Shown here piece after piece: positions 1-58,813 of a DNA stretch of 58,813 nt (position 1 is the stretch's first letter; every line of letters begins with the position of its first letter). The notes beneath the pieces were generated by a model that saw only the letters and a list, made by a program, of their open reading frames with translations, ran no database searches and had not been told where the DNA came from. The position numbers were made by a program, and so were the translations under genes. The stretch comes from Bacteroidota bacterium (GTDB taxonomy: Bacteria; Bacteroidota; Bacteroidia; UKL13-3). Location: the NCBI GenBank assembly GCA_947464275.1, contig CANHVU010000021.1:1-58813 (forward strand). The letters are read 5' to 3'.

Positions 1-1204
1 CTTCGTAGCTGATTAACTCCATGCTCATGCTAGCTAATTCGGCTACCTCGCTTGGGCAATTTTTAAATGCAGCCAATTCTAAATCTTTACTCAAAAACGA
101 GTGAACTGCATGTCCGCCTTCGTGCACCATGGTTTCAACATCGCGGGTTGATGAAGCAGCATTCATAAATATAAACGGAACACTGGTTTCTGCCATTGGG
201 TAATTATAACCTCCTGGAGCTTTGCCTTTCCTGCTTTCAAGGTCTAGTCTATCCATATTATCCATAGTAGTAATACACCAAGCAAAATAATCATCTACTT
301 TTTTAAAACATTTGACTGTTTTTGCCAATAAATCTTCGCCTGTAGTAAATGGCTCTAATGCCTCACGGTTTTGTGTATCTACTTCCATATCCCAAGGCTT
401 TAAGTCAAAACCTAACTCAGCCTTACGCTTTTCATTAAATGCTTTAACCAATGGCAAAACTTCGGCTTGTATGGCATCGTGAAATGCAAAACAATCGGCT
501 GGCGTGTAATCAAACCTGCCTAATGCAGCAAACATATAATCTCTAAAATTATCAAAACCTGCATTCACGGCTACTTGATGGCGTAAGGCAATAAGTTTAT
601 CAAATAATTCATCCAACTCAGCAGTGTGTTTGCTGCGTACTTCGTTTATTTTTAAAAATGCATTTTCTCGAACGCTTTTATCAGGATTTTTCAAGAAATT
701 AGCTGCTTGTTGTAGAGTTAATTCTTTACCATCTATCTCTACGCTCATGCTGCCAACAATGCTGCCATACTTTTGGCTTTCGGTAGCTATTTCAGCCATC
801 AATGGCACGTTTTCTTCTCTAAAAATTTCAATCTCTTTTTTTACACCACGTAGGTAAATAAAGTACTTATCATTATCTAACTCGTTAATAAACGAGCAAG
901 CCACTAACTTACGGTTTAACTGATCGGTTAAAGGAGAAATTTGAGGTTCAATTTCAGTAACAAAAAATAGGTACGCTTGCTCTAAATCTTTATTGGTGGT
1001 ATCGCAAGTCATTTTTACATAACGCCAAGCTAAATCTTCGCTTACAAAAGCTTCTAGCTCACTCCTATCCTTTAGCCAATTTTCTAGCTCCTCTTTGCTA
1101 TTAATGGTTCTTTCTAATAATTGATTAAAGTATGGTGCTAATACATCCCACGATGTAACTTTAATTTTATTGGGTAAAAATCTGCGGTTTATTATCGTTA
1201 TCAT
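1..1204 (-). CDS. M3 family oligoendopeptidase (PepF-like), partial
   Basis: A cytoplasmic zinc metallopeptidase that cleaves oligopeptides. Reading the minus strand from the ATG at 1204 gives about 401 residues with no stop before the window edge, so the C-terminal part is missing. The M3 zinc motif HEGGH lies at about residues 361-365 and is followed by AVHSF, as in oligoendopeptidase F. The N-terminal 350 residues are the helical lid typical of the family, which is usually about 560-600 residues long. It stands alone: a strong hairpin terminator at 1370-1410 separates it from the next minus-strand gene upstream. The third zinc ligand should lie about 25-30 residues past HEGGH and probably falls at the window edge. 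Family assignment is secure; substrate range is not visible. Confidence 0.9.
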   Translation of the reverse strand, partial: MITIINRRFLPNKIKVTSWDVLAPYFNQLLERTINSKEELENWLKDRSELEAFVSEDLAWRYVKMTCDTTNKDLEQAYLFFVTEIEPQISPLTDQLNRKLVACSFINELDNDKYFIYLRGVKKEIEIFREENVPLMAEIATESQKYGSIVGSMSVEIDGKELTLQQAANFLKNPDKSVRENAFLKINEVRSKHTAELDELFDKLIALRHQVAVNAGFDNFRDYMFAALGRFDYTPADCFAFHDAIQAEVLPLVKAFNEKRKAELGFDLKPWDMEVDTQNREALEPFTTGEDLLAKTVKCFKKVDDYFAWCITTMDNMDRLDLESRKGKAPGGYNYPMAETSVPFIFMNAASSTRDVETMVHEGGHAVHSFLSKDLELAAFKNCPSEVAELASMSMELISYE

Positions 1205-1369
1205 AATCTAAATTATTTATGCCACAGATTTAGTATAGTTTTAGATAAGAAAAAAATATTTAGGTCATTAATTTTAGTGGTAATTAATTTATATTATTCT
1301 AATCAATCACTTACTCTTTTTTATTATAAATTCGATGCTATTTAGCTAAACCAAAAAGCTAATTAAAGT

Positions 1370-1410
1370 GAACTGCCCCCAAATAGTAGCTAACTATTTG
1401 GGGGCAGTTC
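1370..1410 (-). terminator. Intrinsic terminator after the LOG-type gene
   Basis: A perfect 17-bp inverted repeat (1370-1386 with 1394-1410, core CTGCCCCC/GGGGGCAG) with a 7-nt loop. Read on the minus strand it is followed by a T-rich tract. It lies between the end of the LOG-type gene (1431) and the start of the M3 peptidase gene (1204). Confidence 0.85.
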
Positions 1411-1430
1411 TAAATATATTTTTTTAAATT

Positions 1431-2141
1431 TTAGAAATTTGGTTTGATTGATTTTTCAGCAAAATAATCTAAAATATAATTTACTGCATCGTCAGCCGTA
1501 TCCACTAATTTAAACATATCTAAATCGCTTAGATGGATATTCCCTTCTTTTTCACCCATAGTGGTTTTAAGCCAATTTATTAAGCCTCCCCAAAAATCAG
1601 AACCAACTAATACAATTGGAAATTGAGCTACTTTTTGAGTTTGAATTAAAGTTAACGCCTCAAAAAGTTCATCCATAGTTCCAAATCCTCCAGGCATAGC
1701 CACAAAACCTTGAGCATATTTCATAAACATAACTTTACGTACAAAAAAGTAATCAAAGTTTATTATTTTATCTCTATCAACGTATTGGTTATTAAATTGC
1801 TCAAATGGTAGTTCTATATTTAACCCAACAGACTTACCTCCTGCTTCATACGCTCCTTTATTACCCGCTTCCATAATTCCTGGCCCGCCACCAGTAATTA
1901 CTCCAAAACCAGCAGCCACTAATTTTGCAGCAATTTCTTCTGCTAATTTATAGTATTTGCTATCATTTTTAGTTCTTGCTGAACCAAATATTGATACACA
2001 AGGGCCAATTTTGCTCATTTTTTCAAAGCCTTCTACAAATTCGGCCATAATTTTAAAAGTAGCCCAACTATCAGTGGTTTTAATTACTGGCCAATCTTTT
2101 TTTTCGAATGCTTTTGCAATTCTTTCTTCGTTTTCAGTCAT
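1431..2141 (-). CDS. LOG family protein (TIGR00730 Rossmann fold)
   Basis: A 236-residue Rossmann-fold protein of the LOG (lonely guy)/TIGR00730 group. Characterised members hydrolyse nucleoside 5'-monophosphates to the base and ribose 5-phosphate; some release cytokinin bases. GGGPGIME (about residues 84-91) and PGGFGTMDE (about 150-158) are the family's phosphate-binding and catalytic signatures, with the expected Arg/Glu in place. It is longer than the minimal roughly 190-residue LOG type. The YqeY-domain gene ends only 13 nt upstream on the same strand, so the two are probably cotranscribed, and the hairpin at 1370-1410 ends the unit. The true substrate cannot be read from sequence; many bacterial members are annotated as lysine decarboxylase without support. 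Confidence 0.9.
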   Translation of the reverse strand: MTENEERIAKAFEKKDWPVIKTTDSWATFKIMAEFVEGFEKMSKIGPCVSIFGSARTKNDSKYYKLAEEIAAKLVAAGFGVITGGGPGIMEAGNKGAYEAGGKSVGLNIELPFEQFNNQYVDRDKIINFDYFFVRKVMFMKYAQGFVAMPGGFGTMDELFEALTLIQTQKVAQFPIVLVGSDFWGGLINWLKTTMGEKEGNIHLSDLDMFKLVDTADDAVNYILDYFAEKSIKPNF

Positions 2142-2154
2142 TATTCAATATTTT

Positions 2155-2610
2155 TTAATTAAAAATCTCTTTTAAAACTGTTTGAATCATTTTTCCATCA
2201 GCTTTACCTGCCAATGCTTTCATGGCAACTGGCATTACTTTTCCTACTTCCACAGCACTTGTGGCGCCTACTTCTGTTACAATTTTTTGTAACACTTCTT
2301 TTATTTCGGCTTCGTTCATTTGTTTTGGTAAATAACGTTCCAAAACAGCTATTTCTTCATTTTCTTTTTCGGCTAATTCAGTTCTACCGTTTTGCGAATA
2401 AATGTCTAAACTTTCTTTACGTTGCTTAGTTAATTTTTGAAAAGTTTTAATAGCAACCTCGTCTGTTAATTTACCATCTTGGCTTGCGCCTTTTTCGCTT
2501 GCAGCTATTAATAATGCGCTTTTTACAGCACGTAATGCACGTAAACTTACTTCATCTTTTGCCTTCATGGCAGTAATTATATCGGCATTTACTTTTTCTT
2601 GTAAACTCAT
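2155..2610 (-). CDS. GatB/YqeY domain-containing protein
   Basis: About 151 residues, a free-standing YqeY domain, the helical domain also found at the C terminus of GatB and GatE. It is thought to contact tRNA, but the role of stand-alone YqeY is not established. The open frame could extend to 2634, but the start MSLQEKVNAD at 2610 matches the usual family N terminus and was chosen. The sequence is Lys/Glu-rich and helical throughout, with conserved RKESLDIYSQNGR and YLPKQM. It lies 13 nt upstream of the LOG-type gene and probably shares its transcript. A full gatB lies at 6043-7500 in the same window, so both the fused and the free form of this domain are present. Confidence 0.9.
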   Translation of the reverse strand: MSLQEKVNADIITAMKAKDEVSLRALRAVKSALLIAASEKGASQDGKLTDEVAIKTFQKLTKQRKESLDIYSQNGRTELAEKENEEIAVLERYLPKQMNEAEIKEVLQKIVTEVGATSAVEVGKVMPVAMKALAGKADGKMIQTVLKEIFN

Positions 2611-2788
2611 TTTTTTTAATTTTAAATAAAGCACGAATATAATTCATATTTATCAATACTTCAAAAGGTTTTATTGTTGAGGAATCTGTTAATTAATAAA
2701 CTATAATTTTAACCAATTCGTTCAATAAATAATTTTCAGTACAACCAATTCTTGAAAATAATTCACTATTAAATAAACCAAAATTATT

Positions 2789-4294
2789 ATGAAAAATCTA
2801 ATTGTATTTCTATTGTTCATATTACTGGGTAATATTTGCAATGCACAAAGTTCAGAGTTTGATGAATCAAAAAACGGTTTAATATACTCCGACAACACAA
2901 TTTCGCAATTGAAACATATAGTTGACTCACTTAACTTAAAGTATAAAGTATGTGATATCAACAAAGTTTATAAAAGCAAGTTTATAGGTAAAGTTCATTG
3001 TATAACCATGGAAAAAGGTACGGTCAAACAAGCCAAAATTGATATGGATAACAACATATCTTTTGAAAAATTTATTGAAAAATACAACCCAACTGAAGTA
3101 TCAAAAGAACTACTTGTGGTGAAGTTTAATTACGAAAATTATGAAAACAAAAAAATAACCGAATACCAAGTATTTGATTTTAAAAATGGGTATAATAAAG
3201 AATACAAAAAAGAGAATTGGAATAATAACAACCAAAATAATTTAAAGGGAAAATGGATTTATAATTATTACAGTAAATCTGAATATAACAAAGAATCAAT
3301 CAACGCGGTTTATTTTATAGATGACCTTGTTCAATATGATTTACCTATTAAATATGCTAAGTTAATTCAGTATTCTGATTGTTTGATTGATACCAATACA
3401 ACCATTTTCAAAGAATCAAATTCAACAAATTACAAAAGCAATAAAAAGGTAAAAAAAGAGAATGCAGTGAGTACTTTTATAAGTTATATTCATATTGTTA
3501 CCAACAGACCTGAATATAATTATCATGATGATGATGATAATGATGGTTCAAAGTACAAGGAATATCGCGAAAAATATTCAATATGGGATTCTTTGAGACC
3601 TTATAAAGTTGATAGCTTGAAAATAGCTGATAAAAAATTTTGGATGCTTCTCAACAGTGCGGTGATTGAAGTAAAAAATGAAGGAGGTTCAAACGATGAA
3701 TTGGAAGAATATGTAGGAAAATATATTTCGAAAAAAGAAGAGCTCATTTTAAAAAGAAATCGTAGGGTAGTTGGTGGTTGTAGTATGGATAATAGCCCAA
3801 GAATTCATGCTTTAAACATTGCAAAACTATCTGCTGAAACCATTAATTGGGAAGTTTTTTTACGCGCTCACCTAGATATTATGAACGATAAGTTTGAACG
3901 AATGTCGGATGGAAGTTATGCTTTTGGAGGAAGAAAGACTTATTTAAAAGAGTTGGAAGTCCTAGACATTTATACCAATGATTTGCTTTTAGGTATTAGT
4001 TTACGATTTGAAAATGCAGCAGAAAACCACTATTGGGGATCTATTTCTAGAATTGGAAGGTCATTTGCCGACACTAAAGATAAGACCATTATTGAAAATA
4101 AAATGCTTGAAATTATTGCTGATAATACATTGGATGATTATAACAGGGTATTAATTTATTACTTGTTTTTAAATTACAACCGCTACTTAACTGATGAGCA
4201 AGAACAATTGAATAACAACAAAAAACTCCGTTTGGCTGTTGCACAAATGCCCAATTATTTATCTTCAAAAATTGTAATTAAAGATAAAGAATAA
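2789..4294 (+). CDS. Exported protein of unknown function, 501 aa
   Basis: I do not recognise a family. Residues 1-20 form a clean Sec signal peptide (hydrophobic core, cleavage probably after CNA). The mature part is hydrophilic, rich in Asn, Lys, Tyr and Glu, with a run of Asp encoded by GAT repeats near nt 3522-3540. The C-terminal third (from about residue 320) looks alpha-helical and could be a repeat or docking region. It is the only plus-strand gene in an otherwise minus-strand block, and a bidirectional hairpin at 4312-4343 closes it. The ATG at 2789 is supported by the signal peptide. It is probably periplasmic or surface exposed; there is no lipobox and no T9SS tail. Confidence 0.75.
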   Translation: MKNLIVFLLFILLGNICNAQSSEFDESKNGLIYSDNTISQLKHIVDSLNLKYKVCDINKVYKSKFIGKVHCITMEKGTVKQAKIDMDNNISFEKFIEKYNPTEVSKELLVVKFNYENYENKKITEYQVFDFKNGYNKEYKKENWNNNNQNNLKGKWIYNYYSKSEYNKESINAVYFIDDLVQYDLPIKYAKLIQYSDCLIDTNTTIFKESNSTNYKSNKKVKKENAVSTFISYIHIVTNRPEYNYHDDDDNDGSKYKEYREKYSIWDSLRPYKVDSLKIADKKFWMLLNSAVIEVKNEGGSNDELEEYVGKYISKKEELILKRNRRVVGGCSMDNSPRIHALNIAKLSAETINWEVFLRAHLDIMNDKFERMSDGSYAFGGRKTYLKELEVLDIYTNDLLLGISLRFENAAENHYWGSISRIGRSFADTKDKTIIENKMLEIIADNTLDDYNRVLIYYLFLNYNRYLTDEQEQLNNNKKLRLAVAQMPNYLSSKIVIKDKE

Positions 4295-4311
4295 ACAATA
4301 ATATTTTCATA

Positions 4312-4343
4312 AAAAAGGCTGCCTTTTGATTGGGCAGCCTTTT
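4312..4343. terminator. Bidirectional terminator
   Basis: An inverted repeat AAAAAGGCTGCC (4312-4323) and GGCAGCCTTTT (4333-4343) with A/T flanks on both sides. It lies between the convergent ends of the 501-aa exported protein gene (plus) and the cyclophilin gene (minus) and can serve both. Confidence 0.85.
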
Positions 4344-4362
4344 CTATTTAATTTATCTGACT

Positions 4363-4800
4363 TTACTCTTCGGTAACTACTACTTTGTTCATTACATCAC
4401 CTTGGCGAATGGCATCAATTACTTCTACACCTTCTACCACTTTACCAAAACAAGTGTGGTTTCTGTCTAAATGAGCTGTGTTTTCGCGGCTATGGCATAC
4501 AAAAAACTGTGAACCACCAGTGTTTCTTCCAGCATGCGCCATTGAAAGTACACCTCTATCATGATATTGGTTTCCACCAGTTAACTCACAGTCAATTTTG
4601 TAACCAGGTCCACCTGCACCAGTTCCTGTAGGGTCACCACCTTGAATTACAAAGTTAGGAATTACTCTATGGAAAGTTACACCATCGTAATATCCTTCTT
4701 TGGCTAATTTAATAAAATTGGCTACTGTGTTTGGAGCATCTTGCTCGTAAAATTCAATTTTCATTACACCTTTGTCGGTGTGTATTTCTGCTTTTTTCAT
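4363..4800 (-). CDS. Cyclophilin-type peptidyl-prolyl cis-trans isomerase
   Basis: A compact 145-residue cyclophilin that catalyses cis-trans isomerisation of X-Pro bonds. The active-site block FHRVI (residues 43-47, catalytic Arg45) and FVIQGGD (50-56) are present, as are GGSQFF and the [10 protein letters not shown] block that follows. There is no signal peptide, so it is probably cytoplasmic. The length is that of minimal bacterial PpiB-type enzymes. It is followed by the shared terminator at 4312-4343. Upstream, 4801-4916 holds two imperfect copies of a short interspersed repeat rather than a clear promoter. Confidence 0.95.
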
Positions 4801-4810
4801 ATTATTTTTT

Positions 4811-4912
4811 TGCTTCTAGCTGTCGGCTTCAGGCCTCTGGCTTATTATGTATTATTCTTTATTACTTTTCTCTTATTAAAATACTAGAAGCCAGTGGCTA
4901 GCTGCCAGCAGT
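4811..4912. repeat. Pair of CTGGC-rich interspersed repeat copies, opposed
   Basis: Two related G+C-rich tracts in an AT-rich spacer: copy A at about 4813-4842 and copy B at about 4884-4913, in opposite orientation. Both are built from short blocks such as CTGGCTTCT, GCTGCTGGC and GGCCTCTGGCT. A third copy lies at 48991-49020. The reverse complement of copy B aligns with that copy over 30 nt at most positions. No coding potential is seen. Confidence 0.6.
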
Positions 4913-4916
4913 CTAA

Positions 4917-6038
4917 CTAAAATCCAAATATTTCTTTCAATTTAGCTTCTAAAGCTTCTCCGCGAAGTTTTGTAGCTATAATTTTACCTTCTTTATCAAT
5001 CAATACTGTGTGTGGAATCGATTCAAAGTTATACGTTTTTAAAAGTGGTGTATTCCATTGCAATAAATCGCTTACATGGTACCAAGTTAATTTATCTGCA
5101 TTAATGGCATTCATCCATTTTTCGCGGTTATTATCTAAACTAACACCAAGTATTTCAAACCCTTTATCATGGTATTTTTGGTACAATGCCACTACTTTAG
5201 GGTTTTCTTTTCTGCATGGTGCGCACCAGCTAGCCCAAAAATCAATCATTACAATTTTACCACGTAAACTACTTAATGCAAATTCTTTACCATATGGGTC
5301 GTTTAATTTAATTTCAGGAGCCACACTTCCTTTAGCTGTTGCTGCCATTCCCTGCACTCTACTATGCAATACGGCAGCATATTTTGAATTTGGGAACTTA
5401 GGATATAATTTTTTATCTATTTCATTTAAAAATGCAAACTCTGCTTCAGGCATCATAAAATTAGCTGCAAAATAAGGAACAATGCTATTCATTTTGTCAA
5501 TAGTAGCCTTTAACTGCATTTCATTGCTACGCGTAATGCTATCAAATTGTGATCTTATTTTAACTTGTTCTGCTGCAGGTGGCATACTGTTGCCATACAT
5601 GGTAGTATATTTTTCTTCTAATTTTCTTAAATCTTCTGTACTGCGAGCGTTTATATCCATAATTGCTTTTAACTCAATATTATCTTTTGAGTTTTTAACA
5701 GTGTAATTATCTACTTTATCAGCATCTACATTTATTTCAAAATTGCTGTTACTATCTACTACCACAATAATATCGCCTTTAGGTAAACGGATAACACAAA
5801 ATGTTTTTTCTTTAACAGTTCCGTTTAATTCAAAAGTACCATCTTCTAAAATTACAGAAGTATCTAATGGCAATAAACCTGTGTTGGTAATTTCTTGAAT
5901 ATTGATGCTTCCCTTTGCATTTTTAATTACACCAGTAACTGCAAAACCTGCTTTCCCTGGCTTGTCTTTATTAATAGAATTGCCACAGGCAATAAAACTA
6001 CTAAGTAATAATATAAAAAATATATTTCTTAAATTCAT
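4917..6038 (-). CDS. TlpA-like thiol-disulfide lipoprotein with DUF4369-like N-terminus
   Basis: A 373-residue exported protein. Residues 1-18 form a lipoprotein signal peptide with Cys18 in the lipobox (SFIAC). Residues 30-120 resemble the beta-rich DUF4369 domain common in Bacteroidota TlpA-like proteins, followed by a helical linker. The C-terminal thioredoxin fold (about 238-373) has WCAPC at 271-275 and a cis-Pro region near SIPHTV. These proteins act as periplasmic disulfide reductases, for example in cytochrome maturation or oxidative protection; the partner is unknown. It starts 4 nt after the gatB stop on the same strand, so the two are probably cotranscribed although functionally unrelated. 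Confidence 0.9.
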   Translation of the reverse strand: MNLRNIFFILLLSSFIACGNSINKDKPGKAGFAVTGVIKNAKGSINIQEITNTGLLPLDTSVILEDGTFELNGTVKEKTFCVIRLPKGDIIVVVDSNSNFEINVDADKVDNYTVKNSKDNIELKAIMDINARSTEDLRKLEEKYTTMYGNSMPPAAEQVKIRSQFDSITRSNEMQLKATIDKMNSIVPYFAANFMMPEAEFAFLNEIDKKLYPKFPNSKYAAVLHSRVQGMAATAKGSVAPEIKLNDPYGKEFALSSLRGKIVMIDFWASWCAPCRKENPKVVALYQKYHDKGFEILGVSLDNNREKWMNAINADKLTWYHVSDLLQWNTPLLKTYNFESIPHTVLIDKEGKIIATKLRGEALEAKLKEIFGF

Positions 6039-6042
6039 CTTC

Positions 6043-7500
6043 TTATTGTTTATCTAAAGTTTCTTTAACTAGTTTACTTGCTATTTTAGGATCAGCTTTA
6101 CCTTTACTTAATTTCATTACATCGCCCATAAACATGCCAACTAAGCTTTGTTTACCAGCTTTATATTCAGCTACTTTTGCAGGATTTGCAGCTATCGCCT
6201 CATCAATCCATTTTTGCAATTCATCAGTATTACTTTCTTGAATTAAGTTCAATTGCTGTGCAATGTTTTCAGCGCTTTCGGTAGGATTTTCAATCATGGC
6301 TGCAAATACTTTTTGCGCAGCACTACTACTTACTTTTCCACCATCTATTAAAGCAATAATTTCAGCAATTTGTTTTGGTTGTAGTTTAAAATCGGCAATA
6401 TGCAAAGCTTGCTCATTTAGGTATGCCTTAACCGAGGTCATCATCCAATTAGCACCTGCTTTAATGTTTTTGGTAAACGCTAAAATTTGCTCAAAATAAT
6501 TGGCTATTTCTTTGCTTTCAATCAGTACATTGGCATCGTATTCATTCAAACCAAACTCGGTGGTGTATTTATGGAACAATGCTTTTGGCAATGCTGGCAT
6601 TTGTTGTTTTACATCATCAATAAAAGTTTGGGTAACACGCAATGGTGGTAAATCTGGCTCAGGAAAGTAACGGTAATCAGCAGCACCTTCTTTACTACGC
6701 AACGTAAAAGTTGTACCTTTTTGTGCATCAAACGAGCGAGTTTCCATTACAATAGTTTCGCCTGCTTCAATTGCTTCAATTTGGCGTTTTACTTCGTAAT
6801 CAATGGCTTTTTGCACATTTCTAAACGAGTTCATGTTTTTAACTTCTACTTTGGTTCCAAACACTTTACTGCCTTTTAGCATTACAGAAATATTGGCATC
6901 GCAACGCAGGCTACCTTCTTCCATATTTCCATCGCAAATGTCTAAGTATTTTACCAATTGCTTAATTTCAGTTAAATATTGGTAAGCTTCTTCCCCACTT
7001 TTCATATCGGGTTCCGATACAATTTCAATTAAAGGAACACCCGCACGGTTTAAGTCAATTAAAGTGTTGTACACATCTTGGTCGTGCATACTTTTCCCTG
7101 CATCTTCCTCCATGTGAATACGCGTTATACCAATGCGTTTTGGCTCTTTGTCCTTTAGTTTTATTTCAATAAAACCATTGGTACAAATGGGAGTTTTATC
7201 TTGTGTAATTTGATAACCTTTAGGCAAATCGGCATAAAAGTAATTTTTTCGCGCGTAATGCTGCCATTCGGCAATGGTACAATTACAAGCCAAGCCCATT
7301 TTAACAGCATACTTTACTACTTCTAAATTATGCTTTGGCAATGTGCCTGGATGCCCTAAACTAATAGGACTAACCTGTGTATTTGGATTTGCGCCATATT
7401 CGTACTCATCGGCACAATAAGCCTTACTTTTGGTAAGCATTTGGGTGTGTACCTCTAACCCTATAACGGTTTCGTATTTGTCGTAAATTGATTCGCTCAT
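6043..7500 (-). CDS. gatB: Asp-tRNA(Asn)/Glu-tRNA(Gln) amidotransferase subunit B
   Basis: The kinase-like subunit of the GatCAB amidotransferase. It phosphorylates mischarged Glu-tRNA(Gln) or Asp-tRNA(Asn) so that ammonia from GatA converts it to Gln- or Asn-tRNA. The protein is 485 residues, the normal length. Seen features are GLEVHTQ near the N terminus, YFYADLPKGYQITQ, the HMEEDAGKS block, the DYRYFPEPDLPPL block and a C-terminal YqeY-type tail ending in KASKLVKETL-like helices. The start MSESIYDKYETVIGLEVH is typical. gatA and gatC are not in the window. The TlpA-like gene follows after 4 nt. Confidence 0.97.
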   Translation of the reverse strand: MSESIYDKYETVIGLEVHTQMLTKSKAYCADEYEYGANPNTQVSPISLGHPGTLPKHNLEVVKYAVKMGLACNCTIAEWQHYARKNYFYADLPKGYQITQDKTPICTNGFIEIKLKDKEPKRIGITRIHMEEDAGKSMHDQDVYNTLIDLNRAGVPLIEIVSEPDMKSGEEAYQYLTEIKQLVKYLDICDGNMEEGSLRCDANISVMLKGSKVFGTKVEVKNMNSFRNVQKAIDYEVKRQIEAIEAGETIVMETRSFDAQKGTTFTLRSKEGAADYRYFPEPDLPPLRVTQTFIDDVKQQMPALPKALFHKYTTEFGLNEYDANVLIESKEIANYFEQILAFTKNIKAGANWMMTSVKAYLNEQALHIADFKLQPKQIAEIIALIDGGKVSSSAAQKVFAAMIENPTESAENIAQQLNLIQESNTDELQKWIDEAIAANPAKVAEYKAGKQSLVGMFMGDVMKLSKGKADPKIASKLVKETLDKQ

Positions 7501-8013
7501 TTTTCGTGGCGCAAAATAAGCTATTTATTTGATTTGAAATTCAGAATTTTTAGACACTGTTTTATTTATTTTAAGCTATTAAAATAATTGCAAAAGAGTG
7601 CATAAAATAAAATCTGAAAAATAAGTATTCAATTATAACTAATAGTAAATACTTCAAATCAAACTTTTAAACTGTATGTTTTTTATTTTGCAAAATACAT
7701 TGTTAAAATCAGTAATGATTCCAAATTGCAAACTTTAAGTTTTAATAAAAATATCTTTAAAATTTAGGAGAAAAATTCCCAACCAATAAAGATTGAGAGT
7801 AATAAAAAATAATGTCTCAATCTATCAAAAGCCTTTAAATTATTGGTAGTTTAAACAAATTAAGGCAAAAGATTTCAAGTCATGATTATAATTTCTGACT
7901 GGGAATAATGCCCTACTATTCGGATCCAAAACTTGTTAATAAAAATAATTTTAGGTGTATTTTAAAACTAATTCTCAAAATTATCTTTAAAATATCTTTC
8001 AATATTTAACTAT
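7501..8013. other. Intergenic region without recognised genes
   Basis: About 510 nt of very AT-rich sequence between the start of gatB and the end of the serine hydrolase gene, both on the minus strand. I find no open frame with coding character, no tRNA-like fold and no strong hairpin. It presumably contains the gatB promoter near its left end. Confidence 0.6.
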
Positions 8014-9327
8014 TTACTCCTTCGAAAACTTGATGAATTTAGATTGATTCCCAACCTGAATTTTCGCAAAATAAATTCCTCTTGTTAAAGCAGAAACATC
8101 AATTGTGTTATGTTCATTAAATGCAATTTGAACTTGTCCAATAGCGTTATAAATTTCAATTGAAAATGCTAAATTTTTTAAACCGGAAATATTTAACTGA
8201 TTATTCACTGGATTTGGAAATACATTTATTTCATCCAAATCATTTTCAGAATTTTGTAAATTGGTTTTATTGCAAATTACTGCATTCAATTTTTGCCACA
8301 TTTGGTTTAAAAATACTGTTGGTACTTCGCCAAAATTTCCAGGAGCATCTCCCATTCTTACTACCACTAAACCTTTACTTTTTGAAACACTTGCTATTTG
8401 CCCGTTTTTACCAATTGCTGCAAACATATCTGCAGGGGCCTGAGGCGCTAATGAGCCTGGAAATGAATTTTGTAAAGTAGGAATCATATACGATGACTTT
8501 CCATTCAGCCACCATAAATATCCATAAGAAGGATTGATATTTTGAGACGAATTGGTCATTTGGTTTATGTAATTGGCATCGTTAAGCAAAGCCTCTCCGT
8601 TCCAAACACAATTATTTTGAAACAACAAACCAAACCTTGCCATATTGCGAGGTTTGCTATAAAATACATTGTCGTAACCTGTTGTAAGCCAAGCACCATT
8701 TATACCTGTTTTTAGCGAAAGTTTAGAAGCTGTATAAGTATTAATAGGCTTATTAGTAGCAGTAGTTATTACTTTTTCTAATAAGGTATATGGTGCATTA
8801 TGATAAGCCCATCTGGTGCCAGCATTTGCTTTAAAAATCAAACAACTTTTATCGGTACAATGGTTATCGGTTATACCATCGTCCAAGCCAGTTGTCATTG
8901 TTATTTGGTTTAAAATACTAATTTTATTTTCTTGCTGTAATGTGCAATCAGTCCAACCCACACCTAAATATTTAGAACTGGTATCTGAAATTTTTAAAAA
9001 ACCTTCTTCTTGCGCTTTAGCAATTAAAAATGAAGTTAACGATTTACCTGCCGAAGCCCAATACCAAATACTATCTTTGGTAAAAGTTCCAAAATACTTT
9101 TCTAAAGCAATTTTTCCATCTTTTAGCACTATAAAGGCTTTGGTATTTTGCTGCTCTAAAAATCCATAAAGCGAGTCAATATTTGGTAAACACCAACCCA
9201 AAGATTCAGGAGAAACAGTATCCCAATTGGCTAAATTACTTACAGGTGGGAAATATAAATTTTGTGCAGTTAATGCCTTGTTTATACCTAGTGAAACTAA
9301 TAAAATAAAAAGTAATTTTTTAATCAT
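8014..9327 (-). CDS. T9SS-exported serine hydrolase (beta-lactamase/class C-like)
   Basis: About 437 residues from the ATG at 9327; an upstream in-frame ATG at 9348 would only add residues before a normal signal peptide. The signal peptide ends near KALTAQ. The domain is of the penicillin-binding/esterase (class C beta-lactamase-like) type, with the nucleophile motif SAGK at about residues 92-95 and Tyr-His-Asn at about 175-177. The C terminus (from about residue 365, FPNPVNNQLNISG to the end) is a type A T9SS sorting domain, so the enzyme is predicted to be secreted or anchored on the cell surface. Substrate is unknown; esterase, D-aminopeptidase or amide hydrolase activities all occur in this family. 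Confidence 0.88.
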   Translation of the reverse strand: MIKKLLFILLVSLGINKALTAQNLYFPPVSNLANWDTVSPESLGWCLPNIDSLYGFLEQQNTKAFIVLKDGKIALEKYFGTFTKDSIWYWASAGKSLTSFLIAKAQEEGFLKISDTSSKYLGVGWTDCTLQQENKISILNQITMTTGLDDGITDNHCTDKSCLIFKANAGTRWAYHNAPYTLLEKVITTATNKPINTYTASKLSLKTGINGAWLTTGYDNVFYSKPRNMARFGLLFQNNCVWNGEALLNDANYINQMTNSSQNINPSYGYLWWLNGKSSYMIPTLQNSFPGSLAPQAPADMFAAIGKNGQIASVSKSKGLVVVRMGDAPGNFGEVPTVFLNQMWQKLNAVICNKTNLQNSENDLDEINVFPNPVNNQLNISGLKNLAFSIEIYNAIGQVQIAFNEHNTIDVSALTRGIYFAKIQVGNQSKFIKFSKE

Positions 9328-9372
9328 AAACAGCAGATAAGAAAACAAACAAAAGGTTTAAAATAAAATATA

Positions 9373-10020
9373 TTAATCTTCTAAGCCATCCTCAAAATCA
9401 AATTTATATAAATCATCCATGGCTGTGCTCCTATCGTATTTTATTAAATCCTTTAAAATACCATTTTTTAAACCATAAACACACCCATGCAAAATAGGAA
9501 ACTCATTTTTTTTCCAAGCTTTTTGAATTATAGATGTTTTGGCTAAATTATTTACTTGCTCAATAATATTAAACTCTACTAAAGCATCTATTTTTAGCTC
9601 TTCTTCGGTAATTTTACTTAATTCATCATTGTGCAGGCGGTATACATCTTTGATGTTTCGTAACCATTTATTTAACATACCATAATGATGATTAGTAGCC
9701 GCAGCTTTAACTCCTCCACAACCATAATGGCCGCAAACTATAATGTGTTTTACTTTTAAAACTTCTACAGCATACTTAAGCACACTTAACATATTTAAAT
9801 CGGTATTTACCACCAAGTTGGCAATGTTTCTATGTACAAAAATTTCACCTGGTTCGGTATTGGTAATTTCGTTAGCAGGCACCCTACTGTCAGAACAACC
9901 AATCCATAAAAATTCAGGTTTTTGAATATCGGCTAAGTTGTTAAAGTAATCTTTATCCAAATCCAACTTATCGCTTACCCACGATTTGTTTTGTAAAAGC
10001 AGTTTTTCGTATTCGTTCAT
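9373..10020 (-). CDS. can: Beta-class carbonic anhydrase
   Basis: Interconverts CO2 and bicarbonate. The 215-residue protein has the beta-class zinc ligands and dyad: Cys42, Asp44 and Arg46 in CSDSR, then His98 and Cys101 in GHYGCGG. The length matches the E. coli Can type, and no signal peptide is present, so it is cytoplasmic. It lies 1 nt downstream of the SulP transporter gene on the same strand, which strongly suggests cotranscription and a shared role in bicarbonate uptake and use. Confidence 0.96.
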   Translation of the reverse strand: MNEYEKLLLQNKSWVSDKLDLDKDYFNNLADIQKPEFLWIGCSDSRVPANEITNTEPGEIFVHRNIANLVVNTDLNMLSVLKYAVEVLKVKHIIVCGHYGCGGVKAAATNHHYGMLNKWLRNIKDVYRLHNDELSKITEEELKIDALVEFNIIEQVNNLAKTSIIQKAWKKNEFPILHGCVYGLKNGILKDLIKYDRSTAMDDLYKFDFEDGLED

Positions 10021-10021
10021 G

Positions 10022-11557
10022 TTAGTTTAGTTTTTTAAAATAAGGATTTGGGCTTGAAGTTGATATTTTTTTATCAACTGTAATATTTTTGCAAGGAGCC
10101 ATCAATATAAACTCTTCAATTATTTCAATTATATCTTTATCAATAAATAAAGCACTTGCACCATCAATAATGACAAATGCACCATTAGGCATTTTTTCGA
10201 AATGATTACGCAAAACAGCTTTGTTTAAAAACGAAACATTTCCTTTTAAACGAATTAAATAATTACCAGCATCGCTTGTTAGTGAAACCGAACGCTTATA
10301 GCTGTTTTTTATAATAAAATAAACCGATACCAATAAACCAATGGCAACTCCCTTTAACAAATCTGTAAAAACAATGGCTAAAACAGTAATTATAAATGGT
10401 AAAAATTGGTCTAAACCATTTTTATACAATTCTTTATACAATACAGGCTTAGTTAGTTTATATCCTACAAAAAGTAATAATATAGCTAAACTAGATAAAG
10501 GAATTTTATTCATTACAGCAGTTAAAAACAAAACACTAATTAGCAACATAATACCATGAAAAATTGCCGACATTTTTGATTTTGCACCTGCTACAATATT
10601 GGCACTGCTTCTTACTATTACCGCAGTAATAGGCAATCCACCAATTAAAGCTGAAATGGTATTTCCTGCTCCTTGAGCAATTAACTCTTTACTGGTTGGA
10701 GTCAATCGTTTTTGTTCGTCTAATTTATCAGTAGCTTCTATACTAAGTAATGTTTCTAAACTAGCCACTAAAGCTATTTTAATTGCTACTATGATTACTC
10801 CTATTTGAGCAATTTTTGAAAAATCGGGAAAATGAAAATTTTCTTTACTTAAAACAGAGGGTATTTGTACCAAATGCTCGCTAGCTAAAGCCATTTCTGG
10901 AACAGCTATTCCAATTATAATACTAAATAATGTACCAATTATAACTGCTAAAAGCGAAACAGGAACTGCTTTAAAAAAACTAAACTTTTTAATTTTTTCG
11001 TTTTCACCAAAAAACAATACGGCAAAAGTTATCAAACTTGTTAAAACTGCTGTTGTAGTAAACCTACTAAATACATTTAATAACTCAGTAAAAGTATTTT
11101 GATGATCTAATTGATCAAACGATTCATCTCCCTCAAAATCAATATCGTAACCAACAGCATGAGGTAATTGTTTAAAAATTAAAATAATACCAATTGCAGC
11201 CAACATACCTTTAATAACAGCTGATGGTACAAAATTTCCAATAATACCTGCTCCTAAAAAACCTAAAATAATTTGTATTAAGCCGGCTAAAAGTAAAGCT
11301 GTTAAAAAAATATCGAAACTACCTAATTGCTGAATAGATGCTAAAACTATTACTGTTAAACCAGCCGCAGGACCGCTAACACTGGTATGTGAGCCACTAA
11401 AAAATCCAACTATTATTCCTCCACATATACCTGCAATAATACCAGAAACCAATGGAGCACCTGAGGCTAGTGAAATGCCTAAACACAATGGCAAAGCCAC
11501 AAAAAAAACGACAACAGAAGCAGATAAGTCAGAAGAAAGATTTTCTTTTTTAAACAT
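10022..11557 (-). CDS. SulP family anion transporter with STAS domain
   Basis: A membrane transporter of about 511 residues with 10-14 hydrophobic segments. The N-terminal ALPLCLGISLASGAPL block and the GLPITAVIVRSSANI block are SulP hallmarks. The C-terminal STAS domain (about the last 90 residues) contains FVIIDGASALFIDKD. An in-frame TTG at 11581 would give a longer form, but the ATG at 11557 gives the usual start (MFKKENLSSDLSASVVVFF) and was chosen. The immediately following carbonic anhydrase gene suggests bicarbonate as substrate (BicA-like) rather than sulfate. A -7 promoter element lies at 11579-11586. Confidence 0.92.
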   Translation of the reverse strand: MFKKENLSSDLSASVVVFFVALPLCLGISLASGAPLVSGIIAGICGGIIVGFFSGSHTSVSGPAAGLTVIVLASIQQLGSFDIFLTALLLAGLIQIILGFLGAGIIGNFVPSAVIKGMLAAIGIILIFKQLPHAVGYDIDFEGDESFDQLDHQNTFTELLNVFSRFTTTAVLTSLITFAVLFFGENEKIKKFSFFKAVPVSLLAVIIGTLFSIIIGIAVPEMALASEHLVQIPSVLSKENFHFPDFSKIAQIGVIIVAIKIALVASLETLLSIEATDKLDEQKRLTPTSKELIAQGAGNTISALIGGLPITAVIVRSSANIVAGAKSKMSAIFHGIMLLISVLFLTAVMNKIPLSSLAILLLFVGYKLTKPVLYKELYKNGLDQFLPFIITVLAIVFTDLLKGVAIGLLVSVYFIIKNSYKRSVSLTSDAGNYLIRLKGNVSFLNKAVLRNHFEKMPNGAFVIIDGASALFIDKDIIEIIEEFILMAPCKNITVDKKISTSSPNPYFKKLN

Positions 11558-11578
11558 GGAGTGAGTAGTTAAATTTGT

Positions 11579-11586
11579 CAAATATA
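11579..11586 (-). promoter_or_regulatory. Candidate Bacteroidota -7 element for the SulP-can operon
   Basis: Minus-strand TATATTTG matches TAnnTTTG exactly and ends about 21 nt before the chosen SulP ATG. No clear TTTG at -33 with ideal spacing was found, so this is a partial match. Confidence 0.45.
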
Positions 11587-11705
11587 TATTAGGTATGCCA
11601 AACTAAAAAACAATTCTAAGCAAAATTAAATTACTTGCCAATATGTTAGCTGTTTCAGTTTATAACTCTTATTATGCTTAAAAAATTGTTTATTGCAAAA
11701 CGCTA

Positions 11706-12230
11706 TTGGAAACAGAAAAAATATATAATGAACACAAAAACTTGGTGTATAACTTGGCACTTCAGTATGTTCAAAACATGGAAGATGCTGAGGAAATTAC
11801 GCAAGATGTATTTTTATCCATTTACCAATCAATAGACAGTTTTAGAGAAGAATCTAAACTAAGCACTTGGATTTATAAAATTACTATCAATAAATCAATT
11901 GACCTCATCAATAAACGTAATCGCAAGAAACGTTTTGCATTTCTTACTAGCCTATTTAACTCAGAAAATGACAAATTGATACACGAACCTATTCACTTCA
12001 ATCATCCAGGAGTTCAATTAGAGCAAAAAGAAGCCTTGAAAAATTTATTTGAATTAATAAATCAATTGCCCGAAAAACAACAAACAACGCTGATATTAAT
12101 AAAAATTGAGCAAAAATCGTTAGTTGAAACTGCTAATATTATGGAAATTAGTCCTAAAGCAGTTGAATCTTTATTACACAGAGCTAAAGTTAATTTGCAA
12201 AAAAAGTTACAAAATATCGAAGGAAAATAA
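11706..12230 (+). CDS. ECF-type RNA polymerase sigma factor
   Basis: A sigma-70 family factor of the extracytoplasmic function group, 174 residues, which directs RNA polymerase to a small regulon. Region 2 covers about residues 8-75 (core-binding YNLALQYVQNMEDAEEITQ and the LSTWIYKITINKSIDL helix). Region 4 covers about 115-170 (LPEKQQTTLILI and the helix-turn-helix around ISPKAVESLLHRAK). There is no in-frame ATG near the start: a TAA sits at 11679-11681 and the first ATG is residue 26, so TTG at 11706 is the likely start. It heads a five-gene run in which the next two genes resemble an anti-sigma factor and its periplasmic sensor. It is divergent from the SulP gene. Confidence 0.92.
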   Translation: METEKIYNEHKNLVYNLALQYVQNMEDAEEITQDVFLSIYQSIDSFREESKLSTWIYKITINKSIDLINKRNRKKRFAFLTSLFNSENDKLIHEPIHFNHPGVQLEQKEALKNLFELINQLPEKQQTTLILIKIEQKSLVETANIMEISPKAVESLLHRAKVNLQKKLQNIEGK

Positions 12231-12258
12231 AAAAACAATAGTCTAAAATAATATCGCC

Positions 12259-12528
12259 ATGAATAATGAGATTATAGATAACGAGCTAAACAAACTAGGA
12301 CATATACAAAAAGTAGATGCTCCTCATTTTTTGTTTACTCGCATACAAGCTAAAATTTACCAACAAAACCAAAGGTTTGAGCCTAAATTGGTTTGGAAAT
12401 TAAGTATTGCCATGGTATTTATTTTATTATTGAATGCTGTTGTAATTACAATCAACCTAAAACCCCAAAAACAAGAAAATAGCCTAGCAAAAGCTATGCA
12501 TTTGATTCCTAATAACGAGTTATATTAA
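12259..12528 (+). CDS. Single-span membrane protein, putative anti-sigma factor (CnrY-like)
   Basis: An 89-residue protein with a short cytoplasmic N-terminal part (about 1-44, charged and helical), one transmembrane segment (about 47-67) and a short tail. No enzyme motif and no zinc-binding anti-sigma (ZAS) motif is present. Its size, topology and position directly after an ECF sigma gene and before a CnrX-like periplasmic protein match the CnrY type of anti-sigma factor. This is inference from architecture; no sequence identity to CnrY could be tested. Its stop overlaps the next ATG by 1 nt, so the two are translationally coupled. Confidence 0.7.
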   Translation: MNNEIIDNELNKLGHIQKVDAPHFLFTRIQAKIYQQNQRFEPKLVWKLSIAMVFILLLNAVVITINLKPQKQENSLAKAMHLIPNNELY

Positions 12529-12977
12529 TGAATAAAATAAAACTTTTAAGCATACTGGTAATTGGATTATTGGTTGCAAATATTATACTAATTATATTTT
12601 TGTTTTTAAGTAAAAACAATAGGCCAAAGCACGAAGGACCAAGAGATGAAATTATTCAAAAATTGGACTTTACTCCTGAACAAATAACTGATTACGATGG
12701 TATTATTTTAGAACACAGAAAAGCCATTAAAGAAGCTGATAGACAAATAATGCAATTAAAAAATGAATTGTATAAAGGCTTAAATAACAATACAAATGGT
12801 GCAGCAAAAGACTCACTTATTGCAGAAATAGGCAAAACTCAAATACAAATTGAAAATATTCATTATAAACATTTTGAAAATATAAAAGTCATTTGCAAAC
12901 CTGGCCAACAAATGCAAAAATTTGAACTATTAACAACCGAAATTGCCCAATTATTTAACCATAAGCCAAAACAATAA
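12528..12977 (+). CDS. Periplasmic heavy-metal sensor/Spy-CpxP-like protein (CnrX-like)
   Basis: A 149-residue protein anchored by an N-terminal transmembrane helix (about 6-27), with a periplasmic all-helical domain. The sequence LDFTPEQITDYDGIILEHRK is the helix-hinge pattern of the Spy/CpxP and metal-resistance (CnrX/CzcE-neighbour) superfamily. A C-terminal ICKPGQQMQKFELL block is typical of the Bacteroidota version. In CnrX-type systems this domain binds metal and releases the sigma factor through the membrane anti-sigma factor; Spy-type relatives are chaperones. Here its place between a putative anti-sigma gene and mbnP/mbnH favours a sensor role. The gene starts inside the previous stop codon (1-nt overlap). 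Confidence 0.78.
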   Translation: MNKIKLLSILVIGLLVANIILIIFLFLSKNNRPKHEGPRDEIIQKLDFTPEQITDYDGIILEHRKAIKEADRQIMQLKNELYKGLNNNTNGAAKDSLIAEIGKTQIQIENIHYKHFENIKVICKPGQQMQKFELLTTEIAQLFNHKPKQ

Positions 12978-12981
12978 AGAC

Positions 12982-13671
12982 ATGAAGTTAAGTAGGTATG
13001 TTGTATTGATTTTATGTATTTCTTGTTCATTTGTATTTGCTCAAAAAAATACACTTGTTCAAGTTAATTTCAAGGGATTGTTTAATAATTTACCTTTACA
13101 GTTAGATAGCAACTATATTTTACCTAATAATGATACGGTCAGTATAGAAACTTGCAGATTTTATGTTTCAAAAATTCAGTTATTCAATAACAACCAAGTA
13201 GTTTTTACTGATTCAACCTTAGCTTATTTAATTGATTTAGCAAATCCAACATCATTAACCATTAATTTATTATACCCACAAACCCTAAAATACAATGCCA
13301 TTCAATTTAATTTAGGAATTGATAGTAACATAAACGTTTCTGAAGTATTGAGCGGAGATTTAGACCCAACCAAAGGCATGTATTGGGCTTGGCAAAGCGG
13401 TTATATCAATTTTAAAATAGAAGGCAAAAGTAAAAATAGTCCATCAAGATACAAGCAGTTTCAATACCATTTAGGCGGTTATTTATATCCTAATAATGCT
13501 TTGCAAACACTGCGTTTTAAAACCAATAAAAAACAAAAAATTACTTTTATATTAGAGGTAGATAAATTCTTAACTGGTTTAGACATCAGTAAGGTATATC
13601 AAATTATGTCGCCAAGCGAAAACAGTGTTTTACTTTCAAAAAAATTAGCACAATTATTTAAAGTAAAATGA
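12982..13671 (+). CDS. mbnP: MbnP family copper-binding protein
   Basis: About 229 residues from the ATG at 12982. A longer frame starts upstream, but the signal peptide (about 1-20, ending FVFAQ) fixes this start. Family marks are DSNYILPNNDTVSIETCRFYVSK, IDLANP, GDLDPTKGMYWAW and YHLGGY. MbnP proteins are periplasmic or surface copper proteins; in the studied methanotroph pair, MbnH oxidises a Trp of MbnP to kynurenine to form the copper site. Trp135 and Trp137 in the conserved MYWAWQSGY block are the candidate targets here. The stop overlaps the mbnH ATG by 4 nt, so coupling is tight. Confidence 0.88.
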   Translation: MKLSRYVVLILCISCSFVFAQKNTLVQVNFKGLFNNLPLQLDSNYILPNNDTVSIETCRFYVSKIQLFNNNQVVFTDSTLAYLIDLANPTSLTINLLYPQTLKYNAIQFNLGIDSNINVSEVLSGDLDPTKGMYWAWQSGYINFKIEGKSKNSPSRYKQFQYHLGGYLYPNNALQTLRFKTNKKQKITFILEVDKFLTGLDISKVYQIMSPSENSVLLSKKLAQLFKVK

Positions 13672-14693
13672 AAAAGTACTTATTTGTTTTAATGGCTATT
13701 GTTTTGGTTTTCTGTGGCTTTAAGCTACAATCAACTTTTGATATTATTATTCCAAATGGTTGGCCAAAACATGCTTATGATTTTAGTAAAAATCAACTCA
13801 CAGAGGAAAAGATTTTACTTGGTCGTGTTTTGTTTTACGACCCAATCCTTTCAAAAAATAATACCATTTCTTGTGCTTCGTGCCACTCGCAATACACCGC
13901 CTTTACCCATGTTGACCATGCTTTAAGCCATGGAATAGAAGATAGGATTGGAAATAGAAATGCTCCTGCTTTAATGAATTTGGCTTGGCATACCAATTTT
14001 ATGTGGGACGGTGCCATACATCATTTAGATTTTCAATCGTTAGCGCCTATTGAAAACCACGATGAAATGGATGAAAAAATAGAACAAGTTATTTTAAAAC
14101 TTAACCAATTGCCACGTTATAAAAACCTGTTTTTAAATGCCTATGGCGATAGTTTGATTACGGGCGAAAGAACCTTAAAAGCTTTGTCGCAATTTATGTT
14201 AACCCTTGTTAGCGCTAACAGTAAATATGATAAAGTAATGCAGCAAAAAGATACTTTTACCCAACAAGAACAAAACGGTTATTTACTTTTTAAACAACAT
14301 TGTGCAAGCTGCCATACCGAACCATTATTTACCAACCTTCAGTTTGAAAACAATGGTTTGCCTGTTGATTCTATTTTAAACGATTGGGGAAGAATGCGTA
14401 TTACGCAAAAAGCCAACGATTCACTCAAATTTAAAGTACCTACTTTACGCAATATTGAATTTTCGTTTCCATATATGCACGATGGAAGATTTAAAAAGCT
14501 ATCTCAAGTATTGAATCATTATACCAACGGAATAGTGCATTACACCAACCTCTCTCCCACTTTAAAGCAAACCATTATACTTACCAGTAACCAAAAAGTA
14601 GATATTACCGCCTTTTTACTTACCCTAACCGACAAAGAATTTTTATTTAACAAGCAATTTAACTACCCGAAAGAAGCAAACCATTTAAAATAA
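13668..14693 (+). CDS. mbnH: MbnH-like di-heme cytochrome c peroxidase family enzyme
   Basis: A 341-residue exported di-heme protein of the bacterial cytochrome c peroxidase/MauG superfamily. It has an N-terminal signal segment (about 1-19), heme sites CASCH at 69-73 and CASCH at 212-216, and conserved RNAPALMNLAW, FMWDGAIHHLDFQ and PYMHDGRF blocks. MbnH uses two hemes in a high-valent state to oxidise Trp in MbnP. The gene overlaps mbnP by 4 nt and ends the operon. A classical peroxide-detoxifying CcpA role is possible, but the mbnP partner and the short length favour MbnH. Heme ligation requires export and c-type maturation. Confidence 0.88.
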   Translation: MKKYLFVLMAIVLVFCGFKLQSTFDIIIPNGWPKHAYDFSKNQLTEEKILLGRVLFYDPILSKNNTISCASCHSQYTAFTHVDHALSHGIEDRIGNRNAPALMNLAWHTNFMWDGAIHHLDFQSLAPIENHDEMDEKIEQVILKLNQLPRYKNLFLNAYGDSLITGERTLKALSQFMLTLVSANSKYDKVMQQKDTFTQQEQNGYLLFKQHCASCHTEPLFTNLQFENNGLPVDSILNDWGRMRITQKANDSLKFKVPTLRNIEFSFPYMHDGRFKKLSQVLNHYTNGIVHYTNLSPTLKQTIILTSNQKVDITAFLLTLTDKEFLFNKQFNYPKEANHLK

Positions 14694-14721
14694 TTGATCA
14701 AACGTTATTGTAAAATTTTAA

Positions 14722-15201
14722 CTACTTACTTACCTTTCTCAAAAACTCTCCATCAAACTTTATTTTACCTTTACTTATAAATGAGCCTTTGGTATAATCT
14801 TTATTGTATTGGTAGTTGGTTTCGCTATAAATATCGTTGGTAAGTACAAAACCATTTTCCTTTCTTAAGAATGCAATTTCACAATCTGAGTCTTGTCCTT
14901 CTTGTGTAGAGTTAAACATCGCGTACAATGTATCTCCATTCATTTTTCCGGCATAAATAGTTCCTATTCTACTATCTTTTTCAAAAGGTAAAATGCTTAA
15001 AGTACCTGTAATTTCTTCATTGGTGTTTTGTAGCATTAACAAAACAGTATCGCCATTATTTCCATATAAATAAGCGTTTGATTCAACTACAACTGCATTG
15101 GTAGTATCGGTGGCAATTACAGCATTTTCTGTGTTTGGTTTGTTTTCGCTGCAAGAAGCAAAAATACAAGCAGCAGCTAAAATAGTTAAAGAGTGTTTCA
15201 T
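14722..15201 (-). CDS. Small lipoprotein of unknown function, 159 aa
   Basis: Residues 1-17 form a lipoprotein signal with Cys17 in the lipobox (FASCS). The mature part is acidic and beta-rich, with a pattern (YLYGNNGDTVLLMLQ, ITGTLSILPFEKDSRIGTIYAGKMNGDTLYAMF) that looks like an 8-stranded barrel or lipocalin-like fold measuring modified or unmodified intake; this fold guess is weak. I recognise no named family. It converges on mbnH with a 28-nt gap and no clear terminator. It is probably an outer- or inner-membrane lipoprotein. Confidence 0.75.
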   Translation of the reverse strand: MKHSLTILAAACIFASCSENKPNTENAVIATDTTNAVVVESNAYLYGNNGDTVLLMLQNTNEEITGTLSILPFEKDSRIGTIYAGKMNGDTLYAMFNSTQEGQDSDCEIAFLRKENGFVLTNDIYSETNYQYNKDYTKGSFISKGKIKFDGEFLRKVSK

Positions 15202-15252
15202 AAGGCTTTAGAAAATAAAATCCGAATATATAGATTTTTAAACAAGGGCAAA

Positions 15253-15578
15253 TTACTTTACGGCTTGATTTTTATATTTTAACACAAACTCTTTTGCTGC
15301 TGCCATATTTTTAGGGTAAGTCACGTATTTTTTTGCGTTACTCGGAGTTGTTTGGTTTGCATCTTCATCATAAATATGCTGAAAACAAAAGCCATTTTGC
15401 CATAAAAACTTTACTAAGCCCAAGCTTTGTTATCGGTTTTTACAGGAGGCCTGAATGTATGTGAAAGCATAGCCATAGGCTTTGAACATGTCGGGCATGG
15501 GTATGCTAATCCTGAACCGCTATCGTAATATCGGTTAAAGCAAGTTTTACAACCAAAACAAACTTTTTTATAGCCCAT
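15253..15578 (-). pseudogene. Frameshifted zinc-ribbon protein gene
   Basis: Reading the minus strand from ATG 15578 gives MGYKKVCFGCKTCFNRYY and a CPTC motif, that is, a two-knuckle Cys cluster (CFGC and CPTC), then PMAMLSHTFRPPVKTDNKAW before a TAG at 15414-15416. The frame one base back continues at once with LGLVKFLWQNGFCFQHIYDE and runs to a TAA at 15253-15255. Joining the frames gives a single protein of about 108 residues, and the total length (326 nt) is one short of a multiple of three, as expected for a single-base deletion near 15415-15432. Function of the intact family is unknown. It may be a real mutation or a sequencing error. Confidence 0.7.
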
Positions 15579-15717
15579 GGGTTAATGGAGTTTTTACTAA
15601 AAATTATTAATTTTTGACTTCAAAAATAAAATTATTTTACTTTAAAAAATCCAAAAAACATTTTGAAATGCGCAATAAAATTTATTTACATTCGTTGTAC
15701 TTTCATATCCCCATTTC

Positions 15718-16833
15718 ATGAGCCCCAATATTTTAAAAAGTACCGCGCTTTTTTCGTTCTTATTAGTTATTTTTAGTATTTCGCAGTTAAAAGGCAAAAA
15801 GGTTGTAATCAATCGTGCCGTTTATTATTGGAAAAATAGCGCAGTTTTTGATAATGATAAAGACAGTATTTACAGGCAATTTGTATGTAACCATAAAATA
15901 AAAAAGGTTTATGTAAAAATGTTGGATGTGGATTGGGTATTAAAAAGAGGAATTGTGCCAATAACCAAAACCTCTCTTTCTGAATATAGTGCTGGTTTAG
16001 AATATTTAAAACCATATAAATTACCTATCGATAGTAATTTAGCGTATTACGAAAGGCCAAAGGAAAACATTGCATTTATACCGGTGGTTTTTATTACCAA
16101 CAGAGCCATTGCGCATTTAGACAGCAGCAACCAAAGTTACATTGCTGAGCAAATTTTAAGGCATTTGTTTAGGTTAGAAAAATACACAGGCCAAACCATT
16201 AACGAGTACCAAGTTGATTGTGATTGGTCGGAAACTACCAAAGACAAATATTTTGCTTTAATTAAAAAAATGAAAACCTATTTGCCTACTAAAAAAGTAT
16301 CGGCTACTATTAGGTTATATCAATACAAATACTTTAAAAAAGCAGGCGTACCGCCAGTGGATAAAGGCATGTTGATGCTTTATAACTTGAGTAATGCTAC
16401 TCAATACAATTCAAAAAACTCCATATTCAATTTACCAGAAGCCATAAAATATTTACCTATCAATCATCCTTATCCATTGCAGCTTTCTGTTGCTTTGCCT
16501 ATGTTTAGTTGGGGTGTTTTATTTAATAATTACAAGTATAAAGCGGTGGTTAACGATATGAATACAAGTAAGGCTAAATTTTTATCGTTTTTACGCGAAA
16601 TCCGCCCATACGAATACTTGGTTACTTGCGATACCATTTACAACGAAATTCCCTTTGAAGCGGGCGATTTGCTTAAAATAGAACAATGCAGAGATATGGA
16701 ATTAGACTTGGCAAATTTTGCCATGAGACGCTTGCCAGTAAATGATTCTCTCGAAGTTTCTTTATTTGATTTAAACGCATTCGACATTAATAATATTAGA
16801 TATGAAAGCATTGAAAAAGCCTATTCTTGGTAG
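15718..16833 (+). CDS. Exported protein of unknown function, 371 aa
   Basis: Begins with a signal segment (about 5-25) and continues as a soluble alpha/beta protein. Alternating strands such as KKVYVKMLDVDW, IAFIPVVFITNR, INEYQVDCDW, KKVSATIRLYQY and YPLQLSVALPMFSWG suggest a TIM-barrel, glycoside hydrolase-like fold; catalytic residues cannot be assigned. The end overlaps the next gene by 32 nt (16802-16833), which implies coupled translation. I do not recognise a named family. The pairing with a large exported neighbour suggests a joint envelope role. Confidence 0.75.
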   Translation: MSPNILKSTALFSFLLVIFSISQLKGKKVVINRAVYYWKNSAVFDNDKDSIYRQFVCNHKIKKVYVKMLDVDWVLKRGIVPITKTSLSEYSAGLEYLKPYKLPIDSNLAYYERPKENIAFIPVVFITNRAIAHLDSSNQSYIAEQILRHLFRLEKYTGQTINEYQVDCDWSETTKDKYFALIKKMKTYLPTKKVSATIRLYQYKYFKKAGVPPVDKGMLMLYNLSNATQYNSKNSIFNLPEAIKYLPINHPYPLQLSVALPMFSWGVLFNNYKYKAVVNDMNTSKAKFLSFLREIRPYEYLVTCDTIYNEIPFEAGDLLKIEQCRDMELDLANFAMRRLPVNDSLEVSLFDLNAFDINNIRYESIEKAYSW

Positions 16834-19342
16834 TTTTTTTATAGCGCTATTTTGTTTGTTTTATAAAGGAACCGATAGCTGCGGAGTGTATGTGTTAACG
16901 GGCGATTTATCGCGGGTTTGTTTGTTTCAACCTGCTACTAAAACGCCACTAGAAATGTTTCCATTTTTTTATTCAAACAGCTATTACTTTCAGCCGGATA
17001 TTTATAATGGGTATTCGCATATAAATCAGATAGATATGGATAATAAATACTATATATCTGATTATGAGGTTATTGCAAATGATTGGGTAAAACACTTTAA
17101 CAATAAAGTTTCTTTTGACGAAGTGTATCAATTAATATTTGCAAAAGATGTAAAGGATTTTTATAAAGAATACGATTTATTAAAAGCCAGCGATCCATTT
17201 TTTAAAGTACTTCAAAAGCCAGAATACAAAGAGGAGTTGGCCTATTTTGAAATAGTAAAAGAGCTTGAATTATTTGCATTCGATAATAATGAATGGTCTT
17301 GTGATGATTGCCCTGCAATTAGTAAAACAGGTAAGTTGGTTTGGATAGATGCTTACAGCAACGATTATTTAAATAACAAGGAATATGTAATGAATGATAA
17401 TCCAAGTAAAACCGATTTGGAAACAAGAATTTTAGAAAACCTGACTAAAACTAAAAATCCATTTATAATAAATAGATATGCCTTTGTGTTATGCCGAATG
17501 TATTATTATAGTTTTCAATACAATTTACTTGAGCAAACTTACGATAAATACTTAGCTAATTTACCCGATAATTATTTTTTAAAAAATTATGGAAGGTACT
17601 TTTTATCCCTAACAAAACCTGCTACTGAGCGTAATTATTTGTTGAGTTTGGTGTATAAAAATTGCCCTGAAAAAAGGTATAGAACACAAGAATTATTTAC
17701 CAAAAAACTATTACCTCAAACATTGCAATTAGCCAAAAACAGTGAAGAAAAAGGAACTATCTTAATTATGGGAGTTTCTCAAAATCCATACAATTGCATA
17801 GCCGAGGTGGAGCAAATAGTAAAAGTAGCGCCTAATCATGAGTTAATACCATTTGTTATTACTCGCGAAATAAATAAAATTGAAGATGGATTACTTGGCG
17901 ATGAATATACAGGCATAGGTGGCGAGTTGGCCAATATGAACTATGAGCCAACTGAAGATTTTGATTATTATTACTATGTAAATAAAAATGATGCGGCAGA
18001 TGAAAAGAAAATTTTAAATAGAACTTTAAAGAAAAAACTGCATTTAAAAAGGTGCTTGAATATGCTAAAAGCATTGAGTGCTAAGCCAAGTATATATCAA
18101 TCATTTTACCAATTGGCAGCAGGTTATTTAAGCTATATCAATAAAGATTATGGGCAGGCCAATTACTTTTACATGCAAAATGCTTTGGTAAACGAAAAGG
18201 ATAAAAAAGTAAGCTTACAATTGGCCATCAATAAGTTGTTATTAACCATTAGTACTTCTGATAAGTTAGATGAAAAGGCAGAGTTTGGCGTTTTAAATAT
18301 TTTAAACACACTTAAAACACATAAAGCAGATTACTTTTTTCCAGAGTATACCAAATCGCAATTGCTATTTTTTGTAGGAAAATTGTATTTAGAAAAAGGC
18401 GAAACCTATAAAGGAATAATGCTGCTAGGCCATAGCAGCAATGTGTTTGATTACCAAGAGCCTTATTACGCCAAAAATGCTTACCACTTAATGTTGGATA
18501 AAGCCAATGAAGCCGATTACGACAGCATTATTACAGTAATTGATAAAAAGCAAAAAACACCTTTTGAAAAACTACTTTGTGCTGATGGCATTTTCCATAC
18601 CGAACAATACGATACCACCAATACTTTTTATTATGACGAAAACTATTATGAAAAAATAAGCCATAGTCCGTGGGATTTAAACCGCATTTACGATATGAAA
18701 AGCACTTACCACATGCAGCGAAACGAAATTTATAAAGCTTATGCGGCCACTTGCCATATTGATAAAAACTATTGGAATATTTTCCCTAACGATTATTTTA
18801 AAAATGATAATCCTTTTTGGGTGGAGCCTGCTAGTCCACATTTTTCTTTTAATAAATTTGATAAAACGTATAACAAACATGTGGTTTTAAAAGAGTTGAT
18901 TCATTTGATTAATACTGCCAACAATAGCACAGGCAATAAAAAAGCATTAGTCTATTTTCAAATAGCCAACTTTTATTTGAGCATTACCGTTCATGGCAAG
19001 TTTTGGATTATGCAAAATAATTATTGGTACGATTACAATCCTGGAGAGGAAAATGAGGAGTATGGTAGTTATACCAAAAAATTTGTAAATGACCATAGTA
19101 GTTTTTTTAAACCAAAGTTGGCTTTAAAGTATTATTTAATGGCGTTACAAGAAGCTAAAAGCGAAGATTTAGCAGCAATGAGTACTTACATGGCTTGGGT
19201 AGCTAATAATAAAATTAAACACAGCGATACCAATCCATATTTAAAACATTTGAAAAACAAGCGTTTAGGAATGTATTATTACGAAAATTTCTCTAACTGC
19301 GAACTCATCAATAAGTTTTTTGATAAGTACTATCATAACTAA
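16802..19342 (+). CDS. Large exported helical protein of unknown function, 846 aa
   Basis: Starts inside the end of the preceding gene (32-nt overlap). Residues 1-27 are a signal segment followed by SCGVYVL. The protein is rich in Tyr, Lys and Asn, and from about residue 215 it is largely helical, with TPR-like stretches (for example FYQLAAGYLSYINKDYGQANYFYMQNALV and LFFVGKLYLEKGETYKGIMLLG), so it is probably a solenoid for protein contacts. A CDDC motif lies at about residue 160. No enzyme signature is seen and no T9SS tail. Together with the upstream 371-aa protein it forms a two-gene unit of unknown function. Confidence 0.75.
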   Translation: MKALKKPILGSFFIALFCLFYKGTDSCGVYVLTGDLSRVCLFQPATKTPLEMFPFFYSNSYYFQPDIYNGYSHINQIDMDNKYYISDYEVIANDWVKHFNNKVSFDEVYQLIFAKDVKDFYKEYDLLKASDPFFKVLQKPEYKEELAYFEIVKELELFAFDNNEWSCDDCPAISKTGKLVWIDAYSNDYLNNKEYVMNDNPSKTDLETRILENLTKTKNPFIINRYAFVLCRMYYYSFQYNLLEQTYDKYLANLPDNYFLKNYGRYFLSLTKPATERNYLLSLVYKNCPEKRYRTQELFTKKLLPQTLQLAKNSEEKGTILIMGVSQNPYNCIAEVEQIVKVAPNHELIPFVITREINKIEDGLLGDEYTGIGGELANMNYEPTEDFDYYYYVNKNDAADEKKILNRTLKKKLHLKRCLNMLKALSAKPSIYQSFYQLAAGYLSYINKDYGQANYFYMQNALVNEKDKKVSLQLAINKLLLTISTSDKLDEKAEFGVLNILNTLKTHKADYFFPEYTKSQLLFFVGKLYLEKGETYKGIMLLGHSSNVFDYQEPYYAKNAYHLMLDKANEADYDSIITVIDKKQKTPFEKLLCADGIFHTEQYDTTNTFYYDENYYEKISHSPWDLNRIYDMKSTYHMQRNEIYKAYAATCHIDKNYWNIFPNDYFKNDNPFWVEPASPHFSFNKFDKTYNKHVVLKELIHLINTANNSTGNKKALVYFQIANFYLSITVHGKFWIMQNNYWYDYNPGEENEEYGSYTKKFVNDHSSFFKPKLALKYYLMALQEAKSEDLAAMSTYMAWVANNKIKHSDTNPYLKHLKNKRLGMYYYENFSNCELINKFFDKYYHN

Positions 19343-19446
19343 TAATAGAATAGAATAGAATATTCAGTTTTGATTGCCTGTTTTCAAGTATTATTACTTA
19401 AAATTGCTAACCAACTGAATTTAGTACAACAAAAAATATTATAAAA

Positions 19447-20019
19447 ATGAAAGTGTTTTTTACCATATTGACTACATTATTAAGTTCAGTTATTTGGGCG
19501 CAAACCAACAAGCAAATCAAAAACAACTATTTGGTGGTTTATCCTATAGAAGCTTTAGTTGGGCATTTAAGAATTGGTTATGAAAAAGAGTTTAGCAACA
19601 ACAACTCATTTTTAATTGAAGGTCAATATTATTTTACCGATGATAGGTTTCGAGATTATTTTATTTCTAGAAATAATTATTGGGGTTTAGCTTTAAAGTC
19701 TGAAGTAAGATTTTACGAGAACAACGAGGAAAACAAAAACAGAACATTTTTGGGTGCCAATTTAATGGTGAAAAGAAATGAAAACATGAGGTTGGATGTT
19801 GGGGAAACTTTTAACAATTTTGTGTTTAGTTTAAATCTAAAGAAAGGCACAGAGTTTTTTATCAATAAAAATTGTAAAATGGATTTATATTTTGGTTTAG
19901 GAGTTAGGGTAAAAACCGTTGGTATTAAATCAACAATAGGTGGAACTGAACCACCTGAATTGGTAAAAGAATTAGTTTATCCAAATTTACTTTTGGGATT
20001 AGATTTAAAGTTTAATTAG
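19447..20019 (+). CDS. Predicted outer-membrane beta-barrel protein, 190 aa
   Basis: A 190-residue protein with a Sec signal peptide (about 1-18, ending IWAQ). The rest shows alternating amphipathic strands (GHLRIGYEKEF, NSFLIEGQYYFTDD, YWGLALKSEVRFYE, TFLGANLMVKR, MDLYFGLGVRVKT, NLLLGLDLKFN) ending in a C-terminal aromatic-Asn strand, as in small outer-membrane barrels (DUF3575-like). No named family is certain. The gene overlaps the convergent next gene by 8 nt at their 3' ends. Confidence 0.72.
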   Translation: MKVFFTILTTLLSSVIWAQTNKQIKNNYLVVYPIEALVGHLRIGYEKEFSNNNSFLIEGQYYFTDDRFRDYFISRNNYWGLALKSEVRFYENNEENKNRTFLGANLMVKRNENMRLDVGETFNNFVFSLNLKKGTEFFINKNCKMDLYFGLGVRVKTVGIKSTIGGTEPPELVKELVYPNLLLGLDLKFN

Positions 20020-20662
20020 CTATTATTTTGTTGCTAGGTATGATAACTAAATTTCGTTCTAAGTAAGCTAAAGTTAAAATAATAGAAGGTAAAGCAACAA
20101 TTCCAGTGTAACCAGCAATTTGCCAAAATAATTTTGAATTAAAAGTCCAATTAGAATAGCTAATACAAAATAGAGGTGAGTATAAAATTGTTTCCGTTGT
20201 CAACATTGCTGTTAATTGATAAACTTTAGCTATTGGTGGTTGGTAACTAATTTGATTAATACTTGAACAGTTAATAATTTTAGTAACACCTAATATAGAA
20301 TCTTCTAAAGTTCCAATTATTGAATCAAATTTTTTTTCGTCTTTACGAGTTGGGTATTTATAATGTAAATCATCGTAATTTGATCTAATTGGACTATAAA
20401 AATAAATATGTTCTTCAAAGCACTTTAGGATGAGAGTTGTGTCGTTTAATGACATTAGATAACCCACATAATTATGTGAGGTAAACGTTTTGTTAAGGCT
20501 ATCTTCTATATTGTTTAAATAAACACGAATAACAGTACCTGCATTTAAATGAACTATTTTATCATTTCTCAATCTGTAAAATGTATAATCATTTTTACTT
20601 TCTTGCGCAGAAGTAAAATTTATAAATAACAATGCAATTAGTAAGAAATAAATGTATTTCAT
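20012..20662 (-). CDS. Exported protein of unknown function, 216 aa
   Basis: Signal peptide at about 1-19 (ending TSAQE). The middle carries a small beta-rich region (HLNAGTVIRVYLN, HNYVGYLMSLNDTTLILK) that resembles an SH3/Sm-like barrel. One or two hydrophobic segments (about 160-205, including FWQIAGYTGIVALPSIILTLAYL) suggest a membrane anchor near the C terminus. No family was recognised. Its 3' end overlaps the 3' end of the convergent barrel gene by 8 nt, so read-through antisense contact is likely. Confidence 0.7.
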   Translation of the reverse strand: MKYIYFLLIALLFINFTSAQESKNDYTFYRLRNDKIVHLNAGTVIRVYLNNIEDSLNKTFTSHNYVGYLMSLNDTTLILKCFEEHIYFYSPIRSNYDDLHYKYPTRKDEKKFDSIIGTLEDSILGVTKIINCSSINQISYQPPIAKVYQLTAMLTTETILYSPLFCISYSNWTFNSKLFWQIAGYTGIVALPSIILTLAYLERNLVIIPSNKIIAN

Positions 20663-20764
20663 GGAGTTTTTATAGTCAAATATAAAGTTTAAAATTAATT
20701 AAAGAAATTCAATTGTATCATTTTTTTATAATTGTTACCATAACTAATAATTGAAAATAACGAT

Positions 20765-20772
20765 TATTTTTG
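20765..20772 (+). promoter_or_regulatory. Candidate -7 element upstream of pruA
   Basis: TATTTTTG fits TAnnTTTG. It would leave a leader of about 55-60 nt before the pruA ATG at 20834. No well-spaced -33 TTTG was found, so support is partial. Confidence 0.3.
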
Positions 20773-20833
20773 CCAAGTTATCAAACTAAAAATAATTCAA
20801 AATTCAAAACTTAACATTCAAAATTTATAAATA

Positions 20834-22462
20834 ATGAACGGATTTTTTAAAGTACCTAGTCCTGTAAACGAACCAGTATTAAATTATGCTCCAGGCAGCA
20901 AAGAGCGCAAAGATTTAAAAGATGCTTTAACTGAAGCTCGCTCAAAGGTTATTGATGTGCCAATGTATATTGGTGGTCAAGAAGTTCGTAGCGGAAAAAC
21001 CATGGATATGCGTCCACCACACGACCATCAACATTTGTTAGGTCAGTTTCATATAAGCGATGCAAGCCATGTAACCGATGCTATTAATGCAGCTTTAGCA
21101 GCTAAACCTAAATGGGAAGCTTTAACTTGGGAACAACGTGCGGCTATATTTTTAAAAGCAGCTGATTTAATAGCAGGTCCTTTTCGTGCTAAATTAAATG
21201 CTGCTACTATGTTAGGCCAAAGTAAAAATGCATACCAAGCCGAAATTGATTCAGCTTGCGAATTCATTGATTTCTTACGTTTTAACGTAAACTTTATGAG
21301 CCAAATTTATAGCGAGCAACCGCAATCGGGTAAAGGCATGTGGAATAGAATTGAGTACCGTCCGTTAGAAGGTTTTATTTATGCTTTAACGCCATTTAAC
21401 TTTACGGCTATAGCTGGTAATTTGCCAACTAGCGCAGCTATGATGGGTAATGTAATTGTTTGGAAGCCAAGTAATACACAAGTTTATTCGGCCAATGTTT
21501 TAATGGAAGTATTTAAATTGGCAGGCGTGCCTGATGGTGTAATTAACTTAATTTACCCAAGTGGTCCTGTGGCTGCTGAAGTAGTATTCAATCATCCTGA
21601 TTTTGCTGGTATTCACTTTACTGGAAGTACAGGCGTATTTCAAGATATTTGGAAAACCATTGGAAACAATATTCATAAATACAAAACTTACCCAAGAATA
21701 GTAGGCGAAACTGGTGGTAAAGATTACATAGTTGCGCATAAATCGGCTAATGTAGATGCGGTAGTTACTGCTTTGGTGCGTGGTGCTTTTGAATACCAAG
21801 GTCAAAAATGTTCAGCAGCTAGCCGTGCCTATATTCCAAGTAATATGTGGGCTGAGGTTAAAGAGAAAATGGTAAAAGATATTGCTAGCTTTAGTGTAGG
21901 TCCTGTTGAAGATTTTAGAAACTTTGTAAATGCAGTTATCGATGAAAAATCGTTCGATAAATTGGCAAAATACATTGATGAAGCTAAAAATGATGCAAGT
22001 TGCGAAATAGTTGCAGGTGGAACTTACAACAAAAGCAAAGGTTGGTTTATTGACCCAACGGTTATAGTTACTAGCAATCCAAAATACACTACCATGTGCG
22101 AAGAGTTATTTGGTCCAGTATTAACCATTTACGTGTACGATGCGGATAAATTTGAAGAAACCTTAGAATTAGTTGATTCAACTAGCGAGTATGCTTTAAC
22201 TGGTGCAGTTTTGGCTCAGGATAGATATGCCATTGATATGGCTACTTGGAAATTACGTAATTCAGCAGGTAATTTTTATATCAACGACAAGCCAACAGGT
22301 GCAGTAGTTGGTCAGCAGCCATTTGGTGGTGCACGTGCAAGCGGAACCAACGATAAAGCAGGTGCTATGATTAATTTAATGCGTTGGGTTAGTCAACGTA
22401 CCATTAAAGAAACATTTGTATCTCCAGAAAGATACGAATATGAATTTATGAAAGAAGCGTAA
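20834..22462 (+). CDS. pruA: L-glutamate gamma-semialdehyde (1-pyrroline-5-carboxylate) dehydrogenase
   Basis: The second step of proline catabolism, oxidising glutamate semialdehyde to glutamate with NAD+. The 542-residue protein matches the ALDH4-type group 1 enzyme. It has ALTPFNFTAIAGNLP (substrate and cofactor channel), HFTGST (NAD binding), GETGGKDY with the general-base Glu, and the nucleophile Cys326 in GQKCSAASRAY. The C-terminal PFGGARASGTNDKAG block is diagnostic for P5CDH. It is monofunctional, lacking the PutA proline dehydrogenase domain; no putA-like gene is nearby. It is transcribed alone and followed by a REP-like palindrome and a hairpin terminator. Confidence 0.96.
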   Translation: MNGFFKVPSPVNEPVLNYAPGSKERKDLKDALTEARSKVIDVPMYIGGQEVRSGKTMDMRPPHDHQHLLGQFHISDASHVTDAINAALAAKPKWEALTWEQRAAIFLKAADLIAGPFRAKLNAATMLGQSKNAYQAEIDSACEFIDFLRFNVNFMSQIYSEQPQSGKGMWNRIEYRPLEGFIYALTPFNFTAIAGNLPTSAAMMGNVIVWKPSNTQVYSANVLMEVFKLAGVPDGVINLIYPSGPVAAEVVFNHPDFAGIHFTGSTGVFQDIWKTIGNNIHKYKTYPRIVGETGGKDYIVAHKSANVDAVVTALVRGAFEYQGQKCSAASRAYIPSNMWAEVKEKMVKDIASFSVGPVEDFRNFVNAVIDEKSFDKLAKYIDEAKNDASCEIVAGGTYNKSKGWFIDPTVIVTSNPKYTTMCEELFGPVLTIYVYDADKFEETLELVDSTSEYALTGAVLAQDRYAIDMATWKLRNSAGNFYINDKPTGAVVGQQPFGGARASGTNDKAGAMINLMRWVSQRTIKETFVSPERYEYEFMKEA

Positions 22463-22509
22463 TAGTTGTTGGTTGACGGATGTCAGGTGATAGATTAACG
22501 ATTTTGTAG

Positions 22510-22529
22510 AGACGTTGCATGCAACGTCT
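22510..22529. repeat. REP-like 20-bp perfect palindrome
   Basis: AGACGTTGCATGCAACGTCT is fully palindromic and preceded by GTAG. Palindromes of the form GTAGAGACG...CGTCT recur in many bacterial genomes as small dispersed repeats. The trailing ACGTCTTAATT also follows the palindrome at 44532-44552. It lies in the 3' spacer of pruA, before its terminator. Confidence 0.65.
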
Positions 22530-22561
22530 TAATTAATTACAATCAACAAATTAATATTATC

Positions 22562-22596
22562 AAAAAGCCCAATTGAATTTCAGTTGGGCTTTTTTG
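22562..22596 (+). terminator. Intrinsic terminator of pruA
   Basis: AAAAAGCCCAA and TTGGGCTTTTTT form a stem around a short AT-rich loop, followed by T residues. It lies downstream of the pruA stop and before guaA. Confidence 0.88.
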
Positions 22597-22678
22597 TTGT
22601 ATAATTAATTATAAGAACAAAATCATACATATAATTTAAAAACTTCAAATAAAAAGTTCATCTTTGTGCCCCAAAATC

Positions 22679-24205
22679 ATGGAACAAAAAATATTAATTA
22701 TCGATTTTGGGAGTCAGTACACACAGCTAATTGCCCGCAGATTACGCGAATTGAATGTGTATTCCGAAATTCACCCTTGCACTCATTTACCACTTGTTGA
22801 CGAAGCTACCAAAGCAATAATTTTAAGTGGAAGTCCTTTTTCGGTAAACGATGGTCTTTTACCTAATATTGATTTAAGCGCTTGGCGTGGTAAATTGCCT
22901 ATTTTGGGTGTTTGTTATGGTGCTCAATTAATGGCTCATCAAAATGGAGGTTTTGTTGTTCCATCAAAAATTAGAGAATATGGTCGCGCTAATTTAAGTT
23001 TTATAGCCGATGATGTGTTGTTTACTGGCGTTAGTGCAAATTCGCAAGTATGGATGAGCCATGGCGATACTATTCAAACCATTCCTGATAATTTTAAAGT
23101 AATAGCAAGTACTGAATCAGTAAAAGTAGCTGCATACAAAATAGAAGGCGAACCTACCTATGCTATTCAGTTTCACCCTGAAGTAACGCATAGCCCCGAA
23201 GGTGCTTTAATGTTAGAAAACTTTGTGAAACATGTTGCTAAAATGGATCAAGATTGGACTCCAGTTCATTTTATTGAAAATATTACCAAAGAACTTAAAG
23301 AAAAAATTGGTGACGATAAAGTAATTTTAGGTTTAAGTGGTGGAGTTGATAGCAGTGTGGCTGCCATTTTGTTAAAAAATGCCATTGGAAACAACCTTAC
23401 TGGTATTTTTATAAATAATGGTTTATTACGTAAAAACGAGTATGAACAAGTACTTGAAGCTTATAAAGGAATGGGCTTAAACGTAATTGGTGTTGATGCT
23501 GGTGAAAGATTTTTAAGTGAACTAAAAGGCATTTCAGATCCTGAACAAAAACGTAAAACCATAGGAAGAGTTTTTATTGAAGTTTTTGATGATGAAGCTA
23601 AAAAAATAGATGGAGTAAAATGGTTAGCACAAGGAACCATTTATCCTGATGTGATAGAAAGTGTAAGTGTTAAAGGTCCTTCAGCTACCATTAAATCTCA
23701 TCACAATGTAGGTGGATTACCTGAAAAAATGAATTTAAAAATAGTAGAACCATTGCGTACATTGTTTAAAGATGAAGTGCGCAAAGTTGGTCGTGAATTA
23801 GGAATTGCTGATGTTATTTTAAATCGTCATCCTTTTCCAGGTCCAGGTTTAGCTATTCGTATTTTGGGCGATATTACACCTGAAAAAGTAGCTATTTTAC
23901 AAGAAGCTGATCACATATTTATTAGTGAATTAAAAAGCAAAGACCAATATAAAAATGTTTGGCAAGCGGGTGTTATTTTCTTGCCTGTTCAATCTGTTGG
24001 GGTTATGGGCGATGAGCGCACTTATGAAAATGCAGTTTGTTTAAGAGCGGTAACTTCGGTTGATGGTATGACAGCAGATTTTTGCCACTTACCTCATGAG
24101 TTTTTAGCTTTAGTTTCAAATAGGATAATTAATGAGGTTAAAGGTATTAACAGAGTAGTTTACGATATAAGTAGCAAACCTCCTGCAACAATTGAGTGGG
24201 AATAA
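22679..24205 (+). CDS. guaA: GMP synthase (glutamine-hydrolysing)
   Basis: Converts XMP to GMP with ATP and glutamine. From the ATG at 22679 ([17 protein letters not shown]) the protein has 508 residues; an in-frame TTG at 22664 was rejected because the family starts at this ATG. The N-terminal class I glutamine amidotransferase domain has the nucleophile Cys in GVCYGAQL and the His/Glu pair in FHPEVTHS. The ATP-pyrophosphatase domain has SGGVDSSV. The C-terminal dimerisation domain ends with the usual [18 protein letters not shown]-type tail. It is monocistronic with its own terminator at 24231-24282. Confidence 0.97.
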
Positions 24206-24230
24206 TTTAAAAAATTATAAAAATTAAAGG

Positions 24231-24282
24231 AAGGTATTTATTGCAAATTAACTTATAGTTTATGCAATAAATACCTTTTTTT
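24231..24282 (+). terminator. Intrinsic terminator of guaA
   Basis: Arms AAGGTATTTATTGCA (24231-24245) and TGCAATAAATACCTT (24263-24277) are perfectly complementary over 15 nt and are followed by a run of T. Confidence 0.88.
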
Positions 24283-24433
24283 ATGTCTATAATAAGTGTT
24301 TTAAAATCTCAATAAATTTAATGGATTTATTTTTTTATAGAGATAAATTTGATCAAATTAATTACACATTTAAAAATAAATGAAATCCAAAAATATTTGA
24401 ATTAGGGTAAGTATATTTAGAACAGAGAAATAG

Positions 24434-24865
24434 TTAGGCTTGACTAATAAAATAATCTTTGAGTTTTGAATGTTCTTTCAGATTATTTAAATTATCCATT
24501 CCCAATGCTTTATCGATAAAAGTAAAAACAAAAGGATTTGAATCTGCTTTGGTTTTATCATCGGGATTTACACTAGAAGAAAGTAAAGCTATTTTTACTT
24601 TTTTATGTAGTTCAATATATTTTTCTGAGAAAAACTCTAAAAACTCCCAACCATCAATAACAGGCATGTTCAAGTCAAGTAGAATTAAATCTGGAATTAC
24701 TCTTTCATTCTCATCTAACAACATTTGGTTATCAAAATAATCCAAGGCTTCTTTTCCATTTTCAGCAGTTAAAATTACTTCACAAAATTTAGTTTTTTGC
24801 AAATTAAGCTTGTTAATCATTAAAGCAACTTTATCATCATCTACACAAAATACTATTGGAATCAT
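24434..24865 (-). CDS. Stand-alone response regulator receiver protein
   Basis: A 143-residue CheY-like receiver with no output domain. Acidic pocket Asp9-11, phospho-acceptor Asp64 (LILLDLNMPVIDGW), Ser/Thr site in ALLSSSV and the conserved Lys119 (FIDKAL) are all present. The insertion between strands resembles the Rcp1-type single-domain receivers common in Bacteroidota, which take part in phosphorelays with hybrid or cytoplasmic kinases. The partner kinase is not adjacent; the histidine kinase at the right end of the window lies 33 kb away and need not be related. Confidence 0.92.
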   Translation of the reverse strand: MIPIVFCVDDDKVALMINKLNLQKTKFCEVILTAENGKEALDYFDNQMLLDENERVIPDLILLDLNMPVIDGWEFLEFFSEKYIELHKKVKIALLSSSVNPDDKTKADSNPFVFTFIDKALGMDNLNNLKEHSKLKDYFISQA

Positions 24866-25015
24866 TGTTGGTATTTTTAATTATATATTACAAATATGTT
24901 AAAAATTATTGAAAATACTGTCTATTATCAATAAATATAATTTAACTCTAAAAAAATAAAAATGTTTTAGTAAAAAAAAATATTATATAAATTGCATCAT
25001 AAGTACTCACAAATT

Positions 25016-26221
25016 CTAAAATTTTCGACAATGAAAAAATAATTTTTCACCTGCATTATTTTGGGTAAAAAACAAATAGTCGTCTCCACCATCTTTAATT
25101 TTAAATTGTTTGGCTATTTCTGCTTCATTAATTGGAAAATTTCTTCTGCTAATATTTGCTTTATTTATTTTATTTTCTTTCAAATAATTGGTTAAATACG
25201 ACTTACTAAAAATACTTGAATGTGAAATTTTAAAAGTTCGTCCCATAAAATTTGTTGGCACAATTTGTCCAACAAAAAAGTGAGAATTTTCTGCCAACAT
25301 TTTTAAACCTAAACTTTCAGCATAATTAGCACTTAGATTAGCTTTAATAATGGAAGCATTGGGCTCGAAAAAATATACAGATTCAACTAAATTAGCTGTT
25401 TCTAGATTATTAATTTTTATGTATTCAAATTGTTGAATACAGTCCTTATTGATAATATTAATTGCTTTAATTTTAGGTTCTGTATTGGTATCAAAATTTA
25501 AAAATAATAAGATTTCCTTTACTTCATTTTTTACAGCGACTACGTGTATTTCAACAATATTTTGAAGAACTATTTTACAATAATTAATATCAACCAATGG
25601 AGAAAGCTTTATTAGTAATTTATTAGTAAACTGCTTTACCGCTGGCAATATTTGAATAATATTAGGTGTACAATCCTCTAATTTAAAAGTCTTTAAATTT
25701 CCTCCTGGCCTTCTATCCGCATCCATATAAACCATATCAAAAACAACACTATTGGACTTGATATACTCTTCTGCAAAAATGGAAATCCTTTCAATATTAT
25801 TGATATTGAGTTTTTTAAAATTCCATTTAACAATTTCATTCAACTCTTCATCTGCATCTAACGATATTACTTTTTCAAATTGTCCAGCAAAGGCAATATC
25901 ATCAACTCCAAGTCCACCACATAAATCAAGAATACAATTACCTTTTTCTAATTTTGATTTGTAAAAAGCAGTCAATTCACTACTTGCCTGTTCATAACTT
26001 TTAGCGGGTAACCAACAATACTTTGATGCAAGAGTTGGTAATTTGTAGAGTGCTTTTTTATAACTTGATACTGTTTCAATTAACAAATTAGCATTAAAAG
26101 TATGGCTTAAATTTGATTTGATTTTAATAGTCAGTTTCGTCTTATCGTCATTAATATGATTAACAATGAAATTTTCTAAATTAAAATTTAAATGTTCAGT
26201 TAAAAGATTATACTTTTGCAA
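25016..26221 (-). CDS. Class I SAM-dependent methyltransferase with THUMP-like C-terminal domain
   Basis: A 401-residue cytoplasmic protein. An N-terminal helical region is followed by a Rossmann methyltransferase core with ILDLCGGLGVDDIAFA (motif I, about residue 98) and VISLDADEEL (motif II). YMDADRRPGG replaces the NPPY motif of N6/N4 methyltransferases. The C-terminal part (about 290-400) fits the THUMP-like domain of this Bacteroidota/Firmicutes family. A role in RNA modification is expected from the domain, but the target is unknown. It is transcribed alone and divergent from a tiny lipoprotein gene at 26269. Confidence 0.85.
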   Translation of the reverse strand: MQKYNLLTEHLNFNLENFIVNHINDDKTKLTIKIKSNLSHTFNANLLIETVSSYKKALYKLPTLASKYCWLPAKSYEQASSELTAFYKSKLEKGNCILDLCGGLGVDDIAFAGQFEKVISLDADEELNEIVKWNFKKLNINNIERISIFAEEYIKSNSVVFDMVYMDADRRPGGNLKTFKLEDCTPNIIQILPAVKQFTNKLLIKLSPLVDINYCKIVLQNIVEIHVVAVKNEVKEILLFLNFDTNTEPKIKAINIINKDCIQQFEYIKINNLETANLVESVYFFEPNASIIKANLSANYAESLGLKMLAENSHFFVGQIVPTNFMGRTFKISHSSIFSKSYLTNYLKENKINKANISRRNFPINEAEIAKQFKIKDGGDDYLFFTQNNAGEKLFFHCRKF

Positions 26222-26268
26222 AATAATTAGAATAAAATAAAATTAGTTAGTATAATAATAAAATAGTT

Positions 26269-26352
26269 ATGAAGAAATTAGCACCATTTGCCATCTTTGC
26301 ATTAATCGTTATTTTAATGGTTTCATGTAAAGGTTCTTGCCCTAAATTTTAA
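26269..26352 (+). CDS. Tiny lipoprotein, 27 aa
   Basis: ATG AAG AAA opens a 27-codon frame ending in TAA at 26350-26352. The peptide starts MKKLAPFAIFALIV, has a hydrophobic core and a lipobox-like LMVSC (Cys20), and ends KGSCPKF. After processing it would be an eight-residue lipopeptide with a second Cys. Its spacing between two divergent or convergent genes and its textbook lipoprotein signal argue that it is real. It is too short for routine gene calling. Function is unknown; entericidin-like toxins and other small lipoproteins show that such sizes occur. Confidence 0.6.
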   Translation: MKKLAPFAIFALIVILMVSCKGSCPKF

Positions 26353-26369
26353 TTTTTAGGGTATTTATT

Positions 26370-26777
26370 TTAAACAAATTGAAAGTTTATATCTTGAATT
26401 AAATCAGGATGTAAACTTTTAGCCACAGGGCAACTTAAACCTATTTCAATAATTTTCACCTCATCTTCGGGAGTTAAGTTAGCTTTTGGAATAAATATAT
26501 TTATTTCAATTTTGGAAATTCGTCTAGGATTACTAGCCATGTGCTTATTAACAGTCAATTTTGAGTCAATTAAATTGTATCCCATTAACCTAGTTTGAAT
26601 GGCTACAGTTGTAATTAAGCAACTTGCTAAAGACATAGCTACCAAGTCAGTAGGCGAAAAAGCTTCCCCTTTTCCAAAATTATCTATTGGGGCATCAGTA
26701 ATAATTTTACTGCCTGATTGTAGGTGAGTTGCCTCGCATCTAAATTCACCTAAATAAATTACTTCTGCTGTATTCAT
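26370..26777 (-). CDS. OsmC family peroxidase-like protein
   Basis: A 135-residue OsmC/Ohr-fold protein. Two conserved Cys, in MSLASCLITTVA and GLSCPVAKSLHP, form the peroxidatic and resolving pair of thiol-dependent hydroperoxide reductases. The N-terminal beta region (EFRCEATHLQSGSKIITDAP) and the FSPTDLVAMSLA motif are typical. It most resembles the YhfA/OsmC-like subgroup. It is cytoplasmic. The gene is convergent with the 27-aa lipoprotein gene and divergent from the 248-aa gene. Confidence 0.92.
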   Translation of the reverse strand: MNTAEVIYLGEFRCEATHLQSGSKIITDAPIDNFGKGEAFSPTDLVAMSLASCLITTVAIQTRLMGYNLIDSKLTVNKHMASNPRRISKIEINIFIPKANLTPEDEVKIIEIGLSCPVAKSLHPDLIQDINFQFV

Positions 26778-26784
26778 TTTTTGT

Positions 26785-26792
26785 TATTTTTG
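26785..26792 (+). promoter_or_regulatory. Candidate -7 element for the 248-aa gene
   Basis: TATTTTTG matches TAnnTTTG 26 nt before the proposed TTG start at 26819. A -33 partner with correct spacing is not evident. Confidence 0.35.
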
Positions 26793-26818
26793 ACAACAAT
26801 AATAAAAGTAACGACACT

Positions 26819-27565
26819 TTGCAAAAACGAATTATAATTTTAACCATTTGCTTCTTAATTTTAGCTTTTAAAAGCAAAGCTCAGAATGCGCCCATTACTG
26901 ATGGTGAACTTTTATATTATAAAGATTACAACTTAGGTTTTAATTTAAATACCTATGGTGGTGGCGGAATATACTATAGATACGGTTGGCATAAAACGGG
27001 CAGTAAGAAAAATGTAATTGAAAGTGAGTTTGCTTATATTAGGCATCCCAAAGAAGTTTGGCGATATGGTTACCAAGAAAATCCATCTTCATATACCTAT
27101 GGAAGATTAAATTTTGTATATTTTTGGCGAAATAGTATTGGCCAAAAAATTGAATTAACAGAGAGAAGTTATAAAAATGCTTTAGGCTTAAATTTTATAT
27201 ACAATGTTGGCCTAACAATAGCTTTACTTAAACCAGCATATATTGACTATTTTGTTTTAAATCCTGATAATACGAACTCGTTAGTTACAGTTAAATATGA
27301 CCCAAACATTCATGTTGATGAATTTAGAATTTATGGTAATGGTCCTTTTTTATCTGGTTTAAACGAAATAGATGCTAAAATTGGATTATTTGGAAGAGTT
27401 GGTTTAAATATTGAATATGGCCAATATCCTGACGAATATAAATCATTAGAAGCAGGTATTACTTTTGATGCTTTTAACGATAAATTGCCAATGGTTACTA
27501 GAGCAGAACAAATTCAGTTTTTTCCTGCTTTTTATGTTGCATTTAACTTTGGTTGGAAAAACTAG
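26819..27565 (+). CDS. Exported protein of unknown function, probable outer-membrane barrel, 248 aa
   Basis: The frame has no upstream ATG. TTG at 26819 gives a clean signal peptide (MQKRIIILTICFLILAFKSKAQ) and is the likely start. The mature protein alternates amphipathic strands (LGFNLNTYGGGGIYYRYGWH, LNFVYFWRNSIGQKIEL, FGRVGLNIEYGQY, FFPAFYVAFNFGWKN) and ends with an aromatic strand, as barrel proteins do. No named family was recognised. lipA follows 37 nt downstream on the same strand and may be cotranscribed. Confidence 0.75.
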   Translation: MQKRIIILTICFLILAFKSKAQNAPITDGELLYYKDYNLGFNLNTYGGGGIYYRYGWHKTGSKKNVIESEFAYIRHPKEVWRYGYQENPSSYTYGRLNFVYFWRNSIGQKIELTERSYKNALGLNFIYNVGLTIALLKPAYIDYFVLNPDNTNSLVTVKYDPNIHVDEFRIYGNGPFLSGLNEIDAKIGLFGRVGLNIEYGQYPDEYKSLEAGITFDAFNDKLPMVTRAEQIQFFPAFYVAFNFGWKN

Positions 27566-27602
27566 TTTCTAAATTTTTTTGAAATAATATTATAAAAATA
27601 TA

Positions 27603-28469
27603 ATGATTGAATTACCAGTATTAAGCGAGGCTAGAGTAAAAAAGCCTAGCTGGTTAAAAGTAAAATTACCAACAGGCGAAAATTACCGTAAAGTGCGTGC
27701 CTTGGTTGATGAATATAAATTACATACCATTTGCGAAAGTGGAAATTGCCCAAACATGGGCGAATGTTGGGGCGAGGGAACAGCTACATTTATGATTTTA
27801 GGAAATATTTGTACACGCAGCTGTTCGTTTTGCGCTGTGGCTACAGGTAGAGCTCAAACATACGATTTAGGTGAACCTAAACGCGTAGCCGAAGCCATTA
27901 AGTTAATGAATGTAAAACATGCGGTGCTAACTTCGGTAAATAGAGATGAATTACCAGATAAAGGTGCTAAAGTTTGGGCCGATACCATTAGAATGGTTAA
28001 GGAAATGAATCCAAATACTACCATGGAAACATTAATTCCCGATTTTTTACGCAAATGGGATTTGTTATACCAAGTAATTGATGAAAAACCAGAAGTGGTA
28101 AGCCATAACATGGAAACTGTTCCTCGTTTATACCGTAAAGTTCGTCCTCAGGCTAAGTATGAACGTAGTTTGGAGCAAATTAAACTAACTAAAGAACGTG
28201 GCCGCAGAACCAAAAGTGGTGTTATGTTAGGTTTAGGAGAAACAGAATCTGAAGTTTTTGAAATTATGGACGATTTAGTAGCTCATGGTTGCGATGTGTT
28301 AACTTTAGGCCAATATTTACAGCCTACTAAAATGCATATTGCAGTAGAAGAATTTATTACTCCTGAGCAATTTGATTATTACAAACAAGTTGGTTTAGCT
28401 AAAGGATTTAAATATGTAGAAAGTGGTGCATTAGTTCGCTCAAGCTACCATGCCGAAAAACATATTTAA
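27603..28469 (+). CDS. lipA: Lipoyl synthase
   Basis: A radical SAM enzyme that inserts two sulfurs into octanoyl-bound proteins to make lipoate cofactors of 2-oxoacid dehydrogenases. The 288-residue protein has both iron-sulfur motifs: the auxiliary cluster CX4CX5C (Cys44, Cys49, Cys55) and the radical SAM CX3CX2C (Cys70, Cys74, Cys77). The GLGETESE block and the C-terminal [10 protein letters not shown] (with the conserved RSSY serine ligand) are present. It is followed 24 nt later by dapD. lipB is not in the window. Confidence 0.97.
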
Positions 28470-28493
28470 TTCAAACAAAAAATAAGAAATTTA

Positions 28494-29303
28494 ATGTTAC
28501 AAAATATTATTGAACAAGCATGGGAAAACCGTGACTTGTTAAAAGAAGAAGCAACTCAAAATTCTATTAGAGAAGTAATAGAATTACTTGATAAAGGAAA
28601 ATTAAGAACAGCCGAACCTACCGAAAATGGTTGGATAGTGAACGATTGGGTAAAAAAAGCAGTTATTATGTATTTCCCCATTCAAAAAATGGAAACCATT
28701 GAAGTGGGTCCATTTGAGTTTCATGATAAAATGTTACTAAAACGTAATTATGCTGAATTGGGTGTTCGTGTTGTTCCTCATGCGGTTTCACGCTATGGTT
28801 CATTTTTGGCTAAAGGCGTAATTTTAATGCCAAGTTATGTAAATATTGGTGCTTATGTAGATGAAGGAACCATGGTTGATACTTGGGCTACAGTAGGCAG
28901 TTGCGCTCAAATTGGTAAAAATGTTCATTTAAGTGGTGGTGTTGGAATTGGTGGTGTTTTAGAACCTGTTCAAGCTGCACCAGTAATTATTGAAGATAAT
29001 TGCTTTATTGGCTCACGTTGTATTGTGGTGGAAGGTGTACGCGTTGAAACTGAAGCTGTTTTAGGTGCTGGTGTAACTATTACCATGAGTACTAAAATTA
29101 TTGATGTTACAGGTCCTGAACCGATAGAGTACAAAGGTTATGTGCCAGCACGCTCAGTTGTAATTCCTGGAAGTTATACTAAAAAGTTTCCAGCAGGCGA
29201 GTTTCAGGTTCCATGTGCAATAATTATTGGTAAACGCAAAGAAAGTACTGATAAAAAAACTAGCTTAAACGATGCTTTAAGAGATAATAATGTAGCAGTT
29301 TAA
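28494..29303 (+). CDS. dapD: Tetrahydrodipicolinate N-succinyltransferase
   Basis: Catalyses succinyl transfer from succinyl-CoA to tetrahydrodipicolinate in lysine and diaminopimelate synthesis, so the organism uses the succinylase branch. The 269-residue protein has a helical N-terminal domain and a left-handed beta-helix of hexapeptide repeats from about residue 105 to 235 (for example VNIGAYVDEGTMVDTWATVG, SGGVGIGGVLEPVQAAPV, GSRCIVVEGV). It lies 24 nt after lipA and 27 nt before a glycosyltransferase gene, in an apparent operon. Confidence 0.97.
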   Translation: MLQNIIEQAWENRDLLKEEATQNSIREVIELLDKGKLRTAEPTENGWIVNDWVKKAVIMYFPIQKMETIEVGPFEFHDKMLLKRNYAELGVRVVPHAVSRYGSFLAKGVILMPSYVNIGAYVDEGTMVDTWATVGSCAQIGKNVHLSGGVGIGGVLEPVQAAPVIIEDNCFIGSRCIVVEGVRVETEAVLGAGVTITMSTKIIDVTGPEPIEYKGYVPARSVVIPGSYTKKFPAGEFQVPCAIIIGKRKESTDKKTSLNDALRDNNVAV

Positions 29304-29330
29304 TAATTAAATTATTTCAGGAAAATTTTG

Positions 29331-30452
29331 ATGAAAATAGGGTTTGATGCCAAGCGCGCTTTTAATAATTCAACAGGTTTGGGCAATTATGCACGCTTAT
29401 TAATTAAATCGCTTATTCAAAATTTTCCTGAACATAAATACTATTTGTTTACACCCAAAATTGATGAAAAGTTCAAAGACGAATTCATTGACTATAGACA
29501 GGTAGAGATAATAAAACCAGAAGGTTTTTTGAATAAAAAATTCCCTTCGGCATGGCGTAGTTTTAGTGTTGGTGATATTGTAAATAATTTAGGGCTAGAT
29601 GTTTTTCATGGATTAAGTAATGAATTGCCAACCGGCATAAATCAACAAAAAACCAAATGCGTAGTAACCATTCACGATTTGATTTTTTTACGTTACCCCA
29701 ATTATTATAACAATATTGACGCCTACATTTATAAAAAGAAATTTAAAAATGCCTGCCAAAATGCTGATTTAGTATTGGCAACCAGCATTCAAACTGAATT
29801 GGATATTATTGATTTTTTTCAAACCGAAAAATCAAAAATAAAAGTACTTTACCAAGCTTGCGATGATGCTTTTGCAAAAACTTATTCTGAGCAAGAAAAA
29901 GACATAGTTTCTCAAAAATACCAATTACCAAATAGGTTTATACTTAGTGTAGGTACTATTGAAACCCGCAAAAACCAATTAACCATTTTACAAGCTTTAA
30001 ACAATTTAGAAAGCAATTGGCATTTGGTTTTAATTGGTAAAAAAACAAGTTATGCCGATGAAATATTGGCTTACGCCAATGCAAATCAATTAAAAGATAG
30101 GCTTCAAGTTTTCGAAAATGTATCGTTTGCCGATTTGCCAATTATTTTTCAATGTGCTAGTTTATTTGCTTACATATCCGAATTTGAAGGCTTTGGAATT
30201 CCTGTTTTAGAGGCCATGCAAAGCAAAGTTCTAACAGTTACTTCTAATGTATCGTCATTACCAGAAGTAATTGGAAATAAACAGCAAACTATCAACCCAT
30301 TAAACAGTATCGAGTTGGTTCAGTTTATAGAAAACAAGCACAATAATTCCGAAACCAAAACACAGTTAATTAATGAGGCATTCCAAAGGGCTGATATTTT
30401 TAATAAAAACCATTTGGCTCATACTTTAATGGATTTGTATAAAAATATTTAA
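29331..30452 (+). CDS. GT4-type (group 1) glycosyltransferase
   Basis: About 373 residues from the ATG at 29331; the preceding TTG codon at 29328 is not needed. It is a GT-B fold enzyme. The C-terminal domain has SVGTIETRKNQLTIL (donor phosphate site) and the EX7E region in SEFEGFGIPVLEAM. The N-terminal domain begins with the GLGNYAR motif of group 1 enzymes that use UDP- or GDP-sugars. It probably acts in surface polysaccharide or lipid glycosylation, but no other glycan genes are nearby. It is the last gene of the lipA-dapD run. Confidence 0.9.
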   Translation: MKIGFDAKRAFNNSTGLGNYARLLIKSLIQNFPEHKYYLFTPKIDEKFKDEFIDYRQVEIIKPEGFLNKKFPSAWRSFSVGDIVNNLGLDVFHGLSNELPTGINQQKTKCVVTIHDLIFLRYPNYYNNIDAYIYKKKFKNACQNADLVLATSIQTELDIIDFFQTEKSKIKVLYQACDDAFAKTYSEQEKDIVSQKYQLPNRFILSVGTIETRKNQLTILQALNNLESNWHLVLIGKKTSYADEILAYANANQLKDRLQVFENVSFADLPIIFQCASLFAYISEFEGFGIPVLEAMQSKVLTVTSNVSSLPEVIGNKQQTINPLNSIELVQFIENKHNNSETKTQLINEAFQRADIFNKNHLAHTLMDLYKNI

Positions 30453-30735
30453 CAACATTTTAGTAAATAAAACAAGCTACCTAATGTGGTTTTTGGGATA
30501 ATGAAATTCATAATTATTCCATACCAATTTTGATATTAAAAACAACTGTATAAAATTGCCAAAGCCCGATATGGCGGATGTTTTCCGTATTGCGACTCAT
30601 TTTGACAAAGAGTCTTTTGCTTTATATTTTGACAGCATAAAACAAAAAACCTTGCATTTATTACGAAAAAAAACGCCTTTACTTTAAGCAAAGGCGTTTT
30701 TTTTATTTCGTTATCGTCTTATCAATTTTAAATCG
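30453..30735. other. Intergenic region with odd composition and a terminator
   Basis: 283 nt between the convergent glycosyltransferase and pepD genes. Positions about 30556-30605 are clearly richer in G+C than the surroundings and carry short open frames on both strands, none of which I can match to a family. The right end holds the hairpin at 30671-30699. Confidence 0.5.
30671..30699. terminator. Bidirectional terminator
   Basis: AAACGCCTTT (30671-30680) and AAAGGCGTTT (30690-30699) form a perfect 10-bp stem with A and T runs outside. It is placed between convergent genes and can stop both. Confidence 0.85.
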
Positions 30736-32199
30736 CTAAATCTTTGCTGGAATTCTCACCAATGTTTCTAGTAAAAATGCCCAATATTTTTGAACTGAAC
30801 TTATTTGTACTCTTTCATCTGGTGAGTGAGCTCCCTTAATATTGGGCCCAAACGAAATCATTTGAATATGAGGATAATTGGTTCCTAGTATACCACACTC
30901 CAAACCAGCATGACAAGCACTTACCAAAGCATGTTCGTTATATCTTTCAAAATATAATTCACTCATTAATTTAACAATGGCAGCATCTTTATTAGGTGTC
31001 CAGCCTGGGTAAGAACCACTAAAAGCTACACTAGCTCCCATTAATTCAAAACAAGCTTGTAAGCTAGCAGCTAAATCCATTTTTTCAGTATCTACTGAAC
31101 TTCTTGTTAAGCATTGAATGCTATAAGTTCCATTTTTTACCAAAACTCTGGCCAAATTATTACTAGTTTGTACCAATCCTTCTATGCTTGAACTCATGCG
31201 GTAAATCCCATTCACACAACTGTACAGACTACTTAATAACTTGGTTTGAAATTCACCATTCAATACTTGAGTTGGCATTTCGGTATTTTCAATTCCAATT
31301 ACCAAATTAGGGTCTGTTAAATGGTATTCAGCTTTAAAAATTTGCTCTTGTTCTTTTATAAAAGTTTCAAAATTAAGTTGGTTATCAGCAGGCAATACAA
31401 TGGTTGCCACCGATTCGCGTGGAATAGCGTTTCGCAAACTACCACCATCAATGCTGTTAATTTGAACTCCAAACTGTTTAGTTGCTTGCCATAAAATTCT
31501 ATTCATTAATTTATTGGCATTGCCTCTTCCTCTGTGAATATCCATTCCTGAATGTCCGCCAGTTAAACCTTTCACACTAATTTTTTTAGCTATAAAATTG
31601 CTTCCAACACTTACTTCATTATAATTTCCAGTGGCTGTAACATCAACCCCACCAGCGCAACCAATGGTTAATTCGTTGTCATCTTCGGTATCAAGGTTCA
31701 GCATAATTTCAGCATCTAATAAACCACCTTTTAAACCCAAAGCACCCGTCATTCCGGTTTCTTCATCAATGGTAAACAAAGCTTCAATTGGCGGATGAGC
31801 AATCGTTTTAGAAGCTAAAATAGTCATGATGGAAGCTACACCAATGCCATTATCAGCACCCAAAGTGGTGCCATTGGCTTTTATCCAATCGCCTTCTACA
31901 AACATATCAATTCCTTGTGTATCAAAATCAAAATTAGTACTAGCATTTTTTTGATGCACCATATCTAAATGACTCTGCAAAGCCACCACTACCCTATTTT
32001 CCATTCCGGCTGAAGCAGGCTTTTTTATAATAACATTCCCAACTTCGTCTTTATAAGTTTCTAAACCTAAGTTTTTGCCAAAATTCATCATAAACTCAAT
32101 TACACGTTCTTCCTTTTTTGAAGCGCGCGGAACTGCATTTAAATCTGCAAAATTATTCCATAATTCAATTGGATTTTGTTCTCTAACTGTGTTATTCAT
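30736..32199 (-). CDS. pepD: Aminoacyl-histidine dipeptidase (Xaa-His dipeptidase, M20)
   Basis: A cytoplasmic di-zinc dipeptidase that cleaves Xaa-His and other dipeptides. The 487-residue length is normal for PepD. Metal ligands sit in LQSHLDMV, GADNGIGV, IDEETGMTG and the C-terminal CHAGLECG block. The dimerisation (lid) domain is inserted between about 205 and 390. It is transcribed from its own AT-rich upstream spacer (32200-32305), which shows the degenerate TTAAGTGTT-like repeats common before genes in this window. Confidence 0.95.
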   Translation of the reverse strand: MNNTVREQNPIELWNNFADLNAVPRASKKEERVIEFMMNFGKNLGLETYKDEVGNVIIKKPASAGMENRVVVALQSHLDMVHQKNASTNFDFDTQGIDMFVEGDWIKANGTTLGADNGIGVASIMTILASKTIAHPPIEALFTIDEETGMTGALGLKGGLLDAEIMLNLDTEDDNELTIGCAGGVDVTATGNYNEVSVGSNFIAKKISVKGLTGGHSGMDIHRGRGNANKLMNRILWQATKQFGVQINSIDGGSLRNAIPRESVATIVLPADNQLNFETFIKEQEQIFKAEYHLTDPNLVIGIENTEMPTQVLNGEFQTKLLSSLYSCVNGIYRMSSSIEGLVQTSNNLARVLVKNGTYSIQCLTRSSVDTEKMDLAASLQACFELMGASVAFSGSYPGWTPNKDAAIVKLMSELYFERYNEHALVSACHAGLECGILGTNYPHIQMISFGPNIKGAHSPDERVQISSVQKYWAFLLETLVRIPAKI

Positions 32200-32305
32200 T
32201 TTTTATGTGTTTAAGTTATGGGTTGTTAAAGTTTTGATGTTTTGGAGTGTTTAAGTGTTAATGTATCTGTTGTTTTCTTGTAATTAACTTAATTAACACA
32301 ACCAA

Positions 32306-34054
32306 CTAAACCTGCTTTCGTTCGCCAATTTGCTGACGCCACATGGCATAATACAAACCTTTTTCAACCAATAATTCTTCGTGTTTACCTGTTTCAATAA
32401 TTTCGCCTTTTTCAAGTACAAATATTTTATCGGCATGCATAATGGTTGATAATCTATGTGCAATTAACACTGTTATTTGTTCTTTTCTAGTTCCAATTTG
32501 TTGAATGGTATTGGTAATTTCTTCTTCAGTTATAGAGTCCAAAGCCGATGTAGCTTCATCAAAAACTAATAATTTAGGTTTACGCAACAATGCCCTTGCT
32601 ATTGATAAACGTTGCTTTTCACCACCACTTAATTTCATACCACCTTCACCAATTACAGTATGTAAACCATTTTCACTACGTTCTAATAAGTTATTACAAC
32701 TAGCTCTTTCTAAAGCTTCGTTTATTTGTTCATCGGTAGCGTTTGGTTTAACAAACAATAAATTTTCCTTAATGGTGCCACTAAAAAGCTGCGTATCTTG
32801 CGTTACAAATCCGAGTTGTGCGCGTAACTCATCAATTTCTATTTCATTGTAGCTTATATTATTGTAAACAACATTGCCTTCCAATGGCGTATAAAGTCCA
32901 ACTAAAAGTTTTACTAATGTACTTTTACCACTTCCACTTGGGCCAACAAAAGCTATGGTTTCACCCCTATTTACTGCAAACGAAATATTGCTCAATGCTT
33001 TGTAAGATGCTGATCTATGTTGAAAAGCCACATTTTCAAAACGCAGTGTTTCAATATCGTTCAAAAGGATAGGATTGGTAGGTTTAACTTCAACTGGAGT
33101 TTCCAATATTTTCTTAAAATTATTCAATGATGCTTCAGCCTCGCGGTAACTTAAAATTACATTTCCCATTTCTTGTAATGGATTGAATATAAAGAAAGAG
33201 AAAAACTGTAAAGTGATTATTTGAGCAACTACCAATTCGCCTTTAAACACCAAATACAACAAAAAGAACATAATTGATTGGCGTAAAAAGTTAACAAATG
33301 TACCCTGCACAAATGAAATACTGCGAATGCTACGCACTTTTTTTAATTCCAATTGCAAAATCTTTTTAGTTGAAATATGCAAACGATGCGTTTCTTGTGT
33401 AGTTAATCCTAAACTTTTTACCAATTCAATATTACGCAAACTTTCAGTAGTAGTTCCTGCCAATTGCTTGGTTTCAGCTACAATGGTGGTTTGTACTTTC
33501 TTTATTTTTTTCGATAAATAGTTAGTAATTACTGCTAAAATTCCACTCGATACTAAGTATACAATGATTAGCATTGAATTTACCTGAATGGCATAAATAA
33601 TAACAAATACAATACCTACCACTGAAAAGAACAGCACATTGATAAAAATAGAAATAAATTTTTCTACATCTGTTCTTACTTTTTGTAAAATATTTAAGGT
33701 TTCACCACTACGTTGGTCTTCAAACTGACTAAATGAAACTTGCAAAGTATGTTTCAAACCATCGGTATACATATCAGCTCCTAAACTTTGAATAACCAAA
33801 CTTACAAAAAAATCTTGAAATGCTTTGGCAATGCGACTTACCATAGCCACACTAATGGCCGCAAGAATCAATAGACCTACTCCTTGAATAAAGTCGTCAA
33901 ACGTATAATTTTTAGGGGTGGCAGCATAATTACCTATTAGTTTCCCAAAAATGATGGGATCTAACAAAGAAAAAACTTGGTTGACAATAGCAAATAATAT
34001 GGAGATTGCTACCAGTTTTTTATATCTACCAAGGTAGCTTAATAATAGTTTCAT
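32306..34054 (-). CDS. ABC exporter, fused permease and ATPase (MsbA-like)
   Basis: A 582-residue half-transporter. The N-terminal six-helix ABC transmembrane domain (about 1-315) is followed by the nucleotide-binding domain with Walker A GPSGSGKST, Q-loop TQDTQLF, signature LSGGEKQR, Walker B LLVFDEATSALDS and H-loop AHRL. It works as a homo- or heterodimer. Substrate cannot be read: lipids, peptides or drugs are all possible. A paralog of the same architecture lies at 49223-51097. The gene follows the thioredoxin-like gene after a terminator hairpin, so it is probably transcribed separately. Confidence 0.93.
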   Translation of the reverse strand: MKLLLSYLGRYKKLVAISILFAIVNQVFSLLDPIIFGKLIGNYAATPKNYTFDDFIQGVGLLILAAISVAMVSRIAKAFQDFFVSLVIQSLGADMYTDGLKHTLQVSFSQFEDQRSGETLNILQKVRTDVEKFISIFINVLFFSVVGIVFVIIYAIQVNSMLIIVYLVSSGILAVITNYLSKKIKKVQTTIVAETKQLAGTTTESLRNIELVKSLGLTTQETHRLHISTKKILQLELKKVRSIRSISFVQGTFVNFLRQSIMFFLLYLVFKGELVVAQIITLQFFSFFIFNPLQEMGNVILSYREAEASLNNFKKILETPVEVKPTNPILLNDIETLRFENVAFQHRSASYKALSNISFAVNRGETIAFVGPSGSGKSTLVKLLVGLYTPLEGNVVYNNISYNEIEIDELRAQLGFVTQDTQLFSGTIKENLLFVKPNATDEQINEALERASCNNLLERSENGLHTVIGEGGMKLSGGEKQRLSIARALLRKPKLLVFDEATSALDSITEEEITNTIQQIGTRKEQITVLIAHRLSTIMHADKIFVLEKGEIIETGKHEELLVEKGLYYAMWRQQIGERKQV

Positions 34055-34073
34055 GTAAGTAATTTTAAAATAA

Positions 34074-34099
34074 AAATGGCTGCAATAATACAGCCATTT
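34074..34099 (-). terminator. Terminator of the thioredoxin-like gene
   Basis: AAATGGCTG (34074-34082) and CAGCCATTT (34091-34099) form a perfect 9-bp stem. On the minus strand it is followed by a T-rich tract. Confidence 0.75.
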
Positions 34100-34126
34100 A
34101 AATATAAGTTTTAGTAAATTTATTAA

Positions 34127-34687
34127 TTAATTTTGGGTGAACATACCCATGATTTCATTTTGTGTATCAATGGTTTTGTTTTTAGTGTACCAAAGATGTA
34201 AATCTGTTTTTACCTTTACCAAATCAGCACCATCAACTTTTAATTGATTAATAAAATCTTGAGCTCCTTTTGGTCTTGGACCCCAATTCCATAATTCAGA
34301 ATTACTTTCGTTATAACATATTAATTTGGGTATGGCTCTCCCACCATTGGTTAAATATTTATCCATTAGTTCCAAATTTTCGTCTCTGAGTAGCAATTCT
34401 AAACTGATTTTACCATTTGAAGCTTCTGCAATTTTATTAATAACAGGAACTATTTGAGCAGCATCGCCACACCAACCTTCTGTTAAAACAATCCATTTAA
34501 CGTTACTTTCCATTTTACTAAAAAGATACTCCCATTCATTTAACAAAACAGTAGTTTTATCTAGTCTATTCATTCGTTGAATATTTAATTCTGCATAATG
34601 AATCATAGCCTCTGATTGATCACTTCCTGTCGTTTTTCTTTCGGCCATTAAATTGTTTAATAAAGTTTTATATTCTAAATAATTCAT
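34127..34687 (-). CDS. Thioredoxin family protein with single active-site Cys
   Basis: About 186 residues from the ATG at 34687 (MNYLEYKTLLN). An upstream in-frame start at 34756 would add an unlikely hydrophobic stretch and was rejected. The thioredoxin-like fold (Thioredoxin_9-like) has WIVLTEGWCGDAAQ in place of WCGPC: one Cys remains, and the second position is Ala. GGRAIPKLIC carries the cis-Pro. This form cannot act as a classical dithiol reductase and may act as a monothiol or binding protein. It is cytoplasmic, with no signal peptide. The hairpin at 34074-34099 ends the transcript. Confidence 0.85.
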   Translation of the reverse strand: MNYLEYKTLLNNLMAERKTTGSDQSEAMIHYAELNIQRMNRLDKTTVLLNEWEYLFSKMESNVKWIVLTEGWCGDAAQIVPVINKIAEASNGKISLELLLRDENLELMDKYLTNGGRAIPKLICYNESNSELWNWGPRPKGAQDFINQLKVDGADLVKVKTDLHLWYTKNKTIDTQNEIMGMFTQN

Positions 34688-34749
34688 TCTTAATGATATA
34701 CAAAATAGTACAAATATTGTTTGATTTTGAGGTGAAAAAAGACAAAAAA

Positions 34750-34775
34750 AAACCAAACCAATAAAGGTTCGGTTT
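34750..34775 (-). terminator. Terminator of the 233-aa T9SS protein gene
   Basis: On the minus strand, AAACCGAACC and GGTTTGGTTT form a 10-bp stem with one mismatch around a short loop, followed by nine T. It lies just before the thioredoxin-like gene start. Confidence 0.75.
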
Positions 34776-34794
34776 TCAATATTAATTTCAAAAA

Positions 34795-35496
34795 CTAGTT
34801 TTTAGTAAATGTTTTAGAAATGGTTTTACCATCGTCTTTAAATCTTAAAAAGTAAATACCACTTTCTAAATCTTGAATGTTAACAGTAGTTTGACCACCA
34901 TACAATGAAAATGTTTTTACCTTACTTCCTAAAATATTAAAAATTTCAACTTGGAAATTTTCTTTTGAATTGTATTTTAAAACTAATTCATCTTTAGCTG
35001 GATTTGGGTAAAATGAGAATTCCTTATTTTGTTTAACTGCATTTTCTTTAACCGATACAGACCAAACTTTAGCTTCAGCACTTATCGTATCTGAATATCC
35101 AGTTTTAACGCTTTTAACCAAAATTTTAGCAGTTCCTATTCCAGAAGTTGTATTAGGTGAAAAATCAATTTTAAAAATTCCAGAATTTTCTCCAAAAGTA
35201 TTCTTCATTGTAAAATCATGCTTAAAACCAACTTTTCCACTACCTTCTAAACATGCAAATGGGTCGCAAATTTGTAAGTCCCAAGCATTAGGTATATTTA
35301 CATCTATTACTTCATAAGTAAAAATTGAATCTGCTATATCTGATGAAGTATTTGTGAAACTAACATTAACTTCAATTGCGTTTTTCACACTTGAACCTTG
35401 CGATTTTCCTGATCTTGGAATAACATTAAAACTTTGAGCAGCTACAAAGTTTGTTAAAACAAGTAGCGTTATGATTATTGTAGATATTTTTTTCAT
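34795..35496 (-). CDS. T9SS type A sorting-domain protein, 233 aa
   Basis: Signal peptide at about 1-20 (ending FVAAQ). The middle (about 21-145) is a beta-sandwich region that looks like a small Ig- or fibronectin-like fold with a conserved CDPFACL Cys pair. The last 80 residues are the T9SS sorting domain (FSFYPNPAKDELVLKY, VEIFNILGSKV, LESGIYFLRF), so it is secreted through T9SS and possibly anchored to A-LPS-like surface glycolipid. The role is unknown. A TAnnTTTG element lies upstream at 35526-35533. Confidence 0.88.
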   Translation of the reverse strand: MKKISTIIITLLVLTNFVAAQSFNVIPRSGKSQGSSVKNAIEVNVSFTNTSSDIADSIFTYEVIDVNIPNAWDLQICDPFACLEGSGKVGFKHDFTMKNTFGENSGIFKIDFSPNTTSGIGTAKILVKSVKTGYSDTISAEAKVWSVSVKENAVKQNKEFSFYPNPAKDELVLKYNSKENFQVEIFNILGSKVKTFSLYGGQTTVNIQDLESGIYFLRFKDDGKTISKTFTKN

Positions 35497-35525
35497 ATAT
35501 ATTGTTATTGTATATTATTGCTGTG

Positions 35526-35533
35526 CAAAAGTA
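35526..35533 (-). promoter_or_regulatory. Candidate -7 element for the 233-aa T9SS protein gene
   Basis: Minus-strand TACTTTTG matches TAnnTTTG, about 30 nt before the start codon at 35496. No distinct -33 element was seen. Confidence 0.4.
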
Positions 35534-35565
35534 TAGTAAATTAATTTAAAAATAAACTTAAAATC

Positions 35566-35997
35566 GTGAAACTTATAATCATTAATGGTCCAAATTTAAA
35601 TTTATTGGGCAGTCGTGAACCAAATACCTATGGTTCTACTAGTTTTGATACTTATTTAGAAATGCTTCAAAGCTCTTATAAATCAATGGTTGAACTAGCT
35701 TACTTCCAAAGCAATGTGGAAGGCGAAATCATTAATAAACTGCATGAGACGAATGATAAAAATAAACCAAAATTTGACGGAATTATATTAAATGCAGGTG
35801 CTTATACACATACTTCTATAGCCATTGCCGATGCAATTGCAGCTATTGAAACAAAAGTGGTAGAAGTTCATATAAGTAATGTTTTTGCTCGCGAAGAGTA
35901 TCGCCATGTTTCTTTTATGAGTAAAAATTGCGTTGGTTCTATTATTGGTTTTGGTCTTAAAAGTTATGATTTAGCCATTGACTATTTTTTGAAATAA
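35566..35997 (+). CDS. aroQ: Type II 3-dehydroquinate dehydratase
   Basis: Third step of the shikimate pathway: dehydration of 3-dehydroquinate. The 143-residue protein has INGPNLNLLG, the catalytic Tyr22 in PNTYGS, NAGAYTHTSIAI, and the catalytic His in VEVHISN followed by REEYRHVS. It forms dodecamers in known relatives. It overlaps the GNAT gene by 1 nt (TAATG), so they are cotranscribed. Confidence 0.96.
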   Translation: MKLIIINGPNLNLLGSREPNTYGSTSFDTYLEMLQSSYKSMVELAYFQSNVEGEIINKLHETNDKNKPKFDGIILNAGAYTHTSIAIADAIAAIETKVVEVHISNVFAREEYRHVSFMSKNCVGSIIGFGLKSYDLAIDYFLK

Positions 35998-36425
35998 TGA
36001 ATAATGTTATCATAAAAACCATTGATTCGGCTAGCGAAATGATTGCTCAATATGAGCTAATTAGCCAACTTAGTCCAAATGTAACTTTAAGTGATTACAA
36101 ACTCATGATTAACGATATGGTTAAACTAAACTACCAACAAGCTGTTTCTTATATAAACGAAAAACCTGTTGGCGTTTGTGGCTTTTGGATTAATACCAAA
36201 ATTTATTCAGGTAAATATATTGAACTTGATAATGTAATAATTGACCAGAATTTTAGGAATAAAAATATTGGTCAATTATTGTGCGATTATGTGCTTGAAA
36301 TTGCAAAGCAAAATAATTGTAAAACAGCCATGCTTGATGCTTACCTAGAAAACACCCAAGCCCATACTTTTTACGAAAGAATTGGTTTCAAAAAAAAGGG
36401 GTTTCATTTTATAAAACCCCTTTAA
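35997..36425 (+). CDS. GNAT family N-acetyltransferase
   Basis: A 142-residue GCN5-related acetyltransferase using acetyl-CoA. The core motif A is in DNVIIDQNFRNKNIGQLLCDYVLEIA, and the C-terminal AHTFYERIGFKKKGFHF strand-helix pattern is typical. The acceptor substrate is unknown. Translation is coupled to aroQ through a 1-nt overlap. A terminator hairpin (36395-36423) is embedded in its last codons, and the stop is in the descending arm. Confidence 0.88.
   Translation: MNNVIIKTIDSASEMIAQYELISQLSPNVTLSDYKLMINDMVKLNYQQAVSYINEKPVGVCGFWINTKIYSGKYIELDNVIIDQNFRNKNIGQLLCDYVLEIAKQNNCKTAMLDAYLENTQAHTFYERIGFKKKGFHFIKPL
36395..36423. terminator. Terminator embedded in the GNAT 3' end
   Basis: AAAGGGGTTT (36395-36404) and AAACCCCTTT (36414-36423) form a perfect 10-bp stem. 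The stem is inside the coding sequence and its right arm runs to the first base of the stop codon. It is also positioned to end the convergent M13 peptidase gene at 36445. Confidence 0.78.
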
Positions 36426-36444
36426 CAAATATTTTAATTTTTAA

Positions 36445-38457
36445 CTACCAAATATTTACACGCAGACTATCAGTTAAATACATCTTATCAGTTGGCTTAA
36501 TATTCCAAACTTCATAAAATGAAGGCACGCTTTGAAACACGCCATTTACCCTGTATTTAGCAGGAGAATGAACATCCGTCATTAATCTGTTTCTTAGTTG
36601 TTCTGAGCGTTGATGGCCTAACCAACCCAACGCATAACCCATAAAGAAACGTTGCGCAGGAGTATATCCATTAATTGTTTTATTTTGTTTGTAACAATCG
36701 GTTTTAATAAAAGCATCCCAAGCTAAAACAGCACCACCTAAATCTGCAATATTTTCGCCTAAAGTAGCTTCACCGTTAATATGTAAATTATCAATAGGAT
36801 TAAACTGATTGAATTGATTAATCATTTTTTGGGTACGCTCAGTAAACTTTTTACCATCATCGACCGACCACCAATTGGTTAAATTTCCAATTTTATCAAA
36901 TTTACGTCCTTCATCGTCAAAACCATGAGTAATCTCGTGGCCAATGGTTGTTGCACCTGCGTAACCATAAACCACAGCATCATCCACTTCTTCATCCTTA
37001 AATCCTGGAATGGCAAAAATAGCTGCAGGCAATACAATTTCATTTAAGCTAGGATTGTAATAAGCGTTGTAAGTTTGCGGAGTCATATCCCAAGTTTCTT
37101 TATCAACTGGTTTTCCAATTTTATTCATTTCATAGTTATGCCACCATTGGCTGGTTCTTAACATGTTTTGAGCATAACCATCATCCTCAATAACTAAAGT
37201 ACTCAAATCTTTCCATTTATCAGGATAACCAACTTTTTTATTGATAGCAGCTAATTTATCAATGGCCTTTACTTTGGTTTCTGAACTCATCCATTCAAGG
37301 TTTTTTATTCTATTTTCAAGCGAAACTTTAATGGCATCAACCAAATCAGAGTATCGTTTTTTAGCTTTGATATTAAAATATTCTTTTACATAAAGTTGGC
37401 CCAAAAGCTCGCCCATTACATCTTCTTCTTCGGCTAAAACCCTTTTCCAGCGTGGCTTTTGTTCGCTTGCGCCACTAAATACTTTATTAAACTCAAAACT
37501 TGCATTTACAAAACTACTAGGTAAATAATCGGCCATATCGCTTACTAAATTAAAAGTTAGAATGGCTTTAATAGTTGGTAAATTTTGAGGTGTGAAAATT
37601 TTATCGAACGATTGATAGTATTCAGGCTGACCCAATATTACAGAATCAATATTTTTAGCATTTATTTTATTTACAAACGCCTTTAAGTCAATATTTTTTG
37701 AGTATTTAGCAAATTGACTTACACTCATTTTATAGTAATTTTTTTCCGAATCGCGGGTAGCAGCAAGGGTTCTATGTGTTTTGGCTATTTGAGTTTCTAA
37801 AGCCAAAATTTTTGATGCATCGCCTGAGTAATTAATCAATTTAAATAATTGATTGATGTAATTAACATAAGCTGTTCTTATTTTTTCGTTTTCTTTATCT
37901 GCGTTTAAATAATATTCACGCTCAGGTAAATTAAGGCCTGCTTGCCAAAATTTTAGTAATACTAAGCTACTGTTTTTATCATCTTGCCCTACATAACTGC
38001 CAATAAATTGATTGATTCCATTTTTGTTTAACAAAGCCATGCAATTAACCAAATCAGTATTTGTTTTGATGGCGTTAATTGAATCTAGTAGCGGTTTAAT
38101 GGATTCAATACCTGATTTTTCAATGGCTACTGTATCCATTGCGGTACGCCAGAAACTTCCAATTTTTTGAGAAACACTCCCCTTTTCAGCTTTTTCCTTA
38201 GCTGCATCTTCGTTTATTTTTCTTAAACGTTCATAGTTTTCTTTGTAAACTAAATTACCTATTCCCCAACCACTTTCTTCGGCAGGAATTGGATTATTTT
38301 TAATCCACAAACCGTTAGCAAATGCAAAAAAATCATCTTGCGGACGAATAGATGTATCTGCATTAGAAGCTACTGCATCTTTATTGTTTTCAATTTTAGT
38401 TTCATTACCACAAGCAAAAATGCCAAGCAATGCAGCTAAATGTAAATATTTTTTCAT
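36445..38457 (-). CDS. M13 family metallopeptidase (neprilysin-like) lipoprotein
   Basis: A 670-residue zinc endopeptidase. A lipoprotein signal (MKKYLHLAALLGIFAC, Cys16) places it on the periplasmic side or the outer membrane. The N-terminal helical M13_N domain is followed by the catalytic domain with HEITH at 507-511, the downstream ENIADLGG zinc-ligand motif and the C-terminal NGVFQSVPSFYEVW substrate block (NxxF-like). It probably degrades peptides in the envelope. It is monocistronic. A 12-bp palindrome CCTAAATTTAGG at 38465-38476 lies directly before the start codon. Confidence 0.95.
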   Translation of the reverse strand: MKKYLHLAALLGIFACGNETKIENNKDAVASNADTSIRPQDDFFAFANGLWIKNNPIPAEESGWGIGNLVYKENYERLRKINEDAAKEKAEKGSVSQKIGSFWRTAMDTVAIEKSGIESIKPLLDSINAIKTNTDLVNCMALLNKNGINQFIGSYVGQDDKNSSLVLLKFWQAGLNLPEREYYLNADKENEKIRTAYVNYINQLFKLINYSGDASKILALETQIAKTHRTLAATRDSEKNYYKMSVSQFAKYSKNIDLKAFVNKINAKNIDSVILGQPEYYQSFDKIFTPQNLPTIKAILTFNLVSDMADYLPSSFVNASFEFNKVFSGASEQKPRWKRVLAEEEDVMGELLGQLYVKEYFNIKAKKRYSDLVDAIKVSLENRIKNLEWMSSETKVKAIDKLAAINKKVGYPDKWKDLSTLVIEDDGYAQNMLRTSQWWHNYEMNKIGKPVDKETWDMTPQTYNAYYNPSLNEIVLPAAIFAIPGFKDEEVDDAVVYGYAGATTIGHEITHGFDDEGRKFDKIGNLTNWWSVDDGKKFTERTQKMINQFNQFNPIDNLHINGEATLGENIADLGGAVLAWDAFIKTDCYKQNKTINGYTPAQRFFMGYALGWLGHQRSEQLRNRLMTDVHSPAKYRVNGVFQSVPSFYEVWNIKPTDKMYLTDSLRVNIW

Positions 38458-38464
38458 GAATCAA

Positions 38465-38476
38465 CCTAAATTTAGG
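38465..38476. promoter_or_regulatory. Short palindrome before the M13 peptidase start
   Basis: CCTAAATTTAGG is a perfect 12-bp palindrome ending 8 nt before the ATG at 38457. It could be an operator or a leader hairpin; palindromes this short also arise by chance. Confidence 0.25.
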
Positions 38477-38523
38477 CTGCTAAAATACAGTATTAGTAGT
38501 TATTTAAAATACCACTTAAATAA

Positions 38524-38997
38524 TTAATGGACTATTTTATTTGCACAACAACTACTAGCAAAAGCATCAGGTTTGGCTTTAAATTTAAAACCCATCCCAA
38601 GTATGTAACCCATTGCTTCGCTTAAAGCCGAATTTGACTTAAATTGAGGGTTAGTATTGATATCGGCATGCACTTCCATATCCACATCGTAAAGTTCTAA
38701 CAATGGGCAAATTTCATAAGCTATAGCAATAGAGCGAGAAACTTCGTTTAACATACGTTCTTTAATACCAAGAACTTGTTTGTTTTTTTCAGAACTAACT
38801 AACATAAAACCTCCACGTTCTTCCCTTACAAATACTATTACAGTAGCAAATTCAGTTATGTTATGATTAACCTGACTATCGGTACCAATACAAACTTTGA
38901 GTTTATTGCCAGCTTCAGTTTCTGCCACAATAATGCGTTCTACTTCCTCTAGAATAGGAAGTTTAATTTTCTCACCATTTAATTTGCGCCATTCCAT
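38524..38997 (-). CDS. YkuK family ribonuclease H-like protein
   Basis: A 157-residue protein of the YkuK (DUF458) family, which has an RNase H-like fold predicted from distant similarity. Seen marks are IGTDSQVNHN with a conserved Asp and a second acidic VDMEVHADINTNPQFKS strand, plus a late Asp, as in RNase H-type active sites. Enzyme activity has not been shown to my knowledge. It has no signal peptide. Upstream of the M13 gene on the same strand with a 66-nt gap; cotranscription is possible. Confidence 0.85.
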   Translation of the reverse strand: MEWRKLNGEKIKLPILEEVERIIVAETEAGNKLKVCIGTDSQVNHNITEFATVIVFVREERGGFMLVSSEKNKQVLGIKERMLNEVSRSIAIAYEICPLLELYDVDMEVHADINTNPQFKSNSALSEAMGYILGMGFKFKAKPDAFASSCCANKIVH

Positions 38998-39077
38998 AAT
39001 TAATAATGTTTAACAAATAAACTAAAAAAACCACATAATTGTTTCGTTAAACAATACAATAACAATAAGTTAATGTA

Positions 39078-40319
39078 CTATTTAGTATTAGGAATATATT
39101 CGTAAACTACCTGAAATGGTGTTTTAGAAAATTCAGAAGAAATTTGACCTATTAACAAATTTTCTGATTGAGGTGTAGGATCACAAATAGAGTAATTACG
39201 GCCATTATGCACAATTGGGTTTCCCTCTGGCTTATCAAATTGAACTGCTATGGTAATATGCGTTGGGTACAAAACTGCTATCATTGGTAAATTGTAAATT
39301 TCTTTTACCAAATAAAAAAATAAAGCCGCTCTGTCATCGCAATCGCTGTGTTCAAAAAGTAGGGTCTGTTCAGGACTTAAACGCTTTTCTTTACCAAAAT
39401 TAGTTTGGTCATTTTCGTATAAAAATGCATAACGGGTAAAGTTCATCAAATAGTCAATACCTTCTTTTTGGTTCAATGTTTTTATGTTTTCACTTAAAAA
39501 TGGAATCAATGAACTGTATGTTTCGTTACTTAACGGAATATTGAAATACGACTCAAAATCAACAACTGGATAATTTTTAAAAATTTGTTGAACCTGGTTA
39601 TTTAATTTAACATTAAACTGATATGTTTTTTGCTTGTACTCAAAACTAATTTGTTTTTCAGAATAAGTATTCGGAGCAAAATTAGGTAATTGTGTTACCT
39701 TGTATGAGAACGAATTAACGCCTTCAGCTATATTGATATTTACTAGTTTTAAATGTTCTTTTTCAAAATTTATTTTACCAAAATCGTGGTAATTTAAACA
39801 AACATATTGATTTCCTTTTTGCATAAAAAAAGGAATATCATACACGTTTTCGTCTGATTTAACATAGAGTAATAAAGATTTATTACCGGTAACTAACTTA
39901 GCATCGTAACCCGATTTATTTAATAAATACCATTTAAAAACAGAATAACCATTATAGTTATTGGTCTTAGCACATAAACTATTGGCAGCTTTGCGCACTA
40001 ATTGGTAGTAAATCCAATCATTCAAGTTTTTGTTTGTTTTATAAGCCAACAATTGAGTTACTATTTGAATATTTTCAGGAGTGTTAATTTGATTATAAAA
40101 TTCCGATATAGATTCATGGTCAATGCCAACCGTTTTATTAGAAACCTTTACCCTATTGGTATTGAATAAAACTGAATCACCATAAAATTCAAAACCAAAT
40201 ACATTTTCCTTTAACTGAGCTTTTGTTGCCTTTGGCAATAAAAGACTGCTAATTAAGAGAATCGATATGTAAACAAGGTTTTTCAATTTTATTTGCGCTA
40301 TAATCACAAATGTAAACAT
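39078..40319 (-). CDS. Exported transglutaminase-like protein, 413 aa
   Basis: A signal segment occupies about residues 12-35 (ending TKAQ). The C-terminal third has a plausible transglutaminase-fold triad: Cys327 in HSDCDDRAA, His354 in PTHITIAV and Asp380 in YSICDPT. The N-terminal 250 residues are beta-rich and unassigned. Such exported transglutaminase-like proteins act as proteases or cross-linkers or are inactive; the role here is unknown. The triad spacing (27 and 26 residues) fits the family. No lipobox is present. It is transcribed alone. Confidence 0.78.
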   Translation of the reverse strand: MFTFVIIAQIKLKNLVYISILLISSLLLPKATKAQLKENVFGFEFYGDSVLFNTNRVKVSNKTVGIDHESISEFYNQINTPENIQIVTQLLAYKTNKNLNDWIYYQLVRKAANSLCAKTNNYNGYSVFKWYLLNKSGYDAKLVTGNKSLLLYVKSDENVYDIPFFMQKGNQYVCLNYHDFGKINFEKEHLKLVNINIAEGVNSFSYKVTQLPNFAPNTYSEKQISFEYKQKTYQFNVKLNNQVQQIFKNYPVVDFESYFNIPLSNETYSSLIPFLSENIKTLNQKEGIDYLMNFTRYAFLYENDQTNFGKEKRLSPEQTLLFEHSDCDDRAALFFYLVKEIYNLPMIAVLYPTHITIAVQFDKPEGNPIVHNGRNYSICDPTPQSENLLIGQISSEFSKTPFQVVYEYIPNTK

Positions 40320-40517
40320 AATTTAACATTTACATAACATTTAATGAAATTATTTTACAGTTAAAGCAAGACAAGTACATTAAAAATGTAATTTGTATGG
40401 TTAAAAGTATCAAAACTAATAGATAAACCATGTAATATTTAACGTTCAGCCTTTGCTGGCTTCCTCTCCTCCAACAAAAAAGTATTTTTATTTGAATACA
40501 ATTTAATTTTGTAACGC

Positions 40518-41048
40518 ATGAACCATCATACAATGCTCTTTTTTACATCTACCATTTTGTATTGGCAAAATTTGTTATCGTTTAACGAAACCAAACAAAT
40601 AGTTATTGATTCGCTTCAATTTTTAGTAAAAAACAACAAAATAAAACTTTATAGTTATGTCATTATGCCTAATCATATTCATTTATTAATTGAAGTATTG
40701 AACCCTCAATCCAAAAACGAAAATTTTCAACATAGTTTATTGAGTTATACCGCACACCAATTTAAAAAGTATTTAAAAGCCAATAATTACAATGAGCTGA
40801 AAAAGAATGAAGTAAATGATTCTGATAGAACATATCAATTTTGGGAGAGAAACCCATTGAGTATGGAAATTTATTCAAGAGAAGTAGCAGAACAAAAATT
40901 AAGGTATATTCATAATAATCCTTATCAAGAAAAATGGAACTTGGCTACCAATAATGGTAAGTACAAATTTTCATCGGAAGAATTTAATAATACCAATCAT
41001 GACGAAAAGAATATACCAACCCATTACTTAGATTATTTTGAAAAATAG
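40518..41048 (+). CDS. REP-associated tyrosine transposase (RAYT, Y1/IS200-like)
   Basis: A 176-residue Y1 transposase-like nuclease of the RAYT type, domesticated single-copy enzymes thought to move REP palindromes rather than themselves. The metal-binding HxH is His53-His55 in VIMPNHIHLL. The candidate catalytic Tyr is in SYTAHQFKKYL, and the C-terminal LRYIHNNP and YKFSSEEF blocks are typical of Bacteroidota members. No terminal inverted repeats or target-site duplication were found, so it is not an intact insertion sequence. REP-like palindromes occur elsewhere in the window at 22510 and 44532. Confidence 0.88.
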   Translation: MNHHTMLFFTSTILYWQNLLSFNETKQIVIDSLQFLVKNNKIKLYSYVIMPNHIHLLIEVLNPQSKNENFQHSLLSYTAHQFKKYLKANNYNELKKNEVNDSDRTYQFWERNPLSMEIYSREVAEQKLRYIHNNPYQEKWNLATNNGKYKFSSEEFNNTNHDEKNIPTHYLDYFEK

Positions 41049-41110
41049 ATTATGGTTTTTAACAAATAGACTTATTATTTTTTTATACATTTGCTTACTA
41101 AGTTTAAAAT

Positions 41111-42493
41111 ATGAAATATAAACAGATAATTATTCTGCAAATTGTGATTGGATTGTTTGGCGTTTCAAACATTAATGGACAATCAAATAAAGAGCGAAAA
41201 AATTATTATGTCGAAGTAAAGGAAAATATTAGTTTCCCTGTTGGGTTCGATAAAGCCAAAGCTGAAGAAATTATTTCGAATACTGCACTTGAAAAGGCAG
41301 AATATTTTGAAAACGGACGTTTGGTAAACGATGAATTTCTACAAAAATATGTAAACCAAATTGCAGCTAGGTTGTCATTTAATGACAAATCTTTGTCGGA
41401 TAAAGCAAAGGTATATGTAATAAGAAACCTTTCAGCTAATGCAATCTCATTTTTAGATGGGAGTATTTTTATTAATCAAGGGTTGTTTTTAAATATTACC
41501 AATGAAGCTGAGTTAGCTTTTATTATTGCTCACGAGTTAGCACATATAAAAAAACAACATGCTTTAAAAGAAATTACTAGAGATAAAGAGGTAATCAAAC
41601 AGGAGATAAATGTAGAAAACAAAGTGGGTAGAATGTATCGCTATTTATCGCATTCTAAAGAAAATGAATATGAGGCAGATGGATTTGCTTTAAATACGAT
41701 AATTCAAGCAAATTATGATCCATCCAAAGCTATACATGCTCTTTCAACACTTGATGATACCTTATTTTTTCAAATGCCCTTAAGTGTAATATTGTTTAAT
41801 ATGTTAAGTAATGATATTTCTGTATTTGATAGTTTGCCTTTAAAGAAAAAATTAAAAACAAATAAAAATAATTACATGACAAATGATGTGGATTTTTTAG
41901 AAGACAATCCGGATGATTTTTCAACACACCCTGATGTAGATAAACGTATTTTATCACTTATAGAGCAAATAAAAATATATGAAAAAAGTCTTTCCGCTCA
42001 AGTAAATCAAATAAAAACACAAGATGATTTCGATATGCTAAAAAAAAATATTAATACAGAGCTTATAAATAGTGCAATTGACCAATTTGAATATCATACT
42101 GCATTTTATTTTTGTTTGAAGCAACTTGAATCAGCACAACAAATAGAAAACAATGCAATTGCACTTAAATGTCTTTATTTTATTGCACTAGCAAAACAAA
42201 ATAATTATGATGAACAAATGCTCAGCAAAACATCCATAATTAAAAGCACTGACATTATTCAATTAAACAATATGTTTTTAAAATATAATACTGATAAATT
42301 TAAAAATTTAATTTATGGGTATGCCAGTAATCTTTATGAAAAAAATAAACAAAATGAAGATATTCATTTTTATTATGCATTGGTCAATGAATTATATCTT
42401 GGTAAACAAACATCTAAAATTATTTTCCAAAATCTTCAAAACAAGTTTCCATCAGGAAAATATTCATCATTTATAAAAACTAAACTAAACTGA
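41111..42493 (+). CDS. M48 family metalloprotease, exported
   Basis: A 460-residue protein with a signal peptide (about 1-23, ending INGQ) and an M48 peptidase domain (about 65-210). The zinc motif HELAH is at 141-145 and the third ligand is in SKENEYEADGFAL. The C-terminal 200 residues are helical and TPR-like, as in BepA/YfgC-type envelope quality-control proteases. It heads a four-gene run with two lipoproteins and a barrel protein (2 nt to the next gene), which suggests a shared outer-membrane role such as assembly or proteolysis of surface proteins. Confidence 0.9.
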   Translation: MKYKQIIILQIVIGLFGVSNINGQSNKERKNYYVEVKENISFPVGFDKAKAEEIISNTALEKAEYFENGRLVNDEFLQKYVNQIAARLSFNDKSLSDKAKVYVIRNLSANAISFLDGSIFINQGLFLNITNEAELAFIIAHELAHIKKQHALKEITRDKEVIKQEINVENKVGRMYRYLSHSKENEYEADGFALNTIIQANYDPSKAIHALSTLDDTLFFQMPLSVILFNMLSNDISVFDSLPLKKKLKTNKNNYMTNDVDFLEDNPDDFSTHPDVDKRILSLIEQIKIYEKSLSAQVNQIKTQDDFDMLKKNINTELINSAIDQFEYHTAFYFCLKQLESAQQIENNAIALKCLYFIALAKQNNYDEQMLSKTSIIKSTDIIQLNNMFLKYNTDKFKNLIYGYASNLYEKNKQNEDIHFYYALVNELYLGKQTSKIIFQNLQNKFPSGKYSSFIKTKLN

Positions 42494-42494
42494 A

Positions 42495-43229
42495 ATGTAT
42501 CATCGCTTTAATATCCTATCTTTATTGGTACTCTTTTTAAGTAGTTGTTCATATTCAATTAAATCAATAGTAGAAAAATCTGAGTCATTGGTTGGTGAAT
42601 CAAAGAAAATAAACCAACAACCAATCTTTTATTTAGAACCCGAAATTGATTTATTCAATATATCAAGTACTTATACCAATAACTATTTATTAACAGAACA
42701 AATAAATAATACTTTAAATATTGAAATAAAGAGAAGTGCTAAACATTATAAAATAAAGATATTGCAACCTAATATGTTTAATTTTAGCAATTTAACCAAT
42801 ATAGAAAAAACTAAATATTTATCTTTAAAGAGAAGGATCCTAGTTGCAAATCGGATTCAAGATAACCCACTTAATTACATAGAGCGTAAAACCGATAAAC
42901 CTTTTGTCCAGCAAGTTTTTACCACTGACCCATTTATAGGATATGATTACGCAGATTTGGCTAAAACTTTAGGCACAGAAATGGTTGGAATAATTGGTGT
43001 GTATTCTTTTGATATAAAAAATAAAGACAAAACACTTATTCAAGATATTTATTCAAAATATGGTTTTAAAAATAAATGCTTCATCCAATACCATTACATT
43101 GTTAATTTAATTACAGGCAATATTATTTATACGGAGTTTCGTTTAGTAGATAAAAAACTTACTCCGACTTATTTGTACACAACTATTTATGATAGTTTTT
43201 ATTTGTTAAAGAAAAATTTAAAGCAATGA
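42495..43229 (+). CDS. Lipoprotein of unknown function, 244 aa
   Basis: Lipoprotein signal with the lipobox LSSC (Cys18) in the first 20 residues. The mature part is mixed alpha/beta with many Asn, Lys and Ile, and includes a central FIGYDYADLAKTLGTEMVGIIGVYSFD segment. No family was recognised. It starts 1 nt after the M48 protease stop and overlaps the next gene by 4 nt (ATGA), so translation is coupled across the operon. Confidence 0.75.
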   Translation: MYHRFNILSLLVLFLSSCSYSIKSIVEKSESLVGESKKINQQPIFYLEPEIDLFNISSTYTNNYLLTEQINNTLNIEIKRSAKHYKIKILQPNMFNFSNLTNIEKTKYLSLKRRILVANRIQDNPLNYIERKTDKPFVQQVFTTDPFIGYDYADLAKTLGTEMVGIIGVYSFDIKNKDKTLIQDIYSKYGFKNKCFIQYHYIVNLITGNIIYTEFRLVDKKLTPTYLYTTIYDSFYLLKKNLKQ

Positions 43230-43948
43230 AAAAAACAATTTTAATAATTTTATTGGGAAGTATTATTTCATTTCTCCAAGCACAAAATAATGGATTTGGT
43301 GGAAAATATTGCTTATTGAAATCAAATGCCATTAATGGCACTTATGGTTTTTTTAACAATATACAGACTGAATTTCTTTTCCATAGGGATTATACACTTA
43401 GTATTGGTTACGATTTTTTTTCAACAAATGTGAAACAATCTTATATTTCTGCCGAAATGATTAAAAGAGTTAATGCAGGAATTGTAATGGCAAATAAAGC
43501 AAACGTTTCTTACACAGGAATTAATATAGAATTGAGGAGGTACTTTAATGAAATTCCTGCTCCTAATGGTTTTTATGTTTTGGCTTCTTATAAGAATGGA
43601 AATCTTGATATTGAAAAAGGAAGTTACACATCCGATTTATTTGATAATTTTGAACCCAATTACACAATTACATACTCTTTATCTGGAATTGGAGTAAATA
43701 GTTTTGGTGCTGGTGCTGGTTATCAAAAAGCAATAAACAAATGGTTATTTATAGGAGGAAATATATCATTTGATTATACATTTTATGGTGATGTTATTGA
43801 AGGGGTTCCTTCTAAGTCTTTTTCCGGTGTGGCAAAAAATTTTGGTCCTAATATTTTACCAATTAATTTATTGTACAATCAAAAAGAACCATTTAAAAAA
43901 AGTTATGGCTTTTCGGGTGTATTTCAAATAGGGTTATTATTATTTTAG
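43226..43948 (+). CDS. Predicted outer-membrane beta-barrel protein, 240 aa
   Basis: Signal peptide at about 1-19 (ending LQAQ). The mature part consists of amphipathic strands (TEFLFHRDYTLSIGYDFF, GINIELRRYFNE, GFYVLASYKNGNL, FGAGAGYQKAINKWLFIGGNISFDYTF) and a C-terminal GFSGVFQIGLLLF strand, typical of an 8-10 strand barrel (DUF3575-like). It is translationally coupled to the lipoprotein before it. It is likely a partner in the same envelope complex. Confidence 0.75.
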   Translation: MKKTILIILLGSIISFLQAQNNGFGGKYCLLKSNAINGTYGFFNNIQTEFLFHRDYTLSIGYDFFSTNVKQSYISAEMIKRVNAGIVMANKANVSYTGINIELRRYFNEIPAPNGFYVLASYKNGNLDIEKGSYTSDLFDNFEPNYTITYSLSGIGVNSFGAGAGYQKAINKWLFIGGNISFDYTFYGDVIEGVPSKSFSGVAKNFGPNILPINLLYNQKEPFKKSYGFSGVFQIGLLLF

Positions 43949-43966
43949 ATTTTTAAATTAAACAAT

Positions 43967-44422
43967 ATGAAAAATAAATTTCTAATCATTTTAATCACTT
44001 TGTCAGTATTTTCTTGTAAAAAAGAACAAGTTTACTCAGATAGTTTAGGCAACATAATAAATGTTGAAACCCAAAAAAATGACATACGTTATAAAATACA
44101 AGGCACTTATGCATTGAATTGTTTTTTTAGTTTTCTTGGGGAGAATGGTAGCTATGATGCAAAAATTAGTATGTCTCCAAATAAAGATAAATATGTTATT
44201 TCACCACTCAGATTATCAAAAAATGCTGGTACAATGTCCGAAGGTGATTTTGTTATTTCAATTAATTCGCAAGGTTTAATATCCTTTAATAATATTAATA
44301 ATTTCATTGATTACACTGCTAATGGTTCAGGTACAATTAATACTGTTTCAAAAGAGATTCAATTCAATTTAATCACAACAGATCAACGCTATAAATGTAA
44401 TTGCACAGGAAAGAAAAAATAA
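43967..44422 (+). CDS. Lipoprotein of unknown function, 151 aa
   Basis: Lipoprotein signal MKNKFLIILITLSVFSC with Cys17. The mature part is about 130 residues of beta-rich sequence (IQGTYALNCFFSFLGENGSYDAKISMS, GEFVISINSQG-like strand pattern, TANGSGTINTVSKEIQFNLI), resembling an antiparallel sandwich or lipocalin-like fold. Last gene of the M48-led operon, 18 nt after the barrel gene. No named family was recognised. Confidence 0.75.
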   Translation: MKNKFLIILITLSVFSCKKEQVYSDSLGNIINVETQKNDIRYKIQGTYALNCFFSFLGENGSYDAKISMSPNKDKYVISPLRLSKNAGTMSEGDFVISINSQGLISFNNINNFIDYTANGSGTINTVSKEIQFNLITTDQRYKCNCTGKKK

Positions 44423-44531
44423 TTATTTGTTTATTTGTCCTAAAAAAATATCCTTTATGATACTAAAGCCCAACTATTCTTAGTCTTATATCTATTCAGC
44501 TATAGTAAGGATTTACACTAGCATCAGGTTA

Positions 44532-44552
44532 GACAGGTTTTAAAAACCTGTC
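44532..44552. repeat. REP-like palindrome
   Basis: GACAGGTTTT and AAAACCTGTC are perfect 10-bp arms around a single A. The palindrome is followed by ACGTCTTAATT, also present after the palindrome at 22510-22529, and then by a second small inverted repeat TTGGA...TCCAA (44562-44580). It lies in the spacer between the M48 operon and the P-type ATPase gene. Confidence 0.6.
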
Positions 44553-44649
44553 ACGTCTTAATTGGAGAACAAGTTTCCAACCGTAACTTCTATTCATTTT
44601 ATAGTTTTCTGTGTAACATGAGCCATTTTAAAAAAGCTTATAATTGAAG

Positions 44650-47163
44650 ATGGTTGAAAATAATTTCAATATAACTGGTTTAACAAGTGAGCAAGTAATT
44701 ATTGCCCGCAATAAATTTGGCCAAAACAAGCTAGATTATAAAAAAGAAAGCAACTTTTTAGATGCTTTAAAACGTACCATTAAAGACCCAATGATGATTC
44801 TGCTACTAGTGGCAGCATCTATTTACTTTATGAGTGGCAAAATTGGGGATGGTATTTTTTTAACCGTTGCCATTGTGTTCCAAACTTCTATTTCGTTATA
44901 CCAATTTTCGAGAAGTAAAAATGCATTGGAAAAACTAAAAGATTTTTCGCAACCCAAATCCAAGGTAATTCGCAATGGAGAAGTAGTGGAAATTACAAGC
45001 CAAGATTTGGTAATGGGCGATAGCATTTTGGTAAACGAAGGCGCAGCCATAGCAGCAGATGGCACCATTGTTCACTCCAACGATTTTTCCGTAAATGAGT
45101 CTATTTTAACTGGCGAATCGTTTGCTGTGTTAAAAGATAAAACCACAGACGACCATTCTGTTTACAGCGGAACGACAGTAGCTACAGGTTTGGCCGTAGC
45201 CACCATTACAGCCATTGGCAACCAAACCAAATTAGGCAAAATAGGAAGCAGTTTAGAAAACATAGTGGAGGAAAAAACACCTTTAGAAATTCAAATTGCC
45301 AATTTTGTTAAAAAGATGGCCATTTTTGGTGCCCTAGTTTTTATAATAGTTTGGGGTATTAATTATTGGCATTCCCAAAATTTAATAACCAGTTTACTGC
45401 AATCGCTTACCTTGGCTATGAGTATTTTGCCAGAAGAAATTCCGGTAGCTTTTACCACATTTATGGCATTAGGTGCATGGCGATTAATGAAAATGGGCAT
45501 AGTGGTGAAACAAATGAAAACTGTTGAAACACTTGGCAGTGCCACTGTTATTTGCACCGATAAAACAGGCACCATTACCGAAAATAAAATGAGTTTAGCC
45601 AAAGTTTTTTTATTGTCGGCCAATACAATTATTGAACCAAAAGATTTACTAAATGATGAAGAAAAAGACCTGATAAAAACTGCTATGTGGGCCAGCGAAC
45701 CTACTCCATTTGATCCAATGGAAATGGCTTTGCACCAAGCGTATAACAACCTAAAAATTGAAGATGAAAGACCCCATTACAAATTGGTACACGAATATGC
45801 ATTAAATGGTAAACCACCCATGATGACCCACGTGTTTGAAAACAGCGAAGGCAAAAAAATTATAGCTGCCAAAGGAGCCCCTGAAGCATTAATGCTGGTT
45901 TCAACCTTAACCGAAAACCAAAAACAACAAATAAACGCAGCCATTGAACTTTTAGCCATTGATGGTTATAGAATATTGGGTGTGGCAACCAGTAATTTTA
46001 GCGAGCAAAATTATCCTGAAAAACAACAAGATTTACCATTTGAGTTCAAAGGTTTAGTAGCCTTTTTCGATCCACCAAAACCCAATATAGCGCAAGTGTT
46101 AACCGATTTTTACACTTCGGGCATAGCTGTAAAAATTATAACTGGCGATAATGCCGAAACAACCATAGCAGTAGCCAAACAAATTGGTTTTAAAGGTTTT
46201 GAAAACACCATATCAGGCAATGATTTGATGGAATTATCGGAAGCAGAACTGAAAACTTGCGTGATGGAAACAACCATTTTTACGCGTATGTTTCCCGAAG
46301 CTAAGTTGAAAATTATCAATGCTTTAAAAGCCAATAACCAAATAGTAGCCATGACAGGCGATGGCGTTAACGATGGGCCCGCTTTAAAGGCAGCACATAT
46401 TGGAATTGCCATGGGCAAAAAAGGAACTGAAATAGCTAAACAAGCTGCATCGCTTATTTTATTGGAAGACGATTTATCAAAAATGGTACATGCCATAGCC
46501 ATGGGTCGGAAAATTTACAGTAACCTAAAAAAAGCCATTCAGTATATTATTTCCATTCATATTCCAATTATATTAACTGTGTTTATTCCCTTGGCTTTAG
46601 GGTGGATTTATCCTAACATTTTTTCGCCCATTCATATTATTTTTTTAGAAATAATAATGGGGCCAACTTGTTCTATAATTTACGAAAACGAACCCATGGA
46701 AAAAAACACCATGCAGCAAAAACCCAAACCACTTACCGATACCTTTTTTAATTGGAAAGAACTTTCTATTAGCATTGTACAAGGATTGGTAATAACAGTT
46801 GGTGTATTGTTTACTTACCAATATGCTATATTTAATGGTTCAAGCGAGGCCATTACCCGAACCATGACTTTTACGGTTTTAATAGCTTCCAATATTTTTC
46901 TTACCTTGATTAATCGCTCGTTTTACTATTCTATATTTACCACCATCAGGTATAAAAACAATATGGTTTTGTTTATCGTATTTATAACCGTGACCTTAGT
47001 GGCATTGATGCTTTACATAAAACCACTCACTTCATTTTTCGAATTTGAAACCTTGAGTTTATTGCAATTAGTAACCTGTATTGTTATTGGGTTTGTTTCG
47101 GTAATTTGGTTTGAAATAGTTAAAATATTTAAAAGAAGGAAAAAGAATGTTTATACTAAGTAA
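44650..47163 (+). CDS. Cation-translocating P-type ATPase (P2A-like)
   Basis: About 837 residues from the ATG at 44650; an in-frame TTG two codons earlier is unnecessary. Features in order: N-terminal cation ATPase domain, TM1-2, actuator domain with LTGESFAV, TM3-4 with LPEEIPVAFT (the ion-binding turn), phosphorylation site CTDKTGT, nucleotide-binding domain with KGAPE, hinge TGDGVNDGPALK and six C-terminal helices. It is nearest to P2 calcium-type pumps; the PEEIP turn in place of PEGLP leaves the ion uncertain (Ca2+ or Mn2+ likely). No metal-binding N-terminal Cys motif is present, so it is not a copper/zinc P1B pump. Confidence 0.94.
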   Translation: MVENNFNITGLTSEQVIIARNKFGQNKLDYKKESNFLDALKRTIKDPMMILLLVAASIYFMSGKIGDGIFLTVAIVFQTSISLYQFSRSKNALEKLKDFSQPKSKVIRNGEVVEITSQDLVMGDSILVNEGAAIAADGTIVHSNDFSVNESILTGESFAVLKDKTTDDHSVYSGTTVATGLAVATITAIGNQTKLGKIGSSLENIVEEKTPLEIQIANFVKKMAIFGALVFIIVWGINYWHSQNLITSLLQSLTLAMSILPEEIPVAFTTFMALGAWRLMKMGIVVKQMKTVETLGSATVICTDKTGTITENKMSLAKVFLLSANTIIEPKDLLNDEEKDLIKTAMWASEPTPFDPMEMALHQAYNNLKIEDERPHYKLVHEYALNGKPPMMTHVFENSEGKKIIAAKGAPEALMLVSTLTENQKQQINAAIELLAIDGYRILGVATSNFSEQNYPEKQQDLPFEFKGLVAFFDPPKPNIAQVLTDFYTSGIAVKIITGDNAETTIAVAKQIGFKGFENTISGNDLMELSEAELKTCVMETTIFTRMFPEAKLKIINALKANNQIVAMTGDGVNDGPALKAAHIGIAMGKKGTEIAKQAASLILLEDDLSKMVHAIAMGRKIYSNLKKAIQYIISIHIPIILTVFIPLALGWIYPNIFSPIHIIFLEIIMGPTCSIIYENEPMEKNTMQQKPKPLTDTFFNWKELSISIVQGLVITVGVLFTYQYAIFNGSSEAITRTMTFTVLIASNIFLTLINRSFYYSIFTTIRYKNNMVLFIVFITVTLVALMLYIKPLTSFFEFETLSLLQLVTCIVIGFVSVIWFEIVKIFKRRKKNVYTK

Positions 47164-47233
47164 AACTTGGGATATGGATACAATCAAATAAATAGTTTAT
47201 TTATTATTGCAATTTAAATTTCAAAAGTAAATA

Positions 47234-47743
47234 GTGAACACTTTTATTCTCAAGCCAATTAACCATATAAAATATTCTTGGATAAGTTTAATGTATTTAT
47301 TGTTGGTTCCGTTTGTTTTTATCTTTACTGGAGAATTTGATATTTTAACTTTTATAATATTATGGACTGTTTCTGGACTGTTTTATTTTTGGGGATTGAA
47401 ATTACACTACACCTACTACAAACTAGATAATAACAAAAGTATCACCATAGATGAAGCTTTAAATGTAACCATTAGTAATAATTTAGATATCATTTCTTTT
47501 TGTTTAAATGAATTAGATTGTATTATAAATGTTCACTCTGGATTACAAAACAGAACCCCTTGGAATGATTATAATTTTTCTATTTTTAAGCTAAAAAATG
47601 GAGCTGAATATTCTGTCACTTGTTTAATTCTTGATTTGAATGAAATAGAAAAATTGTTTCCAAAAGAAGTTATTGTAAAAAAAAATGTATTCTACTCATC
47701 TTTAAAAATTCATAACTCAAAATTCAACATCCAAAATTCATAA
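47234..47743 (+). CDS. Small membrane protein of unknown function, 169 aa
   Basis: GTG at 47234 is the only reasonable start; the first ATG is residue 20, inside a transmembrane segment. Two hydrophobic spans (about 15-32 and 37-54) are followed by a cytoplasmic beta-rich region (about 60-160) with the pattern of a PH-like (bPH) or YcxB-like domain (DNNKSITIDEALNVTIS, FSIFKLKNGAEYSVTCLI). The family is not certain. The C terminus is Lys/Asn-rich and runs into low-complexity sequence shared with the spacer. Confidence 0.65.
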   Translation: MNTFILKPINHIKYSWISLMYLLLVPFVFIFTGEFDILTFIILWTVSGLFYFWGLKLHYTYYKLDNNKSITIDEALNVTISNNLDIISFCLNELDCIINVHSGLQNRTPWNDYNFSIFKLKNGAEYSVTCLILDLNEIEKLFPKEVIVKKNVFYSSLKIHNSKFNIQNS

Positions 47744-47768
47744 TTTTAAATTTATACTTCAAAAAAAT

Positions 47769-47776
47769 TACATTTG
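47769..47776 (+). promoter_or_regulatory. Candidate -7 element giving a near-leaderless transcript
   Basis: TACATTTG matches TAnnTTTG exactly and ends 7 nt before the ATG at 47784. If used, transcription would begin only a few bases before the start codon. The -33 element is not clear. Confidence 0.45.
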
Positions 47777-47783
47777 CACCCGA

Positions 47784-48983
47784 ATGAAAACAATTGGAAT
47801 TATTCGCGAGGGCAAACAACCTGCCGATTTGCGCACTCCCCTTACTCCTGCTCAATGTGTGGAATTAATGCAAAACTTTCCTGGCACTAAAGTAATAGTT
47901 CAACCATCAAACGAAAGATGCTTTAGCAACGAAGCTTACAGCAATTTAGGCATTGAACTAAACGAAGATTTAAGCAGTTGTGATATTTTGTTAGGTGTTA
48001 AAGAAGTACCAACTACCCAATTAATAGCTAATAAAACCTATTTATTCTTTTCGCATACTATTAAAAAACAATCTCATAACCGCAATTTATTGCGCCATAT
48101 TTTAGCCAATAATATTACCATGGTTGATTATGAAACTTTGGTTTGGGATGCAGGAAATCGTATTATTGGTTTTGGCCGTTTTGCGGGATTAGTAGGAACC
48201 CATTATGCATTTATGATGTGGGGAAAAAAATATGGTTTTTATAGCCTAAAACCTGCTCATGAGTGTAAAGATTTTGCTGATATGCTTTCGCAATACCAAG
48301 ACTTGCATCTATCTCCAATGAAAATAGTTTTATGTGGCGATGGTAGAGTAGCACATGGTTGTTTAGAATTATTGCGCAAGCTAAAAATAAGCCAAGTAAG
48401 TCAAGAAGAATTTATAGAAAACGATTATAATAAACCTGTTTATGTGCATTTGCGCAGCGAAGATTATTATAAACGCAAAGATGGACGCGAGTGGGATAAA
48501 GCAGATTTTTACAAACACCCAGAAGATTATGTAAGCTCGTTTCAACCTTATTACCAAAGAGCTGATATTATGCTAAATGGCATATTTTGGAAACAAGGTA
48601 TTCCACCATTTTTCACCCACGAAGAAATGAAAAGCAGTAATTTTAGAATAAAAATTATCAGCGATATTACTTGCGATATTCCAGGTCCATTGCCCTCTAC
48701 AGTAAAAAGTACCACCATAGAAAATCCTTTTTATGGCTACAATACTTTTTTAGAAAAAGAAGTAGATGCATTTTTACCCAATTCAATTGATGTGCAAGCA
48801 GTTGGTAATTTGCCTTGTGAACTTCCTATTGATGCCTCAACCGAGTTTGGCCAACTATTAATTAGACACGTATTGCCTTATTTGTTGGTTGAAGATAATG
48901 AGCAAATAATCAAAAACGCAACCATAGCCACTAACGGAAAACTAACAGAAAAGTACAGTTATTTGAGTGATTATGTTTCTTAG
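47784..48983 (+). CDS. Alanine dehydrogenase/saccharopine dehydrogenase-like NAD(P) enzyme
   Basis: A 399-residue oxidoreductase of the AlaDH/PNT N-terminal domain superfamily. The N terminus IGIIREGKQPADLRTPLTPAQ has the conserved Arg/Lys substrate pair in the pattern of alanine and NAD(+)-dependent saccharopine dehydrogenases. A central nucleotide-binding strand ends IVLCGDGRVAHGCLELL. The late KIISDITCDIPGPLPST block is more like the lysine-forming saccharopine dehydrogenase (LYS1-like) than classical Ald, so the substrate is open between alanine, lysine/saccharopine and related amino acids. It is transcribed alone. Confidence 0.85.
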   Translation: MKTIGIIREGKQPADLRTPLTPAQCVELMQNFPGTKVIVQPSNERCFSNEAYSNLGIELNEDLSSCDILLGVKEVPTTQLIANKTYLFFSHTIKKQSHNRNLLRHILANNITMVDYETLVWDAGNRIIGFGRFAGLVGTHYAFMMWGKKYGFYSLKPAHECKDFADMLSQYQDLHLSPMKIVLCGDGRVAHGCLELLRKLKISQVSQEEFIENDYNKPVYVHLRSEDYYKRKDGREWDKADFYKHPEDYVSSFQPYYQRADIMLNGIFWKQGIPPFFTHEEMKSSNFRIKIISDITCDIPGPLPSTVKSTTIENPFYGYNTFLEKEVDAFLPNSIDVQAVGNLPCELPIDASTEFGQLLIRHVLPYLLVEDNEQIIKNATIATNGKLTEKYSYLSDYVS

Positions 48984-48990
48984 TGGAAAT

Positions 48991-49020
48991 TGGCTGCTGG
49001 CCTCTGGCTACTGGCGTCTA
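48991..49020 (+). repeat. CTGGC-rich interspersed repeat, third copy
   Basis: A 30-nt G+C-rich tract that aligns with the reverse complement of copy B (4884-4913) at most positions and shares GGCCTCTGGCT with copy A. It lies directly after the AlaDH-like gene. Confidence 0.55.
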
Positions 49021-49046
49021 GCATTTTTAGACTACTTGTCGGATTC

Positions 49047-49208
49047 AACAATCAACAATTTAGCAATCTAACAATTAGCAATTAAACAATCTAAAAATTC
49101 AACAATTCAATTCCCGATTTATCAGGACAACAATTAATCATTTAAGCTGTTAGTCAATTAATCACTTAAACAGTTCAACAATTTAACAATTCAACAGTTA
49201 AACAATCA
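49047..49208 (+). repeat. Degenerate tandem AACAATT-type array
   Basis: About 160 nt built from variable copies of a roughly 10-12-nt unit (AACAATTTAGC, AACAATTAGC, AACAATTCAAC and similar), interrupted by CCCGATTTATCAGGA. It fills the leader of the ABC exporter gene at 49223. No gene is seen. Confidence 0.55.
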
Positions 49209-49222
49209 AGTAGTCCAAACAC

Positions 49223-51097
49223 ATGGCAAAAAGAGGATTTAATAGCAATAGCGAACAACAAGCAGAGGTAGAAAAAGTAAAGGTCTCAAAAGAAAGTTTG
49301 AAGGAAGCTTTGGTACTTTTTAAATACATAAAGCCATACCAAGGTAAGTTTATTTTTGGTTTGGTGTTTATTGCGTTATCAGCTATTTCAACTTTAGCAT
49401 TTCCAGTTTTATTGGGTAAAATGATTGATGCTGCATCGCCTGGTGCTAGTGGCGCATTACCAACTACTGCCAACAATCCTATACAAAACCAATTTGGCTT
49501 TGATTTAAAAAACTTACATTTAGGTTTAAATACAGTTTTACTGTTAATTTTTATACAGTTAGGGTTACAAACTTTGTTTTCGTTTATGCGCATTTATTTG
49601 TTTACCGAAGTAGGCGAAAAATCGTTAGCCAATATGCGTAAAGATTTATATTCAAAGCTATTAACCATGCCTATGAGTTTTTATACCGAACAGCGTGTAG
49701 GCGAGTTAAGTAGTCGAATTTCATCAGATTTATCGCAAATTCAAGATGCTATTTCGTTAACCTTAGCTGAGTTTTTACGTGGTTTATTTACTTTGGCTGT
49801 TGGTCTTTCGGTTATATTTCTTATTTCAACCAAATTGGCTTTAACCATGTTAGGCGTGGTTCCAATCATTGCCATATTAGCAGTGGTATTTGGAATGCGT
49901 ATTAGAAAAATGTCCCGTAAGGCACAAGATCAATTAGCAGAAAGTGGAACCATTGTAAATGAAACTTTTCAAGGTATTGCCATAGTTAAAGCATTTAGCA
50001 GCGAAGCCAATGAAATAAAACGTTACACCAAAAGCATTTTTGGAGTAGTTGATACAGCAATTTCCAACGCCCGTTACCGTGGTGCTTTTGTATCATTCAT
50101 GATTTTTAGTGTATTTGGAACCATCGCATTTGTTATGTGGGTTGGTGCCAATATGATAAAAACAGGAACTTTAACCATTGGTGATTTAACCATGTTTGTT
50201 ATTATTTCAGGTTTTGTTGGTGGTACATTTGCTGGCTTTGCCGATATGTTTAGTCAATTACAAAAAACTTTAGGTGCTACGCAACGTGTTCGTGAAATGC
50301 TAAGAGATAAAGGTGAAGACGTTGATTTAATAGAAACACCATTAAACGAAAAATATAAAATAGCTGGTGAAGTAAGGTTTGAAAATGTGGCTTTTGCTTA
50401 TCCTGGCAGAACTGATGTAACTGTATTGAACAATATTAGCCTAACAGCTACCAAAGGCCAACAAATAGCCCTTGTAGGACCAAGCGGTGCAGGTAAAAGT
50501 ACCGTTGCAAGTTTGTTATTGCAGTTTTATCATACCACGCAAGGCAATATATTTTACGATGATAAAAATGTAAACGATATACCTTTGAGTCAGCTGCGTA
50601 AACAATTGGCTTATGTACCGCAAGATGTGATGCTTTTTGGTGGAACTTTATTTGAAAATATTGCCTATGGCAACCCAAATGCGACAGAGCAAGAAGTAAT
50701 AGATGCAGCTAAAAAAGCCAATGCCTTTGATTTTATAATGGCTTTTCCTGAAAAAATGGAAACCATAGTAGGTGAGCGTGGCATAAAACTTTCGGGCGGT
50801 CAACGACAAAGAATAGCCATAGCAAGAGCCATTTTAAAAAATCCTGCTATTTTAATTTTAGATGAAGCTACCAGTGCGTTAGATAGTGAAAGCGAAAGCT
50901 TAGTTCAAGAAGCATTAGATAACTTAATGCAAAACAGAACCACTTTTGTAATTGCTCACAGACTTTCTACCATTAGAAAAGCCGATAAAATTATAGTAAT
51001 CGACAAAGGAACAGTAGCCGAACAAGGAACCCACGAAGAACTGATTAAAAACGAAACTGGTATTTATAAAAAACTGGTTGACTTACAAGCAGAATAA
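49223..51097 (+). CDS. ABC exporter, fused permease and ATPase
   Basis: A 624-residue half-transporter. After a charged N-terminal extension the six-helix transmembrane domain (about 35-345) is followed by the ATPase domain with Walker A GPSGAGKST, Q-loop PQDVMLF, signature LSGGQRQR, Walker B ILILDEATSALDS and H-loop AHRL. It resembles the B-type lipid/multidrug and mitochondrial ABCB10-like exporters. Substrate unknown. It is the paralog of the exporter at 32306-34054 but more canonical in its motifs. The leader is a degenerate tandem repeat array. Confidence 0.93.
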   Translation: MAKRGFNSNSEQQAEVEKVKVSKESLKEALVLFKYIKPYQGKFIFGLVFIALSAISTLAFPVLLGKMIDAASPGASGALPTTANNPIQNQFGFDLKNLHLGLNTVLLLIFIQLGLQTLFSFMRIYLFTEVGEKSLANMRKDLYSKLLTMPMSFYTEQRVGELSSRISSDLSQIQDAISLTLAEFLRGLFTLAVGLSVIFLISTKLALTMLGVVPIIAILAVVFGMRIRKMSRKAQDQLAESGTIVNETFQGIAIVKAFSSEANEIKRYTKSIFGVVDTAISNARYRGAFVSFMIFSVFGTIAFVMWVGANMIKTGTLTIGDLTMFVIISGFVGGTFAGFADMFSQLQKTLGATQRVREMLRDKGEDVDLIETPLNEKYKIAGEVRFENVAFAYPGRTDVTVLNNISLTATKGQQIALVGPSGAGKSTVASLLLQFYHTTQGNIFYDDKNVNDIPLSQLRKQLAYVPQDVMLFGGTLFENIAYGNPNATEQEVIDAAKKANAFDFIMAFPEKMETIVGERGIKLSGGQRQRIAIARAILKNPAILILDEATSALDSESESLVQEALDNLMQNRTTFVIAHRLSTIRKADKIIVIDKGTVAEQGTHEELIKNETGIYKKLVDLQAE

Positions 51098-51328
51098 TTT
51101 AATGTGAATATTATTTTCAATTTACATGATTAGTAATTCTTTTTAACTACAATTTCTAAATATAAACTTAATAAACCATCTTTATTTTTAACACTTTTTA
51201 AGTGGTAAAATATAAGTTATAGTTATTAATAATCTTTCAGATTTTCTTTATTCTATCGTTAAAAATATGTTTTATGCTTTTAAACATGGTTTAAACCATT
51301 TATAAATTATGGCATATAAATTCATATT

Positions 51329-51369
51329 AAAGTTGTAATCTTGAATTGAAAAAGTTGGAATTCAACTTT
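51329..51369 (+). promoter_or_regulatory. Repeated AAAGTTG sites upstream of the SPFH gene
   Basis: AAAGTTG occurs at 51329-51335 and 51351-51357 (22 nt apart, two helical turns) and its inverse CAACTTT at 51363-51369. The second and third form a 19-nt near-palindrome. The arrangement resembles operator sites just upstream of the gene at 51391. The rest of the 51098-51390 spacer shows nothing. Confidence 0.35.
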
Positions 51370-51390
51370 AAAATAATTTAAATAAAAAAT

Positions 51391-52293
51391 ATGGTACTTA
51401 TTTTTCTTGGAGTAATTTTTATTGCAGTAGCAACATTTGTATTCAATGCAAATAACATAAATGCAAAATTTGGAAAACCTATTAAAATAATCGGAGTTGT
51501 GTTAATTGGTATTGGTATTTTAAACTCCTGCTTTAAACAAATTGATGCTGGTCAGATTGGAGTAAAATCGTTATTTGGTAAAATTGAAGACGATATTTTA
51601 ATGAGTGGATTAAACTTTGTAAATCCATTGGTAGAAGTTAAAACCATTGATACCAAAACTCAAAATTATACCATGAGTGGCATTCATGATGAAGGGCAAA
51701 AAGCCGGTGATGATGCCATTAGGGTTTTAACAGCCGATGGTTTGGAAGTAACTATAGATTTGACAGTATTGTATAGAGTAGTTCCTTCAGAAGCGCCAAG
51801 GTTGTTAAGAGAAACTGGATTAGATTATAATGATAAAATAGTTAGGCCGTTAACCAGAACAAAAATTAGAGATAATGCTGTTTATTACGATGCTGTAGCG
51901 CTTTACAGTAGTAAACGTGATACTTTCCAAATACGAATATTCAATAGTATTGAAAAGGATTTTAAAAGTCGTGGTTTAATTTTGGAACAGCTATTAGTTC
52001 GCAATATTACTTTACCAACCTCAGTAAAAGCTAGTATTGAATCAAAAATTAATGCTGAACAAGATGCCCAAAAAATGCAGTTTGTTTTACAAAAAGAAAA
52101 ACAAGAAGCAGAACGTAAAAGAGTAGAAGCACAAGGTATAGCCGATTACCAAAGGATTATTTCAACTGGCTTAAGCGATAAACAATTGCAATATGAGAGT
52201 ATTAAAGCTAATTTAGAATTAGCCAAATCGAATAACGCAAAAATTATTGTTTTAGGTAAAGGCAATAACCCTATGATTATTGATGGCAAATAA
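51391..52293 (+). CDS. Prohibitin/SPFH family membrane protein
   Basis: A 300-residue SPFH (stomatin/prohibitin/flotillin/HflK) protein. Two short hydrophobic segments (about 2-19 and 32-47) anchor it; the SPFH domain (about 48-215) has FKQIDAGQIGVKSLFGK and the AIRVLTADGLEVTIDLTVLYRV block. The C-terminal coiled coil (about 215-265, LQKEKQEAERKRVEAQGIADYQ) is typical. SPFH proteins form large membrane rings that organise lipids and regulate proteases such as FtsH. The gene is monocistronic with possible operator repeats upstream. Confidence 0.93.
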   Translation: MVLIFLGVIFIAVATFVFNANNINAKFGKPIKIIGVVLIGIGILNSCFKQIDAGQIGVKSLFGKIEDDILMSGLNFVNPLVEVKTIDTKTQNYTMSGIHDEGQKAGDDAIRVLTADGLEVTIDLTVLYRVVPSEAPRLLRETGLDYNDKIVRPLTRTKIRDNAVYYDAVALYSSKRDTFQIRIFNSIEKDFKSRGLILEQLLVRNITLPTSVKASIESKINAEQDAQKMQFVLQKEKQEAERKRVEAQGIADYQRIISTGLSDKQLQYESIKANLELAKSNNAKIIVLGKGNNPMIIDGK

Positions 52294-52407
52294 CAAAGTA
52301 GAGTTAAAATTTGGTATAATTTTTTTTCAAAATCATTCCTAAATTTTATTAGTATTGTAAAAATGTAGTTAGTTGTTATTCACTACACAAAAAAATACAA
52401 ATTATTA

Positions 52408-53151
52408 ATGAAATTATTTAAATCGTTAGCCATAAATATATTACTTATTGGACTGGTTTTATACTTGTTAAGTTGGTTAGGAGCCTTTTTCCTAAACGTG
52501 TATACAAGGCATGGTGAATCATTGACTTTGCCAAATTTAAAAGGGTTAAATTTTGAGGAAGTTGAAAAAATATTATCTGAAAAAAAACTTCGTTACATTA
52601 TTACAGATACCGCTTTTATTGATGATATGCCAAAAGGTAGTGTAGTGGAACAAAATCCATCACCAAATACAAAAGTAAAAGAAGGACGATTTATATACAT
52701 AACCATAAACTCAAATAGTACAATTGGCGTGCAAATGCCTAATTTGATTAATAGTTCTCTTAGGTTTGCAGAAACCGTGTTGTTAAGCTCAGGTTTAAAA
52801 TTAGGCAGTGTAATATATAGGCCCGATGTGGCTGCAGGTGCAGTTTTAGACCAATTATACCGAAACCAAAGTATTCAACCCAACATAAAAATTCCAAAAG
52901 GAGCAAGCATTGATTTAGTAGTTGGTGATGGCATGGGAAGTTCCATAGTTCAAATTCCTGATTTAACAAATTTAACATTAAATGAAGCTCGTGGTGTTTT
53001 AGAAAGCAGCATGTTGCAAGTTGGAAGCATTGTTTATGAAGGAAAAAATGATTCTTTAAACGCAACTGTTAAAAGACAATCGCCAAGTTACAAGGAAGGC
53101 GAAACCATAAAAAGTGGCCAACAGGTTGATTTGTTTTTAGGTGATAAATAA
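52408..53151 (+). CDS. PASTA domain-containing membrane protein
   Basis: A 247-residue protein with one N-terminal transmembrane helix (about 8-30) and three PASTA domains (about 42-105, 108-175 and 178-246), each with the VPNLxxxxxxxAxxxL pattern (LPNLKGLNFEEVEKIL, MPNLINSSLRFAETVL, IPDLTNLTLNEARGVL). PASTA domains bind peptidoglycan fragments or beta-lactams in kinases and penicillin-binding proteins. No kinase or transpeptidase is fused here, so it is an extracytoplasmic binding protein on a membrane anchor. It precedes the large T9SS protein gene. Confidence 0.92.
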   Translation: MKLFKSLAINILLIGLVLYLLSWLGAFFLNVYTRHGESLTLPNLKGLNFEEVEKILSEKKLRYIITDTAFIDDMPKGSVVEQNPSPNTKVKEGRFIYITINSNSTIGVQMPNLINSSLRFAETVLLSSGLKLGSVIYRPDVAAGAVLDQLYRNQSIQPNIKIPKGASIDLVVGDGMGSSIVQIPDLTNLTLNEARGVLESSMLQVGSIVYEGKNDSLNATVKRQSPSYKEGETIKSGQQVDLFLGDK

Positions 53152-53236
53152 CTTATTTTTTCAACTAATTAAATAACAAAAGCGTTAGTAAGATTAATAA
53201 CAACAAAAACTACCAGTTAACTTTTAAGATATTTAT

Positions 53237-56131
53237 ATGAAATTCAATTTAGCTATTATTTCCTTATTGGTATTTTCAATTTTATCTAAAGCACAAGAAA
53301 GAAAAATGCCAATAGGCAATAATGTGTTTTTAATTGAAAATAGTAAATACCATCAACAAAATGAAGGTAAATCATTAGGAAAAAAAAGTGCATCAGACAT
53401 TCCTTTCATTGATTTTTTTAACAATAAAAATACTACAAAGCCAAATCCATCACTCTGGCTTGATAATGATGTAGTGGTTGACAATTTAAATGCGATTTTT
53501 GACTCGAAAAGCGAATTGGGAGTGAACTATAATACAGGCTTTAATGAGGCAGATGTGCTTACTTCTAAATTATTGAACACCACTAATGCTGGAGGAAATG
53601 CTTTTGTTCATTTAAATTTTTCAACTGGAAATGATTGGCAAACTAACGACTCATTGGTATTTCAGGTTAAAGGAAATTCAGGAGTTTGGAATACATTATG
53701 GGTAAATAGCAATGATGTAAATAAAAATAAAGATGTATTTTTTAACATTAATTTTTTTGATGATTTAAAAAGTAATTTACTTCAATTTAGATTTGTAAGT
53801 TATTTTAATACCAATAGTGATAAACCAGAAGTTTTTAAAGTACATAAACTAGTAATATCATATAAAAATGTATTGCCTTATTATGAATCATTCAGGCAAT
53901 ATGATGCCATCAATAAAACTCCATTAAACACTAAATGGATAAACTTTACAAATAATATAACTCCAAATGATTCTAACTTTATGCTTTGGGGAAATTCAAT
54001 CATTTTCAATAGCATTACCGATATTAAAGATTCGAGCTACAATAATAACAATGGTTTGTATGGCAATGCTGATACACTATTATCAAATCCAATAGATTTA
54101 TCTAAAACAAGCCCAACAGAACAAATTGTCATGAGTTTTTGGATAAGAGGTTTCAAACAAATGAAAGCAAATGATTCAATTTACCTTGAAACTTTAGATA
54201 ATTTAGGCAGATGGCAACGCGCTTGGGCTAGTGCAAAAATGGATACTAATTACAGAAAAATTTCAGTTTCAATTAATGGTGGAAGATTACGTCATCCTTT
54301 TTTTAATTTTAGATTTATAAACAAAGGCACTTATCTGAATTCAGAAATTGCAAGTTTTGCCATAGCAGCATTAAAAATTACTGCTAAAAGAGAATTACCT
54401 TTATTTGATGATTTTTCGAGCAATAATGATTATTACCCAAATCAAGAAACTTGGATAGACAATAAAGTATTCATTAACAATAATTTTCCCAAAAATCAAC
54501 CCAGTTTAAATGTAGCCACTTTTGATGGCTTAGATGAATTTGGTAACGCTTATAGCAAATTACCCATAAAAGGAACTGCTGATGTGTTAACTAGCAAAGG
54601 ATATAATTTATCAACCTTTACGCTTAAAGACTCAATATACTTTAGTTTTTATTATCAATATCAATTACAAGGAACAACTGGTCAAATATATCCAACAGAT
54701 TCGTTAGTATTAGAATTTAAGAGCACACCAAATGATGCTGACTCCTTTACCATTGTTTGGCAAAAATCGGCCTTAGATACTTTGCCATACGACACTTTTA
54801 ATAGGGTTCATTTTGCAGTGCCTAGTAAATATTTACATGATGATTTTCAAATTAAATTTAGAAATGTTGGTAGTTTAAGTGGCAACGTTAGTCAATGGCA
54901 TATTGATTACATAAAACTTGATGCTGGCAGAAGTCTGAAAGATACTTTTAATGATGATTTGGCAATTTCAGCTACTCCAACTTCTATGTTAAAAAAATAC
55001 AGAAGCATGCCATGGAAACACTTTATTAAAAACAAAGTAGCCTATACCAATGATTCACTATATTTTTCTGTGTTTAATAATAACAACAGAAATTATTCTG
55101 TTGATTACAAAAGACAACTTATTGATAATGAAAAAAGCATTGTATTTACTAAAAATAGTGCATTAGGAAGTGTTCCATTTTCAGTTACCACGCCTTTAAT
55201 TTTAACCAGCCCCTCTCCTACTAATTTAACTACAACTTCCACCAATTTGGTTAAAACATTTAGTAATAAGATTAGCGTAAGTAGTAATGGTTTTGCAGGA
55301 ATTGATAATGTTTCAACTAATGATTCAATAACAACATCAACCAAGTTTAGTAATTACTTTGCTTACGATGATGGTTCTGCTGAGGCAGGTTATGGTATAT
55401 ATTTAAAAAACAATGGTGCAGTTGCATTAGCTTATGATTTAGAACAAGTGGATACCATTTATGGTGCTCAAATTTTCTTTAATCAATCAGAAAATAATGT
55501 AAGTACTCGTAAATTTGATTTAGTTATTTGGGATAATTTAACACCAGTTAATCAAACTGCAACTTTAGATAGGATTTTATATCGTAAAAATGGCATTAGT
55601 CCTATTTACACCAACACAATTAATGGTTTTGCTACCATCCTTTTTGATTCAGCAATAATAGTTCCAAAGCGCTTTTATATTGGTTGGGAACAATTAGGCC
55701 AATTTGTGCTGAATATTGGTTTAGATGAAAATTATTATGTTGGGAATAAATTTGTTACTAATCCTAATATGTTCTATAAAACAGATGGATTTTGGTTACC
55801 TACTGAAATACCTGGCGCATTAATGATTAGGCCTTTATTAGGCCAATTTAAAGATGTACCAACCAATACTAAAGAAATAACTAAAGGAGGTTCACTTAAC
55901 TTTTCATTATATCCAAATCCAACTTCTAGCAACATTACTATTGAAACAGAAGGAACTGATGATTTGCATATGAAATTATTTGATTTAATGGGTAATCAAA
56001 TTATTGAAACAAATTTAAGTAACAATATAAATACTATTAATTTACCAACTTTAAGTACAGGAATTTACTTAGTTAAAGTAACCAATCTTAAAACTGGAGC
56101 TAATCAAATAAAAAAACTAATTTTTAATTAA
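53237..56131 (+). CDS. Large T9SS-exported protein with three internal repeats, 964 aa
   Basis: Signal peptide at about 1-19 (ending LSKAQ) and a type A T9SS sorting domain in the last 80 residues (FSLYPNPTSSNITIET, LKLFDLMGNQI-like, LSTGIYLVKVTNL). Between them, three similar beta-sandwich-like modules lie at about 55-212, 213-386 and 387-563. Each opens with a short motif (IPFIDFF, LPYYESF, LPLFDDFSS) and ends in a F-x-FRF or IKFRN strand, resembling MAM/LamG-like jelly rolls. Residues 565-860 form another beta-rich region. It is likely a surface adhesin or structural protein. The rhodanese gene follows after 3 nt. Confidence 0.88.
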   Translation: MKFNLAIISLLVFSILSKAQERKMPIGNNVFLIENSKYHQQNEGKSLGKKSASDIPFIDFFNNKNTTKPNPSLWLDNDVVVDNLNAIFDSKSELGVNYNTGFNEADVLTSKLLNTTNAGGNAFVHLNFSTGNDWQTNDSLVFQVKGNSGVWNTLWVNSNDVNKNKDVFFNINFFDDLKSNLLQFRFVSYFNTNSDKPEVFKVHKLVISYKNVLPYYESFRQYDAINKTPLNTKWINFTNNITPNDSNFMLWGNSIIFNSITDIKDSSYNNNNGLYGNADTLLSNPIDLSKTSPTEQIVMSFWIRGFKQMKANDSIYLETLDNLGRWQRAWASAKMDTNYRKISVSINGGRLRHPFFNFRFINKGTYLNSEIASFAIAALKITAKRELPLFDDFSSNNDYYPNQETWIDNKVFINNNFPKNQPSLNVATFDGLDEFGNAYSKLPIKGTADVLTSKGYNLSTFTLKDSIYFSFYYQYQLQGTTGQIYPTDSLVLEFKSTPNDADSFTIVWQKSALDTLPYDTFNRVHFAVPSKYLHDDFQIKFRNVGSLSGNVSQWHIDYIKLDAGRSLKDTFNDDLAISATPTSMLKKYRSMPWKHFIKNKVAYTNDSLYFSVFNNNNRNYSVDYKRQLIDNEKSIVFTKNSALGSVPFSVTTPLILTSPSPTNLTTTSTNLVKTFSNKISVSSNGFAGIDNVSTNDSITTSTKFSNYFAYDDGSAEAGYGIYLKNNGAVALAYDLEQVDTIYGAQIFFNQSENNVSTRKFDLVIWDNLTPVNQTATLDRILYRKNGISPIYTNTINGFATILFDSAIIVPKRFYIGWEQLGQFVLNIGLDENYYVGNKFVTNPNMFYKTDGFWLPTEIPGALMIRPLLGQFKDVPTNTKEITKGGSLNFSLYPNPTSSNITIETEGTDDLHMKLFDLMGNQIIETNLSNNINTINLPTLSTGIYLVKVTNLKTGANQIKKLIFN

Positions 56132-56134
56132 TAT

Positions 56135-56434
56135 ATGAGCGATATAACTACTGACGAGTTAAAGCAGCGCATGGATGCTGGAGAAAATTTAAACCTATTT
56201 GATGTGCGCGAGCAACATGAATATGATGAGTATAATATAGGTGCAACCTTAATACCGTTAGGCTTATTACCCGGTAGGTTAAGTGAAATTGAAAGTCTAA
56301 AAAATGAAGAAGTTATTGTTCATTGCAGAAGTGGAGCAAGAAGTGCAAATGCAAAAATGTTCTTAGAAGACAATGGCTTTACCAATGTCCGCAATTTACT
56401 GGGTGGAATGCTAGATTGGAGATCAAAATTTTAA
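56135..56434 (+). CDS. Rhodanese-like domain protein
   Basis: A 99-residue single rhodanese domain. The active-site loop is VHCRSGARSA with Cys64, which accepts sulfane sulfur; LFDVREQHEYDEYNIGA and the GMLDWRSKF end are typical of small cytoplasmic rhodaneses. It starts 3 nt after the large T9SS protein gene and is probably cotranscribed. A shared terminator follows. Confidence 0.92.
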   Translation: MSDITTDELKQRMDAGENLNLFDVREQHEYDEYNIGATLIPLGLLPGRLSEIESLKNEEVIVHCRSGARSANAKMFLEDNGFTNVRNLLGGMLDWRSKF

Positions 56435-56441
56435 ACTATTT

Positions 56442-56469
56442 AAATTACCCCCATTACTGGGGGTAATTT
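56442..56469. terminator. Bidirectional terminator
   Basis: AAATTACCCCC (56442-56452) and GGGGGTAATTT (56459-56469) form a perfect 11-bp stem with a six-base loop. It lies between the convergent rhodanese and aminotransferase genes. Confidence 0.85.
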
Positions 56470-56473
56470 AGTT

Positions 56474-57733
56474 TTATTTCAAAATTGATAATGCTATTTC
56501 TAGTTTTTGCAGTAACTCGGGAATATCATTTTCTTTTAATGTACCAACTGAAATACGGTACCAATCAGTTCCATTTGAGCAGCCAAATGCTGTAAATGGT
56601 ACAACTGCAAGTTGGGCATTATTTAATAAAAAAGTGGTTATGTCTTCTGTTGTTTTGATTACATCTCCATTAGGCAATTCTTTACCCATTAATGCAAACT
56701 GTGCTGTTAAATATATTGCACCTTCTGGAGCAATAATTTGAACAGGAAATCCTTTTGCTTTTAGCTCATTAAAGCCATTAAACAATCCACTGAAGCGAAT
56801 ATCAATTTTTTGTTTTAACTCTGATAAAAATAGTTGCAAAGCAGTTTCATTGTTTAAGAACTTTGCAGTAGCTACCTGCTCGGCTTTTGGCGCCCAAGCT
56901 CCTACATGGCCTAAAATTGATTTCATTTTACCAATTACTTCTGCTGGTCCCATACTCCAACCAACTCTTACACCGGTTGCTGCTAAACTTTTACTAATGC
57001 CATCTACAAAAATGGTATATTTTTTCATTTCAGGAACCAAATTCACTGGATTATAATGTTCAACTCCATCAGTTCTTAGCATCCAATAAATTTGATCGTA
57101 TAAAACATATAACGGTTTTTTAATACCTTCACGTTTTTTATTTTCAGCAATTACTAATTCGCAAATAGCCAATAATTGTTCTTTTTTAAAAGTGGTTCCA
57201 GTAGGGTTTAATGGAGAGCACAATGCTAACAAAACAGCATCATTTAAATGTGGTGCAATTTCTTCAGGAGTAGGCATAAAGCAATTTTCAGGCTTTGTTT
57301 GTATTTCTACTTTTTGCGCATCGCTTAAATGACAATAATGGTTATTATTCCAACTAGGAACAGGATATAAAACTTTATCATTAACATCTACAATCGTTTG
57401 GTAGATGGCGTAAATTAATGGACGTCCGCCTCCTGCAACCATTATTTCATCATCTGCAAAATCTAAATGTTCAAATTTCGAAATGAATTGTTGAATTGCT
57501 TTTTTTAGTTCAAAAATACCATCAGCAGGTGGATAGTTGGTCTCATCGTTTTGATAAGCAGCTATAATATAATCTTTTAAAACGCTAGGAATATTAAAAA
57601 CTTTTGGGTTAAAATCGCCAATAGTAAGATTATAAATTTGTTGTCCTTCTTTTATTTTTTGGTTAATTTCATTACCCAATTTAATAATTTCAGAACCAAT
57701 TAAATGAGCGGCTTTTTCAGATACATTTAGCAT
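56474..57733 (-). CDS. Pyridoxal phosphate-dependent class I aminotransferase
   Basis: A 419-residue fold-type I aminotransferase. Seen marks are the YPPADGIFELKKAI N-terminal block, LCSPLNPTG, the PLP-lysine motif DGISKSLAATGVRVGW (internal aldimine Lys within ISKSLA), and the C-terminal WYRISVG with the substrate-carboxylate Arg. It resembles aspartate/aromatic aminotransferase-like enzymes; the amino acid is not assigned. It is cytoplasmic and transcribed alone. Confidence 0.93.
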   Translation of the reverse strand: MLNVSEKAAHLIGSEIIKLGNEINQKIKEGQQIYNLTIGDFNPKVFNIPSVLKDYIIAAYQNDETNYPPADGIFELKKAIQQFISKFEHLDFADDEIMVAGGGRPLIYAIYQTIVDVNDKVLYPVPSWNNNHYCHLSDAQKVEIQTKPENCFMPTPEEIAPHLNDAVLLALCSPLNPTGTTFKKEQLLAICELVIAENKKREGIKKPLYVLYDQIYWMLRTDGVEHYNPVNLVPEMKKYTIFVDGISKSLAATGVRVGWSMGPAEVIGKMKSILGHVGAWAPKAEQVATAKFLNNETALQLFLSELKQKIDIRFSGLFNGFNELKAKGFPVQIIAPEGAIYLTAQFALMGKELPNGDVIKTTEDITTFLLNNAQLAVVPFTAFGCSNGTDWYRISVGTLKENDIPELLQKLEIALSILK

Positions 57734-57799
57734 GTACCAAAATTAAAAAAACTTGAGTTGGATAGCTAAATAATATTTCAACAATTAAATAACGTTTTA

Positions 57800-58813
57800 T
57801 TAAATATCAAATGGAATATTTTTCAATATTTGATTTAGATAATTGAGAGGTAAAACCACAAAAAACTCTGAACCAACGTTGGTTTTACTTTCAACCCAAA
57901 TCTTACCGTTATGTAATTCTACTATTTTCTTACAAATTGATAGCCCTAATCCTATAGATTTTTCACCAGCAGTTCCTCGTCTGGATGCTTGAGTAAATGG
58001 CTCAAATATGGTAAATAATTTATCTGAATCAATTCCAATACCATGATCTGTAATTCTAACCAATACATTACTTTCATCATATAAAGATGTTTCAATATCT
58101 ATGGTTGAATTGATATTGCTGAACTTAATTGCATTAGAAATTAAGTTGAAAAAAACTCTTATAATTAAACTCTTATCTCCTTTAATTTCTAACCCTGCAA
58201 AAAACTCTGTATGAATGATTATTTTTTTTCTTTCAATCAAATCCTTCTGCATAACAATTACAGCGTTTAAAACTTCATTTAAAACAACTTTGTCTTGTTT
58301 TAATAATTCTGTTTTTCTGTCAACATTAATTGCATCAGCTAGGTCGTTAATAATATTAAGCGATAAGTCGGCACTTTGATTAATTAATTGAACTAAATTC
58401 TGATTTTCTTCATTCAATTCTTCATCCATACTTATTACACCTGTTATGGTTTTAATATTACCTACCGGTCCTCTTAAATCATGAGCTACAGTTGCTAAAA
58501 TATAGTCTTTTTGCTTATTAAATAAAGATAATTCCTTGTTCTGTTTGTTTACTTCTTCTTGTAGTTTTTTTAATTGGTTGATATTTATTTTGGCTTTGTA
58601 AAAAAGGTAAACCAAAATTATTACTACAATTAAAAATACTATACTAAATATTATTATCCATTTATTTTCCATTTCTTTTATCTTTAAATCTTGTAATAAT
58701 TCACTGTAATTATCAATTTTATTGGCAATTTCAAATTTATCATTTATGCCGTTTTCTAATTTTAATAATTTTAAATTACTAATAGAATCTTTAACCAATA
58801 TATAGTTTTCAAA
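57800..58813 (-). CDS. Sensor histidine kinase, partial (N-terminus off the window)
   Basis: The frame stays open to the right edge of the window, so the N terminus is missing; a TTG near 58798 is not a real start. Visible parts in order: a cytoplasmic or extracytoplasmic helical remnant, one transmembrane helix (IIIFSIVFLIVVIILVYLFY), a coiled coil, the HisKA domain with the phospho-acceptor in LATVAHDLRGPVGN, and the HATPase_c domain with N-box NLISNAIKFSN, G1 DHGIGI and G2 GLGLSICKKIVELHNG. Membrane kinases of this type in Bacteroidota often carry TPR sensors upstream. No response regulator is adjacent. Confidence 0.93.
   Translation of the reverse strand, partial: FENYILVKDSISNLKLLKLENGINDKFEIANKIDNYSELLQDLKIKEMENKWIIIFSIVFLIVVIILVYLFYKAKININQLKKLQEEVNKQNKELSLFNKQKDYILATVAHDLRGPVGNIKTITGVISMDEELNEENQNLVQLINQSADLSLNIINDLADAINVDRKTELLKQDKVVLNEVLNAVIVMQKDLIERKKIIIHTEFFAGLEIKGDKSLIIRVFFNLISNAIKFSNINSTIDIETSLYDESNVLVRITDHGIGIDSDKLFTIFEPFTQASRRGTAGEKSIGLGLSICKKIVELHNGKIWVESKTNVGSEFFVVLPLNYLNQILKNIPFDI

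Follow-up and report, generated by a model that had tools for sequence, protein, structure and literature searches.

In a 58,813-nucleotide stretch of Bacteroidota DNA (the window), a shared gene row couples an apparent membrane metal sensor and gene switch to the copper-protein pair MbnP/MbnH, a promising candidate copper-response system. The five-gene arrangement is more than chance, because many Bacteroidota have these genes in this order, and a CnrYXH-like circuit of sigma factor, anti-sigma factor and periplasmic sensor probably senses copper and controls the copper-protein module in one direction or the other. The tight run claimed in the sequence-only reading is confirmed by the open reading frame (ORF) calls, with five adjoining genes at 11706-14693 on the + strand, gaps of at most 28 nt, and the order ECF sigma factor, 89-aa single-span protein, 149-aa single-span periplasmic protein (the sensor), MbnP and MbnH (ORFs with Pfam and NCBIfam matches). 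The sigma and 89-aa genes lie 28 nt apart, the 89-aa and sensor genes overlap by 1 nt, the sensor and MbnP genes are spaced by 4 nt, and the MbnP and MbnH genes overlap by 4 nt. The features are as follows.

11706..12230, + strand: ECF sigma factor, 174 aa, TTG start (Sigma70_r2 2.2e-18, r4_2 5.4e-12)
12259..12528, + strand: 89-aa single-span protein, putative anti-sigma factor (phmmer homologues in related loci)
12433..12435, + strand: Asn59 within the membrane span of the 89-aa protein (alignment rows)
12528..12977, + strand: 149-aa sensor, N-terminal span and periplasmic helical domain, predicted CnrX fold (AlphaFold2, VIA-align)
12579..12581, + strand: Asn18 within the membrane span of the sensor (alignment rows)
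12714..12716, + strand: His63 of the sensor, candidate metal ligand (kept in 42/43)
12870..12872, + strand: His115 of the sensor, counterpart of CnrX His119 (kept in 40/43)
12894..12896, + strand: Cys123 of the sensor, opening position of an LTxxQ-like motif (Cys in 38/43, Leu in 5/43)
12982..13671, + strand: MbnP, 229 aa counted from its ATG, with 12943 as the start of the mechanical ORF (PF20243 2.5e-41)
13384-13392, + strand: WxW motif of MbnP, Trp135 and Trp137 (30/31 rows)
13668..14693, + strand: MbnH, 341 aa, di-haem MauG-like, two CxxCH (PF03150, CCP_MauG, 1.5e-53)

Conservation of the gene order, which the earlier reading had proposed to look for in other Bacteroidota, was found in a comparison set drawn from 43 further genomes of the class, where sigma factor, sensor, MbnP and MbnH are directly coupled in this order in 20 of the 44 stretches. 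A YHYH-family gene comes next in 17 of these 20 direct operons, MbnP-MbnH stands after a YHYH gene in 3 more of the 44, YHYH-MORN-SCO1, SCO1 being a copper chaperone family, forms the cargo in other stretches, those of Pedobacter psychrophilus and P. segetis among them, and 11/44 carry none of the named cargo (the stretches L073 and L053 being kept within the 44 and counted as without cargo). A sigma gene lies upstream on the same strand in 41/44. Across the phylum, 126/296 genomes have a match to the sensor profile (E 1e-4), counting matches alone, whatever their neighbours. In the window's own genome, one YHYH gene occurs in a run with a multicopper oxidase, and a second MbnP-MbnH pair stands alongside an HMA protein and a TonB receptor.

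The sigma protein consists of regions 2 and 4 only (PF04542 and PF08281, both above the Pfam cut-off); its best match in a PDB sequence search was SigW (2.9e-18), CnrH was matched at 3.2e-08, and identity to CnrH is 27% over 146 columns. The TTG start of the sigma gene is also found in several relatives. The 89-aa protein, with ~45 residues ahead of its membrane span, would be the anti-sigma factor in contact with the sigma factor, a candidate for class II, whose members bind the ECF sigma factor through a short N-terminal region. It has no match in Pfam or NCBIfam, a PDB sequence search with its profile returned nothing below E 2.5, no FecR match was obtained in Pfam for the protein or its 22 relatives, and the protein itself matches no anti-sigma family. 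Its description as CnrY-like fails by sequence, with CnrY (PF17524) absent from the 23 families matched by 23 members of the 89-aa family (E up to 0.5) and an hhalign probability of 0.7%, no similarity, between its profile and CnrY; what stands is that the same place is filled. Homologues were found by phmmer in 25/44 related stretches and in 14/20 direct MbnP-MbnH operons; among the 6/20 direct operons lacking a phmmer homologue, four have an ORF of 78-96 aa in that place, and in L040 and L061 no ORF of at least 70 aa is listed there. Residue 59 is N in 34/41 rows, E in 4, S in 2 and Q in 1, three of the N rows being doubtful picks. A class I anti-sigma domain is reported near only 6% of Bacteroidetes ECFs, so that other anti-sigma classes are to be expected (PMC7406223, in excerpt).

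The sensor is predicted to have the CnrX fold. Its AlphaFold2 model (pLDDT 88.4) aligned with CnrX 2y3h_B (109 residues) in VIA-align at Z 11.6 and rmsd 2.4 over 106 aligned residues, Z 13 being the level advised by the tool for helical bundles, and the top 8 entries among 973 chains aligned were all CnrX. Foldseek with the same model gave no match at E <=0.001 and ranked a VirG-like protein first, its best CnrX (E 0.093) coming after VirG-like and NccX. The sensor profile met CnrX in hhalign at E 2.2e-4 and a probability of 45%, and a PDB sequence search with that profile returned no CnrX and a VirG-like protein as its best match (E 0.023); the CnrX link was thus reached via profile comparison and fold, not via the PDB search. 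Metal_resist (PF13801) gave E 0.28 on the window sensor (11.8 bits against a cut-off of 29.2) and 7.5e-26 on CnrX itself. The CnrX part of the earlier label "Spy/CnrX-like" is supported by the predicted fold and by 18/25 relatives with a match to Metal_resist, to which CnrX belongs (E up to 0.5, the best of them 6.1e-12).

The Ni/Co ligands of CnrX, His42, His46, Glu63, His119 and Met123, are not kept as a set in the sensor. By hhalign, His119 corresponds to H115, and His42, His46, Glu63 and Met123 fall on R39, I43, I60 and I119; position 119 is Met in 0/43 sensors, and Met123 of CnrX is needed for Ni/Co signalling (PMC7689651, in excerpt). The 43-row residue counts leave out L073, a spurious relative without a sigma gene, and L053, which was also left out of an alignment behind the Asn18 and Asn59 counts. 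H63, H115 and C123 are all present in 21/21 sensors of direct MbnP operons, the window counted. Cys123 is invariant in a 25-row sensor alignment, and Leu occupies its place in 5/43 of the larger set. Cys123 and His115 as ligands of one site were dropped as a candidate, given this replacement and a separation of eight residues, which makes a shared metal unlikely since it is too far along one helix; Cys123 is as likely to open an LTxxQ-type motif. Asn18 is found in the sensor span in 44/44 rows, L073 included, and a polar residue is present within the membrane spans of both the 89-aa protein and the sensor.

MbnP matches PF20243 at 2.5e-41 (142.1 bits against a cut-off of 27), with W135 and W137 both in 30/31 rows. 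The NCBIfam family MbnP_like_WxW (TIGR04052) matches it at 6.6e-13 (48.6 bits, below the equivalog cut-off of 140), and the MbnH family (TIGR04039) was matched at 3e-60 (204.1 bits, below the cut-off of 362.85). Tyr285 of MbnH, present in 30/31 rows with a gap in the remaining one, aligns with the Met of cytochrome c peroxidase 3o5c, and Tyr in place of this Met is presumably a mark of MauG/MbnH enzymes. MbnPs linked to the triad of sigma factor, 89-aa protein and sensor sit in one MbnP clade of a quick tree, which also holds members without the triad: for 18 further MbnPs of the clade no triad was found, and the sensor occurs in 0/17 of those with readable upstream DNA. The first of two trees, both quick ones, took as other MbnPs the 30 best Pfam scorers, a bias toward the usual type, and its clean 26-row clade was not upheld after 20 more MbnPs, picked by size and score, had joined. 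Neither tree includes L113, whose MbnP is cut, and trees and motif counts alike exclude six loci that repeat L033, L034, L035, L036, L039 and L046.

In the proposed circuit, the 149-aa protein would be a membrane-anchored CnrX-fold sensor, a dimer if like CnrX, with a copper site to which His63 and His115 belong. It would relay its state within the membrane to the 89-aa protein, and the part of the latter that lies in the cytoplasm would hold the ECF sigma factor; on a signal the sigma factor would be freed and transcribe the operon, and perhaps also unlinked YHYH and multicopper oxidase genes. MbnH would oxidise a tryptophan of MbnP, which would then be able to bind copper. That copper is the sensed metal is suggested by gene company (MbnP/MbnH, SCO1, and YHYH beside a multicopper oxidase), and release of the sigma factor on metal binding is, by analogy with CnrX, slightly favoured. 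The points weighed for the circuit were the conserved order, the upstream sigma gene, the CnrX fold and profile, H63/H115/C123, the SCO1 cargo, the run of YHYH with multicopper oxidase, the buried polar residues, and the rarity of class I anti-sigma domains near Bacteroidetes ECFs; those weighed against it were an 89-aa protein without an anti-sigma match and without a phmmer homologue in 6/20 direct operons, the Foldseek outcome and a fold Z below 13, the lost CnrX ligands, the distance between His115 and Cys123, the lack of a promoter motif, the stretches without cargo, same-clade MbnPs without a sensor, and the copper repression of CorA and MopE. No clear shared ECF promoter motif was found upstream of the sigma genes (38 sequences, near versus far halves), the counts being 4 vs 3 for TANNTTTG, 10 vs 4 for TA-N2-3-TTTG, 13 vs 7 for TANNTTG and 5 vs 2 for AAC-N14-18-CGT; the weak near-half excesses are not claimed, and the DNA is AT-rich. 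The longest stretch common to the upstream DNA of the window operon and those of its own genome's multicopper oxidase and second mbnP is 9 nt. With no promoter motif, operon layout is the one indication that the circuit would be autoregulated.

The same parts could also work in reverse, with metal loss from the sensor freeing the sigma factor under copper starvation and MbnP, MbnH and YHYH capturing copper, a possible though doubtful variant that does not exclude the circuit above, whose rating as probable covers both directions and so overlaps with it. Copper represses CorA and MopE (PMC3912023, in excerpt), a poor fit with metal-induced release; L048, L069 and L071 have TonB-type outer-membrane proteins downstream of the triad, and L037 has the beginning of a similar one, with just the regulatory domain; and the second MbnP-MbnH pair also has a TonB receptor and an HMA protein beside it. 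An efflux pump was seen in 0/16 downstream proteins scanned (6 + 10), but these are a minority of the downstream genes, for which 46 unlabelled ones are listed, and in CnrX it is metal binding that frees the sigma factor (PMC7689651, in excerpt). It is unlikely that the circuit serves envelope stress instead, with a Spy/CpxP-like 149-aa protein answering misfolded protein, or redox via Cys123, and copper proteins as one output. Spy and CpxP do match the model in VIA-align (Z 8.7-8.9), the LTXXQ family matches 5/25 relatives and Cys123 is invariant in 25/25 rows of one alignment, but CnrX scores higher (Z 11.6 vs 8.9), the His pair is conserved, and the sensor has a predicted membrane anchor and comes after a sigma gene and one for a single-span protein, as in Cnr. 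Still less likely is a sensor for zinc, cobalt or nickel that stands beside MbnP/MbnH by chance: by their entry titles, crystal structures of CnrX exist with Ni, Co, Zn and Cu, and the His pair could bind zinc, but the Met for Ni/Co signalling (PMC7689651, in excerpt) is missing in 43/43 sensors and the cargo is in large part copper-related. That triad and copper genes are mere neighbours with no regulation between them is very improbable, for although the MbnP clade occurs without the triad and the triad with other genes, the sensor and MbnP genes overlap by 4 nt in 10/20 direct operons and a second association, in a different order and with the other MbnP clade, is found in L058, L065 and L067.

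The preferred copper circuit resembles CnrYXH of Cupriavidus metallidurans (pMOL28) in that a single operon joins the metal genes to an ECF sigma factor, a small single-span protein and a periplasmic sensor, the predicted sensor fold being the same. It differs in its order (sigma, small protein, sensor rather than Y-X-H), in an 89-aa protein that is not CnrY by sequence, in a sensor that has lost Met123 and carries R39 and I43 at the places of His42 and His46, and in its cargo, which is MbnP/MbnH, with or without YHYH, rather than an RND efflux pump. The likeness to CnrH-CnrY-CnrX drawn earlier holds for conserved order and predicted CnrX fold, but not for the CnrY sequence or the CnrX Ni/Co ligands. 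In a broader and more tentative reading, copper-dedicated ECF circuits could be widespread in Bacteroidota, with a CnrX-fold sensor whose rebuilt His-based site signals via buried polar residues of both spans to a new minimal anti-sigma family and turns on Trp-modified MbnPs of a separate clade along with the uncharacterised YHYH protein, the latter then a copper protein too. If this is true, the MbnP/MbnH pair has a sensor and switch of its own in bacteria other than methanotrophs, the CnrX fold was adapted to another metal, one missing anti-sigma type of Bacteroidota is supplied and the YHYH family is placed in a functional setting.

No described case of a CnrX-type sigma circuit joined to mbnP/mbnH was found in the open-access literature, and the earlier statement that none was known stands in this narrower form, because a description of FecIR-type ECF genes, mbnI/mbnR, close to mbnP/mbnH in Methylosinus dates from 2013 (PMC3621798, in excerpt). 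MbnI/MbnR likewise pair an ECF sigma factor with a membrane regulator near mbnP-mbnH, but MbnR is of FecR type and was proposed to signal via a TonB receptor (PMC3621798, in excerpt), whereas no FecR domain was found here and no receptor is among the five genes. CorA/CorB and MopE/SACCP of methanotrophs similarly combine a copper protein carrying a modified Trp with a MauG-like di-haem partner, but the available excerpt mentions no sigma factor triad (PMC3912023); according to PMC3621798 (in excerpt), MbnP has no marked sequence similarity to CorA/MopE-type proteins. The three-gene layout itself recurs in Azospirillum brasilense as an operon of RpoE8, a hypothetical protein and a periplasmic heavy metal sensor, for which the available excerpt does not mention MbnP/MbnH and which was noted as raised upon RpoE6 overproduction (PMC12826043).

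The five-gene operon is real and conserved, and its open reading frames (ORFs) all lie on the + strand with a widest gap of 28 nt, as the sequence-only reading had described:

11706-12230, +, ECF sigma factor (confident Pfam match)
12259-12528, +, 89-aa protein (without Pfam match)
12528-12977, +, 149-aa protein, the candidate sensor (Pfam Metal_resist sub-threshold, E 0.28)
12982-13671, +, MbnP (PF20243, 2.5e-41)
13668-14693, +, MbnH, di-haem enzyme (CCP_MauG, 1.5e-53)

Both MbnP and MbnH match their NCBIfam models below the curated cut-offs and are therefore members of the wider families and not near copies of the characterised proteins. The tryptophans of the MbnP WxW motif (Trp135 and Trp137) and His163 are kept in 30 of 31 MbnPs, and MbnH carries two CxxCH motifs together with Tyr285, which occupies the cytochrome c peroxidase Met position in 30/31 rows, the last row having a gap. 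Tyrosine at this position is a mark of MauG-type enzymes. Divergent from the operon, a carbonic anhydrase gene (PF00484) adjoins a sulfate-permease-family transporter gene (PF00916) at 9373-11581 on the - strand, and the two resemble a bicarbonate pair.

Homologues of the 149-aa protein occur in 44 of the 247 genomes of the class, its own genome included, and MbnP (PF20243) in 179 of the same 247; at phylum level, 126 of 296 genomes have a match to the sensor profile at E 1e-4. Among 44 stretches around sensor homologues, taken from 43 other genomes, 41 have a sigma gene upstream on the same strand, and the order sigma-sensor-MbnP-MbnH recurs in other Bacteroidota, with MbnP directly downstream of the sensor and MbnH after it in 20/44 (direct operons; mechanical MbnP start at most 134 nt from the sensor stop). 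The sensor and MbnP genes overlap by 4 nt in 10 of these 20, and a YHYH protein (PF14240) comes next after MbnH in 17, the remaining three being L033 (same genus), L046 (where a sulfatase follows) and L049 (contig end). Other arrangements behind the triad of sigma, small protein and sensor genes include YHYH first with MbnP-MbnH later (3/44; L058, L065 and L067), MbnH alone (1/44; L068), a short YHYH with a MORN-type protein and SCO1 (4/44), two YHYH genes (1/44), a YHYH gene 2.5 kb off, past opposite-strand genes (1/44), and a large TonB-type outer-membrane protein (3/44; L069 and L071 by Pfam, L076 by sequence cluster). None of this cargo was found in 11/44 stretches, including L072 (contig end) and L073 (spurious match). 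Of the 14 loci from a second search, in named genomes, six were repeats; MbnP was present in six of the eight new loci, and Pedobacter segetis and P. psychrophilus (2/8) have the YHYH-MORN-SCO1 form. In L119, L120, L035, L036, L048 and L059, the short YHYH, MORN-type protein and SCO1 stand in place of MbnP/MbnH, with a TonB-type protein sitting between parts of the run in L048. Behind the triad, L060 and L064 encode proteins of ~80, ~350, ~465 and >700 aa; in L060, Pfam identifies an ATP-grasp protein and a urea transporter that carries a peptidase M23 domain. The sensor gene at L053:5011-5514 has an in-frame stop, with no adjoining sigma gene found, and is perhaps a decaying copy, and MbnH at L117:7133-8172 is broken into two ORFs by a frame break or an assembly error.

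The sensor model, built from 15 sequences (mean pLDDT 88.4, pTM 0.66), predicts one long N-terminal helix followed by a helical domain. Foldseek returned no match to this model at E 0.001 and ranked a VirG-like protein first. In a second alignment, against 973 PDB chains, the top eight entries are all Cupriavidus CnrX (Z 10.2-11.6; best alignment 106 residues, 2.4 A), followed by the VirG-like protein (Z 9.6, 9.4) and then NccX, Spy and CpxP (8.7-8.9), scores to be read with the tool's caution that helical bundles at Z <13 can reflect a common arrangement. A CnrX fold is assigned because CnrX leads this second alignment and is also matched in a separate profile comparison (E 2.2e-4, probability 45%). 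The proposed CnrX likeness of the 149-aa protein is supported by predicted fold and profile, and 18/25 relatives match Metal_resist, the Pfam family that contains CnrX. It does not extend to CnrX Met123, which aligns with sensor Ile119, a position that is Met in 0/43 rows; nickel and cobalt signalling by CnrX requires Met123 (PMC7689651). CnrX His119 aligns with sensor His115, which is kept in 40/43 rows, His63 is kept in 42/43, and position 123 is Cys in 38/43 and Leu in the remaining five. All three residues are kept in 21/21 sensors of direct MbnP operons, the window included. The helix-hairpin geometry of the model, with its turn at residues 87-90, would place His63 opposite His115. In 35/43 rows, the linker that joins the membrane span to the domain contains His or Met.

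The 89-aa protein has no family match in Pfam or NCBIfam and shows no sequence similarity to CnrY, to which it had been likened in size and topology. Its topology of ~45 residues followed by a single span would suit a CnrY-kind anti-sigma factor, a kind reported to bind via two helices (PMC7406223). Phmmer detects homologues in 25/44 stretches and in 14/20 direct operons; four of the other six have an ORF of 78-96 aa at the same place, and the ORF lists of L040 and L061 hold none of at least 70 aa there. An Asn lies inside the sensor membrane span in 44/44 rows (that of L073 being spurious), and the small-protein span has a polar residue that is Asn in 34, Glu in four, Ser in two and Gln in one of 41 proteins, three of which (L069, L071 and L076, all Asn) are doubtful picks. 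Elsewhere in the spans, Asn occupies 2/783 (sensor) and 8/637 (small protein) places, and the polar residue sits at a mean depth of 10.0 and 12.6 residues, respectively, counted from where the best hydrophobic stretch begins. These residues likely mark a membrane contact between the sensor and the small protein; alternatively, each protein could use its polar residue to dimerise.

A quick tree of 77 MbnPs splits in two (support 80 for the split, 99 for 32/33 rows of one side). The 44-row side contains the 26 MbnPs linked directly to a triad and 18 from loci where no triad was found; the other side contains the 27 usual MbnPs, the second copy of the own genome, the three YHYH-first loci and two more without a triad. 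Linked and unlinked rows are intermixed on the 44-row side, which argues for repeated gain or loss of the triad; the smaller earlier tree, which this one replaces, had set the 26 apart as a separate group. In 20 further stretches picked by MbnP size and score, no small membrane gene or sensor was found (L138, which ends 232 nt upstream of MbnP, cannot be judged), and MbnH is next in 19/20 and YHYH present in 13/20. MbnP-MbnH, often with YHYH, is therefore an independent unit, which the sigma triad often but not always accompanies. At L144:5726-6553, upstream of MbnP-MbnH-YHYH, a 109-aa sigma-like ORF precedes a 164-aa ORF resembling its second half, and no sensor was found near this fragmented gene.

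The operon is best read as encoding a CnrYXH-like circuit. Its response could run in either direction: in CnrX, metal binding leads to sigma release (PMC7689651), whereas copper represses CorA and MopE (PMC3912023). The claim that no described case joins such a circuit to MbnP/MbnH stands for the CnrX type in the open papers searched, but an ECF system near mbnP/mbnH is already known in MbnI/MbnR of Methylosinus, which is of FecIR type and among the closest cases (PMC3621798). Also among the closest is an Azospirillum operon of sigma, hypothetical and heavy metal sensor genes (PMC12826043). A promoter motif indicating autoregulation was not found upstream of sigma genes and own-genome copper genes. 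Copper is the likely metal of the circuit because of the company its genes keep, namely MbnP/MbnH, the SCO1 neighbour (PF02630, 8e-22) and an own-genome run (L125:1476-9600, contig C26) of multicopper oxidase, sulfatase, YHYH, thioredoxin-like and redoxin-like genes, behind which lies a TonB receptor. The YHYH gene that usually follows MbnH is located in this run, apart from the operon. In addition, a second MbnP-MbnH pair of the same genome (L077:6984-11474, contig C34), with an HMA-domain protein and a TonB receptor downstream, is likely a copper uptake locus, and its MbnP groups in the tree with the usual MbnPs.
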